From an uncultured Verrucomicrobiales bacterium (lineage in GTDB: Bacteria > Verrucomicrobiota > Verrucomicrobiia > Verrucomicrobiales > DEV007): a DNA stretch of 41,872 nt. A model generated the notes under the pieces. The model was not told the origin of the DNA, made no database searches, and worked only from the letters and a program-made list of their open reading frames with translations. Below are positions 1-41,872 of the stretch, piece by piece. Positions within the stretch are counted from its first letter, which is position 1; each line of letters opens with the position of its first letter. The stretch is from assembly GCA_937891465.1 (NCBI GenBank), contig CALAHF010000086.1:1-41872 (forward strand). The letters are read 5' to 3'. The position numbers were made by a program, and so were the translations under genes.

Positions 1-358
1 CGTCGCCAAAATCGCCTTCTCCAATTCCCATAATTTCGTTATTTACGACAGTCAACTTTGGCATCGTGATGACCGCGTTCGTATTCGCACGAATCATCTT
101 CGTGCTCATTGCGGAAGCTGACGAAGCTGATGCCTGTTTCGCCATTTTCTGGATGCTCTTTTTCTCTATCTTGGGTTTGGCGGCTTTCGTTGCCGTGACC
201 ACCTTTGCAATCAGTTCCGCTTCGGTTTTAGTCTCTATGTTGACGGCGATTAGAGCCATGACGAGAGCGGTGCTCGTAGTGATCGCGATGGCTGTGATTA
301 CAGAAATGATTTTTTTCCCCGCTGTTTGATCTTCGACAGTAGGTTCCGATAGCATCAT
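1..358 (-). CDS. Partial hypothetical single-pass membrane protein, cut by left edge
   Basis: The minus strand is open from an ATG at 358-356 (a second ATG follows at 355-353) to the window edge, giving about 119 residues with no stop. It has a short polar N-terminus, one hydrophobic segment at about residues 17-41 (IISVITAIAITTSTALVMAL), and then an Ala/Lys/Thr/Ser-rich stretch. The last visible part contains MSTKMIRANTNAVITMPKL and ends in a Gly-rich IGEGDFGD. One membrane anchor plus a low-complexity linker suggests a periplasmic or TonB-like envelope protein, but I do not recognise the family and the C-terminus is missing. Upstream AAAAGAAAAAG is only a weak ribosome site. The gene is divergent from the exported-protein pair starting at 687. 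Confidence 0.5.
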   Translation of the reverse strand, partial: MMLSEPTVEDQTAGKKIISVITAIAITTSTALVMALIAVNIETKTEAELIAKVVTATKAAKPKIEKKSIQKMAKQASASSASAMSTKMIRANTNAVITMPKLTVVNNEIMGIGEGDFGD

Positions 359-686
359 CTTTTTCTTTTAAGTTAATGTAGGGTGCACGTCCAGTTTCTT
401 AACCCGCAGAGAACAACCACGCTGCAATGGGCATGGTTTTGACGCGCATTTCTATATCCCAAGTCCCTAATCAGGGTGAATAAATCAACAGAATCGTCAA
501 TCGAATTCGGAGATTTAAATTTTTGAACGGATTTTGAGCGGACGATAAGGATTATAAAATAGGGAGTTAAGTTAATTTATGGATCTGTCAGAAAGTGATT
601 CGATTGGGCGATTGCTCAATTTTAAAATCTGTGGGAAGTTTGAAATATCTGCAAGAACGAGTCGTCTCAACAGCTGTAATCTGACT
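359..686. other. Divergent intergenic region, promoters not resolved
   Basis: This AT-rich stretch separates the left-edge minus-strand gene from the plus-strand gene at 687. It must hold divergent promoters, but no convincing -35/-10 pair stands out; a TATAAA at 553-558 lacks a well-spaced -35. An in-frame ATG at 579 would extend the next gene by 36 residues, but those residues precede a clear signal peptide and are probably untranslated leader. No RNA gene or repeat is seen. Confidence 0.4.
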
Positions 687-1505
687 ATGAACCAATTCAG
701 TTTCAAAAAATCTCTCTTTAGCCTAATTTTAGGTGTCGGCGTTTTTTCAATGGCGAATGCAGCTCCTCCTGAAGTGATCGACCTCGGGGATCTGGATGGT
801 TCTGAGTCCGAGGACGTGATTATTCCAATCCCACAGGAAATTTTTAACTCACTGGACAAACTGGGAGACAACAACTGGAAGCAACAAGCATTTGAGGGGG
901 CCTACAAACTGGATACAAATCGGTCCCGTACGGCATTGATCTTCGGATTCCAGATTTCTGAGGGCTTTATTTTGGTCCAGGCCAAGGACAAAGATGGAGT
1001 GATGGATATTGGTCGGGATGTGATCAAGCTCGCTGGAGCCTTGGGAGTGGAGTCTGCGGTGGATAAGCATGCGTTTGCTATCATTAATGAGGCAGAGCGC
1101 GAAAATTGGTCAGTGGTTCGCCGTGAGTTCGATAAGACGCGTCAGACGGTTATCGAGGCCATGCGAGAGATGCGAGATGATTCGTTGGCAGATCTTGTCA
1201 GCGTGGGCGGATGGCTGGGTGGTACTCGGGCATTGTCATCGGCGCTGAAAGAAAATTATTCTAAAGAGGGATCTGATCTTTTAAATCAGCCTCTTCTCCT
1301 TGAGGAAATTTCAAAAAGATACGAAGCGATTCCTAAACGGAAAATGTCAAAAGGAGTCGATATGTTTGCGAAGGTAACCTCAGTGCTGAATTCACTTCAA
1401 CCTTTGATGACGGCCAATGAATTGGGTTTGATTGAAAAAGGTGCGGTCACGGACATCAACAAGCTCACAGACGGTTTAGCCACATTGATCTATGAAGGGA
1501 AGTAA
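687..1505 (+). CDS. Hypothetical exported protein (272 aa)
   Basis: I chose the ATG at 687 because it opens directly on a signal peptide: a basic start (MNQFSFKK), a hydrophobic core (SLFSLILGVGVFSM) and an ANA-A cleavage site near residue 25. The frame is open upstream to an ATG at 579, which would bury the signal peptide. The mature part is mixed charged and helical, with an Asp/Glu-rich start (DLGDLDGSESEDVIIPIP) and no recognised catalytic motif. Neither start has a good ribosome site. The next gene begins 14 bases before this stop, so the two are probably translationally coupled and work together in the periplasm or outer envelope. Function unknown. Confidence 0.7.
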   Translation: MNQFSFKKSLFSLILGVGVFSMANAAPPEVIDLGDLDGSESEDVIIPIPQEIFNSLDKLGDNNWKQQAFEGAYKLDTNRSRTALIFGFQISEGFILVQAKDKDGVMDIGRDVIKLAGALGVESAVDKHAFAIINEAERENWSVVRREFDKTRQTVIEAMREMRDDSLADLVSVGGWLGGTRALSSALKENYSKEGSDLLNQPLLLEEISKRYEAIPKRKMSKGVDMFAKVTSVLNSLQPLMTANELGLIEKGAVTDINKLTDGLATLIYEGK

Positions 1506-1935
1506 ACTTACCTATTTGCTGCTGGCAGTCTTCGGATTGGTTGTTCCTTCAACGAACGCAAATGTTCATGATGGTAAATCTTTTGCTATCGAGAAAGCGG
1601 TTCCGTTCCTCGAGCTCGATGATGCTCCATTTACTCTCCGCGAGAATTGGTGGAAGGGAGATCTCGAGTCCGGAAAAAATAAGATCATCAAACACCAGCT
1701 CTTCGTTCGTAACGAATATTGGTTTTGGCTTGGGGCATCACTGAGTGACGCCGAAGTTTCCGTGCATGTGTATGACGGAGAAGGAAAACTGGCTGACGCA
1801 GAGATGTTCCAAGACAAAAATACTGGAGGGGTCCGCGTGGTCCCCAAAAAGAGCGGGGTTTACTATATTCGTGTAGCGATCGAAAAAAGCACCCAAACTC
1901 CCGTCGAATGGGCGCTGATCTACGCTTACCGTTAA
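1492..1935 (+). CDS. Hypothetical exported beta-rich protein (147 aa)
   Basis: The product has a signal peptide (residues 1-23: MKGSK, LTYLLLAVFGLVV, cleavage after NA). Its mature domain is about 120 residues with alternating hydrophobic strands (EVSVHVYDGEG, GVRVVPKKSGVYYIRVAIEK) ending in WALIYAYR. That pattern resembles a small Ig-like or pre-peptidase C-terminal-like sandwich, but I cannot assign a family. It overlaps the previous exported-protein gene by 14 bases, so both are probably made from one message. No enzyme motif is visible. Confidence 0.7.
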   Translation: MKGSKLTYLLLAVFGLVVPSTNANVHDGKSFAIEKAVPFLELDDAPFTLRENWWKGDLESGKNKIIKHQLFVRNEYWFWLGASLSDAEVSVHVYDGEGKLADAEMFQDKNTGGVRVVPKKSGVYYIRVAIEKSTQTPVEWALIYAYR

Positions 1936-2009
1936 GGTCTCTAAAAAGAACTTCGGGGTGTTTTTATAAATTGGCCGCTTCTTATGAGACTTGAAGCGTC
2001 AGTCCGAGA

Positions 2010-2306
2010 TCAAGAATGTACTTCAGGATTGGCCTCTTCAGGAGTAATCTTTCCCTGAATGATCTCTTGAAGTGCTATGTCAGCGGTTCCCATACGATGA
2101 TTTGTCTCCACAAGGGGAGTCCGGCCTAGGTTGAGCTGTTTGACCCGACGCGAAATCATATTGATGAGAATCGGCGGCTCTGGGATTACTTTCTGTGCTT
2201 CTTCGACTAAATCACTGTTCATATCAATTGAGCCATGTCCCGGCGCGGTGCGAGGGGAGCTATTTTCGGTTCCGGGAAACGCTACGATGTTCGATGCGTC
2301 TTCCAT
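2010..2306 (-). CDS. rpoZ: RNA polymerase omega subunit
   Basis: Omega is the small RNA polymerase subunit that helps fold and recruit beta-prime. Residues about 30-95 carry the family pattern: LVEEAQKVIPEPPILINMISRRVKQL, then GRTPLVETNHRMGTADIALQEIIQGKI. The R-R-V-x-Q-L block and the A-x-x-E-I-x-x-G-K-I tail are characteristic. The first ~28 residues are a low-complexity extension; the next Met (residue 29, MNSDLVEEA) is an alternative start at 2222. I kept the longer form because GAGAA lies 8 bases before its ATG. It is downstream of jag on the same strand, with a gap of about 200 bases. Confidence 0.85.
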   Translation of the reverse strand: MEDASNIVAFPGTENSSPRTAPGHGSIDMNSDLVEEAQKVIPEPPILINMISRRVKQLNLGRTPLVETNHRMGTADIALQEIIQGKITPEEANPEVHS

Positions 2307-2508
2307 GGTATTAATTCTCGGTTAGAGTAAAAGGTTTAGATTTGGGTACGCTAAAACGCGTTAATCCACCCATACTAAAGCGGACCGTCCCCCCTGCGGA
2401 TATCATTGTTTTTAAAAGAATCAAGGAATTTGTTTTAATGTGTCCCTATTTCGACACAAAGTCTGAATTCACCGAGATTTTAAATTCCTCTTTTTCGGTC
2501 GTAAATAA

Positions 2509-2971
2509 TTACGAAATAGATCCTTTCGGCGAGATTGTGATTTGTTTCAATCGGGCGGTATCAGGCGGGCTCCAAGTGCTAACCCGGGGGTTCTCTTTGA
2601 AGTGCGAATGAATTATCCGCCGATGAAAGGAGTTCATCGGGTGTAGCTTCATCGGTTTCCCGGTCGAAATCACCCGTTCAGCTAGCTGTTCGGCCTCTTC
2701 TATCATTTGAAACTCTTGCGTGGCTCGATAATTATCGATATCAACTGCCACCCGAGGCGCATTCTGGATGCGAGACTGAAGCATCCGGTATCACGAGATA
2801 CTGGATGTCATCCAGCCTTTCTCCGCGATGGCCGATAAGAGGCTTCGGTTCTCCCGTAGCGACTTGTAGACTGATTTCCTTGCCGCTGCGGTCGATTGCG
2901 ATCTCTGTGACGAAACCCAAATAACCCAGCAACGTGTCTAAAATCTCGTGTGCGTGGTCGGCGTGATCCAT
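2509..2971 (-). pseudogene. khpB: Jag/KhpB KH-R3H RNA-binding protein, broken by a 1-base frameshift
   Basis: Jag (KhpB) is an RNA-binding protein with a KH and an R3H domain, usually encoded just after yidC, as here. The first frame (from ATG 2971) gives the KH part, with IGHRGERLDDIQYLV as its RNA-binding loop, then runs to a stop at 2741. The second frame (2784-2509) gives LQSRIQNAPRVAVDID and the R3H domain (MNSFHRRIIHSHFKENPRVST). Removing the single A at plus-strand 2790 turns GTG ATA CCG into GTG AAC CGG and restores LVNRMLQ, the expected join. The repaired product is about 153 residues and lacks the N-terminal Jag_N domain of longer homologues. The extra base could be a mutation or a sequence error. 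Confidence 0.8.
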
Positions 2972-3034
2972 TTCCAGTGATTAGGCGTTAAAATGCTGAA
3001 TTCACCAGCATCTTGCCTAATTCAGGCAAATCGC

Positions 3035-4972
3035 TCAACGCTTTTTTCGCTTCTTTGATTGAGTGTGGCGGTCGCCCTTCTCGCTGGCTAGCTTAGTGCG
3101 GCTGCCGGGCCCCTGAGCGCCTTGACCACCTCCTTGCTTCGCTTTCTGTTGCGCAGCTGCCTGCTCTTGGAGTTTCGACATGAAGCCGCCGCCTTTTTTC
3201 TTCTTCAACTCCGGCTCTGGCAGCTTATTCATCAGCCAGGTTTGGAAAATTGAGAAAATATTCTGAGTCGTCCAATAAAGCGAAAGGCCGGCCGCGAAAT
3301 TATAACAAATCACGAGGAAGATGAACGGCATCAGCATGAACAACATACGCTGCGTTTTGTCTCCCGTTTTTGGAGTTAAAGCCATTTGGAGGAAACTCGT
3401 AAACGCCATCAGAATTGGCAGCGGATTGATCGGAATTGAAGAAAACCCGAAAAATGGGAACGGAATCTCAAATTGAGTGTCCGGCATGGAAAGGTCGTCC
3501 ACCCAGAGGAATCCTTCGTGGCGCAGGTCCACTTCACTCCACAGCATGCGGTAGAACGACAGGAAGACCGGCAACTGAATGAACATCGGTAGGCAGCCTC
3601 CCAGCGGGTTCACGCCGTAGTTGCGATACAGCTTCATTGTCTCCTCATTCATTTTCTGAGGATTGTCCTTATACTTCTCCTTCAGCTCGGTCATTTTCGG
3701 AGTCAGCTTAGACATCCGTTTCATGGTCCGGGTCGATTTCGCGTAGACAGGCCAAATCAGAATTCGAATTGCGATCGTAATTAAAATAATCGCCACCCCG
3801 TACATCATCCCGAGGCCGTGCATCCAGTGGAGTGCGGAAGTCAAAACCGATGCGAGTGGTCGAATAGCCCAACCGAATAAAAAGCCAAAAATCGGAATTT
3901 GGTCGTAATTCATCGCCAATTCCCGCTCATCATCGAAATCTTTTAGCAACGTATACTGCTTTGGCCCCGTAAAAATCCGATAACGGCGCGTTTCCACGTT
4001 CCCGGGATTCATCGAAATGTTCGGCATCGCGAAAGCGGCCTCGATCGCATTAAACTTACTCTTGCTTTCGGGATCGACTCCTTCCAATTGGACGGGGAAG
4101 CGTGCGCCCCAAATGCTGCTTGTGCCGGGAGGCGTGGCCTCGTCCAATTTCAGCATCGTCGTGAAAAACTGACCATTCACGCCAGCCCAGTCCGGCGATG
4201 AGATCGCTTCAATTATGGAAGGTTTATCCCCGCCTCTACTAAAAAATCCTTTTTTGAATTTATCGACGTTCTTATATTCAAATCCTCCGTCTTTCTCTTT
4301 CCAGAAATATCCTAACTGCATCGCCCACTCGCCTTTATGCAAGGGCGCCATCGCCCCCAGGTAAAGATACCAAGCCTCACCAGTCTGGAAGGTTCCTGCG
4401 TTGTTGTTCTCGATTGAAATATCGAGATTGACCTCATAGGGGGCCTGTCCTTCGCTTGCGAGGGTGTAGGTCTTTGTGATCGTCAGATTGGCAGCTGTCG
4501 TCGTTGTGAATGCCACAGAATCTTCCGTCCTCTCAGAAACCGACCACACCGTTTGATCAAATTGCTTGGGTCCCGATGAAAATGCTCCAATCGGATACTT
4601 CGAACTCTCATTGATCACCACTTTCTCGGCGTCTTCATTAAGCTTCAGATTGAAATCCTTGAGCTGAACAGTCGCGATTCCAGCGCCCTGATTCGTAAAT
4701 TGGTAAACGAGCTTGTCATTCGAAAGCTCAACCGTCTCAACCTTCACTGCGTTGGGATCTATTTCCGGAACGACCGGGGCAGGGGAGCCCTCCTCTGGTG
4801 TCACAGCAGGCTCAGGATTGTTCGCTTTATCCTCCTCAGCTTTTCTTGCCGCTTCAACAGCCGCAATTTTCTGCGCCTCATTGTAAGCCTTTGTGTCCTT
4901 CTGCTGCTTCCATCCCCACGCGAACAAAAGTCCGGTGCAGATGATTACAGCAATCCAAGATGTGCGGTCCAT
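3035..4972 (-). CDS. yidC: Membrane protein insertase YidC
   Basis: YidC inserts proteins into the inner membrane, alone or with SecYEG. I start at the ATG at 4972 (MDRTSWIAVIICTGLLFAWGW, the first membrane helix); a GTG two codons upstream is also possible. Residues about 70-350 form the large periplasmic domain of the Gram-negative type. The insertase core follows (about 360-590) with a membrane-embedded Arg in IAIRILIWPVY, a Lys/Met-rich cytoplasmic hairpin (MKRMSKLTPKMTELKEKYK), NPLGGCLPMFIQLPVF, and the last helices. The tail is basic, Gln-rich and KKRKKR-ended, suitable for ribosome contact. The length, 645 residues, is normal for the didermic form. It lies in the rpmH-rnpA-yidD-yidC-jag order. 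Confidence 0.97.
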   Translation of the reverse strand: MDRTSWIAVIICTGLLFAWGWKQQKDTKAYNEAQKIAAVEAARKAEEDKANNPEPAVTPEEGSPAPVVPEIDPNAVKVETVELSNDKLVYQFTNQGAGIATVQLKDFNLKLNEDAEKVVINESSKYPIGAFSSGPKQFDQTVWSVSERTEDSVAFTTTTAANLTITKTYTLASEGQAPYEVNLDISIENNNAGTFQTGEAWYLYLGAMAPLHKGEWAMQLGYFWKEKDGGFEYKNVDKFKKGFFSRGGDKPSIIEAISSPDWAGVNGQFFTTMLKLDEATPPGTSSIWGARFPVQLEGVDPESKSKFNAIEAAFAMPNISMNPGNVETRRYRIFTGPKQYTLLKDFDDERELAMNYDQIPIFGFLFGWAIRPLASVLTSALHWMHGLGMMYGVAIILITIAIRILIWPVYAKSTRTMKRMSKLTPKMTELKEKYKDNPQKMNEETMKLYRNYGVNPLGGCLPMFIQLPVFLSFYRMLWSEVDLRHEGFLWVDDLSMPDTQFEIPFPFFGFSSIPINPLPILMAFTSFLQMALTPKTGDKTQRMLFMLMPFIFLVICYNFAAGLSLYWTTQNIFSIFQTWLMNKLPEPELKKKKGGGFMSKLQEQAAAQQKAKQGGGQGAQGPGSRTKLASEKGDRHTQSKKRKKR

Positions 4973-5043
4973 TTTCACAATAAAAATTCCTTTCGTAAGT
5001 CTGTTTGAGCCGATTCTCGGTGGTTCTGATCACGACTCGCGGT

Positions 5044-5355
5044 TTAATCCTCAGCGTTTTTTGTAGTTGATAAAAGCGCCTTGGTGAGGCTTGCCCCTGA
5101 TGGATCAGAATTCACATACTCCTCCCAACCGGGCACCGGATCATATCCGACTCCGCCCCAGGGGTTGCAGCTGAGTACACGTTTTATGCCCATCCAGGCA
5201 CCGCGCACCGAACCATGAACCTTCACTGCGTCAATGAAATACTGCGAACACGTCGGCATGTATCGACACCCGCTCATCGGACCGGTCAAAAAATGAAGCG
5301 GTGCGGAAATGAAAACCTGATACAAACGCACCAGAATGACGAGGATCAGCTTCAT
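5044..5355 (-). CDS. yidD: Membrane protein insertion efficiency factor YidD
   Basis: This small amphipathic protein (103 aa) assists YidC-dependent insertion. The family signature is clear: [16 protein letters not shown], then [19 protein letters not shown] with its conserved Cys and Tyr, then [20 protein letters not shown]. The start codon overlaps the rnpA stop by 4 bases (ATGA), indicating coupled translation. The ~25 residues after the core are variable. Confidence 0.95.
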
Positions 5356-5762
5356 GATTTCGCACCCTCGTTGAGCTTCGTGTCATCTGCAGCAGCCTCG
5401 GCTTTTTCTTTGGGCAAAAACAGGTCAGCCTTGTGGAGCAACCATTTCCACTCCTTTTCCAAACGCTCGGACGAAGCGTTCGCCGCCTGATTGCGAGCAA
5501 TTACGACCAAATAATACCCTTCGCGAATTTCTGCACCGGTTCTCTGCAAAATTCCACGCATCCGTCGACGGACGGCGTTTCGCACCACGGCATTGCCAAT
5601 CCGTTTCGTTGTGATGTAGCCGACTTTCATGTGATCGGTTACTCGTTCTTGATCAGAAAGGTATCCCAATACTAAAAAATGGCCCTGAATTGACTTCCCT
5701 TCCGTGCGAACTTTCTGAAACTCCCCACGATTCGTGATTCGTCTGGTTCGGGGGAATTTCAT
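5352..5762 (-). CDS. rnpA: Ribonuclease P protein component
   Basis: RnpA binds the RNase P RNA and helps it mature tRNA 5' ends. The 136-residue product starts [18 protein letters not shown] and carries the RNR-type RNA-binding helix [17 protein letters not shown] followed by the [12 protein letters not shown] strand. The ATG at 5762 is preferred over an in-frame TTG at 5768. The C-terminus after about residue 115 is a variable acidic/Ala tail. It lies downstream of rpmH, separated by 119 bases that contain a 46-bp palindromic repeat, and overlaps yidD by 4 bases. Confidence 0.95.
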
Positions 5763-5797
5763 GGGCAATGGAGGGCTTCCCGCTCAGAAGCGCAGAC

Positions 5798-5843
5798 ACG
5801 ATCGAACAGGGGGTAGTTCAGTGAACAGGCCCTGTTTGATCGT
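5798..5843. repeat. 45-bp palindrome family, copy 1 (between rpmH and rnpA)
   Basis: The left arm ACGATCGAACAGGG pairs with the right arm CCCTGTTTGATCGT with one mismatch, around a loop containing TAGTTCAGTGAAC. It is 46 bp. It lies inside the rpmH-rnpA transcript, where its RNA hairpin could attenuate read-through and help explain different L34 and RnpA levels (inference). Confidence 0.85.
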
Positions 5844-5881
5844 GAAAAATCGAATTCAATGCGCAAAATCGCACTGAGAAA

Positions 5882-6064
5882 TTATTCGCCGTGCTGCACC
5901 GTATGGCGCTTGTACTGCAACTCAGCTCCCTTAGGAATGAGGCGCTTGCGACCTTTTTGGCGGCGGCGCTTGATCAAATCACGTCCTGCCTTCGTTTTCA
6001 TACGAGCGCGGAACCCGTGCTGATTTTTGCGGGAGCGTTTTGATGGCTGATAAGTGCGTTTCAT
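5882..6064 (-). CDS. rpmH: 50S ribosomal protein L34
   Basis: L34 begins [20 protein letters not shown], almost the textbook sequence, with [22 protein letters not shown] following. At 60 residues it is longer than the usual 44-46 because of a short tail ([17 protein letters not shown]). It is the first gene of the rnpA-yidD-yidC-jag cluster. A TTGACA-type promoter lies about 50 bases upstream. Confidence 0.97.
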
Positions 6065-6115
6065 CGTCTTCTATCTGAGAAATTGTGTTTTCCCTCACTT
6101 TTTTGAGAGGCGGCA

Positions 6116-6143
6116 AAAGTAGAGCGTAAATCCAGCTTGTCAA
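6116..6143 (-). promoter_or_regulatory. Candidate sigma-70 promoter for rpmH cluster
   Basis: On the minus strand a perfect TTGACA (6143-6138) is followed after 16 bases by TACTTT (6121-6116), about 52 bases before the rpmH ATG. The -35 is perfect and the -10 weak. The position in front of the translation cluster fits. Confidence 0.5.
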
Positions 6144-6220
6144 TTCGACGCTTTTCATTGGCTTGCTTTCTGCTACCATCGTTCAGAATCGTGCAAGATC
6201 CATCATTTACAGCTCCAATC

Positions 6221-6688
6221 ATGCCGCTCAATCCGAATGTTCGGATTGAGCCTGCCACACTTGATGATCTTCCTCGCCTCGTGGACCTTACGATGGCGCT
6301 CTTCGATATGGAGGAAGACTTCAATCCCAATCGCGAAAAACAAGAACGAGGTCTCCGCTGTATTTTGGAGCAGCCCAACCGGGGGCGCATCTTTGTTCTG
6401 CGAACCGATTACGAGATCATCGGGATGATCAACATCCAGTTCACCATTTCAACCGCCATGGGAGGATTCGCTCTCCTTTTAGAAGACGTCATTATTCATC
6501 CCGATTATCGGAATAATAATTATGGAACGCAGCTTCTAGAATACGTCATCAAATTTGCGAAACGGAAAGATTTTCTCCGCATCACTTTGCTGACAGATAA
6601 GATCAGCGCAGAAAGTCAGCGCTTCTTCCAAAAGCTTGGATTTCAGCATTCGCACATGATTCCGATGCGGTTGACGTTCGACGTGTGA
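6221..6688 (+). CDS. GNAT-family N-acetyltransferase
   Basis: The 155-residue protein has the GNAT acetyl-CoA-binding layout: an N-terminal substrate part (RIEPATLDDLPRLVDLTMALF), a central beta strand pair ending in LLEDVIIHPDYRNNNYGTQLL (the pyrophosphate loop, normally RxxGxG/A, here RNNNYG), and a C-terminal SQRFFQKLGFQHSHM. Start at ATG 6221; an open frame extends to a TTG at 6137 but overlaps the rpmH promoter. The substrate is not predictable. It is transcribed divergently from rpmH. Confidence 0.85.
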   Translation: MPLNPNVRIEPATLDDLPRLVDLTMALFDMEEDFNPNREKQERGLRCILEQPNRGRIFVLRTDYEIIGMINIQFTISTAMGGFALLLEDVIIHPDYRNNNYGTQLLEYVIKFAKRKDFLRITLLTDKISAESQRFFQKLGFQHSHMIPMRLTFDV

Positions 6689-6804
6689 TCTATTTCGCTC
6701 TCTTTTGATTAGTTTTCAGTGAAATTATGGATAAGTAAATTATGTAATTTTAATGAGAATCGTAATTTTCATAGGATCGTGGTATTACAACATCACAATT
6801 TCTC

Positions 6805-7453
6805 ATGAAAGCCGCTAAACGTTCGCTTCCTCTTTCGAAGTCACCTGCTCAACAGGCCTATCTCCAAGGTAATTATAGCAAAGCCATCAATTTGCAGATG
6901 GCAATTGTGAGCGACATGATCACTAGCGGAGAAGGGGCCCCTTACTGAACGTAAATTACTCGGACTTTATTTGTATTCTGCGGGCGACTATGGCGCGGCG
7001 ATTGAAATTCTAAAGTTAATCGAACCTCTTGCTCCCAAAGGTTCTGAGATCCCTGAAAATATTGGAATCATGATGCGACAGAGCGGAAATTTGACCGCTT
7101 CAGTTCAATATTTGCTCAAAGCCCACAAAATGGCTCCCGAAAAAGCCAACATTTGCGATGGTTTGGCACACTGCTACGGAAATTTGGGGAAAGACAAAGA
7201 ATGTCAGCATTTTGGCAGGCTTTCACTCCGGATCAAAGACGCTCCGCAAACGAAGCCCAGGAATGATGAACTGACCGTCGATCAGATTGATCAAATTCAG
7301 AAGGTTTGCGGAAAAATGATGAAAGCCATCCGCTATGATCTTTTCGACACGACACCGGTAGAATTGGACGACGAGGCTGAAGGAGTTCGCGACACTAAGC
7401 CTGCTTCCGAACGCACAAATTCAGAAGCTGCCGAAGTTGCCCTGCCGGCCTAA
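6805..7453 (+). pseudogene. TPR-repeat protein, split by a frameshift in a G4C4 run
   Basis: The first frame starts at ATG 6805 (MKAAKRSLPLSKSPAQQAYL) and ends at a TGA at 6946-6948. The second frame continues without a break as GPLTERKLLGLYLYSAGDYG to 7453. Removing one G from 6934-6937 (GGGGCCCC) joins them into a ~215-residue protein. It contains about three TPR-like helix pairs (QGNYSKAINLQ, SAGDYGAAIEILKLIEPLAP, QSGNLTASVQYLLKAHKMAPEK) and an acidic tail. No signal peptide and no partner domain is seen. The extra base sits in a homopolymer-like run, so either a real lesion or a sequencing error is possible. Confidence 0.7.
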
Positions 7454-7564
7454 TGTTTTCCCTTTCATAAGCGATTTTAAAATCCAATCGCATTGATCGT
7501 CCTTTCCGCTATTGAATGGGAAAGGATTGACTTCTCTAAAATAAACACCACATTCGCGCCCTCC

Positions 7565-7849
7565 ATGAAACTTTTTCACAAATTTCTGTCCCTCGTTGCG
7601 ATTACGAGCTTTGCGCTCGCGCCTGCTGCATCTGGTGGCGAAGTGAAAAAGCAGCCTTTGAAAATTGAGCAAGCTGTTCAACTTTTCGAAGAGCAGGAAG
7701 AAGATTTCAAAGAATTGAAGCACACCGAAGCCGGGAGACAAAGGGGCGGCGGATTACTAGGTCTTGCGCTCGCCGCCGCCGCAGGATATTACATTTCACA
7801 GAACGTGGATAAAGACGACGTCAAAGAGAAGTTGGGCATCTCCAAATAG
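7565..7849 (+). CDS. Small exported protein with glycine-rich hydrophobic segment (94 aa)
   Basis: The ATG at 7565 opens a signal peptide (MKLFHKFLSLVAITSFALAPAASG, cleavage near residue 24). The mature part has a charged helix (QLFEEQEEDFKELKHTEAGR), then a Gly/Ala-rich hydrophobic segment (GGGLLGLALAAAAGYYI) that could anchor it or oligomerise, and a Lys/Asp tail. An open frame reaches back to an ATT-type codon at 7493 but has no support. Function unknown. bioD follows 81 bases downstream after a palindromic repeat. Confidence 0.6.
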   Translation: MKLFHKFLSLVAITSFALAPAASGGEVKKQPLKIEQAVQLFEEQEEDFKELKHTEAGRQRGGGLLGLALAAAAGYYISQNVDKDDVKEKLGISK

Positions 7850-7877
7850 TAATCGGTTTTCCGTGATTTACTTTTCC

Positions 7878-7922
7878 ACGATCCAATAGGGTATACTCGT
7901 CGAACGGATCCTGTTGGATCGT
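7878..7922. repeat. 45-bp palindrome family, copy 2 (abuts bioD start)
   Basis: The left arm ACGATCCAATAGGGT and the right arm ATCCTGTTGGATCGT enclose a CTCGTCGAAC loop. The right arm ends 8 bases before the bioD ATG, so the element takes the place of a normal ribosome-binding region; the spacer is only GTAGAAAAAA-like A-rich sequence. Confidence 0.88.
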
Positions 7923-7930
7923 AGAAAAAA

Positions 7931-8551
7931 ATGGCCGAATCGCTCTTTATCACCGGAACGGACACGAACGTCGGGAAAACTTGGGTCTTGTGTAAAATGC
8001 TGAAGGCGTTTCGCACGCAGGGGATCGATGCGGTCGGTTTTAAACCAGTCGAGTGTGGCGAAAAACGAACTGACTCGACTGCGATCTTCGAGATTTGTGA
8101 GGAAGCTGGAGTGACGATCGATGAAATCAATCCGGTTTGGTTTCAGAAACCGGTCGCGCCTTCCGTGGCAGCGGAAATTGAAGGCCCCAATTGGGATTTG
8201 GATCGTGTGTTAGTGACTTTTGAAAAGCTGAAATCCGAACACGACGTCGTTCTCGTGGAGGGCGCTGGCGGTTGGTTGGTTCCGATCGCGGACAATTTTC
8301 TTGTCTCTGATTTAGCGTCAAAAATCGGATTGCCGGTTGTCGTAGTTGCCGCAAATCGCCTGGGATGCCTCAATCACACGGCATTGACGGTCCGGCAGAT
8401 TGCGTGGGATGGTTTGGCCTGTCGCAGCGTAATTTTGAATGATCTGCCCGAAGATGAGGACGACGGATCGCGCGCGGGAAATCAAGCCGCGCTGAAATCG
8501 TTGATCTCGGTTCCGATCCTGAAATTAGACGACATCAAGTCGGCCGTTTGA
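7931..8551 (+). CDS. bioD: Dethiobiotin synthetase
   Basis: BioD closes the ureido ring of dethiobiotin from DAPA, CO2 and ATP, the penultimate step of biotin synthesis. Residues 9-17 are the P-loop GTDTNVGKT. Next come GFKPVECG (substrate/CO2 loop), a TDS Asp for Mg2+, VEGAGGWLVPI (about 112-122) and VVVAANRLGCLNHT. The length, 206 residues, is slightly short but complete. No other bio gene is in the window, so it is an isolated biotin gene. Its 3' end overlaps the convergent DUF1552 gene by 27 bases. The start codon sits right after a palindromic repeat. Confidence 0.93.
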   Translation: MAESLFITGTDTNVGKTWVLCKMLKAFRTQGIDAVGFKPVECGEKRTDSTAIFEICEEAGVTIDEINPVWFQKPVAPSVAAEIEGPNWDLDRVLVTFEKLKSEHDVVLVEGAGGWLVPIADNFLVSDLASKIGLPVVVVAANRLGCLNHTALTVRQIAWDGLACRSVILNDLPEDEDDGSRAGNQAALKSLISVPILKLDDIKSAV

Positions 8552-9847
8552 ATCGGCGAACGTCTCTTCTTTCACGCCGAGCTCTTCCAGCATCCGCAGA
8601 TAGAGATTACACATCGGAGTGTCTTTTCCGAGATTGATGTGATGTCCGGGTTTCAAGCCTCCGCCGCCTCGTCCGGCTAGAATAATCGGCAAATCGTTGT
8701 GTCGATGGCGATTTCCATCCGACAATCCGCCACCCCAAAGGACCATTGAATGATCGAGCAGAGATTTTCCGTCGGCTTCTTTTACTTCGGACATTTTCTC
8801 CAAATAATAGGCAAGCTGGCGCGAATAAAATTCGTCGATTTTGGCGATTTTCGTGAGTTTTTCAGCGTTATCCTGGTGGTGCGACAGCGAGTGATGGCCT
8901 TCGGGAACTCCAATGTCGCTGAAGCTGCGATTTGAGCCATCGTGTGCGAGTGCGAATGTGGAAACCCGTGTGGAATCGGTCTGAAACGCGAGAATCTGCA
9001 TATCCATCAGAATTCGGATGTGATCCTCGAATTTTGATGGAACTCCTGCCGGAGCATCACGATTTGGATCAGGCAGCCCGAATTTTTCTGCTTTCTCAAT
9101 ACGCTGCTCGATTTCGCGAACGCCGGTTAGATATTCATCGAGTTTTTGCTGATCGTTGCGGCCCATCTGGCGATGAAGGGATTTGGCTTCGTCATTTACA
9201 AAATCCAAAATCGATTTTCGCATCGCGTTGCGTCGTTCACGATTCTTTTCTCGTTCTTCGCCTTTTCCACTGCCGAACAGCCGCTCAAAAACGAGTCGGG
9301 GGTTGGATTCCGGCGCGACCGGTTGAGTGGCGCTTCTCCAACTGAGGTTGAATTGATACGCACAGGAATAGCCCGAATCACAAACTCCCGATTTGCGAAC
9401 TCCTTCCGTTGAAAGCTCCAGAGAGCTGAAACGGGTGTGGTCACTGAGAGCCGCCGCGGCAACTTGGTCCATCGAAATTCCCAGCTGGATGTCTGCACCG
9501 GCAGTTTTGCGTGGTCGAACGCCCGTGAGGTAGCTCGCGTTTGCTCGTGCGTGATCGCCCCCGCCATCGGGCCCGGCCGTGCCGTTTCTTTGCTCAAGAC
9601 CTTCGATGATTGTGAAGTCGTTGCGAAATTTTTCGACCGGTTTCAAACTCGGGCTGAATTGATAATCGGTCCCGGTTCCGCTCACCTTCCATTTTTCCAA
9701 ATTGACCCCGTTAGGCAAGTATAACGCGGCCATGCGGCGGGGGATTTCGATCCTGGCAGCAGGAGTAGCAGCGGCAAACGTCTCAAAAACCGGCAGGCCA
9801 ATGGTGGCTCCGATTCCCTGAAGAAATGTTCGTCTGTTGGTCGTCAT
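8525..9847 (-). CDS. DUF1552 (HXXSHH motif) Tat-exported protein
   Basis: DUF1552 proteins are abundant in Planctomycetes and Verrucomicrobia, usually beside large cytochrome/DUF1592-type genes; their activity is unknown but they resemble the DUF1501/sulfatase-like fold. The N-terminus has a twin-arginine signal (TNRRTFLQGIGATIGLPVF). The family marks are the YLPNGVN start of the mature domain, HARANASYLTG near residue 110, and HHSLSHHQDN, the HxxSHH motif, near residue 320. LDHSMVLWGGGLSDGNRHRHNDLP follows. The length (440) is normal. No cytochrome partner is present here. It converges with bioD and is followed upstream on the same strand by nothing within 350 bases except the ABC permease end at 9908. 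Confidence 0.9.
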   Translation of the reverse strand: MTTNRRTFLQGIGATIGLPVFETFAAATPAARIEIPRRMAALYLPNGVNLEKWKVSGTGTDYQFSPSLKPVEKFRNDFTIIEGLEQRNGTAGPDGGGDHARANASYLTGVRPRKTAGADIQLGISMDQVAAAALSDHTRFSSLELSTEGVRKSGVCDSGYSCAYQFNLSWRSATQPVAPESNPRLVFERLFGSGKGEEREKNRERRNAMRKSILDFVNDEAKSLHRQMGRNDQQKLDEYLTGVREIEQRIEKAEKFGLPDPNRDAPAGVPSKFEDHIRILMDMQILAFQTDSTRVSTFALAHDGSNRSFSDIGVPEGHHSLSHHQDNAEKLTKIAKIDEFYSRQLAYYLEKMSEVKEADGKSLLDHSMVLWGGGLSDGNRHRHNDLPIILAGRGGGGLKPGHHINLGKDTPMCNLYLRMLEELGVKEETFADSNGRLDVV

Positions 9848-9907
9848 TACAAAGAATACGACGCTGGGAACGAGAAAGAAACTGGCGCGTAAGAGCGGGA
9901 ATCGGTA

Positions 9908-11257
9908 TTATTCGTGCCGGAGGGCATCAACAGGATTCATCCCCGCCGCGCGGATCGCCGGATAAATTCCAAAAATGACCCCGGTGAGAACCGAGATGGA
10001 AAACGCCAGGGTTGGCGCCCAAATTTGCGTAATCGTCATCATGTTCGCGAAGCGCTCAATGATCAGCGGGACAGCCATTCCAACTACAACTCCAATTAAA
10101 CCGCCAGCGCCGGAAAGCAGGATCGTTTCAATGAGAAATTGCATGACGATGTCGCGTTGTTTGGCTCCCATCGCGCGACGAATTCCGATTTCTCGAGTTC
10201 GCTCGGTAACAGTCGCCAGCATGATGTTCATGATGCCAATTCCACCCACGAGAAGGGAAATGGCAGCGATCGAACCGAGAACGATGTTGAAGATTTGCTT
10301 GGTGCGCTCAGCACGCCGCAACAATTCCAGCGGGACTGTCATTTTGTAGTCCACATCTTCGTGGTTCCGTTTCAATATGTGACGAATCGCTTCGGCAGCG
10401 GGAACGACTTGGTCCGCATCTCCGATTTTGATTGTAACCTCGTGGAAGTCCACTTTTTCAGCTTCAAATGAGCCAGAGCGGTATTTGAAAAGCACTTCTC
10501 CGAATCGATCAATCAGCGTGGAAAGCGGAATCATAGCCTCCATTGGCAATTCGCTTTCGTCTCCGCTTGGTTTTTTGACGGTCGCATCTCCCTTGCCGCC
10601 CAGTTGATCGGAATCTGCTCCCGAAGCTTTGGTTTCAATGATCCCAACGACTCGGAAATAATTGCGTTGCAGTCGAATTTCTTTGCCAACCGGGCTGCTC
10701 AGCGGGAAGAGTTTACGGGCAAGTTCTTCGTTGATCACGCAAACCGGATCGCGACCTTTCATTTCGATTTGGGTGAAAAATCGGCCTTTCAAAAGCCGCC
10801 GATTTCGCATTTCTGGATACCAGGGAACAGTTCCAAGCAAGGTGGCATCGACCGATAACGATTGATGCCACAAAAAGTCTTTGATTCGGCGGCCGGGAAC
10901 TGCGATTTCGACGCCGGGAATGGTGGCGCGGATCTGATCGAGATCACGATAGGTGATACCGTATTCGAGAACGAGTGAGCGCTCCTGCTCGCCAGCGGTT
11001 TTGGTGTTGGTTGGCTTTTCGCTCGTTAAAATGATGTTTTGCGAGCCCAGATTTTTGATCTGCTGCTGTGCTTCATAGCTCGCTCCTTCGCCGATTGCGA
11101 GCATGGCAATCACCGACGCGACACCAAAAACGATTCCCATTGCTGTCAGCAGAGATCGTAGTTTGTGCATCCACAGACTCTTCATCCCCAATACGATGGA
11201 GCGTTTTAAGCGCCACGGGGAGAACAGTTGGAGAATCTGGATAGGAGAATTGAACAT
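9908..11257 (-). CDS. MacB/FtsX-type ABC transporter permease
   Basis: The 449-residue protein has the MacB layout: a first membrane helix (LLTAMGIVFGVASVIAMLAIG, about residues 36-57), a periplasmic MacB_PCD domain (about 60-310), and three C-terminal helices of the FtsX domain, with GGIGIMNIMLATVTERTREIG and RRAMGAKQRDI as signatures. It works as a mechanotransmission permease rather than a channel in known relatives. The ATPase gene ends 8 bases upstream, so the pair forms one operon. No periplasmic adaptor (MacA) or TolC gene lies next to it, so the substrate is not known. Confidence 0.93.
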   Translation of the reverse strand: MFNSPIQILQLFSPWRLKRSIVLGMKSLWMHKLRSLLTAMGIVFGVASVIAMLAIGEGASYEAQQQIKNLGSQNIILTSEKPTNTKTAGEQERSLVLEYGITYRDLDQIRATIPGVEIAVPGRRIKDFLWHQSLSVDATLLGTVPWYPEMRNRRLLKGRFFTQIEMKGRDPVCVINEELARKLFPLSSPVGKEIRLQRNYFRVVGIIETKASGADSDQLGGKGDATVKKPSGDESELPMEAMIPLSTLIDRFGEVLFKYRSGSFEAEKVDFHEVTIKIGDADQVVPAAEAIRHILKRNHEDVDYKMTVPLELLRRAERTKQIFNIVLGSIAAISLLVGGIGIMNIMLATVTERTREIGIRRAMGAKQRDIVMQFLIETILLSGAGGLIGVVVGMAVPLIIERFANMMTITQIWAPTLAFSISVLTGVIFGIYPAIRAAGMNPVDALRHE

Positions 11258-11265
11258 CGGGCTGA

Positions 11266-12015
11266 TTATTTAGCGGCCTCCGTTTTTCGTGCAGGCGGCG
11301 CTTTTCCATCCTCACCCATCGTATCAAAGCCGACCTCACCATCTTTTAAGCGAATGACCCGTGGCGTGCGTTCTGCCATTTCCTCGTCATGGGTGATCAT
11401 GATCAGCGTCTTTCCTTCCGTATTGAGATCGTCGAAAATTTTCAGGATATCGCCGCCGGACTTTGAATCGAGATTCCCCGTTGCTTCGTCCGCAAGAATC
11501 ACCGCTGGATCATTCGCCAGAGCGCGGGCGATCGCGACGCGTTGCTGTTGTCCGCCTGAAAGCTCTGTCGGCCGATGATCAAGCCGATCGCCCAGCCCGA
11601 CTTGATCAGCAAGGTGCGCCGCACGCGCGTGAGATTCCGCTTCAGGCATTCCCTGATAATAGAGGGGCACTTCAATATTTTCGACGACGCTGAGCTGCTG
11701 GATCAAATTGTAGCTTTGAAAAATGAAACCGAGACGCTTTCCGCGAACTTTCGATAGATCATCGTCTGCCAGCTCCGAGACATCTTTTCCTTCGAGCAAA
11801 TAATCGCCAATCGTCGGCTGATCGAGACATCCCAGAATATTTAACAGCGTCGATTTCCCGCAGCCCGAGGGGCCGAGAATCGAGATGTAATCGCCTTCAA
11901 AAACCGTCAGTGAGATTCCCCGAAGCGCTTTCACGAGAATGCTGCCCATCTGGTAATGCTTCTCCACATCTCGGAGTTCGATGATGGGACGTCGGTTCGG
12001 GGAAAGTGAAGACAT
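11266..12015 (-). CDS. MacB/LolD-type ABC transporter ATP-binding protein
   Basis: All nucleotide-binding motifs are canonical: Walker A GPSGCGKST (about 48-56), Q-loop GFIFQSYNL, signature LSGGQQQRVAIARAL, Walker B VILADEATGNLDS, and H-loop IMITHDEEMAE. It energises the permease encoded 8 bases downstream. A charged, low-complexity C-terminal tail (about 20 residues) follows the domain. It is a useful contrast to the degenerate ABC protein at 15344. Confidence 0.95.
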   Translation of the reverse strand: MSSLSPNRRPIIELRDVEKHYQMGSILVKALRGISLTVFEGDYISILGPSGCGKSTLLNILGCLDQPTIGDYLLEGKDVSELADDDLSKVRGKRLGFIFQSYNLIQQLSVVENIEVPLYYQGMPEAESHARAAHLADQVGLGDRLDHRPTELSGGQQQRVAIARALANDPAVILADEATGNLDSKSGGDILKIFDDLNTEGKTLIMITHDEEMAERTPRVIRLKDGEVGFDTMGEDGKAPPARKTEAAK

Positions 12016-12098
12016 GCGGGGTGAACCGAAAATTTAAGCACAATCCTACGCTGCGCAAGGAGGCTGCGGGCGGGAACGCGTGAGGGGAGACCCTAAAA

Positions 12099-12449
12099 TT
12101 ACTCTGGAATGGTGAATTCCACCTTTTGATCAGCATTGAACATGTTGCCGCCGGTTTTTCCATCGGCTCCGAGCGATGAAATCGTGATCGCGCGGCCTTC
12201 CGCTGAAAAAATGAAGGGCTCACCTTTGTGATCGTTCGTTTGCTCTTCAGGAAGATCCAAATCTGCAAGCGAAGCAGGAATTTTCCCGTTCGTTTTTGAC
12301 CAATCAATCACCGTTGTTTCGAGCGCGTTGAGCCGCGAAATCATCGTCGCGACAGGACTCGGGCCGAGCTGACCAAATTTTAGATAGATGAAGGCAACTG
12401 CTGCGATCAGAATCACCAATGCGAGAATCGTTTTCTTTTCCTGAGTCAT
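12099..12449 (-). CDS. Membrane-anchored protein with GspG-like pseudopilin C-terminus
   Basis: I start at MTQEKKTILALVILIAAVAF (ATG 12449), giving 116 residues; longer frames upstream run into the palindromic repeat and IS. One membrane helix (about 7-25) is followed by a helix (MISRLNALETTVIDWSKTNG, then IPASLADL) and a short sheet ending in ITISSLGADGKTGG. The S-x-G-A-D-G-x-x-G-G loop is typical of major pseudopilins of type II secretion (T2SG core). The prepilin peptidase site (G followed by F and E at +5) is absent. It is 83 bases upstream of the ABC ATPase on the same strand and may share its transcript. Confidence 0.6.
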   Translation of the reverse strand: MTQEKKTILALVILIAAVAFIYLKFGQLGPSPVATMISRLNALETTVIDWSKTNGKIPASLADLDLPEEQTNDHKGEPFIFSAEGRAITISSLGADGKTGGNMFNADQKVEFTIPE

Positions 12450-12501
12450 GTTCAGGGGAGTCGGTAGCCTGTCCCGCCGGAATTGCAAGGTGAGCAGATT
12501 T

Positions 12502-12538
12502 ACGATCCGATAGGGTTGGTTGAATGAATCAACCCTAT
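12502..12538. repeat. 45-bp palindrome family, copy 3, left piece cut by the IS
   Basis: The piece begins ACGATCCGATAGGGTTG and breaks off after CAACCCTAT. The remaining 8 bases (TGGATCGT) are at 13797-13804 on the other side of the insertion sequence. Joined, the two give exactly 45 bp with 17-bp arms and one mismatch. Confidence 0.85.
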
Positions 12539-13792
12539 CAGTGCAGAGAACTAGGTTTGGGACGATTTTGCTGCCCAAATTCAGCTTCGATTTGCCTGTT
12601 TGAGATGGGTCAGGTAGCGGCCAGCTCCAGATTCGCCATGCGAATCAGATTGAATGTTGCGCCGGTAAAATACGCCTCACTCTGAACTTTACTTTCCCCT
12701 CGATAACGAGTCTTTCAAAAGATGCCCACAGTTTTCATCCAACCGAAGATCTCCTCGATCCGCTTGCGGATGCGCTGGCTGGTTTCGTAGCCTCGTGAAC
12801 TTGTGGTATGGCCATCCAACCCGGGCGTCGTTCGGTTTTTCACCTCTGCAACATGTGGTTTGGTTCGCCGTTTCCGGCAACCGCTCACGAACGCTTTGGT
12901 GTGATACCCCTTGTCCGCCCCGAGCGTTTCAACGCGCCCATGTCTGCGACTTTCGATCCGCTCGATTTGCTCTAAAGCCATCGCGGGCTCCTGTGTGGTG
13001 ACTGGATTGTAAACGGCGATTTCGCTGAGCAATCCGTTGCGATTTTCCATCACCCCGTGCAGACCAAAACACATTTTAGCCTCTTTGTAGGGGCCTTTTC
13101 GATACAGCACCGACTCCGGATCCGTCCGGCTCCGGTGCGTTTTATTGCTGCGCTTTTCCCCTTTGAAATCCACATCGGGATTGCTCGGTTTAAACCCGTT
13201 GCTGTCACAGCCGTCGGTATCTCGATCATTGTCATCGCCGTCGAGATCTTCATCTTTGGGACGAAAGCTTTTCACGCTTGCCCACGCCTCGATCAACGTG
13301 CCATCGGCGCTGAAGTGTTCATCACTGGCCCAGTTTTCCTCACGCGAGAGTTGGTAAACTTCCGCGAAAAAAGCTGCGGCGATTGGCTCAGCAAAAAGGC
13401 GATCATAATTTTTGCTAAAGGTGCTGTGATTGAAGGTTCCCTCCTCCAGATCGCGATCAAGGAACCACTGCCACATCAGATTGTAGGCGAGTTGTTCGGC
13501 GAAAAGCCGTTCGCTCCGGACTGAGAAAAGCGCCATCAAAATCTTGGCTTTAAACAACTGCTCTGGCGGGATGCTGGGGCGTCCGGTTGTTTGGCTGTAA
13601 AACGCCTCGAACCTGGAACTGAACCGACGCAACACCTCATCGACCCGTCGCTTGATTGCCCGAATCGGATGCCGCTTCGGGATCAAGCTCTCTAAATTAC
13701 AAATCGTCAGAAACTCAGGTTGGCCGTTGCTCTTTCCTCGCATCTCACATTTTATCCATGAAAAACGCCTTGGCTACTTTTTCAACACCCTG
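12539..13792 (-). mobile_element. IS5-type insertion sequence inserted in a palindromic repeat
   Basis: The 1254-bp element carries one transposase gene. The boundaries come from the target: CTAT occurs at 12535-12538 and again at 13793-13796, and removing the element plus one CTAT regenerates a perfect-length copy of the local 45-bp palindrome. A 4-bp duplication of YTA-type is known for the IS5 subgroup. The right end reads CTACTTTTTCAACACCCTG, a typical IS5-like end; the left end CAGTGCAGAGAACTAGG matches it only weakly beyond the terminal CAG, so the inverted repeats are degenerate. With the transposase nonsense mutation, the copy is probably immobile by itself. Confidence 0.8.
12610..13743 (-). 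pseudogene. IS5-family DDE transposase with in-frame TGA
   Basis: The frame from ATG 13743 encodes an N-terminal DUF772-type domain (LFKAKILMALFSVRSERLF, then AYNLMWQWFLDRDLEEGTF) and a DDE catalytic domain. First Asp is in FSADGTLIEAWAS, second in TLGADKGYHTKAF, Glu in RKRIEEIFGWMKTVG. A TGA at 12717-12715 ends translation after residue 342. The same frame continues with KTRYRGESKVQSEAYF and NLIRMANLELAAT to a TGA at 12612-12610, the normal end of such transposases (377 codons). The lesion looks like a CGA-to-TGA change at the Arg before KTRYRG. An acidic low-complexity insert (DEDLDGDDNDRDTDGCD) sits between the first two catalytic residues. Confidence 0.88.
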
Positions 13793-13804
13793 CTATTGGA
13801 TCGT
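13793..13804. repeat. Target duplication CTAT and right piece of palindrome copy 3
   Basis: CTAT (13793-13796) repeats the four bases at 12535-12538. TGGATCGT completes the right arm of the palindrome split by the IS. Confidence 0.75.
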
Positions 13805-13860
13805 AGAAAGGCTGATCTAATTTCGGCAAGGGCTGCTCAATGCGGCGTTCGAACTTTTTG

Positions 13861-14038
13861 TGGAATTAGCCGTCACAATGTATTCCTAACATGCCAGCTA
13901 GGGCTGTCGGCTTTGTTTTGTAACAAAAACAGCCGACAGCACAGTATTTCCCCTCCTCGTGGGCTGGTTTCCCCTTGTTTCTCATGAGGAAAAGGAGACC
14001 TCGCTTCTGATGTTTACGTCGGAAGTGGGTTTTTTTTT
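13861..14038 (+). ncRNA. Candidate structured small RNA ending at a strong terminator
   Basis: No protein gene is visible here, yet the plus strand shows three successive hairpins. The first is GCTGTCGGCT/AGCCGACAGC (13903-13912 with 13931-13940, perfect 10-bp stem with a T/A-rich inner extension). The second is CCTCGTG/CATGAGG (about 13954-13960 with 13983-13989). The third is CTTCTGA/TCGGAAG (14004-14010 with 14019-14025), followed by nine T residues. The neighbours on both sides are on the minus strand, so the terminator does not belong to them. I compared it by eye with 6S, SRP, RNase P and tmRNA hallmarks and recognised none. The 5' end is not defined; TTGTGG with TATTCC at 17-base spacing lies upstream. 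Confidence 0.4.
14004..14038 (+). terminator. Intrinsic terminator (plus strand)
   Basis: A 7-bp stem CTTCTGA/TCGGAAG is extended by G-rich flanks and followed directly by T9 (14030-14038). No plus-strand CDS precedes it, which is the main reason to suspect a small RNA. Confidence 0.65.
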
Positions 14039-14107
14039 ATGAAATTCGTTGTCTTGTCCGCTAAAGCCGAACCTACATTCCGCACCATATTATTGGAGGC
14101 TATTGAT

Positions 14108-14125
14108 CAGACCTTATTTGATCGT
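14108..14125. repeat. Half copy of the 45-bp palindrome (right arm only)
   Basis: CAGACCTTATTTGATCGT matches the right half CAGACCCTATTGGATCGT with two mismatches. No left arm is seen. It lies 38 bases beyond the rodA stop. Confidence 0.45.
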
Positions 14126-14162
14126 TTTTGAGAAGGAAATAACAGCGAATTGATCGCCGGGA

Positions 14163-15344
14163 TCAGTCCAAATGATCGACCTCAAGTTGGCCGGGGCGAA
14201 CTTGCTCTTCTTCGACATCAACGCGATGAATCCAAACGCTTTGCACCAAGCCGAGCATGGACATGACGGTGACCACAAAGGTTCCCCCGTAGCTGATCAA
14301 AGGCAGTGGAATACCCGTGATCGGCATGATGAGGAGGTTCATTCCGATATTCTGAAAAATGTGGGACAACATCAGCGTTAAAACGCCAACCACTATGAGT
14401 CGTCCGAGCATATCTCGACTGTAAAACGCGACAAACAGGCAAAGCAAAAGCATCACGAGGAATCCGGACATCATCATGAGAGATCCGCGAAACCCGTGCT
14501 CCTCGGCAAGAACCGCAAAAATAAAGTCATTGATCGCTGTCTTGTTCGAAATGAAACCCTTGTTATTCACCGTGTTTTTATTGGCAAATCCTTTGCCGTC
14601 CCAGCCACCTGAACCGATGGCGAGTAGATTATTGTGGGCCGAATAAGCGTCACCGAGAATGTCGACTTTTTTACCCATCAACATCTCGAATTGAACCGTG
14701 ATCCGCTTTTTTTGGTATTCTTTCAGGCCAAAAAAGAACGCATACGGCAAAAACATGGTGCCGCAGAGAACGATGACGGTTAAGTAGCGAAACGGAATGT
14801 TTCCCACTAAAACCATTGCGGCGATCACTGGAATCCACACCATGGCCGATCCAAAGTCGCCCTGAAGCAAAACGAGGCCGCAGGGAATAATTCCGGCAAT
14901 TCCAGTGATGGCCAAACGCATGAAGGGATTTCGGAAAACGGGATGCAGCTTGTGTAAATGCGCAAGAATCAGCGCCATGACGATGATTCCGCTTGCGATA
15001 GCTACCTGAGAACTCTGAATCGATATGAATCCGAGATCGACCCAGCCTTTCGTGCCATAAATGTCTACACCGAAAAATTGCGTGTAAACGAGCAGTCCGA
15101 GGCCGGCAATGTAAAAGGGAAGTCCGAGCCATTTGACCCACTTGTAATCAATGAGTGAAGCGATGAAGAACGGGATCAATCCGATCACGCCGAAAACGAC
15201 CTGGTCACGCCATTTGCCGGCGAGCTCGGGGTCGCGCTGGCCGCTGGCGCTGTAAATTGCGCTGCAGCCAAAAATGAGAAGCGCCATCATGGCTACGAAA
15301 AGCAGCCAATTCATGCCAAAAAATTTGCGAAGAAGTGGGGTCAT
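14163..15344 (-). CDS. rodA: RodA, SEDS peptidoglycan glycosyltransferase
   Basis: RodA polymerises lipid II during cell elongation with a class B PBP. The 393-residue product has about ten membrane helices and the SEDS landmarks: LLQGDFGSAMVW (about 159-170), AIGSGGWDGKGF, INDFIFAVLAEEHGFRG with the catalytic-type Asp (D273), and the end motif MPITGIPLPLISYGGT. One oddity is GFISIQSSQVA, where most family members have QPSE. The start shares its A with the stop of the upstream ABC-like gene (TGATG), so translation is coupled. The usual neighbours (mreBCD, PBP2) are absent. Confidence 0.93.
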   Translation of the reverse strand: MTPLLRKFFGMNWLLFVAMMALLIFGCSAIYSASGQRDPELAGKWRDQVVFGVIGLIPFFIASLIDYKWVKWLGLPFYIAGLGLLVYTQFFGVDIYGTKGWVDLGFISIQSSQVAIASGIIVMALILAHLHKLHPVFRNPFMRLAITGIAGIIPCGLVLLQGDFGSAMVWIPVIAAMVLVGNIPFRYLTVIVLCGTMFLPYAFFFGLKEYQKKRITVQFEMLMGKKVDILGDAYSAHNNLLAIGSGGWDGKGFANKNTVNNKGFISNKTAINDFIFAVLAEEHGFRGSLMMMSGFLVMLLLCLFVAFYSRDMLGRLIVVGVLTLMLSHIFQNIGMNLLIMPITGIPLPLISYGGTFVVTVMSMLGLVQSVWIHRVDVEEEQVRPGQLEVDHLD

Positions 15345-16141
15345 CAGGATGGGAAATATGTCACGGTGGAACCCACCAGCCTGCGTGTGTAATCGTGCTC
15401 GGGATGCATCACGATCTGATTGGTTGGCCCTGTCTCAAGGAGCCGACCATGATGCAGCACGCCGATACTATCGCTCATATGTTCTGCAACTGCAAGATCG
15501 TCTGTTACCACCATAATGCTGAGGTTTGAATCGTCGCGAATGTCGCAAATTCGATTCAAAATTTGGGCTTGTTCGACGACATCGAGCCCGCGCGTCACCT
15601 CGTGTGCGATGAGAAATTTGGGCTCAGGAAGCAGCGCCCGGGCAATCGCTGCGAGCTGGCGATCAGCCGGATCAAGTTCGAGCGGAGTTTGATATCGGGT
15701 TGAAGCCGGAAGTTTTACGGAGTCCATCACCTTTTCAATACGGCTCAGAATTTCGAATTTATCAGCGTTCACATTCCAAACTCGAATTACTTGGCGAAAA
15801 GCCTGATCGAGCGTCAAACGGGGATTCATTTGACCGAGCTCATCCCAAAACACGGCTTGGATATGTTTTCGCAATGGGTGGAACTTTCGTCGAGTCATTG
15901 ATTCGATGGATTGCCCATCAAAATGAATTTCACCATCAGACACCTGATGAAGCCCTAAAAGGGCGAAGGTAACTGGTAATTTTCCACTGGCTTCGCCACC
16001 AACCAGGCCGAAGCATTGTCCCGGCGCAATATCGAATGACACGTCGTCGACGAGCTTTTCTTCAGACATCCGATAGCGAAACCAGCGCCGCCGAGAGCCG
16101 GTATCGATCGAGATATTTTTCAGAGAAACGAGCGGATCCAT
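15344..16141 (-). CDS. Degenerate ABC-type ATPase (pseudo-ATPase), coupled to rodA
   Basis: Overall the 265-residue protein matches OppF/DppF-type ABC domains, but the catalytic residues are changed. Walker A reads GGEASGKLP (Lys54 kept, the following Ser/Thr is Leu). The Q-loop Gln in VFQD is Trp (VFWD, W99). The signature LSGGQ is ELDPADRQ. Walker B is FLIAHEVTRGLD, with Asp replaced by His180 but Glu181 kept. The switch His in SHDLAV is Asp (TDDLAV, D214). The fold-specific segments (LVDDVSFDIAPGQCFGLVG, MNPRLTL, MSDSIGVLHHGRLLETG) are well kept and the frame is intact, which argues for a maintained non-hydrolysing role. I use ATG 16141; a TTG at 16183 is possible. No transporter permease is nearby. 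Confidence 0.85.
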   Translation of the reverse strand: MDPLVSLKNISIDTGSRRRWFRYRMSEEKLVDDVSFDIAPGQCFGLVGGEASGKLPVTFALLGLHQVSDGEIHFDGQSIESMTRRKFHPLRKHIQAVFWDELGQMNPRLTLDQAFRQVIRVWNVNADKFEILSRIEKVMDSVKLPASTRYQTPLELDPADRQLAAIARALLPEPKFLIAHEVTRGLDVVEQAQILNRICDIRDDSNLSIMVVTDDLAVAEHMSDSIGVLHHGRLLETGPTNQIVMHPEHDYTRRLVGSTVTYFPS

Positions 16142-16175
16142 GATGCGTAGAGAAGTCTTCGCTCGCTTTGCGCTC

Positions 16176-17729
16176 TCATTCAACCCTCAAGACTACGCCC
16201 GTTTCGGGAACCGGAACGGCGATTGGAGTGGAAATCGGCGCATCAATCGTTGGCAAATTTTCCGGCGTTTTGAAAATTGAAGCCGGTGCCGCAATCGGAG
16301 ATTGATCGGTTATCGCAGGTGCGGTGATTTCCGAAGTCGTTGGAGCGTTCGGCGTTTCGGGATTTTTCGTTCCCGCCACTGTGGGTTTTCGGAAAATCGA
16401 TGCGGTTGCTTCTGCCTGAATAGGCACACGAATTTCAACCGTATTTAAATTTTCATCATCCGAACGGGCTGCTTTTAATTCCACCGAGATTCTTTCTTTT
16501 GCGATCCCGGAACTCAGAAGGCTTCTTTTCACTTCCTCAACTCGCTTATTGCTGACCCATTCATTGAAGGCATCCGTGCCGGTCCCACCAACTCGTGCCA
16601 GGAGAATGACATCGTCATTGATTCGCAGATCGGTGAGCAATTCCCCTGCAAATTTGTCCACGGCGGTCATTTGCGTCGTTTGAAGCATGAAGCTCTGGCT
16701 GCCAAACGGCACCCTTCCCAGCACTTTGAGATTGCGCTTATTTTTGGGCTTAGCGCGCATCAAAAAACGTTTCGAAAGTGATGGGCGAGCTGGCTCGGCG
16801 GGCTCAACTTGAACGAGGCTTGCAACAAATACCGGCGTCGAATCCTCCTGCGCTTCAGCACCTTCATCAGAGAGTGGCGTCGCAATAATGGTAGCGATGA
16901 GCGGCGGCGGAGTGTGCAATGCGCGATCGGCTTCCAGAAAAAGCCAGTTCAACCGGTCTGGAACCAAAAGTCCCGCATCCGCACTGTTCGTTATTTTCTT
17001 CCCGAGCCCTGCAAGTTCAAGATTCAGCAGTCTTGACATGAGGCTGGGGGGAGTTGCAAGACTGCCGGCGAAAGAAATATCGGCTGGGTTCGATTGCGCC
17101 GCTGCAGCAACTAATGAATTCGCCATGCGCTCCGCAGTTGGCATATTTTTGAAAAACTCTTCGTGTTCTGTGAGCGCATTCGGCAAGTTACGGGGAACTT
17201 CGGGGAGGTCTGCCGTCGCAACCAGGCAAATAAGATTACGAGTTTTCAAAGAGTCACTTTCAAAACGCACAATATTTAACATCGCTTCAAAGGTGGCGTG
17301 GGTTACCAAACTGTCAGTCTGGCCTGAAACGAGAAATTCACTTGGTTTGACGCACAAATCCCATTCGTGAGTGGTGAGCGACAGTTCTTCAATGAAATCA
17401 GGAATTTGATTCAATACCGGGACTGCAGGCGCGGAAGGATCAATCATCAGTTTTTCGACCGAAACCCGGAGATCCGGCCGAACTGAACGGATCGCCAACA
17501 GAATGCCGCGTGCTTCACTCTCGGAACGAAGCACTCCTTCCACCTGCACGATGCCATTTGGCCGCATTCCAATGCAAACTCCCCGGGAATGCTGCTGAGA
17601 GACAGAAACTTGATCGTTGGAAAAAGCCGTGAGCTGCACAACTACGACCGAGAGCACAGCCGCAATTCGCAGCCATGTCCCGCAAACCTTCCTCCCAATC
17701 AGGGAAGCGCTTGCCGTCTCATGTCTCAT
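16176..17729 (-). CDS. OmpA-like domain envelope protein (517 aa)
   Basis: A basic start and a hydrophobic segment (WLRIAAVLSVVVVQLTAF, about 19-36) act as signal or anchor. Residues about 50-110 (GIVQVEGVLRSESEARGILL ... RVSVEKLMID) resemble the BON-like unit found in front of OmpA domains. A long middle region follows. Residues about 345-430 look like an OmpA C-terminal domain: FGSQSFMLQTTQMTAVDKFA, ARVGGTGTDAFNEWVSNKRV, then VKRSLLSSGI. The peptidoglycan-binding Asp/Arg pattern is present (GTDAFN, NKRVEEV) but the TD of GHTD is shifted, so binding is uncertain. The tail is Pro/Thr/Ala-rich. It ends 34 bases before the ABC-like gene, suggesting one transcript with rodA. Confidence 0.75.
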   Translation of the reverse strand: MRHETASASLIGRKVCGTWLRIAAVLSVVVVQLTAFSNDQVSVSQQHSRGVCIGMRPNGIVQVEGVLRSESEARGILLAIRSVRPDLRVSVEKLMIDPSAPAVPVLNQIPDFIEELSLTTHEWDLCVKPSEFLVSGQTDSLVTHATFEAMLNIVRFESDSLKTRNLICLVATADLPEVPRNLPNALTEHEEFFKNMPTAERMANSLVAAAAQSNPADISFAGSLATPPSLMSRLLNLELAGLGKKITNSADAGLLVPDRLNWLFLEADRALHTPPPLIATIIATPLSDEGAEAQEDSTPVFVASLVQVEPAEPARPSLSKRFLMRAKPKNKRNLKVLGRVPFGSQSFMLQTTQMTAVDKFAGELLTDLRINDDVILLARVGGTGTDAFNEWVSNKRVEEVKRSLLSSGIAKERISVELKAARSDDENLNTVEIRVPIQAEATASIFRKPTVAGTKNPETPNAPTTSEITAPAITDQSPIAAPASIFKTPENLPTIDAPISTPIAVPVPETGVVLRVE

Positions 17730-17827
17730 TCAGTGTCGTGTGTTTCCTAACCAAGTTAAGCACCCTGCTTTTAAATACAATATCAATGTTGCATCGCAAA
17801 GAAGAGACTCTTCCCAGCTTCTAAAAG

Positions 17828-18040
17828 TCACTTTTGCGGCAACTCTGGATAAATCATTGCCCCGCCTACGTTGGTTTGTGACACTTTAATGCTGCGGATT
17901 TTATCAACGTCGCAGGTCAGAATGTCCTCCTCAAGCGCAATGAAATTGGCCCGCTTTCCCACTTCGAGAGATCCCTTTTCTTTCTCTTCGAACGAAATTT
18001 TCGCATTATTGATCGCAAATAAACGGATCGCGTCCTCTCG
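17828..18040 (-). pseudogene. C-terminal remnant of a YtcJ-like amidohydrolase
   Basis: The last ~70 codons before the stop at 17828 read AIRLFAINNAKISFEEKEKG, SLEVGKRANFIALEEDILT and IRSIKVSQTNVGGAMIY. That is the closing barrel/sandwich part of metal-dependent amidohydrolases of the Amidohydro_3 (YtcJ) type, which normally exceed 500 residues. The catalytic part is missing; upstream sequence is occupied by the divergent YkgJ-type gene. The frame stays open to 18247 but without family similarity before about 18040. It appears to be the stump of a deleted gene. Confidence 0.65.
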
Positions 18041-18139
18041 GAAAATCCAAACGGTAGCCGAACTTGCTAAAAGTTTTGTGGAACCCCTGAAACGAATTTG
18101 GGAATTGCCCGAACGACTTTCCACACGAAGGTGGGGCCG

Positions 18140-18490
18140 ATGTCCGAAGGCACCGACAACGAAGAGAAAATTCACTACCAATGTCAGCGTTGCGGCAATT
18201 GTTGCCGTTGGCCCGGAGAAGTGCCCGTCGATGATGCCGAAATGCAAAAAATCGCGGACTATCTAAAAATGCCCCTCTACGATTTTGTGGCTGAATACAC
18301 CGACCTCCGGCTCAATCGCGGCGGCCTGACCCTGACCGAAAAGCCAAACGGCGAGTGCATTTTTCTCGAAGGAAAAAATCACTGTCAGATCAACGACGTG
18401 AAGCCCTACCAGTGCTCCGGATTTCCCAATCGCTGGAATTTTGAGGGCTGGCAAAAAGCGTGCGAAGCGATTCCGGTGAAGATTGAATAA
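18140..18490 (+). CDS. YkgJ-family cysteine cluster protein
   Basis: The family is described as a putative zinc- or iron-chelating domain with an N-terminal CxxCxxCC. Here the motif is CQRCGNCCRWPG (about residues 15-26), with further Cys in GECIFLEGKNHCQINDVKPY and QCSGFPNRW, the usual arrangement. The 116-residue product is single-domain. I chose ATG 18140 because AGGTGGGG precedes it; the longer frame starts with TTG at 18098. The next gene follows after 8 bases. Confidence 0.88.
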   Translation: MSEGTDNEEKIHYQCQRCGNCCRWPGEVPVDDAEMQKIADYLKMPLYDFVAEYTDLRLNRGGLTLTEKPNGECIFLEGKNHCQINDVKPYQCSGFPNRWNFEGWQKACEAIPVKIE

Positions 18491-18498
18491 TATTCGAA

Positions 18499-19122
18499 AT
18501 GAGAAAAGGAGAGTTAGTTGAACTATTGGATGAAAACTTGTTCCAGCAAATCGAACTGGGTGATTCGAAACGGTTCAAATTGCGCCAAGGAAAATGCTAT
18601 ATTGATTCCGTCAGGAGAAACCGAATCAAAGGAGTTTATGAGTGCGTGACTGTTACGCCTTCGAATTTCGAGGGTGAATGGGCTTTGAATCTGCAAATTA
18701 CGGTTCACTTGATGGAACAATGCCCGATACCAGCAGGGCCGTTTGGCGAAGACAGAGAGTTTTCCTCGGAGATTTCCGCCAAAGTTTTTAAAAGGCTCTC
18801 CAACAATTCGGAATTTCCTGAATACTTCACTGTAGGAAGTAACCAACAGGAGATTGAGGTGTGGATTATCAATTTCGGAGGAACTTTGCACAATAACTTC
18901 GAACGTAATTTTCAAAATCTTTCTAAGATTCTTCTAGGGGATCCGAGGCTCGAAATCTGCAGACCGTATATCGAAGACTCGTCAATTGCGATGGATTCTG
19001 AAGAAGTCGTCACGACCCTAGAGGCCATGAATAGTGGGCCTCATGAGCGTTATTCTGCAGGAAAGATACTTTCACAGTTGAAAGCGTTTCGAAAAGGACA
19101 TCAAAGGTGGTACAATTTTTAA
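18499..19122 (+). CDS. Hypothetical protein (207 aa)
   Basis: I do not recognise this family. The protein is soluble-looking, with no signal peptide or membrane helix. It has an N-terminal charged part (MRKGELVELLDENLFQQIEL), a central beta-rich region (VTVTPSNFEGEWALNLQITV) and a helical acidic C-terminus (MDSEEVVTTLEAMNSG). The codon use is more A/T-rich than in neighbouring genes, a weak hint of recent acquisition. It starts 8 bases after the YkgJ-type gene, so they are likely cotranscribed. It converges with the HTH-MBL gene, with 7 bases between stops. Confidence 0.6.
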   Translation: MRKGELVELLDENLFQQIELGDSKRFKLRQGKCYIDSVRRNRIKGVYECVTVTPSNFEGEWALNLQITVHLMEQCPIPAGPFGEDREFSSEISAKVFKRLSNNSEFPEYFTVGSNQQEIEVWIINFGGTLHNNFERNFQNLSKILLGDPRLEICRPYIEDSSIAMDSEEVVTTLEAMNSGPHERYSAGKILSQLKAFRKGHQRWYNF

Positions 19123-19129
19123 AGTGATC

Positions 19130-19960
19130 TTAAAACTCACCCGCAAAAAACGGATTGTGGCGTTTTTCTTCCCCAACCGTCGTCATCGGGCCGTGACCAG
19201 GACACAAAATAGTTTCATCCGGCAGCGTCATGATTTTTTCGCGATTCGTTTTCCACGCGTCGTCCCATGAAACAAGTCCCCCGCCCATTGATCCGGCGAA
19301 CATGGCATCGCCAACAACCGCGACCGGCTCGGCGAGACCGGAAATTACATACGTCGTTCCGCCGGGGGAGTGACCCCATGTGGTTCGCGTTTCGACTTTC
19401 AAATTGCCAATCGAAAATTCAGCGCCTTCATCAAAAGGTTCTGTTCCCGGCCATGGCTCGGTGCTGTTACAATATTTGCGGACATTAGAATCGAGCGCTG
19501 CATCAAGCCGCTGCAAATCCGCGACGTGATCGTTGTGCGTGTGCGTTAGAAAAATCGACTCGATCGTCAGCCCAAGCTGCTTTGCCCGTTCAACCATCGG
19601 TAGTGAATTCGTGCCCGTATCAAAAATCGCCGCGACCTTGGTTTCCGGATCCCAAATCAGAAACGAGTTCACCCGCATGTCGCGGTAGGCGGCGTTGAAA
19701 ATCTCCAACCCATCCAGCGAAACCATTCGTGGAGCCCATGCTTTTGAAGCCGCAATAGTCAGGGCATCGACATCCAGATCGAGCGCTCGTGCGACTTTTT
19801 TCAACGCATCTGCATCGCAGAATTCACCTCGGCACAGTCGAGCCAACACGTCAGTCGGGACTCCGGTTTTCGCTGAAAGCTCAGCTTCCGTGATTCTGTG
19901 ACCGCGCATCATTTTTGTAATGATGTCGTCAAAAAAATCTTCGATAGGAATAATCATCAT
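19130..19960 (-). CDS. HTH domain fused to metallo-beta-lactamase-fold hydrolase
   Basis: Residues about 20-68 form an XRE-like helix-turn-helix (ITEAELSAKTGVPTDVLARL, then ADALKKVARALDLDVDAL). Residues about 78-276 are a glyoxalase II-like MBL domain with the metal-binding HTHNDH (140-145), TTWGHSPGGT, VVGDAMFAG and LCPGHGPMTT. The metal site is complete, so hydrolase activity is likely, perhaps on a thioester such as S-lactoylglutathione. An HTH on such an enzyme is uncommon and could mean autoregulation or a protein-binding role. Its ATG overlaps the stop of the MobA-FdhD gene (ATGA), so the two are coupled. Confidence 0.88.
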   Translation of the reverse strand: MMIIPIEDFFDDIITKMMRGHRITEAELSAKTGVPTDVLARLCRGEFCDADALKKVARALDLDVDALTIAASKAWAPRMVSLDGLEIFNAAYRDMRVNSFLIWDPETKVAAIFDTGTNSLPMVERAKQLGLTIESIFLTHTHNDHVADLQRLDAALDSNVRKYCNSTEPWPGTEPFDEGAEFSIGNLKVETRTTWGHSPGGTTYVISGLAEPVAVVGDAMFAGSMGGGLVSWDDAWKTNREKIMTLPDETILCPGHGPMTTVGEEKRHNPFFAGEF

Positions 19961-21360
19961 GGCTCAGACTTCTGCACCCGAAATGCATTCGCGTAAACAT
20001 TGAAACTTCGCTCCCGCAAAAAGCCGATGAGGGTCTGGCCGCTCTCTTTGGCGACTTCAACTGCCAAACTGCTTGGCGCTGAAATACCTGCCACGATGGG
20101 AATTCCAGCGGCGAGGGCTTTCTGCATCAGCTCGAATGAAATTCGACCACTGACGAGTAAAATTGAATTGGAAAGTGGAATTTTGCCGTCGAGAACGGCG
20201 CGACCAATCACCTTGTCGAGCGCGTTGTGACGGCCGACATCTTCGCGAAGCCACTGCAGATTTCCCTCGCGGTCAAAAATCGCACTGGCGTGCAATCCAC
20301 CGGTTCGGTCGAACGTTTCCTGAGCGGCACGCAATGTTCCTGAAAGCGAAAGCAGCACCTTTTCAGAAACAACTCCGCCGGTTTCAGCCGGAATTGAATC
20401 GTATTGCTGAAAAATGGAATCGATCGTGGCTTTCCCGCAGACGCCACAACTGCTCGATGTAAAAACGTGTCGGGTAAGCGATTCCAAATCAACGGAATGG
20501 CCCGGTGCCAATTTTGCCTGAATCGTATTCCCAATCCCTTCGGGATCGACATCAGGGCAGGCTGAAATTTCGAAAATCTCGTCGCCGGATTTAATCACGC
20601 TCTCCGTCAGCAGGAATCCCGCGGTCAATTCGTCGTCATGCCCGGGCGTCCGCATCATCACGGCAATGCTGCGGTCTTCGATTCGGATTTCGAGCGGTTC
20701 TTCAGCAGCAACAAAATCTTCGACTGCAGCAAATCCTTTTCCGGCTTTAAAACGATCCAATAGGGTTGGTTTGTCGAATAGACCCTGTTGGATCGTGGCG
20801 AGGTCTTCCGGCCGATTCAAATTCGCAAACAAAGCTCGATCTGCTTCCGATTCGATTTCCAGCGCTTCCAGACCGGCTTTCGCGATTAATTTCTGAAGCG
20901 AGAGTTCACCCGCTGCGATTTGTTCGCGAACGAGCTGCAGGATTGATTTTGGATAAACCGCAGCCAGCGGTTCGAAACGCCCATCGATTCGAGGAACGAT
21001 GCCTTTTCCTGTGTCGACGAGTTGTTTCAGAAAATCGGGGGAAAGATTCGGTAAATCGACAGCGAGAACGACGAGGAAATCCGTTTCGCATTGTTCTAAA
21101 CACGCAGCCAAACCGCCGATGGGACCGAGATTGCCATCTAGATCATGGACGATAGAAATCCCCTCTATGAAATCGGGGAACGGCTGATTTTGATTCGCCG
21201 AGAGATAAATTTGCTCCGGCTCAAGCTGCGCCAATTTCGCCAACTGAAACGCAAACAGCGGCTGCCCGCGCCATTGGTAAAAGGCCTTGTCCTCGCCAAA
21301 ACGGGAGGATTCCCCGCCGGCGATGAGAGCGGCGGACAGGCTATTTTTTTCAGAAGACAT
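19957..21360 (-). CDS. MobA-FdhD fusion: Moco guanylyltransferase plus sulfurtransferase
   Basis: Residues 1-188 are MobA, which attaches GMP to molybdopterin: LIAGGESSRFGEDKAF nucleotide loop, VVLAVDLPNLSP metal-binding Asp, RFEPLAAVYP, and the usual MobA end LFANLNRPEDLA. Residues about 210-467 are FdhD, which passes sulfur from IscS to the cofactor of formate dehydrogenase: EEPLEIRI, TPGHDDELTAGFLL, SSSCGVCGKATID with the sulfur-carrying Cys pair, GGLHASAIF, REDVGRHNALDKVIG and SGRISFELMQKA. The linker 189-203 (TIQQGLFDKPTLLDR) is encoded exactly by a 45-bp palindromic repeat. A fused protein would couple the last two maturation steps of bis-MGD enzymes. No formate dehydrogenase gene is in the window. 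Confidence 0.93.
   Translation of the reverse strand: MSSEKNSLSAALIAGGESSRFGEDKAFYQWRGQPLFAFQLAKLAQLEPEQIYLSANQNQPFPDFIEGISIVHDLDGNLGPIGGLAACLEQCETDFLVVLAVDLPNLSPDFLKQLVDTGKGIVPRIDGRFEPLAAVYPKSILQLVREQIAAGELSLQKLIAKAGLEALEIESEADRALFANLNRPEDLATIQQGLFDKPTLLDRFKAGKGFAAVEDFVAAEEPLEIRIEDRSIAVMMRTPGHDDELTAGFLLTESVIKSGDEIFEISACPDVDPEGIGNTIQAKLAPGHSVDLESLTRHVFTSSSCGVCGKATIDSIFQQYDSIPAETGGVVSEKVLLSLSGTLRAAQETFDRTGGLHASAIFDREGNLQWLREDVGRHNALDKVIGRAVLDGKIPLSNSILLVSGRISFELMQKALAAGIPIVAGISAPSSLAVEVAKESGQTLIGFLRERSFNVYANAFRVQKSEP
20752..20796. repeat. 45-bp palindrome family, copy 6, in frame within mobA-fdhD
   Basis: The left arm ACGATCCAATAGGGT and the right arm ACCCTGTTGGATCGT (one mismatch) enclose TGGTTTGTCGAATAG. 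Being 45 bp it adds exactly 15 codons. On the coding (minus) strand it has no stop because the TAG of other copies reads CAG. It lies precisely between the two enzyme domains. Confidence 0.9.
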
Positions 21361-21426
21361 GAGTTTCGAAATTCTCGATTACTTTTCCTACGAAGTCTCG
21401 CAAATCGAAGCGGCATCGGCAAAACA

Positions 21427-21463
21427 AAAAAACCCGACTTCGCTTGCGCGAAACCGGGTTTTT
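21427..21463 (-). terminator. Intrinsic terminator of the DUF5069-like gene
   Basis: On the minus strand CAAAAACCCGGTTTCGCG pairs with GCGAAGTCGGGTTTTTTT: CCCG/CGGG and TTCGC/GCGAA stems with a T7 tail. It is about 60 bases after the stop at 21520 and 67 bases before the mobA-fdhD start, separating the two units. Confidence 0.85.
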
Positions 21464-21519
21464 GAAATGATTTGGATTTCGATGCGAACAAAAATTCGGG
21501 TCGGAAATCTCAGCACCAC

Positions 21520-21957
21520 TTACTTGAGATTCTGGCTATGGAAATCAGCCCAATCTTCAAGGTTGTTGAGGTGAATCGCGTCTTTTACGGATCCGTCGTC
21601 AGCACGACCTGCAGTTGAGCAGATGCCCGCACGCGTGTCGTCGTCGTGGTTGTAGCCGATGATGGAATCATTCAGCGCTGTGACAGCACCCTGATCGAGG
21701 GAACCGCCTTTTTGCTCAAGAATCCATGCTTCGGTCTCAACGTAAGTTGGCTTGCCAGCGATAAAGCTTTCGAAAGCTGCTTTGTCGATACCGAGGCCGT
21801 CGAGAACCATCTGGTCGTAGCCAGCGCCGATTGCAGGGTAGTCAGAGTGGAGTTTTCCAGCTGCACCGAGTGAGGCCTTGAGCCACAAACGAGGAAGGTG
21901 AAGAACGCCGAGTGGGCCGGTCGTGCCGGAACTGATCATTGGAATGATGTCGCTCAT
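21520..21957 (-). CDS. DUF5069-like protein
   Basis: The 145-residue soluble protein has the pattern LPRLWLKASLGAAGKLHSDY, then GYDQMVLDGLGIDKAAFESF and ETEAWILEQKG, which resembles DUF5069, a family common in Verrucomicrobia and Planctomycetes and of unknown function. Its own terminator follows and a possible promoter (TTGAAT, 17 bases, TTAAGT at 22009-21981) precedes, so it is probably a single-gene unit. Codon use is highly regular and the terminator strong, which suggests good expression (inference). Confidence 0.65.
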   Translation of the reverse strand: MSDIIPMISSGTTGPLGVLHLPRLWLKASLGAAGKLHSDYPAIGAGYDQMVLDGLGIDKAAFESFIAGKPTYVETEAWILEQKGGSLDQGAVTALNDSIIGYNHDDDTRAGICSTAGRADDGSVKDAIHLNNLEDWADFHSQNLK

Positions 21958-22133
21958 AGTCGTATTTTTTATTTGGTTTTACTTAAATCCGGACTGTAGC
22001 CGAATTCAAAATTCAGAATTGCGAGACTAACGCCCGCACTGTTCGCACTCAATCTTTTTTCCTGCGCAATTATGATGCCGAATGGCGGATTTGTGTGCTT
22101 CACACCGGTAATGCGGATTGGTAGCCTGATCTT

Positions 22134-23189
22134 ATGCAAAAATTACAGAATCTTTCAGAAAGCCCCAGTCGGCGCCGTTTTGTTTCGACCTCAACCGGAG
22201 CTGCGATTGCAGGAGTCTCCGGTTTTTTCGCGCTGACCTCAAAGTCTCGCGCTCAGGCGCCGAAGATCATTGGGCATGGGGATTTTAAATACAAAGTCGT
22301 CGAGGGCTGGGGAAATTTGGATCCAGCCCAAACGCCGGTCGCGAATTGCCACGAAATGGCGGGTGATTCAAAGGGGCGGCTGATTCTTTTTCAAACCAAC
22401 GTGAAGAACAACGTCATCATTTACGATAAAAGTGGCAAGCTCGTTGATTCATGGGGCACGACGTTTCCTGGAGCGCACGGGTTGGATTTGGTGAATGAAA
22501 ACGGAACGGATTTCCTTTTTCTGAGTGATACAAAGCTGGGCAAGGTTTTCAAAACCGACATGAAGGGCAAGGTCATCATGGAACTGGGCCGTCCCGATCT
22601 GCCGCAGTACCGGGGAAAGAATGCGAAGATTAAATGGGCTCCAACAAACATCATGCCCGCGCCGGATGGCACGTTCTACGTCGGGGACGGTTACGGAAGC
22701 AGCTGGGTGATGCATCATGCAGCGGATGGCGAGATCCTCAATATTTTCGGAGGAAAGGGCGGCAGCCCCGAGAGTTTGAATACGCCCCACGGTGGTATCG
22801 TCGACACGCGTGATCCGGAAAATCACACCTTGATGATCTGTTCACGATCGGACAGCGCATTGAAGCGCTTCACCTTGTCGGGGATTCATTTGCAGACGAT
22901 TCCCGTTCCAGGGATGAAAGTTTGTCAGGTCGCAAATCACGGCGATTACATGATTGCTCCGCACCTTGATGGCTTGATCACTGTCGTGGATAAAAACAAC
23001 CAAGTCGTTTCGAATCCCGGCGGCGAAGCACCGGCTCAGGATGCGAGCTTCAATCTCACGAAGATGAAAAAAGCAGCCGATAGTCCTTTTCAGAAGCCGC
23101 ACGGTATCTGGATCGATCAAGACGAAAGTGTTTACGTTCCCCAGTGGGCTTCCGGAAATACTTATCCGATTAAGCTTGAGCGAGTCTGA
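22134..23189 (+). CDS. Tat-exported NHL/beta-propeller protein
   Basis: The N-terminus carries a twin-arginine-type signal (SRRRFVSTSTGAAIAGVSGF, cleavage near residue 41 after AQA). The mature part repeats a blade pattern of about 50 residues (NVIIYDKSGKLVDSWGTTFP, GHGLDL-type turns, KVFKTDMKGKVIMELGRPD, FYVGDGYGSSWVMHH, HGGIVDTRDP, and HGIWIDQDESVYVPQWASGN), as in six-bladed NHL or peptidylamidoglycolate lyase-like propellers. In this phylum such proteins are often secreted binding or lyase domains. A divergent promoter region of 176 bases separates it from the DUF5069-like gene. Confidence 0.8.
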   Translation: MQKLQNLSESPSRRRFVSTSTGAAIAGVSGFFALTSKSRAQAPKIIGHGDFKYKVVEGWGNLDPAQTPVANCHEMAGDSKGRLILFQTNVKNNVIIYDKSGKLVDSWGTTFPGAHGLDLVNENGTDFLFLSDTKLGKVFKTDMKGKVIMELGRPDLPQYRGKNAKIKWAPTNIMPAPDGTFYVGDGYGSSWVMHHAADGEILNIFGGKGGSPESLNTPHGGIVDTRDPENHTLMICSRSDSALKRFTLSGIHLQTIPVPGMKVCQVANHGDYMIAPHLDGLITVVDKNNQVVSNPGGEAPAQDASFNLTKMKKAADSPFQKPHGIWIDQDESVYVPQWASGNTYPIKLERV

Positions 23190-23348
23190 TCGGATTGGCG
23201 GAAAAACGTGTTTAAAACATCACGAAAAATAGATGACAGAATGCGGCGCACCCCTAAATTCTGGGAGAAAAGGGAACTCAAAATGAAATTCTACTGCTGA
23301 TTTCAGTTCCCGCCTGCCACACTAAATTCATCTGTTTTTTAAAAAGCC

Positions 23349-23957
23349 ATGGAGACCAACGACGTCGTTGAGATGATGGAAGCCGCGTTCAAAGAGAATG
23401 ATCGAGCGCTTGTCGATTCCGAATATGTTTCATTTGAAACGCAATGGATTGGCACGCTCCTCTCCAGCTCGGGAACCATGTGTATTCAGCCTAAGCTGGA
23501 AGAAGATCTCGATGCCTACACGCTCGATTGCGAATTGCCGACAGGTGAATTCGAAATCCATGTGGCAACCGCATCCGACCGTTTCCGCCGCTTTCCGGCA
23601 TTCATACGCATCAATATTTCAATGACGCCCGTGACCGAATGGAAACGAGCGCGCACCAAAACGTCACGCAATTTCAATGTCGCGTATGCTCGCTGGTTCA
23701 CGATCATTGACCGCAACCTTCAGGAGAAAATTTATTCCGACAACGAGGTGAGACTTGCAACGAGTCAGACCAAGAAAAAGAACGTTTCCTGGGATGACGA
23801 TTGCGATGTGAAAGTCTACGACAACCGAATCGATGGCTTTGTTTCATTAGGTCAAAGCGACAACAACGGCGATGGCATGGCCGGCGGATACATCGGCTAC
23901 GCTGATGGCGAGCCCGTTTCAGTTGTGTTTGATCTGCACTTGAGCGGCCTGCGGTAA
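23349..23957 (+). CDS. DUF4241-like hypothetical protein (202 aa)
   Basis: Soluble protein without signal peptide. The sequence LLSSSGTMCIQP, then LPTGEFEIHVATA, RINISMTPVTEWKRA and the ending GDGMAGGYIGYADGEPVSVV resembles DUF4241, in which PSG, G-x-Y/F and a terminal G-x-Y-x-x-x-x-x-D-x-x-G recur. The match is by eye and weak. DUF4241 proteins are often found as immunity-like or orphan cytosolic proteins. It ends 16 bases before the convergent glycosyltransferase. Confidence 0.55.
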   Translation: METNDVVEMMEAAFKENDRALVDSEYVSFETQWIGTLLSSSGTMCIQPKLEEDLDAYTLDCELPTGEFEIHVATASDRFRRFPAFIRINISMTPVTEWKRARTKTSRNFNVAYARWFTIIDRNLQEKIYSDNEVRLATSQTKKKNVSWDDDCDVKVYDNRIDGFVSLGQSDNNGDGMAGGYIGYADGEPVSVVFDLHLSGLR

Positions 23958-23973
23958 GGCTTCTCGCTGGAGG

Positions 23974-25170
23974 TCAAATCACGCTGTCATAAACGGCTTC
24001 CAGCGCTGCGATTTGCGCCCCACGCTCGAATCGTTCACGCACGTGTTGAGTAGCTGTTTTTCCAAGTTCGGTCCACAGCATCGCGTTTCCCGCGATTTCT
24101 TGCATTCGCTGCAAAACAGCATTCTCGTCATCTTCAGCGACTAAAAATCCGCTGGCACCGTCATCGACCGCTTCTGGAATTCCGCCGTGATCGGTCGCTA
24201 CCACCGGCAACCCCGTCGCCATGGCTTCAAGCATCGCATTGGGAACGCCCTCGCGATTTCCGTCGGCTCCTGTTCGGCTGGGGTGTAGAAAAAGATGGGC
24301 GTTTTCGTAAGTCGAACGCAATTCGTCTTGATCCAAAAATCCGCGAAACGAAACCGCTTCAGTAATGCCTAATTCATCCGCGAGCGCTTCGAGGTTTTCT
24401 CGAAAAGGGCCATCTCCGACCAGTTCAAACGTTGCCTGCGGGAAATCTTTCCGAAATCTCGCAAACGCCCGCAACGACACATCGTAGGCCTTTTTTTCGA
24501 TTAAACGCCCCGCCTGCACAATTCGCCACGCGCCATCTTCAGGAAAAATTCGCGCTTCGCAAAACGGCCAGTCCTCCATCGGAATCCCCGTTCGCGAAAG
24601 ATGCAGATTTTCTGCCGGACATCCCAACGATTCCAATTCCTGGAGCAACGAATCCGAGCGCGCCAAAATCGCATCTGCATTGGCAAAAACTTCCAGCATC
24701 GCCTCTCGATAACGCGGTTTTTCCAAATCCACTCCGGCATCCGCTCCGTGAAAACTCACGATCACTGGACACGGCTTCGTTGGCGATTTCAGTAGCGGCA
24801 GCAAAAACGGACCGCTGTTTCCAAAATAAGCGTGCAGCACCGCCACATTGCGATCCCGCAGCCCCGATTCCAATTCCGCCAGCTCAGAACGAAACATCAC
24901 CGGCGGGCTTTTCGAAAGCCGCCGCGATGCGAACCGCCGCCACTCGCGCAGCAGTCCCGGGGGGCGAGACAGCTCCACCACGTTGCCATCAGGAAATGGG
25001 AAACGATCCGCGTGTTGTCGCTTTTGCGTGAACACCACCGGCTCAACATTCGCCAAGCCCGTGATTTGACGATAGACATGCAGCATTTCCGCCGCCAGAA
25101 AAGTGGAGCAGAAACAGCCGACAATCGGTTTGGGGGATGACACTTCAGTTTGCAAATACACCCAACGCAT
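23974..25170 (-). CDS. Glycosyltransferase family 4 (WcaL/colanic-acid type)
   Basis: This GT-B enzyme transfers a sugar from a nucleotide donor during surface polysaccharide synthesis. Family marks are VLHAYFGNSGPFLLPLL, VSFHGADAGVD, the C-domain entry WRIVQAGRLIEKKAYDVSLR, ELVGDGPFRENLE, and the E-x7-E donor motif EGVPNAMLEAMATGLPVVAT. The frame is open to an ATG at 25239 that shares CCATGG with the divergent kdsD start. I prefer the ATG at 25170 (MRWVYLQTEV), which leaves 67 bases for promoters; a GTG at 25146 is also possible. Polysaccharide export fits with the algI/algJ genes 10 kb away, but linkage is not shown. Confidence 0.87.
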   Translation of the reverse strand: MRWVYLQTEVSSPKPIVGCFCSTFLAAEMLHVYRQITGLANVEPVVFTQKRQHADRFPFPDGNVVELSRPPGLLREWRRFASRRLSKSPPVMFRSELAELESGLRDRNVAVLHAYFGNSGPFLLPLLKSPTKPCPVIVSFHGADAGVDLEKPRYREAMLEVFANADAILARSDSLLQELESLGCPAENLHLSRTGIPMEDWPFCEARIFPEDGAWRIVQAGRLIEKKAYDVSLRAFARFRKDFPQATFELVGDGPFRENLEALADELGITEAVSFRGFLDQDELRSTYENAHLFLHPSRTGADGNREGVPNAMLEAMATGLPVVATDHGGIPEAVDDGASGFLVAEDDENAVLQRMQEIAGNAMLWTELGKTATQHVRERFERGAQIAALEAVYDSVI

Positions 25171-25237
25171 ACCACGTCTCACCACCGTGGAAAATGGAGT
25201 TTTCGAATTTCCCTGCGGTGCTATCGTTTCAACGTCC

Positions 25238-26212
25238 ATGGATTACCTCGAAAAAGCCCGGCGTGTCATCACGCTCGAAATCGAAGAACTCACCCGATTG
25301 CTCGATCGCGTCGGTCAGCCGTTCTGTGATTGCGTCGACGCAATGCGCATCGCAATCGATTCCGGCCACAAAATCATCATCGTCGGGGTCGGGAAATCCG
25401 GAAATATCGGCAACAAGCTTGCCGCGACGCTCAATTCCACCGGCGCTACCGCCGCCATTTTAAACTGTCAGGATGCCCTTCACGGCGATCTTGGCCTGAT
25501 CGATGAAGGTGATGTCGTCCTCGCCATGAGCTATTCCGGTGAGACTGCCGAGCTCCTCGCGGTGCTTCCGCATTTGAAGCGTCTTGGCGCCACGATCGTC
25601 GGAATGACGGGAAAATCGGCATCCACATTGGCAAAAACATCTGATCACGTCCTCGACGTCAATGTTCAGCGCGAAGCCTGCCCGCTTAATCTTGCCCCGA
25701 CTTCCAGTACGACGAACATGCTCGTGATGGGCGATGCGCTCGCGATGGTATTGCTGGAAGCACGTGGCTTTAAAAAAGAAGACTTCGCCGACCTCCATCC
25801 AGGTGGTTCTCTCGGAAAAGCGCTGCTTACCCGGGCTCGCGACATCATGCGAACAGGCGAAGGATTTGTTCGTCTCGCCGGTGATGCAACGATTTTTCAA
25901 GCACTCGAGAAAATGTCAGCGGCCCGAGCCGGAGCAGTTGTCGTGATCGATTCTGAAGGCCGAATGGAAGGAATTTTTACTCAAGGCGATTTTGCCCGTG
26001 CGTTTTCCAACGAAAAAGGCGGAATCGGCGAACGCCCCGTCTCCGATTTCATGACGAAAAATCCGATTTCAGTTACCGAAAACAAACTCGCCGGAGAAGT
26101 TCTTCACATGCTCGAAGAAGCCCGAATCGACGATCTTGTAGTCATCGATGACGCAGGCAAGCCTGTAGGAGTGATTGATACCCAGGATCTCACGCGAATG
26201 CAGATTATTTAA
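25238..26212 (+). CDS. kdsD: Arabinose-5-phosphate isomerase (SIS + two CBS domains)
   Basis: KdsD converts ribulose 5-phosphate to arabinose 5-phosphate, the entry to KDO and lipopolysaccharide synthesis. The 324-residue protein has a SIS domain (about 35-170) with IIVGVGKSGNIGNKLAATL, HGDLGLIDEGD and AMSYSGETAELL, then ACPLNLAPTSSTT, and DLHPGGSLGKALL before two CBS repeats (about 200-320; FMTKNPISV). Its length and order match typical KdsD/KpsF. ATG 25238 (MDYLEKARRV) is the family start; the open frame runs further upstream into the glycosyltransferase. Presence of KdsD indicates an outer membrane with KDO-containing LPS. Confidence 0.94.
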   Translation: MDYLEKARRVITLEIEELTRLLDRVGQPFCDCVDAMRIAIDSGHKIIIVGVGKSGNIGNKLAATLNSTGATAAILNCQDALHGDLGLIDEGDVVLAMSYSGETAELLAVLPHLKRLGATIVGMTGKSASTLAKTSDHVLDVNVQREACPLNLAPTSSTTNMLVMGDALAMVLLEARGFKKEDFADLHPGGSLGKALLTRARDIMRTGEGFVRLAGDATIFQALEKMSAARAGAVVVIDSEGRMEGIFTQGDFARAFSNEKGGIGERPVSDFMTKNPISVTENKLAGEVLHMLEEARIDDLVVIDDAGKPVGVIDTQDLTRMQII

Positions 26213-26224
26213 AAAACGATTTTT

Positions 26225-26269
26225 ACGAACCAACAGGGTTGATTCATCGAACGTACCCTATTGGTTCGT
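26225..26269. repeat. 45-bp palindrome family, copy 7
   Basis: Left arm ACGAACCAACAGGGT, right arm ACCCTATTGGTTCGT (one mismatch), loop GATTCATCGAACGT. It begins 12 bases after the kdsD stop. Confidence 0.9.
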
Positions 26270-26278
26270 GAAGCCATT

Positions 26279-26323
26279 TCGATCAGACAGGGTAAGTTCG
26301 ACGAACAGACCCTATTGGTTCGA
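26279..26323. repeat. 45-bp palindrome family, copy 8
   Basis: Tandem with copy 7, 9 bases apart, same orientation pattern. The right arm ACCCTATTGGTTCGA is good, the left arm TCGATCAGACAGGGT is diverged. It ends 15 bases before the coaB ATG. Confidence 0.8.
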
Positions 26324-26338
26324 AAAATTTAATTTCAC

Positions 26339-26971
26339 ATGCGAATTCTCATCACAGCCGGCCCGACGCGCGAGGCAATCGATCCTGTTCGATACATTTC
26401 GAATCAGTCATCGGGAAAAATGGGCTATGCCCTCGCTGAGGCGGCTGAAAAAGCGGGCCATGAGGTGATTCTTGTGTCCGGTCCGGTCAATCTTGCGCCT
26501 CCTGCGGGAGTCGAAACAATTGCTGTAGAATCGAGTCACGAGATGTTTGAGGCCGTTCGCGATCGAATTGGTGATTCTGTTGATGCAGCAATTTTTTGTG
26601 CCGCGGTTGCTGATTACCGACCCAAAAATATCGCCGCCGAAAAGATCAAAAAGAACTCCGATTCGATGACTCTCGAAATGGAGAAAACCGAGGATATTTT
26701 GGGGAGTGCTCGTTCTGTTTTTGGATTCAAAGGAACGCTTGTTGGGTTTGCTGCTGAAACGCACGATCTCGAAAAACATGCGGTTGAAAAAATGCAGCGG
26801 AAAGGGTGCGACCTGCTGGTGGCAAATGACGTCAGCCGCAAAGACATCGGGTTTGATCGGGACGAAAATGAAGTGCGTTTGTTCTTCGCTGATGGCCGTG
26901 ATGAACGTATTCCGATGCAGTCCAAAGCTGACCTCGGCGTCGCGTTGATTCAAAAAATCACCGAGTTGTGA
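26339..26971 (+). CDS. coaB: Phosphopantothenoylcysteine synthetase (stand-alone CoaB)
   Basis: CoaB joins cysteine to 4'-phosphopantothenate in coenzyme A synthesis. The 210-residue protein starts right at the nucleotide-binding fold MRILITAGPTREAIDPVRYI, followed by SNQSSGKMGYALAEAA, CAAVADYRPKNIAAEKIKK with the acyl-phosphate Lys, GFAAETHDLEKHAVEKM and VANDVSRKDIGF. It lacks the CoaC flavoprotein half that is fused in most bacteria, so CoaC must be encoded elsewhere. Upstream come two palindromic repeats. The stop is 3 bases from the convergent lhgO stop. Confidence 0.93.
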   Translation: MRILITAGPTREAIDPVRYISNQSSGKMGYALAEAAEKAGHEVILVSGPVNLAPPAGVETIAVESSHEMFEAVRDRIGDSVDAAIFCAAVADYRPKNIAAEKIKKNSDSMTLEMEKTEDILGSARSVFGFKGTLVGFAAETHDLEKHAVEKMQRKGCDLLVANDVSRKDIGFDRDENEVRLFFADGRDERIPMQSKADLGVALIQKITEL

Positions 26972-26974
26972 CGA

Positions 26975-28168
26975 TCACAATTTGATCTTCTCAGCGATCG
27001 TTTTTCCAATATTCAAAGCCGCCGTCGCCGCAGGACTGGGAGCGTTGCAGACGTTGATGATGCGCTGGTGCTCGACGATCAAAAAGTCATCGACCATTTG
27101 CCCGTCCGGTGAAATTGCCTGAGCGCGAACACCGGCTGGGACGGCCACAAGATCGTCTTCGTGAATCTCCGGCAACAGCCGCGCGAGCGCCTTCACAAAG
27201 GCAGGTTTGCTGATCGAACGCCACATTTCGCCCGCACCGGTTTTCCAATATTTTGCGGCGATTTTGATAAAGCCCGGATAGGTCAGTGATTCAAACAGCT
27301 CGCCGACGTTAATCTTGTATTTTTCGTAGCCTTCCCGCGCGAAAGCCAACACCGCGTTTGGCCCGCATTCGATGCCGCCCTCGATCATTCGCGTGAAATG
27401 GACGCCTAGAAAAGGAAATGCCGGATCGGGAACGGGATAAATCAGGTGATTCACGAGCGATTGTGCCTCGGATTTCAATTCGAAATATTCGCCCCGAAAC
27501 GGCACGATTTTAACATTCGGATCTCGCCCCGAAAGCCGTGCGAGTCTATCCGAATACAACCCGCCGCAATTCACCACATGGCGTCCCACGAATGTGTTGC
27601 GTGCTGTATCGACCGCGACCTCTGTTGGAAAAAGGGTGATGTCTTCGACTTTCTCATCGAGCAGGATCTTCCCGCCCATCGCCGCGATTTGTTCGCCCAA
27701 ACGTTCGCACACCTGGCGGTAATTCACGATTCCGGCCTCAGGAACATGAATTGCTGCAATCCCCGCTGCGTGGGGCTCGATCTCCCGAAGTCGTTCTTGA
27801 TCAATAAGGGTGCAGTCCACCCCATTGGCCTGCCCACGTTCAAAAATCTGATTCATCGCTGGAATTTCAGAATCGTTTAGGGCAACGATTACCTTTCCAC
27901 AAATTTCGAAATCAATTCCTTCGGCCGCGCAAAACTCCTCCATCGCCCGTTTTCCTTTGCGGCAATTATCGGCCTTCAACGATCCCGGTTTGTAATAAAT
28001 CCCTGAATGCAGAACGCCTGAGTTATGGCCGGTTTGATGTTGGGCCAGCACTGATTCTTTTTCGAGGACCGTGACTGAGCAATCAGGGTTTTGCAGCAGA
28101 ACGTTGTAGGCTGTTGAAAGCCCCACGATACCGCCACCAATGATAAGAATGTCGGAATGGCCGCTCAT
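26975..28168 (-). CDS. lhgO: L-2-hydroxyglutarate oxidase/dehydrogenase (LhgO)
   Basis: This FAD enzyme oxidises L-2-hydroxyglutarate to 2-oxoglutarate and feeds electrons to oxygen or quinone. The N-terminus carries the dinucleotide motif [15 protein letters not shown] and the family block [66 protein letters not shown] and the closing [32 protein letters not shown] also match. Length 397 is usual. The ATG overlaps the tilS stop by 4 bases, so it is translated with tilS. Confidence 0.93.
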
Positions 28169-29157
28169 TTTTCGAGAAAAATTCGACCCGCTCGACGGCG
28201 GGCATGCACATCAGCCGGGAGATTGATTTTCGCTGGGTCACCCGATTCGGACAACAAATCGAGGACTCGCTGAATTTCAGAAAATCCGCAGTCGGGAACT
28301 CCGCTTTCTGACAACCAACGGGCAACGATTCGAAACTGATCGGCCTCGGCCATTTCGGCGAGTTTTTTCGAATCGAGAGCACCGTTGTCATCAATCAGAT
28401 CGGCAAACACCGAGTCGATTTGCGATTCGCGGACGGCTTCTTCCATTTTTAAAACTCGCGACAGGCGTTCGACCGCGCCGCGAATATCGCGCCCGAAGAT
28501 GTCTGCGAGATCGGGGATCAGCTGCTGACGAACCCGATTTCGCACCGCAAATTCAGGATCAAAATTCGACCGATCCTCCCGAAACGGAATCGAATTTTCT
28601 GAGCAATAAAGATCAATCGCTTCACCCCAGACTTCCAGCAGGGGACGATTAAAAATCAGGTCGCGGGCACCGTGTCGAAATTCACTGGATCGCCGCATTC
28701 CGCCTAAACCGCGAAGCCCGCTTCCGCGAAAGAAATTCATCAGGACGGTTTCCACCTGATCATCGGCGTGGTGAGCCAGAAAAATGCCGGTGCAATCGTG
28801 TTTCAACGCCATTTCAGCGAAGAAATCATGCCGCACCTGCCGCGCCGCGAGTTCGAGCGATTGTTTCGTTTCCGCCGCGTATTTGGCAACATCTGCCGTT
28901 TTTGATTCGCATTTAAACTCAAGTTCAGCAGCAACTTTTGCCACCAAATCGGCATCTGCTTCTGACTCGCTGCCGCGCAAACCATGATTCACATGACATA
29001 CGACCAAATTCTCGAAACCAGCTAATTTCAGCAAATGCAGCAGCACCATCGAATCCCGGCCGCCGCTCACGCCGATCAGGGCAGGCGTTTCCGGAGAAAA
29101 CTCAGCAGAAAGCTGGTAGAGAAATGTCGAATCGAGACTGACACGAGGTTTGGGCAT
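28165..29157 (-). CDS. tilS: tRNA(Ile)-lysidine synthetase
   Basis: TilS attaches lysine to C34 of the CAU-anticodon tRNA-Ile so it reads AUA. The ATP-pyrophosphatase loop is SGGRDS (residues 31-36), followed by [52 protein letters not shown] and NRPLLEV. At 330 residues the protein has the catalytic and middle domains but lacks the full C-terminal domain of E. coli TilS (about 430 residues), as in other short TilS. It overlaps lhgO by 4 bases. A degenerate palindrome copy lies just upstream. Confidence 0.94.
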
Positions 29158-29163
29158 TCATTT

Positions 29164-29208
29164 ACAAATCAACAGGGTCTGTTCATCGAATCAACCCTCC
29201 TGAGTAAC
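29164..29208. repeat. 45-bp palindrome family, copy 9 (degenerate right arm)
   Basis: The left arm ACAAATCAACAGGGT and the TTCATCGAATCAACCCT core match; the right end CCTGAGTAACA is decayed. It starts 7 bases upstream of the tilS ATG. Confidence 0.7.
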
Positions 29209-29341
29209 AAAAAGAGTGATTTTATCGTAATTCGTTGCTTTCATTGTAGTGATTGGTTCTTCCTCAACTTTGTTGCGGGGCTTCTTTTTGTTGCGAAGGC
29301 AATAATGCGTCCGCGCATGGTTCGCTGTTGATTCGTGGAAT

Positions 29342-29944
29342 TCACTTTTCGACGTCGTCGTCCTCTTTCGGTTCCGGCTCCTTTTTCGGAAGTACCCGTG
29401 TCAAAACTATCGGATCTTCCAAATCAAAATATTTCCCAAACTTCTCAGTCTTGGTAGCCAGTTCAGCACCGTCCATGAAGAGAATTGAGTCGCCAAATTT
29501 ATTGCGCTCGATTTCACCGACCATTTTGTTGTCAGAAAGAAATGGCTCGTAATCGCGTATCGAATTGGTCTGCCAGATCAAAATCTCGCCTGATTCAACG
29601 AGTTTGAATGCACAAAACTGGTAGGTTCTGTTTTCGGGATCATCCTCCTCCACTTGGATCGATATGAATCCCATCTCTTTGTCCTTTTCTGATCTCAGGG
29701 CATTAAATTTTCCATGAGCCGTCTCGAACTCGTTGTCCTCCCAATAGGTGGAGGCGAACCGCCCAAAGCCATCTTCATCGAATGCGACATGAACAATCCC
29801 CTCGTCAAGTTTCCACGAACCTACAAATTCCTCACGCAGCGAAATTTCCGTTTCATTTGTGACCGGAGTCTGCGTGCGAACGGGACTGCACGAGGATAGA
29901 ATTGCAGCGGAGATCGGGAGAAGTGCGCAGAGTAAATTCTTCAT
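29342..29944 (-). CDS. Hypothetical lipoprotein (200 aa)
   Basis: MKNLLCALLPISAAILSSCS is a lipoprotein signal with lipobox LSSC (Cys19). The mature domain is acidic and beta-rich (FVGSWKLDEGIVHVAFDEDG, TYQFCAFKLVESGEILIWQT), with a GSW opening typical of small lipocalin-like or copper-resistance-like lipoproteins; no specific family is assigned. It ends in a Glu/Asp/Lys tail. It is separated from serS upstream by a terminator, so it has its own promoter. ATG 29944 is preferred over a GTG at 29947. Confidence 0.75.
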   Translation of the reverse strand: MKNLLCALLPISAAILSSCSPVRTQTPVTNETEISLREEFVGSWKLDEGIVHVAFDEDGFGRFASTYWEDNEFETAHGKFNALRSEKDKEMGFISIQVEEDDPENRTYQFCAFKLVESGEILIWQTNSIRDYEPFLSDNKMVGEIERNKFGDSILFMDGAELATKTEKFGKYFDLEDPIVLTRVLPKKEPEPKEDDDVEK

Positions 29945-29986
29945 CACACAATGTAACCTGTGAAAACGCCCTTTCCCTATATCGTT

Positions 29987-30010
29987 TAAAACGATCCGAA
30001 GATCGTTTTA
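29987..30010 (-). terminator. Terminator of serS with UUCG tetraloop
   Basis: On the minus strand TAAAACGATC-TTCG-GATCGTTTTA is a perfect 10-bp stem closed by a C(UUCG)G tetraloop, with TTTT in its 3' arm, 14 bases after the serS stop. Confidence 0.8.
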
Positions 30011-30023
30011 AGTGATGAATCCA

Positions 30024-31304
30024 TCACGCCGAAATCCGGTCCGTGCCCATGTAAGGCTGGAGGATTTCAGGAATTGAAATCGATCCATCAGCTTGCTGAT
30101 ACGTTTCGATAAAGGCCACGTAAAGTCGTGGCAACGCCGTTCCTGAACCATTCAGTGTATGCGCTGGCGCGTTCTTGCCGGTCTCAGCGTCTTTGTAACG
30201 GAGGTTCATTCGACGTGCCTGCCAGTCATTGAAATTCGAGCAACTTGAGACTTCGAGGTAGCCGCCGTGACCCGGCGCCCACACTTCAATGTCGTATGTT
30301 TTCACTGAGCTGTTCCCTAAATCACCCGTGCAGAGTTCGATCGTCCGGTAATGAAGGCCGAGGAGTTGCAGCACCTTTTCAGCTTCGGCGGTGAGCTTTT
30401 CGAGTTGTGCCATCGAGTCGTCGGGATGCACGATGTTCACGAGTTCGACTTTATCAAACTGGTGCATCCGAATCATCCCGCGGCTCTCGCGACCAGCCGA
30501 ACCTGCTTCGCGACGGAAACAGGGAGTGTAAGCCGTTGTTTTGATCGGAAATTCTTTGGGATCGACGATTTGCTCACGAAACAAATTCGTGACCGGCACC
30601 TCAGCCGTAGGAACGAGGAAATGCTGATTGTCCTCGATGCCGTACATGTCGTCTTCGAATTTCGGAAGCTGGCCGGTTCCATACATGCAATCGCGATTCA
30701 CGATCACGGGCGGCGCGACTTCATTGTAGCCGTGCTCATTGGTGTGCAAATTTAGCAGAAATTGGATCAGTGACCGCTGCAGCTTTGCGCCGGCCCCGGT
30801 GAATGCAATGAAGCCAGATGAACTGATTTTCGTCGCCAAATCGAAGCTGAAAAGTCCCAGTTCTTCGCCCAGGGCGACGTGATCTTTCGGTTCAAAACCA
30901 TCGAACGTTGGCTGCTCGCCCCACTCACGAATCGTCGGATTGTCGTCTTCGCTGTCGCCAACGGGGCAGTCAGCGTGTGGCAAATTGGGGAGCGCCAGCA
31001 GCAATTCCCGCTGTCGAGCGTCCGCTGCATCTGCATCTTCGCCGATCGCTTTGATTTTGTCGCCGATTTCACGAACCTGCGTTTCGATCTCGCTGGTGTT
31101 TTCGCCCTTTTGTTTGAGCGCACCGATTTGTTTCGAAGTCGATTTCCGCTCTGCCTGAAGCTCCTGCTTTGAGGTCTCAGCAGCACGACGCGTCACATCG
31201 CACTCGAGGATTTCATCAATCGTCGCCGACACATCAGAACCGCGGGCGTTGAGGCGTTCTTTTACGAGGTCGGGATTTTCACGGAGTAAGCGAATGTCGA
31301 GCAT
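30024..31304 (-). CDS. serS: Seryl-tRNA synthetase
   Basis: SerRS charges tRNA-Ser and tRNA-Sec. Residues 1-110 form the tRNA-binding coiled coil (MLDIRLLRENPDLVKERLNA ... ERKSTSKQIGALKQKGE). The class II core follows: motif 1 near GARLQ-type GAKLQRSLIQFLLNLHTN, motif 2 TPCFRREAGSAGRESRGMIR with MHQFDKVE, and motif 3 NGSGTALPRLYVAFIETYQQ; GYLEVSSCSNFNDWQARRMN is the serine pocket. Length 426 is normal. Motif 3 has ALPR where many bacteria have AVGR. It ends at a strong hairpin terminator. Confidence 0.97.
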   Translation of the reverse strand: MLDIRLLRENPDLVKERLNARGSDVSATIDEILECDVTRRAAETSKQELQAERKSTSKQIGALKQKGENTSEIETQVREIGDKIKAIGEDADAADARQRELLLALPNLPHADCPVGDSEDDNPTIREWGEQPTFDGFEPKDHVALGEELGLFSFDLATKISSSGFIAFTGAGAKLQRSLIQFLLNLHTNEHGYNEVAPPVIVNRDCMYGTGQLPKFEDDMYGIEDNQHFLVPTAEVPVTNLFREQIVDPKEFPIKTTAYTPCFRREAGSAGRESRGMIRMHQFDKVELVNIVHPDDSMAQLEKLTAEAEKVLQLLGLHYRTIELCTGDLGNSSVKTYDIEVWAPGHGGYLEVSSCSNFNDWQARRMNLRYKDAETGKNAPAHTLNGSGTALPRLYVAFIETYQQADGSISIPEILQPYMGTDRISA

Positions 31305-31369
31305 AGCGTGGCAATTTTCGCGGGAAAACGCCGGAAATCAAAAGGTGATTCAGGGAAATAGATAAGCAA

Positions 31370-31395
31370 AAGGGCGATTCCGGAGAATCGCCCTT
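31370..31395 (-). terminator. Terminator of gnd
   Basis: AAGGGCGATTC / GAATCGCCCTT, a perfect 11-bp stem with a 4-base loop, followed on the minus strand by CCCTTTTGC. It lies 35 bases after the gnd stop and before serS. Confidence 0.85.
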
Positions 31396-31430
31396 CTTAA
31401 ATACGTGTTCCAAAAAATTGAACCGATCTA

Positions 31431-32888
31431 TCAATCGAGCAAATCAGGCCAATCGGTGTGGAATGACTCGTCGGCTGGCTTATCAACACGCTGGTAGGTG
31501 TGAGCACCGAAGAAGTCGCGCTGGGCTTGCAGCAAGTTAGCTGGCAAACGCTCGGAACGATATCCGTCGAAGTAGCTGAGGGATGCGCTGAACGCAGGAA
31601 CGGAAATCGAGTTGCTCACTGCGAGGCAGATGATTTCGCGCCATGCGTCTTGACCGCGGGTGAGGATGTCCTTGAAAAACGGATCGAGCATCAGGTTCGT
31701 GAGGTCCGGATTGCGCTCGTAAGCTTCGGTGATGCGGTTGAGAAATTTGGCGCGAATGATACAACCTCCGCGCCAGATTTTTGCGATCTCGCCGAGCTTG
31801 AGATCCCAGTCGTGCTTGTTGCCGACGTTTTTGATGAGATCCATGCCCTGCGCGTAACTCACAACCTTCGAGGCGTAAAGCGCGTCGTGAACTTTAGCGA
31901 TGAGGTCTTTCTTATCGAGGGTGATGTTCGCCGCCGGACGTGGGAAATGGGGAGCAGCTTCAAGACGCTGATCTTTCAGGGATGACAAAATGCGGGCTTC
32001 AACAGCGGCATTGATCGTGGAAGCAACGATGCCGTTGTCGACTGCGTTCATGATGGTCCAGCGACCGGTTCCTTTCTGACCTGCGCGGTCGAGAATGATG
32101 TCGATAACAGGCTTGCCAGTCTCGGGATCGGTTTGTTTGAAAATCTCGCTGGTGATCTCGATGAGGTAACTTTCCAGCTCACCGCCGTTCCATTCGGTGA
32201 AGACCTCGGCCATTTCATCGGTGGTAAATCCAGCCGCTTTGAAGATCTCGTAAGCTTCGCAGATGAGCTGCATGTCGCCGTATTCGATGCCGTTGTGAAC
32301 CATTTTCACGTAGTGACCAGCACCGCCGGGACCAATGTGAGTCACGCAAGGCTCGTCATTGTTCGGACCTGCATTGGCGCAGATTGCTTCAAAAATAGGC
32401 TTGATGATTTCCCAGCTCTTAGCGGGGCCACCGGGCATAATTGCCGGACCTTTGAGCGCGCCTTCTTCACCACCGGAAACGCCGGAACCGATGAAGAGGA
32501 GCCCTTTTTCTTCGAGTGCTTTGGAACGGCGCTCGGTGTGAATAAAGTAGGTGTTACCGCCATCGATGATGAGGTCGCCTTTGTCCAAAAGCGGCACAAG
32601 CGAGTCGATCACAGTATCCACCGCATCGCGATCACCAGGATCAGTCGCTGCCGTTGATTTAACCATGATCATCACCTTGCGCGGACGCTCGAGGCTCTCG
32701 ATGAACTCTTCCAGCGTCTCAGCGCCAACCAAATTCCGGCCCGGATTTTCGTTGATGAAATCCGTCATCGTCGCGGTTGTCCGGTTATAAACCGAAACCT
32801 GAAACCCGCGGCTCTCAACGTTAAGAACCAAATTCTGGCCCATCACAGCCAAACCAATCAAACCGAAATCGCTTTTTTTATCACTCAT
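31431..32888 (-). CDS. gnd: 6-phosphogluconate dehydrogenase, decarboxylating
   Basis: Gnd oxidises 6-phosphogluconate to ribulose 5-phosphate with NADP in the pentose phosphate pathway, the substrate source of KdsD. I start at MSDKKSDFGLIGLAVMGQNL (ATG 32888), because the Rossmann loop GLAVMGQN should be near residue 12; the frame stays open to 32954. Signatures: VSGGEEGALKGPAIMPGG, VKMVHNGIEYGDMQLICEAY, ILDRAGQKGTGRWT and the end QAQRDFFGAHTYQRVDKP. The 485 residues match the long, dimeric form. It has its own terminator. Confidence 0.97.
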   Translation of the reverse strand: MSDKKSDFGLIGLAVMGQNLVLNVESRGFQVSVYNRTTATMTDFINENPGRNLVGAETLEEFIESLERPRKVMIMVKSTAATDPGDRDAVDTVIDSLVPLLDKGDLIIDGGNTYFIHTERRSKALEEKGLLFIGSGVSGGEEGALKGPAIMPGGPAKSWEIIKPIFEAICANAGPNNDEPCVTHIGPGGAGHYVKMVHNGIEYGDMQLICEAYEIFKAAGFTTDEMAEVFTEWNGGELESYLIEITSEIFKQTDPETGKPVIDIILDRAGQKGTGRWTIMNAVDNGIVASTINAAVEARILSSLKDQRLEAAPHFPRPAANITLDKKDLIAKVHDALYASKVVSYAQGMDLIKNVGNKHDWDLKLGEIAKIWRGGCIIRAKFLNRITEAYERNPDLTNLMLDPFFKDILTRGQDAWREIICLAVSNSISVPAFSASLSYFDGYRSERLPANLLQAQRDFFGAHTYQRVDKPADESFHTDWPDLLD

Positions 32889-33028
32889 ATTTTGTGAAAT
32901 GTTTGTCGCGACGGTAGGCGGGAAAGCCAGCACGTCAACCGACGTCGCCGTCACTCCTTTCTACAATTCATTCATGAAAAACCCGCGATCCTTTCATGTT
33001 TGACTGGTGGGAATGGCCGGATTTTTTG

Positions 33029-33544
33029 TTATTCTGGCTCCGGTTGAGGCTTGTCCCGCACGGCAATATTGCTTGGAGAAACGTCGGTTTGGAAAATCCC
33101 AAGAACTTCGAGCTCGGTCAGGACTTCGCGGACTTTTTCGAAGTCTTCAGAGCCGAATTAGTTCTCTTTATCGGCCCACCATTCGCGGCTGAAAGGAGGA
33201 AACCACGCAGGGAGTTCGTCGAGGTAGGCGCTCGCGAAACCGAGGACGAAGGGGCGGGGAACGAGTGAAATCTGGAGAATCAAAAGTTCGTCATCTGCGT
33301 TCAATAATTCAGGAACAGAGAATTCGTTTATCTTCGAGATGTTTTTATCTTGAAGCCTCAGATAGACTGCTTTTTCGCGAGCGAAGGCGGAATCATCCTC
33401 AAAAACCTTCACCACGCTCGTGGACATTGGACCAGACGAGACTTCAAAAACGGAGCCATGAATTCCGAATCCGATCTTTCTGACAACTTCCAGAGTGGAA
33501 ATTTGAAGATAAGAAGCGAGGTTGACTTCTTGATCAGAATTCAT
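33029..33544 (-). pseudogene. Protein kinase-like fold protein with in-frame TAA
   Basis: The frame from ATG 33544 shows kinase N-lobe features: a glycine loop IGFGIHGSV (24-32), an ATP-site-type Lys in VVKVF (K46), a helix-C-type Glu in FAREKAVYL (E57) and a hinge-like LLILQISLV. A TAA at 33160-33158 stops it after residue 128. The same frame then continues FGSEDFEKVREVLTELEVLG and IFQTDVSPSNIAV, whose D-V-S-P-S-N (Asp154, Asn159) has the spacing of a kinase catalytic loop. It ends at TAA 33031-33029. HRD is QTD and no DFG follows, so even the intact form may be a small or inactive kinase. The single stop could be a lesion or sequence error. Confidence 0.6.
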
Positions 33545-33555
33545 TTGTTTTAACC

Positions 33556-33843
33556 ATGAGCGGACACACTTCAATCATTCACCTGAAACTCGATGTCAAT
33601 GGTGAGCTGTTCAAAATTACCCACTTGGGCCCAGATTATTTCCGCCTTGAAGAAAACCCTATGATCCCTAAAGGAACGGTGAAGCTTCATAAGCTGATCG
33701 ACGGCAATCACGATATTTGGGAGATCGAATTAAAGTCTGCGATTCCGGCAAATTGCATGGATAAAATTTCTTTTACTCCAGTACGAATAATTCAGGATAT
33801 TCGGGTAAGTGCCCACTCTGTTGCCGATCCGGTTTCAGCTTAA
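33556..33843 (+). CDS. Hypothetical protein (95 aa)
   Basis: A small soluble protein beginning MSGHTSIIHLKLDVNGELFK, with a beta-rich middle (GTVKLHKLIDGNHDIWEIEL) and C-terminal RIIQDIRVSAHSVADPVSA. I do not recognise it. Its ATG is only 11 bases from the divergent ATG of the kinase-like gene, so the two promoters must lie within each other's coding region or leader. It is followed 20 bases later by moaE on the same strand. Confidence 0.6.
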   Translation: MSGHTSIIHLKLDVNGELFKITHLGPDYFRLEENPMIPKGTVKLHKLIDGNHDIWEIELKSAIPANCMDKISFTPVRIIQDIRVSAHSVADPVSA

Positions 33844-33863
33844 AACCTAAGCAGAGAGAATTC

Positions 33864-34265
33864 GTGGGCGTCTCCATCTCAGAACAATCGATCGCGGAAG
33901 TCGAGGCCGCGTTCCTCCCATCGGAGAAACACGGCGCCGATATCCGATTCCATGGGGCAGTGCGGGATTCTGAGGATGAACGTCCCATCTCAGGGATCGA
34001 ATACAGCCACTACGAAGGCATGGCGTTGGTGGAGTTGGAGAAGATCGCCCGGGAAATGGCGGATTCAGAAATTGCGCATCTCGTTGCGATTCACCATAAA
34101 ATCGGATTTGTCTCTAACGGCGAAGCTTCGATCGTCATTCGGGTGCAGACTCCGCACAGTGCTGATGCGTTTCGGATTACCGCCGAATATTTACGCCGAA
34201 TCAAGGCGAGCGTGCCGATTTGGAAAAAGCCGATTTTTGCGGATACTGACACGTCGGCGGCTTGA
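33864..34265 (+). CDS. moaE: Molybdopterin synthase catalytic subunit-like (MoaE)
   Basis: MoaE, with MoaD, inserts the dithiolene sulfurs of molybdopterin. The 133-residue product has DIRFHGAVRDSEDE, SGIEYSHYEGMALVELEKI and IKASVPIWKK, where both catalytic-type lysines (eight-residue spacing K-x6-K) are kept. Several usually invariant residues differ: HR-G is HK-G (IHHKIGF), HR-x-x-AF is HSADAF, and WKKE is WKKP, and the C-terminus is short. Start is GTG 33864 (AGAGA upstream). moaD is not adjacent. It may serve the same cofactor as MobA-FdhD at 19957. Confidence 0.82.
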   Translation: MGVSISEQSIAEVEAAFLPSEKHGADIRFHGAVRDSEDERPISGIEYSHYEGMALVELEKIAREMADSEIAHLVAIHHKIGFVSNGEASIVIRVQTPHSADAFRITAEYLRRIKASVPIWKKPIFADTDTSAA

Positions 34266-34296
34266 CTTGGATTCGCTGTCGCCGCTACAAGTTAGA

Positions 34297-35649
34297 ATGC
34301 GATTTGCACTCCTGCTTTTTCTTCTGCCGATGCTCGCGTTGGCGGAACCTGTCGTCACCAACCACGAACCCGACTCCGAAGTTCGGTATCCCGTCGTGTT
34401 GTTGCGTGGGACGATCGATGAGAAGGCGACCGAGATCACCGCCAAGACAGAGCGTGGAAAAATCGAAGGTCGCGTTCGCGATGGAAAATTCAAAGTTCTT
34501 GCCGAACTGGCTCCCGGGGAAAACAAAATTGAGCTCACTTCCGATTCAGGAAAAAAAACTGAATGGGTTCTTAATTTTAAAAAGCAGACCAATCCGTATT
34601 ACGTCCGCGTCATCTGGATGACAGATAAATCGGGCGCGACCGACTACGCGACCAGCTATGAAAACGATCCTCAAAACTACGAAGAGAAACTCGATGTCGC
34701 GGCGAAAATGTTGCAAACCTTCACCGCTGAACGGCTTTTTGATACCGGATACGGACGCAAGACCTTCCGGCTGGAGCTTGATGACTCCGGCAAAACGAAA
34801 ATCCATACGCTGGCCGCTCCGAAGGGAGCGTCTCATTATTACAAAATCGGCGATCAGCAGTGGTACCGTGAGATCAATCAGTGGATTAATAAAAAATATC
34901 CCGATCCATTTGCCAAAAATATCGTGATCGCGGCCTACACGCGAAAAGATCCTGAAACGGGAAAGATGAAAGCTCACACCGCTCTCGGTGGCGGAAATCA
35001 AGGACTGTTTGGTGGAGCGTCTGTTTTCAGCTGGCCGGATAATCTACAAGACATCACGACGACTTTTCTCAGTGATGAAATTGTCGATCCGAAGCAAGTG
35101 CACGATGATTCAGCGGGGCGTCACACCATCTGGGGGCTGGCAGCAACAACGCTCGGGGCAACGCTTCACGAAATGGGGCATGCATTTGGTTTGCCTCATT
35201 GCACCGATGGATTTGGCATCATGACGCGTGGGTTTGATCGCATCAATCGGGCTTTCACCTTCGTTGATCCTCCCAGCCGTCAGAATTTGACCGAGCGTGT
35301 TTTTCGTGACGATCAGGTTGGTTATTTTGCGCCGGTCAGCGGTTCATATTTGCAATGGAGTCCGTGGTTTCAGCTTGATAAGCCAGCGATCGAAGACAAA
35401 GCCCGCCCCCAAATTCAATTCGATGGCACGACCGGCGAAATTATCGTCGAATCAAAATTTCCCATTCGTTGGCTTGGATTGTGGAAAAAAGACAATGTCG
35501 CGAAATTCAAAGAGTTCACCGGAGAGCAGAAAAAAGTCACCGTTTCATCAGAAGAGTGGAAAGCGCTGATGGGCGGCGATGAACTTTCCAACATCTCAGC
35601 AGTTTCCGAAAATGGATACGGTGGCCGAATAAAGATTAATCGTGAGTGA
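34297..35649 (+). CDS. Exported zincin metallopeptidase (HExxHxxGxxH)
   Basis: A signal peptide (MRFALLLFLLPMLALA) leads into an Ig-like region (about 17-100; NHEPDSEVRYPVVLLRGTID). The catalytic domain has HEMGHAFGLPH (residues 291-301), the extended zinc motif of metzincin-like enzymes, and the expected Met after it in GIMTRGFDRINRAF. ALGGGNQGLFGGASVFSWP and the HDDSAGRHTIW approach match the 'putative peptidase family' typified by yeast YIL108W, which I know mainly from fungi. The C-terminal ~100 residues (QIQFDGTTGEIIVESKFPI) form a beta-rich addition. It starts 31 bases after moaE, likely by chance orientation. Substrate unknown. Confidence 0.85.
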   Translation: MRFALLLFLLPMLALAEPVVTNHEPDSEVRYPVVLLRGTIDEKATEITAKTERGKIEGRVRDGKFKVLAELAPGENKIELTSDSGKKTEWVLNFKKQTNPYYVRVIWMTDKSGATDYATSYENDPQNYEEKLDVAAKMLQTFTAERLFDTGYGRKTFRLELDDSGKTKIHTLAAPKGASHYYKIGDQQWYREINQWINKKYPDPFAKNIVIAAYTRKDPETGKMKAHTALGGGNQGLFGGASVFSWPDNLQDITTTFLSDEIVDPKQVHDDSAGRHTIWGLAATTLGATLHEMGHAFGLPHCTDGFGIMTRGFDRINRAFTFVDPPSRQNLTERVFRDDQVGYFAPVSGSYLQWSPWFQLDKPAIEDKARPQIQFDGTTGEIIVESKFPIRWLGLWKKDNVAKFKEFTGEQKKVTVSSEEWKALMGGDELSNISAVSENGYGGRIKINRE

Positions 35650-35655
35650 GATTTC

Positions 35656-35700
35656 ACGAATCAATAGGGTTCATTCGCCGAACAGACCCTATTGGTTCGA
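35656..35700. repeat. 45-bp palindrome family, copy 10
   Basis: Left arm ACGAATCAATAGGGT, right arm ACCCTATTGGTTCGA, loop TCATTCGCCGAACAG. It begins 7 bases after the metallopeptidase stop. Confidence 0.88.
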
Positions 35701-35709
35701 AAAACCTCT

Positions 35710-35753
35710 ACGATCCAACCCTGTTGGCTCGTAGATAGACCCTGTTGAATCGT
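35710..35753. repeat. 45-bp palindrome family, copy 11 (rearranged left arm)
   Basis: ACGATCCAACCCTGTTGGCTCGT is followed by AGATAGACCCTGTTGAATCGT. The right half is standard; the left half itself looks like a short hairpin of the same letters, as if two right arms had recombined. Tandem with copy 10, 9 bases apart, ahead of algI. Confidence 0.75.
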
Positions 35754-35814
35754 GAAATCGCCTCTTGCATCGTGAGCGGTCTCGCGACAGGATTCGCCTC
35801 ACTTTTTTACTGCC

Positions 35815-37236
35815 GTGGTTTTCTCGTCCCACATCTTCCTTTTCTACTTTTTACCCATCGCGTTGTTGCTCTACTACGCGTCTCCGCGGGTGATGAAGCA
35901 CCTCATACTCACGTTGGTGAGTTATGTCTTTTACGGCTGGTGGAATCCGTGGTTCACCCTGTTGATGCTGGGCTCTACGATCATTGATTACGGCTGCGGG
36001 AAGATGATCACGGCCGAAGGGGCGTCGCATAAAAAACGGAAAACAGGGATGTTGATCTCAGTTTTTATGAACCTGGGGGTGCTCGCCTTTTTTAAATACA
36101 CGACGTTTTTTGCAGGAAATGTCAGCGGACTTTCTGAAATGCTGGGGATGGGCACGGCGGAGCTGCCAGAGTTTTTCTATAACATTGTGCTGCCGGTCGG
36201 GATCTCGTTTTATACGTTTCAGTCGATGAGTTACTCGATCGATTTGTACCGGGGTCATGCGGTTCCCGCGAGAAATTTTATCGATTTTGCCTGTTATGTT
36301 TCGATGTTTCCCCAGCTCGTGGCGGGGCCGATCGTTCGTTATGGAAGCGTTGCGGATCAGCTTCGGCAGCGCGATCACACGCTGCCCGGATTTGTTGAGG
36401 GTTTCACCAGATTCAATTTTGGTTTTGCCAAAAAAATCATTCTCGCCAACCCAGTGGGAAATATCGCTGATGCCTGTTTCGGCGCGGGTGAGGGCGTTCT
36501 GAATACCCCAATGGCCTGGGTCGGGGTGATGGCTTACGCATTCCAGATTTACTTCGACTTCTCAGCGTATTCAGACATGGCGATTGGTCTCGGGCGCATG
36601 TTCGGCTTCCGTTTTCCGGAGAACTTTGATTCGCCTTACAAATCGAAATCGATCACCGAATTCTGGCGTCGCTGGCACATCTCGCTGTCGAGTTTCCTGC
36701 GTGACTATCTCTACATCCCGCTCGGTGGAAACCGGAAAGGCGAGGCGCGGACTTATATTAATTTGATGCTCGTTATGTTGATTGGAGGCCTCTGGCATGG
36801 ATCGCAGTGGACGTTCATCGCCTGGGGGGCAATTCACGGCGGGATGCTGGCGCTGGAGCGTTTGATGGGGAAAAAATCGTGGTTTGGAAAAATGCCGGGA
36901 CAGCTCCGCGTTGTGATCACATTTGGCGTCGTTTTAATTACGTGGGTGTTTTTCCGTGCGGAGACTTTCGAAGTCGCGACGCACTATTTGGGCTCGATGT
37001 TCGGCTTCGGCGGCGATGCGCCGGCGGCTGACTTATTGCAGGCCACTCAAATCCGACCAGCGACAATTTTTTATCTCGTGCTCTGCTCGGTGGTGACTTG
37101 GTTCATGCCGCACACCGCGAAATTTTTGGAAAAAACCAGTGGGTGGAAGATCGCGTTGAGCCTGATTTTATTGGCCGTCAGCGTGCGACTCCTATATACG
37201 CAGGGAGCGAATCCGTTCCTCTACTTTCAATTCTAA
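35815..37236 (+). CDS. algI: MBOAT-family O-acyltransferase, AlgI-like
   Basis: AlgI-type MBOAT proteins pass acetyl groups across the inner membrane for polysaccharide O-acetylation. The 473-residue protein has about eleven membrane helices and the family signature: PQLVAGPIVRYGSVADQL, YFDFSAYSDMAIGLGRMFGF, ENFDSPYKSKSITEFWRRWH with the conserved His, FLRDYLYIPLGGNRKGE and LWHGSQWTFIAWGAIHGG with the second His. The start is GTG (35815, read VVFSSHIFLFYF). It is the first of three genes: the next starts right after its TAA. Confidence 0.95.
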   Translation: MVFSSHIFLFYFLPIALLLYYASPRVMKHLILTLVSYVFYGWWNPWFTLLMLGSTIIDYGCGKMITAEGASHKKRKTGMLISVFMNLGVLAFFKYTTFFAGNVSGLSEMLGMGTAELPEFFYNIVLPVGISFYTFQSMSYSIDLYRGHAVPARNFIDFACYVSMFPQLVAGPIVRYGSVADQLRQRDHTLPGFVEGFTRFNFGFAKKIILANPVGNIADACFGAGEGVLNTPMAWVGVMAYAFQIYFDFSAYSDMAIGLGRMFGFRFPENFDSPYKSKSITEFWRRWHISLSSFLRDYLYIPLGGNRKGEARTYINLMLVMLIGGLWHGSQWTFIAWGAIHGGMLALERLMGKKSWFGKMPGQLRVVITFGVVLITWVFFRAETFEVATHYLGSMFGFGGDAPAADLLQATQIRPATIFYLVLCSVVTWFMPHTAKFLEKTSGWKIALSLILLAVSVRLLYTQGANPFLYFQF

Positions 37237-37908
37237 ATGAGCACTCCGGTGAAATACTCCCTGATCGGCTGCGCGGTTTTCGTGATCGCGATCGTTGGGG
37301 TATTTGTTTTGGTCGGGCCGAAGGAAGTTCTGTCTTCGATCCTCTTTTCACTGTCGAATGATACGGAATTCGCCCCGGGATTTTCCCAAGATGAGTTCGA
37401 TAAAATCAAAATTGGCGATCCGGAATCAGCGGTTATTTCAGCCGTCGGAAAACCTATTTCGGAATACAAGTCAGAGGCCTACACCAAAATTGCTTTTGCG
37501 GGGGCGCCGAATCCAGAATTTCGAAAGGAAGGAATCGTTCGCGGGGATGTGGACTACACAACGTTCACTTTTTCCACAGATGGGACTTTGAAGTCGGCTC
37601 ATGGCCAGAAATTCATATCCCGTACTGGCGGCGGAATGAGCAATATAGAAATAACTTTTCAAATGGGAGATGCGCAGAATTTTTTGGGAATTAAAAATTC
37701 GGAAATAGAGGCTCTAAAAAAAACGGGAGCAACGCAGGCTGTGATTGAGGCCAAGTATGGAAAGCCAGCTGAGTTTTTTGAATCGACCGTGGTGCGCGGG
37801 CTGATTTACTCGCGCTCGCCGAGTAGTGATAATTATCATCAGCGTAAGATCGGGTTAGATGAAGCGGGTAATGTCGCAAAAATTGTAAACAAACGGTATT
37901 GGGATTGA
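37237..37908 (+). CDS. Membrane-anchored protein with two BamE/SmpA-like repeats
   Basis: One N-terminal helix (YSLIGCAVFVIAIVGVFVLV, about 7-26) anchors a 195-residue domain. Two segments share the pattern of small outer-membrane lipoproteins of the SmpA/OmlA/BamE fold: FDKIKIGDPESAVISAVGKP (about 53-72) and ALKKTGATQAVIEAKYGKP (about 157-175), each ending in the G-K-P turn. The family call is by eye. The gene starts with no gap after algI and ends 6 bases before the AlgJ-like gene, so it belongs to the O-acetylation operon, perhaps as a scaffold in the periplasm. Confidence 0.6.
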   Translation: MSTPVKYSLIGCAVFVIAIVGVFVLVGPKEVLSSILFSLSNDTEFAPGFSQDEFDKIKIGDPESAVISAVGKPISEYKSEAYTKIAFAGAPNPEFRKEGIVRGDVDYTTFTFSTDGTLKSAHGQKFISRTGGGMSNIEITFQMGDAQNFLGIKNSEIEALKKTGATQAVIEAKYGKPAEFFESTVVRGLIYSRSPSSDNYHQRKIGLDEAGNVAKIVNKRYWD

Positions 37909-37914
37909 AAAATC

Positions 37915-39783
37915 ATGAGTGAACAGAAAATGGAAAACCCCTACGACAAATTTGGCGCGCATCCCTGCAAGGTGACTGCGGGCCGGGTGTCGTTGTGGAT
38001 TTTCTCGATTCTGTTTTTGTTGGGAATTTCAATTCCGCCGATTCTGCGAAACGTAAACGACGCGAAAAAAACGGAAAGCCGTTGGGTGCCGGTGCTCGAA
38101 TTCTGGAATTTTCCTAATGCAAAAGACGACGATGCCCTGGCAGCGAAAAAGAAGAAGAGCAGCAAAATTAAACGAACGGAGCCAAGTTTGCGGGATCACT
38201 TGGGAGCGGTTGAAAATGAAATCAAAGCGGCTGGTTTTTGCAAAAGTATCGCGAAGAATGATCAGAAAATCATCACGTCGGTTTTTAATGAAGGAAATTT
38301 GAAGGTCACAGTTGGTCGTGACGGATGGTATTTTTATCAGCCGGGAATCGACGGGTTGGCTGGATATGGTCCGCTAAAAGCTGAGCCTGATAGCGTGACG
38401 AAAGATCCTGATCGCCCAGAGTGGTTCGCTCAGCTGCCGGTGATTGAGAAATTCACAAAGCAGCTGAGAGAACGTGGCATCGAACTGATGCTTGTCCCGG
38501 TTCCGGTGAAACCGATGATTCATCCTGAGTTTTTGAGCGAGGGAATCAAAGCTCCGTTGCGCCATAGGGATCAGGAGGCGCTTTATGAAAAGCTTCGGGG
38601 AATGGGAATTGATCTGGTGGATCTGACCGATGACTTGATGATGTGGAAGGCCGATTTAAACGAAGGCGAAGCACTTTATTTGAAACAGGACACCCATTGG
38701 ACTCACGACACGATGGAACGAGTTGCAGCAGTTGTGGCCGAGCGAGTGAAAGCAAAATCCTGGTATGGCGATGTCGCGAAAAATCTCGAAGTGAAAACGG
38801 AGTCGGTAAAACGAGAATGGGTGGGGGATATGGTCAACATGCTGACCGAGGATTCACCGGGCGAAAATTATTCTGCGGAAACCCAAAAGATAGTCCGCGT
38901 GCTCGATTCGAAAACTGGCGCCCCACCAGCCTCAGATTTGGGGTCACCAATTGCTTTGTTGGGAGATTCCTTCGTGAACGTTTTCGACACCCCGAGCATT
39001 GGTTTCGGGAAAGACGGAGAAACAGCGATCGGGGCCGGATTTGCCGCAACGCTGGCGAAATTACTCGGAACGCATCTCCAAGTCCACACAGCTAATGGCG
39101 GTGGTGCGACAGACGTGCGGAAGGCGTTTGCGGGGAGCGGAAAGAACGTCGTGGAAAACAAAAAACTCGTGATATGGACGATTGCTTCTCGCGATTTGTT
39201 GTTGTCTGAAACGCCGGGGAATAAAGCCGGGGTGATGTGGCGTGATGCTCAGTTTTCAAAGCGGGACGTCGCTATTCCAGAAAATCCGGTAGATGAAAAT
39301 GCCCCTAAACTGGAGCCGACGTTGATTTTAACCGGAAAGCTGAAAGAGCGTTCATCACTCGATGATCCCAAGCAAACGCCTTATGCGGAATCGCTGTATT
39401 CGGCGCTCTTTGATGTCGTGAAAGTTGAGAAAGGTAAATACGCTGAATCCGAAGCGATGGTTTTTCTCTGGGGATTTAAGGATCGAAAATTCATTGCTGA
39501 AACTAAACTTCAAGTCGGTGACGAAGTTCGCCTCGAACTCGTTCCGTTGCCTGCAGTTACCACGGTGAAAGGCATTAACAAAGCGGATGATCTTTTTGCT
39601 GATCTTCCTCAGTTTTTTGCGCTGAAGCCCGGGCTGAAAGAAGAAACAAAACCTGCGACTAAAGTTATTGGACCATTGAAAATACCATGCGGTTTCATTT
39701 TCTTCGTAATTGGTATCGTCGCTTACGTGATCATCGGTCTGACAATTCAATTTCGCCAACGACGCGCGGCGCCGGTCGCATAA
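37915..39783 (+). CDS. AlgJ/AlgX-like SGNH O-acetyltransferase
   Basis: The periplasmic partner of AlgI, which attaches the acetyl group to the polysaccharide. N-terminal helix about 24-44, then an AlgX-type SGNH domain: GRDGWYFYQPGIDGLAGYG, IELMLVPVPVKPMIHPEFL, DTHW (259-262, catalytic Asp/His pair), and LLGDSFVNVF (Ser352 nucleophile). HTANGGGATDVRKAF and VIWTIASRDL follow. The C-terminal ~150 residues form an extra domain and a second membrane helix (IPCGFIFFVIGIVAYVIIGL) with a basic end. With 622 residues it is longer than AlgJ (about 390); the added domain and second anchor are unusual. The catalytic triad is complete. Confidence 0.85.
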   Translation: MSEQKMENPYDKFGAHPCKVTAGRVSLWIFSILFLLGISIPPILRNVNDAKKTESRWVPVLEFWNFPNAKDDDALAAKKKKSSKIKRTEPSLRDHLGAVENEIKAAGFCKSIAKNDQKIITSVFNEGNLKVTVGRDGWYFYQPGIDGLAGYGPLKAEPDSVTKDPDRPEWFAQLPVIEKFTKQLRERGIELMLVPVPVKPMIHPEFLSEGIKAPLRHRDQEALYEKLRGMGIDLVDLTDDLMMWKADLNEGEALYLKQDTHWTHDTMERVAAVVAERVKAKSWYGDVAKNLEVKTESVKREWVGDMVNMLTEDSPGENYSAETQKIVRVLDSKTGAPPASDLGSPIALLGDSFVNVFDTPSIGFGKDGETAIGAGFAATLAKLLGTHLQVHTANGGGATDVRKAFAGSGKNVVENKKLVIWTIASRDLLLSETPGNKAGVMWRDAQFSKRDVAIPENPVDENAPKLEPTLILTGKLKERSSLDDPKQTPYAESLYSALFDVVKVEKGKYAESEAMVFLWGFKDRKFIAETKLQVGDEVRLELVPLPAVTTVKGINKADDLFADLPQFFALKPGLKEETKPATKVIGPLKIPCGFIFFVIGIVAYVIIGLTIQFRQRRAAPVA

Positions 39784-39807
39784 CCAAGACGCTCCAAGAT
39801 CTTGCTT

Positions 39808-40029
39808 GTCATCCTGAGAAGGAGGCACGACGCCGAAGGAGCCCGTTCGGAGTAAAAATTTTCCCAAGTTGAGAACGCCAACATCGCCGGACAGCCTGCA
39901 GTGGCTCCGGTCTGGAGCATCGGGCCGTTCCATCCGCTGACTTAGGGAATCGGGAAGATGGTTTTATTTTCCGAAAATCACTGATTCCGGCAGGGATCCT
40001 TCGTTGTCGTGCCTCCGCCTCAGGATGAC
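39808..40029. mobile_element. MITE-like element with 37-bp inverted repeats
   Basis: The left end (39808-39844, GTCATCCTGAG ... CGAAGGA-CCC) and the reverse complement of the right end (39993-40029) agree at 32 of 37 positions. The blocks GTCATCCTGAG, GGAGGCACGAC and CGAAGGA are identical. The ~148-base interior holds no ORF and contains a small hairpin (CCGGA ... TCCGG near 39888-39910). It lies in the 389-base gap between the convergent algJ-like and pgk genes. GTCATCCTGAG...GAAGGAT-type repeats occur in many bacterial genomes; an origin as a transposon end remnant is inference. Confidence 0.65.
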
Positions 40030-40101
40030 GGTAATTTTATTTTTTGGAGATGGGGAAGCGGTGTTTGGTTTTCGAAAATCATCGGGCTTCCCGTCACACG
40101 A

Positions 40102-40137
40102 AAAAAGGCGAGTCAGCACCAAGCCAACTCGCCTTTT
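40102..40137 (-). terminator. Terminator of pgk (works in both directions)
   Basis: AAAAAGGCGAGT and ACTCGCCTTTTT form a perfect 12-bp stem around a 12-base loop. It is 35 bases after the pgk stop on the minus strand and could also stop transcripts from the algJ side. Confidence 0.88.
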
Positions 40138-40172
40138 TCGAAAAGAAATCTGATCTTAAAAATCGGAGAATC

Positions 40173-41381
40173 TTACTTGTTGTCAAGCGCTGCGATGCCT
40201 GGCAACTCTTTGCCTTCAAGCAACTCAAGCGATGCGCCACCGCCGGTCGACATGTGATCCATCTTGTCACCGAATCCAAATTGGTTCGCTGCCGTAACCG
40301 AATCACCACCGCCGACAATCGTGATCGCTTTCTCGTTTTCAGCCATTGCTTTACCGACCGCTTTGGTGCCGATGTCGAAGCCGCGTTTTTCGAAAACACC
40401 CATCGGGCCATTCCAAATCACGGTGCCAGCACTTGCGATGACTTCAGCGAAATCTTTGCAAGCGACGTCGCCGATGTCGATGCCTTCACGATCCGCAGGA
40501 ACCGCCGTGCCTTCTTCGCCCCAAATGCCGGTGCACTCAGTCTCCGCATCATCGCAGAAATCAAGCGTGTGACGCGTGTCCGCTGGAAGGTGAAACGGCG
40601 TGTTGTTTTTCTCAGCCGTAGCCAAAATGCCGCGTGCCATTTCCATCGCTTCATCGGTGCGTTCAGCGAACGATTTGCCCATGTCATAGCCCTGCGCGAG
40701 ACGAAACGTGTTTGCCATGGCACCACCGATGATAAACGCATCGGCTTTTTCCATGAGGCGCTCGAGGATTTTGATTTTATCCGAAACCTTCGCTCCACCC
40801 ATGATCACGACGAACGGACGTGGCGGCACTTCGAGTTTATCGACCAAGTATTCGAGCTCTTTTTCGATAAGAAATCCCATCGCACTTTGCTCAACGTGAT
40901 CCGTCACGCCAGCCGTCGAAGCGTGCGCGCGGTGCGCCGTTCCGAAAGCATCGTTCACAAAAATATCAGCATTCGCCGCCAGCTGCTTGGCGAATTCAGG
41001 ATCGTTGTTGGTTTCACCCGCGTAAAAGCGAACGTTCTCGAGAAGCAACACTTCACCATTGTTCAGATCCACAACCGCAGCCGCCGCTTCATCACCGATG
41101 CAATCACCCGCGAACTTCACCGGAACCGAAATCAGCTCACCGAGACGATCCGCAACCGGCTTCAGAGAATCTTTAGGATTTTTCTCGCCATCAGGACGGC
41201 CGAGGTGAGACATCAGGATCACCTTCGCGCCGGCATCAACGAGATGCTGGATCGAAGGAAGCGCTCCTTGGATCCGTGAATCGTCAGTGATCGCGCCTTC
41301 TTTGTCCTGCGGGACATTAAAATCAACACGCATGAGAACGCGTTTCCCTGCGGGCGAAAGGTCTTTGATAGAAAGTTTCAT
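40173..41381 (-). CDS. pgk: Phosphoglycerate kinase
   Basis: Pgk makes ATP from 1,3-bisphosphoglycerate in glycolysis. Signatures: RVLMRVDFNVPQDKEG near the N-terminus, MSHLGRPDGE, NDAFGTAHRAHASTAG, the hinge GGAKVSDKIKILERLMEKAD with IIGGAMANTF, VIWNGPMGVFEKRGFD, and VGGGDSVTAANQFG. Length 402 is normal. ATG 41381 (MKLSIKDL) is the start; an in-frame TTG lies two codons upstream. It forms a single-gene unit ending in a strong terminator. No gap or tpi gene is adjacent in the window. Confidence 0.97.
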   Translation of the reverse strand: MKLSIKDLSPAGKRVLMRVDFNVPQDKEGAITDDSRIQGALPSIQHLVDAGAKVILMSHLGRPDGEKNPKDSLKPVADRLGELISVPVKFAGDCIGDEAAAAVVDLNNGEVLLLENVRFYAGETNNDPEFAKQLAANADIFVNDAFGTAHRAHASTAGVTDHVEQSAMGFLIEKELEYLVDKLEVPPRPFVVIMGGAKVSDKIKILERLMEKADAFIIGGAMANTFRLAQGYDMGKSFAERTDEAMEMARGILATAEKNNTPFHLPADTRHTLDFCDDAETECTGIWGEEGTAVPADREGIDIGDVACKDFAEVIASAGTVIWNGPMGVFEKRGFDIGTKAVGKAMAENEKAITIVGGGDSVTAANQFGFGDKMDHMSTGGGASLELLEGKELPGIAALDNK

Positions 41382-41691
41382 AATCAATCGTATTCGGCGG
41401 ACGATACTAATTGCGTGCGATTCCGCAACTTGGGATGTGGGTGGCGACGATTTTTCGGAATCGCATCGTCGAATCTCAATGCGTAACCCTTCGCGCCTGA
41501 CCTGCTTGGTGTCGAAATGCAGGAGGATTTTAAAGGGTAAAATTTCAATTTTGAATTGTTAATTGAAACGAGGGAACACGAAATCGCCCATGAATTGTAA
41601 ATCGTTTGAATCACGGAAGCTGTCTGGTCCTACGGTTTAGAAATTTAAACTTCTAAATTTGCCCTTTAAAATCTCCCGGTATTCCTTGCCG
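41382..41691. other. Intergenic region upstream of pgk
   Basis: No complete gene is visible. The stretch contains two AT-rich inverted repeats: TTTCAATT/AATTGAAA around 41546-41571 and TTTAGAA/TTCTAAA at 41635-41657. They may be operator-like or transcript hairpins, but nothing assigns a regulator. A promoter for pgk should lie in the first 100 bases; I could not fix its boxes. Confidence 0.35.
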
Positions 41692-41872
41692 GTGCCGGCA
41701 GGCACGATCGACCGGAACGCCTGGAATCCAGCCGATCCCGTCATTCCTCACAATCCACTTGTGCTTGACGATGATGGGAAGCTCGAGCTCTGCGGCGGTT
41801 CCTGCTCGCTGGAACTCGACGACGAAAATGACGACGAAAATGACGACGTGCTTGAAGGCTGCGAATCCATGC
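41692..41872 (+). CDS. Possible partial CDS at right edge, acidic product
   Basis: The plus frame read from GTG 41692 (or TTG 41686) gives VPAGTIDRNAWNPADPVIPH, then NPLVLDDDGKLELCGGSC and SLELDDENDDENDDVLEGCE, open to the window end. The composition (Pro/Asn/Asp turns, paired Cys, an Asp/Asn repeat) looks coding and differs from the opposite strand, which gives only a Ser-rich string. The start is uncertain, no ribosome site is seen and the gene is cut by the edge. Function unknown. Confidence 0.35.
   Translation, partial: MPAGTIDRNAWNPADPVIPHNPLVLDDDGKLELCGGSCSLELDDENDDENDDVLEGCESM

Follow-up and report, generated by a model that had tools for sequence, protein, structure and literature searches.

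A 45-bp symmetric element at the MobA-FdhD junction: probably an inherited copy of a clade-specific family in native codons of an older fusion

Rickettsia palindromic elements (RPEs) are palindromic repeats that lie in frame inside protein genes, where they are read in the same frame and give a recurrent peptide, and in R. conorii nearly half of the RPE copies are inside genes (PMC10969869). A CGTC tag is present at one end of RPEs, and GTAG (REP) repeats have been reported from the verrucomicrobium O. terrae (PMC3733652). The cyanobacterial HIP1 is a symmetric DNA word that occurs in many copies and is linked to DNA-recognising enzymes (PMC4390886). Searches of open-access full texts gave no account of the element family described here. 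The window analysed is an entire contig (C86) of 41,872 nucleotides, which belongs to genome G000, a 5.97-Mb assembly of 229 contigs. Its nearest relative is the genus mate G001. The locus consists of the following features.

19957..21360, minus strand: mobA-fdhD fusion gene, 467 aa, MobA-like guanylyltransferase and FdhD sulfurtransferase, from the open reading frame and domain/profile matches
20752..20796, no strand assigned: two-fold symmetric element of 45 bp, in phase with mobA-fdhD; minus strand ACGATCCAACAGGGTCTATTCGACAAACCAACCCTATTGGATCGT, peptide TIQQGLFDKPTLLDR, residues 189-203
20779..21336, minus strand: profile match to the MobA model NF001457, residues 9-194, reaching 6 residues into the element
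19972..20760, minus strand: profile match to the FdhD model NF001943, residues 201-463, starting within the element

The element has 15-nt arms with one mismatch. Its first base, at 20796, lies 188 whole codons past the start of mobA-fdhD and opens residue 189. The coordinates, symmetry, frame and peptide given by an earlier sequence-only reading of this DNA were all right when the sequence was re-examined, and the observation itself is confirmed. That reading also let the element begin after the end of MobA, which was not borne out. The Pfam domains PF12804 (MobA-like nucleotidyltransferase) and PF02634 (FdhD) were matched at residues 11-160 and 218-462 of the reading frame. NF001457 was aligned to residue 194 (profile position 197 of 200) and NF001943 from residue 201 (profile position 10 of 274), so both models overlap the element. 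The gap between the two matches is six residues, with twelve model positions still unaccounted for. In the predicted structure of the fused protein (mean pLDDT 83), a helix at residues 186-191 and a strand at 196-205 suggest that the element residues are shared by the two domains. According to this model, the element would form the end of the last MobA helix, a short loop and the first FdhD strand; the local pLDDT is modest, 57 for residues 191-200 and 82 for residues 201-210.

The sequence is one of many in this genome. The 30 fixed positions of the element were matched 346 times in G000 at ≤3 mismatches and the reversed pattern 0 times, which excludes chance. Even at ≤7 mismatches, the reversed control gave 0 matches in 0.81 Mb. 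Within the window, the following copies were found (no strand assigned).

5798..5843: diverged intergenic copy
7878..7922: intergenic copy
12502..12546: copy with one half degraded
26225..26269: intergenic copy
26279..26323: second copy of the pair with 26225..26269, start-to-start 54 bp
29164..29208: copy with one half degraded, just upstream of gene 28165-29157 (minus strand)
35656..35700: intergenic copy; a second, rearranged copy comes next, at about 35710-35754

The core of the element, CAACAGGGT-N15-ACCCTGTTG, was detected at ≤2 mismatches in 39 of the 40 genomes of three genera (g1, g2 and g12). At the same threshold there were two matches in g13 and none in the remaining 14 genera of the family. 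At ≤1 mismatch, the core was present in one of 165 genomes from other families of the order. In these searches, the repeat family was hardly met outside g1, g2 and g12, three genera of a single Verrucomicrobiales family. The copy number per genome ranges from 0 to 818, and the density in g1 is some 60-160 copies per Mb. An in-frame TAG had been taken for a general feature of the other copies, with CAG at the junction as the exception. The T of this triplet occurs in 45% of the G000 half-sites and in 4% of those of the sister species, and CAG is the commoner form.

According to the sequence-only reading, an insertion of the element either removed a stop between adjacent mobA and fdhD genes and thereby made the fusion, or was tolerated in the linker of the fused protein as 15 extra codons. 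The fusion in one open reading frame is common across the family and the order. It is also found where copies are absent or nearly so, namely in g7 (G007, G021 and G028), G010, G013, G039 and G054. In a tree of the fused protein, with the junction excluded from the alignment and the root placed at the midpoint, the 32 rows from g12, g1 and g2 group in a single clade (support 97/92), and the element-poor fusions fall outside it. The window protein has a distance of 40 residues between the MobA motif NxN and the FdhD motif EEP; nearly all proteins of g1, g2 and g12 have 39-41, also where the junction is not element-like, e.g., IDPHRTDEGVNLRRY and EMARGAFDEAAPIRR. In element-free or nearly element-free fusions this distance is 43-59, with one exception (G054, 30). 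The fusion thus predates the repeat and did not grow longer with it, so the repeat is not the origin of the fusion, and fusion by insertion is refuted. A tolerated 15-codon insertion, as it had been put, is not supported, since the junction has 39-41 residues in the clade whether element-like or not; the comparison of relatives' linkers yielded the same fusion with an unrelated linker of equal length, an outcome which the reading had itself named as telling against it. Length neutrality would still be compatible with an insertion that was balanced by a deletion. In relatives from g15 and g17, mobA and fdhD lie in one frame with a single stop codon between them; one codon is thus all that separates the split and fused states there.

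Junction DNA resembling the element was found in all four g12 genomes, in both g1 genomes and in several of g2 (G080, G002, G086 and, partly, G085). This distribution is most simply explained if the common ancestor of g1, g2 and g12 already had such a junction, which then decayed in most of g2; the element-like junction would be as old as that ancestor. Most g2 genomes have lost the junction element with no obvious harm. Within g2, the similarity of the junction to the element was not correlated with copy number (rho -0.17).

A mobile element like the Rickettsia palindromes would also give such a junction, if it inserted 45 bp in frame long ago, a similar number of junction residues was lost before or after, and the peptide was tolerated at the inter-domain boundary. 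This scenario is in agreement with the hundreds of dispersed copies, their variable number among genomes and the 54-bp-spaced pairs, which suggest spreading units. At least one other gene also speaks for it. A HEAT-repeat protein (G000 C97:27053) bears an in-frame copy, PNEQGLFGERTLLVQ, in the same reading frame as in mobA-fdhD. The copy is common to its orthologues in G001 (PKQQGLFDERTLLTR) and G012 (PNQQGRLSDRNLLHR), and these proteins have about 19-24 residues more than the outgroups; this copy is a real in-frame insertion. The comparison with Rickettsia elements drawn earlier is therefore partly right: copies of the family do get into reading frames, as in the HEAT-repeat protein, and at mobA-fdhD added length is not in evidence. 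We consider a mobile insertion at the junction rather improbable, because the junction is no longer than in element-free fusions, both domain profiles run into the element from either side, and its residues form the MobA helix end and the first FdhD strand in the predicted structure. Moreover, single copies are not flanked by target-site duplications, direct repeats of 2-10 nt beside 67 of them being no commoner than in shuffled sequences. A search with PF01797 for an intact REP transposase (RAYT) gene found none: the sole match in G000 is interrupted by a stop and has no element close by, and G001 gave one weak match. A RAYT-driven REP was rejected on these grounds.

Among other candidate coding copies, one in glpD (C80:140528) was rejected as an insertion: its residues are native, the length is unchanged and only one arm is good (ACCCTGTTGGATCGT). 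This single arm is common to genera, as it is found in G000 and G012. The in-gene copies C80:42895 and C80:127641 lie near called starts and were set aside as probable miscalls, and several of the 11 in-gene copies of the placement sample described below probably have this origin. A diverged copy at G000 C163:113552 appears to encode the hydrophobic stretch of an N-terminus that resembles a signal peptide, MKFSRKLLKTIQPFLFIVLTLLVRE, and another at G000 C17:99564 comes after a twin-arginine-like start. Near-identical cores reading QQGNDVDETLF or QQGYPDERTLL recur in g2 (G026, G059, G066, G069 and others) and may be further conserved coding copies.

The junction copy is conserved as DNA. Between G000 and G012, 13 of its 15 third codon positions are identical, compared with 35% in the remainder of the gene (p 6e-5); between G000 and G001 it is 12 of 15, compared with 47% (p 0.01). 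In the case of G080, the dispersed copies form a divergent subfamily, and the junction, CAACAGGGTACAGTGTCGGACTGTACCCTGTTA, matches that subfamily and shares its inner motif. This junction scored 16.1 bits under the half-site profile of G080 (the median of G080 copies is 15.9), and the junctions of other genomes scored from -4.8 to -21.9 bits. These scores suggest that the G080 junction either received its sequence from the family or changed together with whatever recognises the copies. The junction could also be the birthplace of the family, if a chance near-palindrome in ancestral junction codons had been copied out and amplified. The element-like junction and the dispersed family are almost alike in distribution, and the junction is read through in one and the same frame in all bearers, both in favor of such an origin. 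In G013, two weak core matches already go with a junction that is not element-like, a combination that would speak against it. We regard a birthplace as very unlikely, since the coding copy in the HEAT-repeat protein is of similar age, which leaves the junction without priority, and the G080 junction, in following its local family, is easier to understand as a recipient than as a source.

The placement of copies was determined in 0.81 Mb of G000 at ≤5 mismatches, with genes called by a custom script. There were 91 copies: 70 intergenic, 10 partly overlapping and 11 within called genes, with about 87% of the sequence being coding. The intergenic copies are distributed over tandem, convergent and divergent gaps roughly in proportion to the available space, with 15 of the 70 in divergent gaps. 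More copies are closer to a gene's 3′ end than to its 5′ end (54 of 80, p 0.002), at a median distance of 15 nt. Close pairs are exactly 54 bp apart in 16 of 18 cases (e.g., 26225-26323 in the window and G000 C80:11329, C80:42895 and C17:13180), and in many of them the spacer is a similar, roughly symmetric 9 bp, such as AAAGCCGTT or AAAGGCATT. At four intergenic sites compared between G000 and G001, three copies were in place and one was not; two of the three kept copies sit in intergenic DNA that otherwise fails to align. Around mobA-fdhD, synteny with G001 extends over too short a stretch to take in the other copies of the window.

The long complementary arms and the bias toward 3′ ends leave room for a role in RNA, in which a hairpin (a REP-like mRNA stabiliser or a terminator) is selected for its fold and the mobA-fdhD copy affects the mRNA where the two domains meet. 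The variation among copies makes this improbable. In G000, G001 and G080, variation at the degenerate positions in one half of a copy is independent of that in the other half, and no compensatory change between the arms was observed. Perfect pairing near the centre is avoided: at position 17, the symmetric state occurs in 11% of G000 copies against 29% expected (z -3.8) and in 5% of G001 copies against 34% expected (z -4.9). The copies in divergent intergenic regions also do not fit an RNA role, nor does the absence of GTAG and CGTC tags as a feature, GTAG being present in 8 of 91 copies and CGTC in the end regions of 5 of 91. Independent halves and an avoided symmetric centre are easier to reconcile with a double-stranded DNA site of a dimeric protein than with an RNA hairpin. 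Because bacteria do not maintain long perfect palindromes stably, some avoidance of them would be expected anyway. Neutral decay of the copies of one palindrome would also give independent half-sites; the uneven conservation profile argues against it.

We therefore favor, as the probable explanation, that the 45 bp at the junction were inherited vertically, as one copy of a symmetric element specific to the clade and a putative dimer site, and lie in native codons of an older MobA-FdhD fusion. This explanation takes as established the family identity of the element, its age, its length neutrality, its overlap with two domains and its excess conservation as DNA. The copies are candidate double-stranded DNA sites in which a dimeric protein would read each half-site separately. 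The element would have been present at the junction already in the common ancestor of g1, g2 and g12; as no codons were gained, its sequence took the place of existing junction codons or formed inside them. It would since have been kept by continuing recognition or by periodic conversion from other copies and translated as an ordinary part of the enzyme. More tentatively, the family may be a set of chromosome-wide putative dimer sites of one clade, partly in 54-bp pairs, that are kept even inside folded domains. The recognition sequence would then shift between genomes with the coding copies following it, so that DNA binding would dictate amino acids of the junction. The tempting story in which a repeat makes a fusion is thus corrected, and its replacement is testable: a repeat within a folded enzyme that is conserved as DNA and follows the repeat family of its own genome. 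If the sites have a binding protein, the clade would be a natural experiment on the joint evolution of site specificity and protein sequence. If the copies spread instead, this would be an RPE-like coding repeat outside Rickettsiales.

Among the described systems, RPEs share with the element the in-frame palindrome, which has the same frame in mobA-fdhD and in the HEAT-repeat protein, with a true insertion in the latter only. The element differs from them in length (45 bp compared with about 150 bp), in its host (Verrucomicrobiota, not Rickettsia), in being mostly intergenic (11 of 91 inside called genes), in the length-neutral junction copy, in the absence of the CGTC tag and in half-sites that vary independently. 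REP/RAYT systems likewise consist of short palindromes that number in the hundreds, lie mostly between genes near 3′ ends and are often paired, but the element has no GTAG tag, no intact cognate RAYT and no covariation of its arms. It differs from MITEs by the lack of target-site duplication. Because these tested defining features fail, we do not claim membership in RPE, REP or MITE. The element resembles DNA sites of dimeric proteins in its two-fold symmetry and independently varying half-sites (G000, G001 and G080). It is also like HIP1 in being a symmetric DNA word in many copies; HIP1 is an octamer, GCGATCGC, whereas the element is 45 bp long, intergenic and often in 54-bp pairs.

Inverted repeats of another kind were noted near the end of the window. 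A 222-bp MITE-like unit at 39808-40029 has 44-nt inverted ends, GTCATCCTGAG...CTCAGGATGAC, which are 82% complementary, and adjoins a gene ending at 39783. A second long inverted repeat, at 41516-41683, is AT-rich, with 47-nt arms that are 74% complementary.
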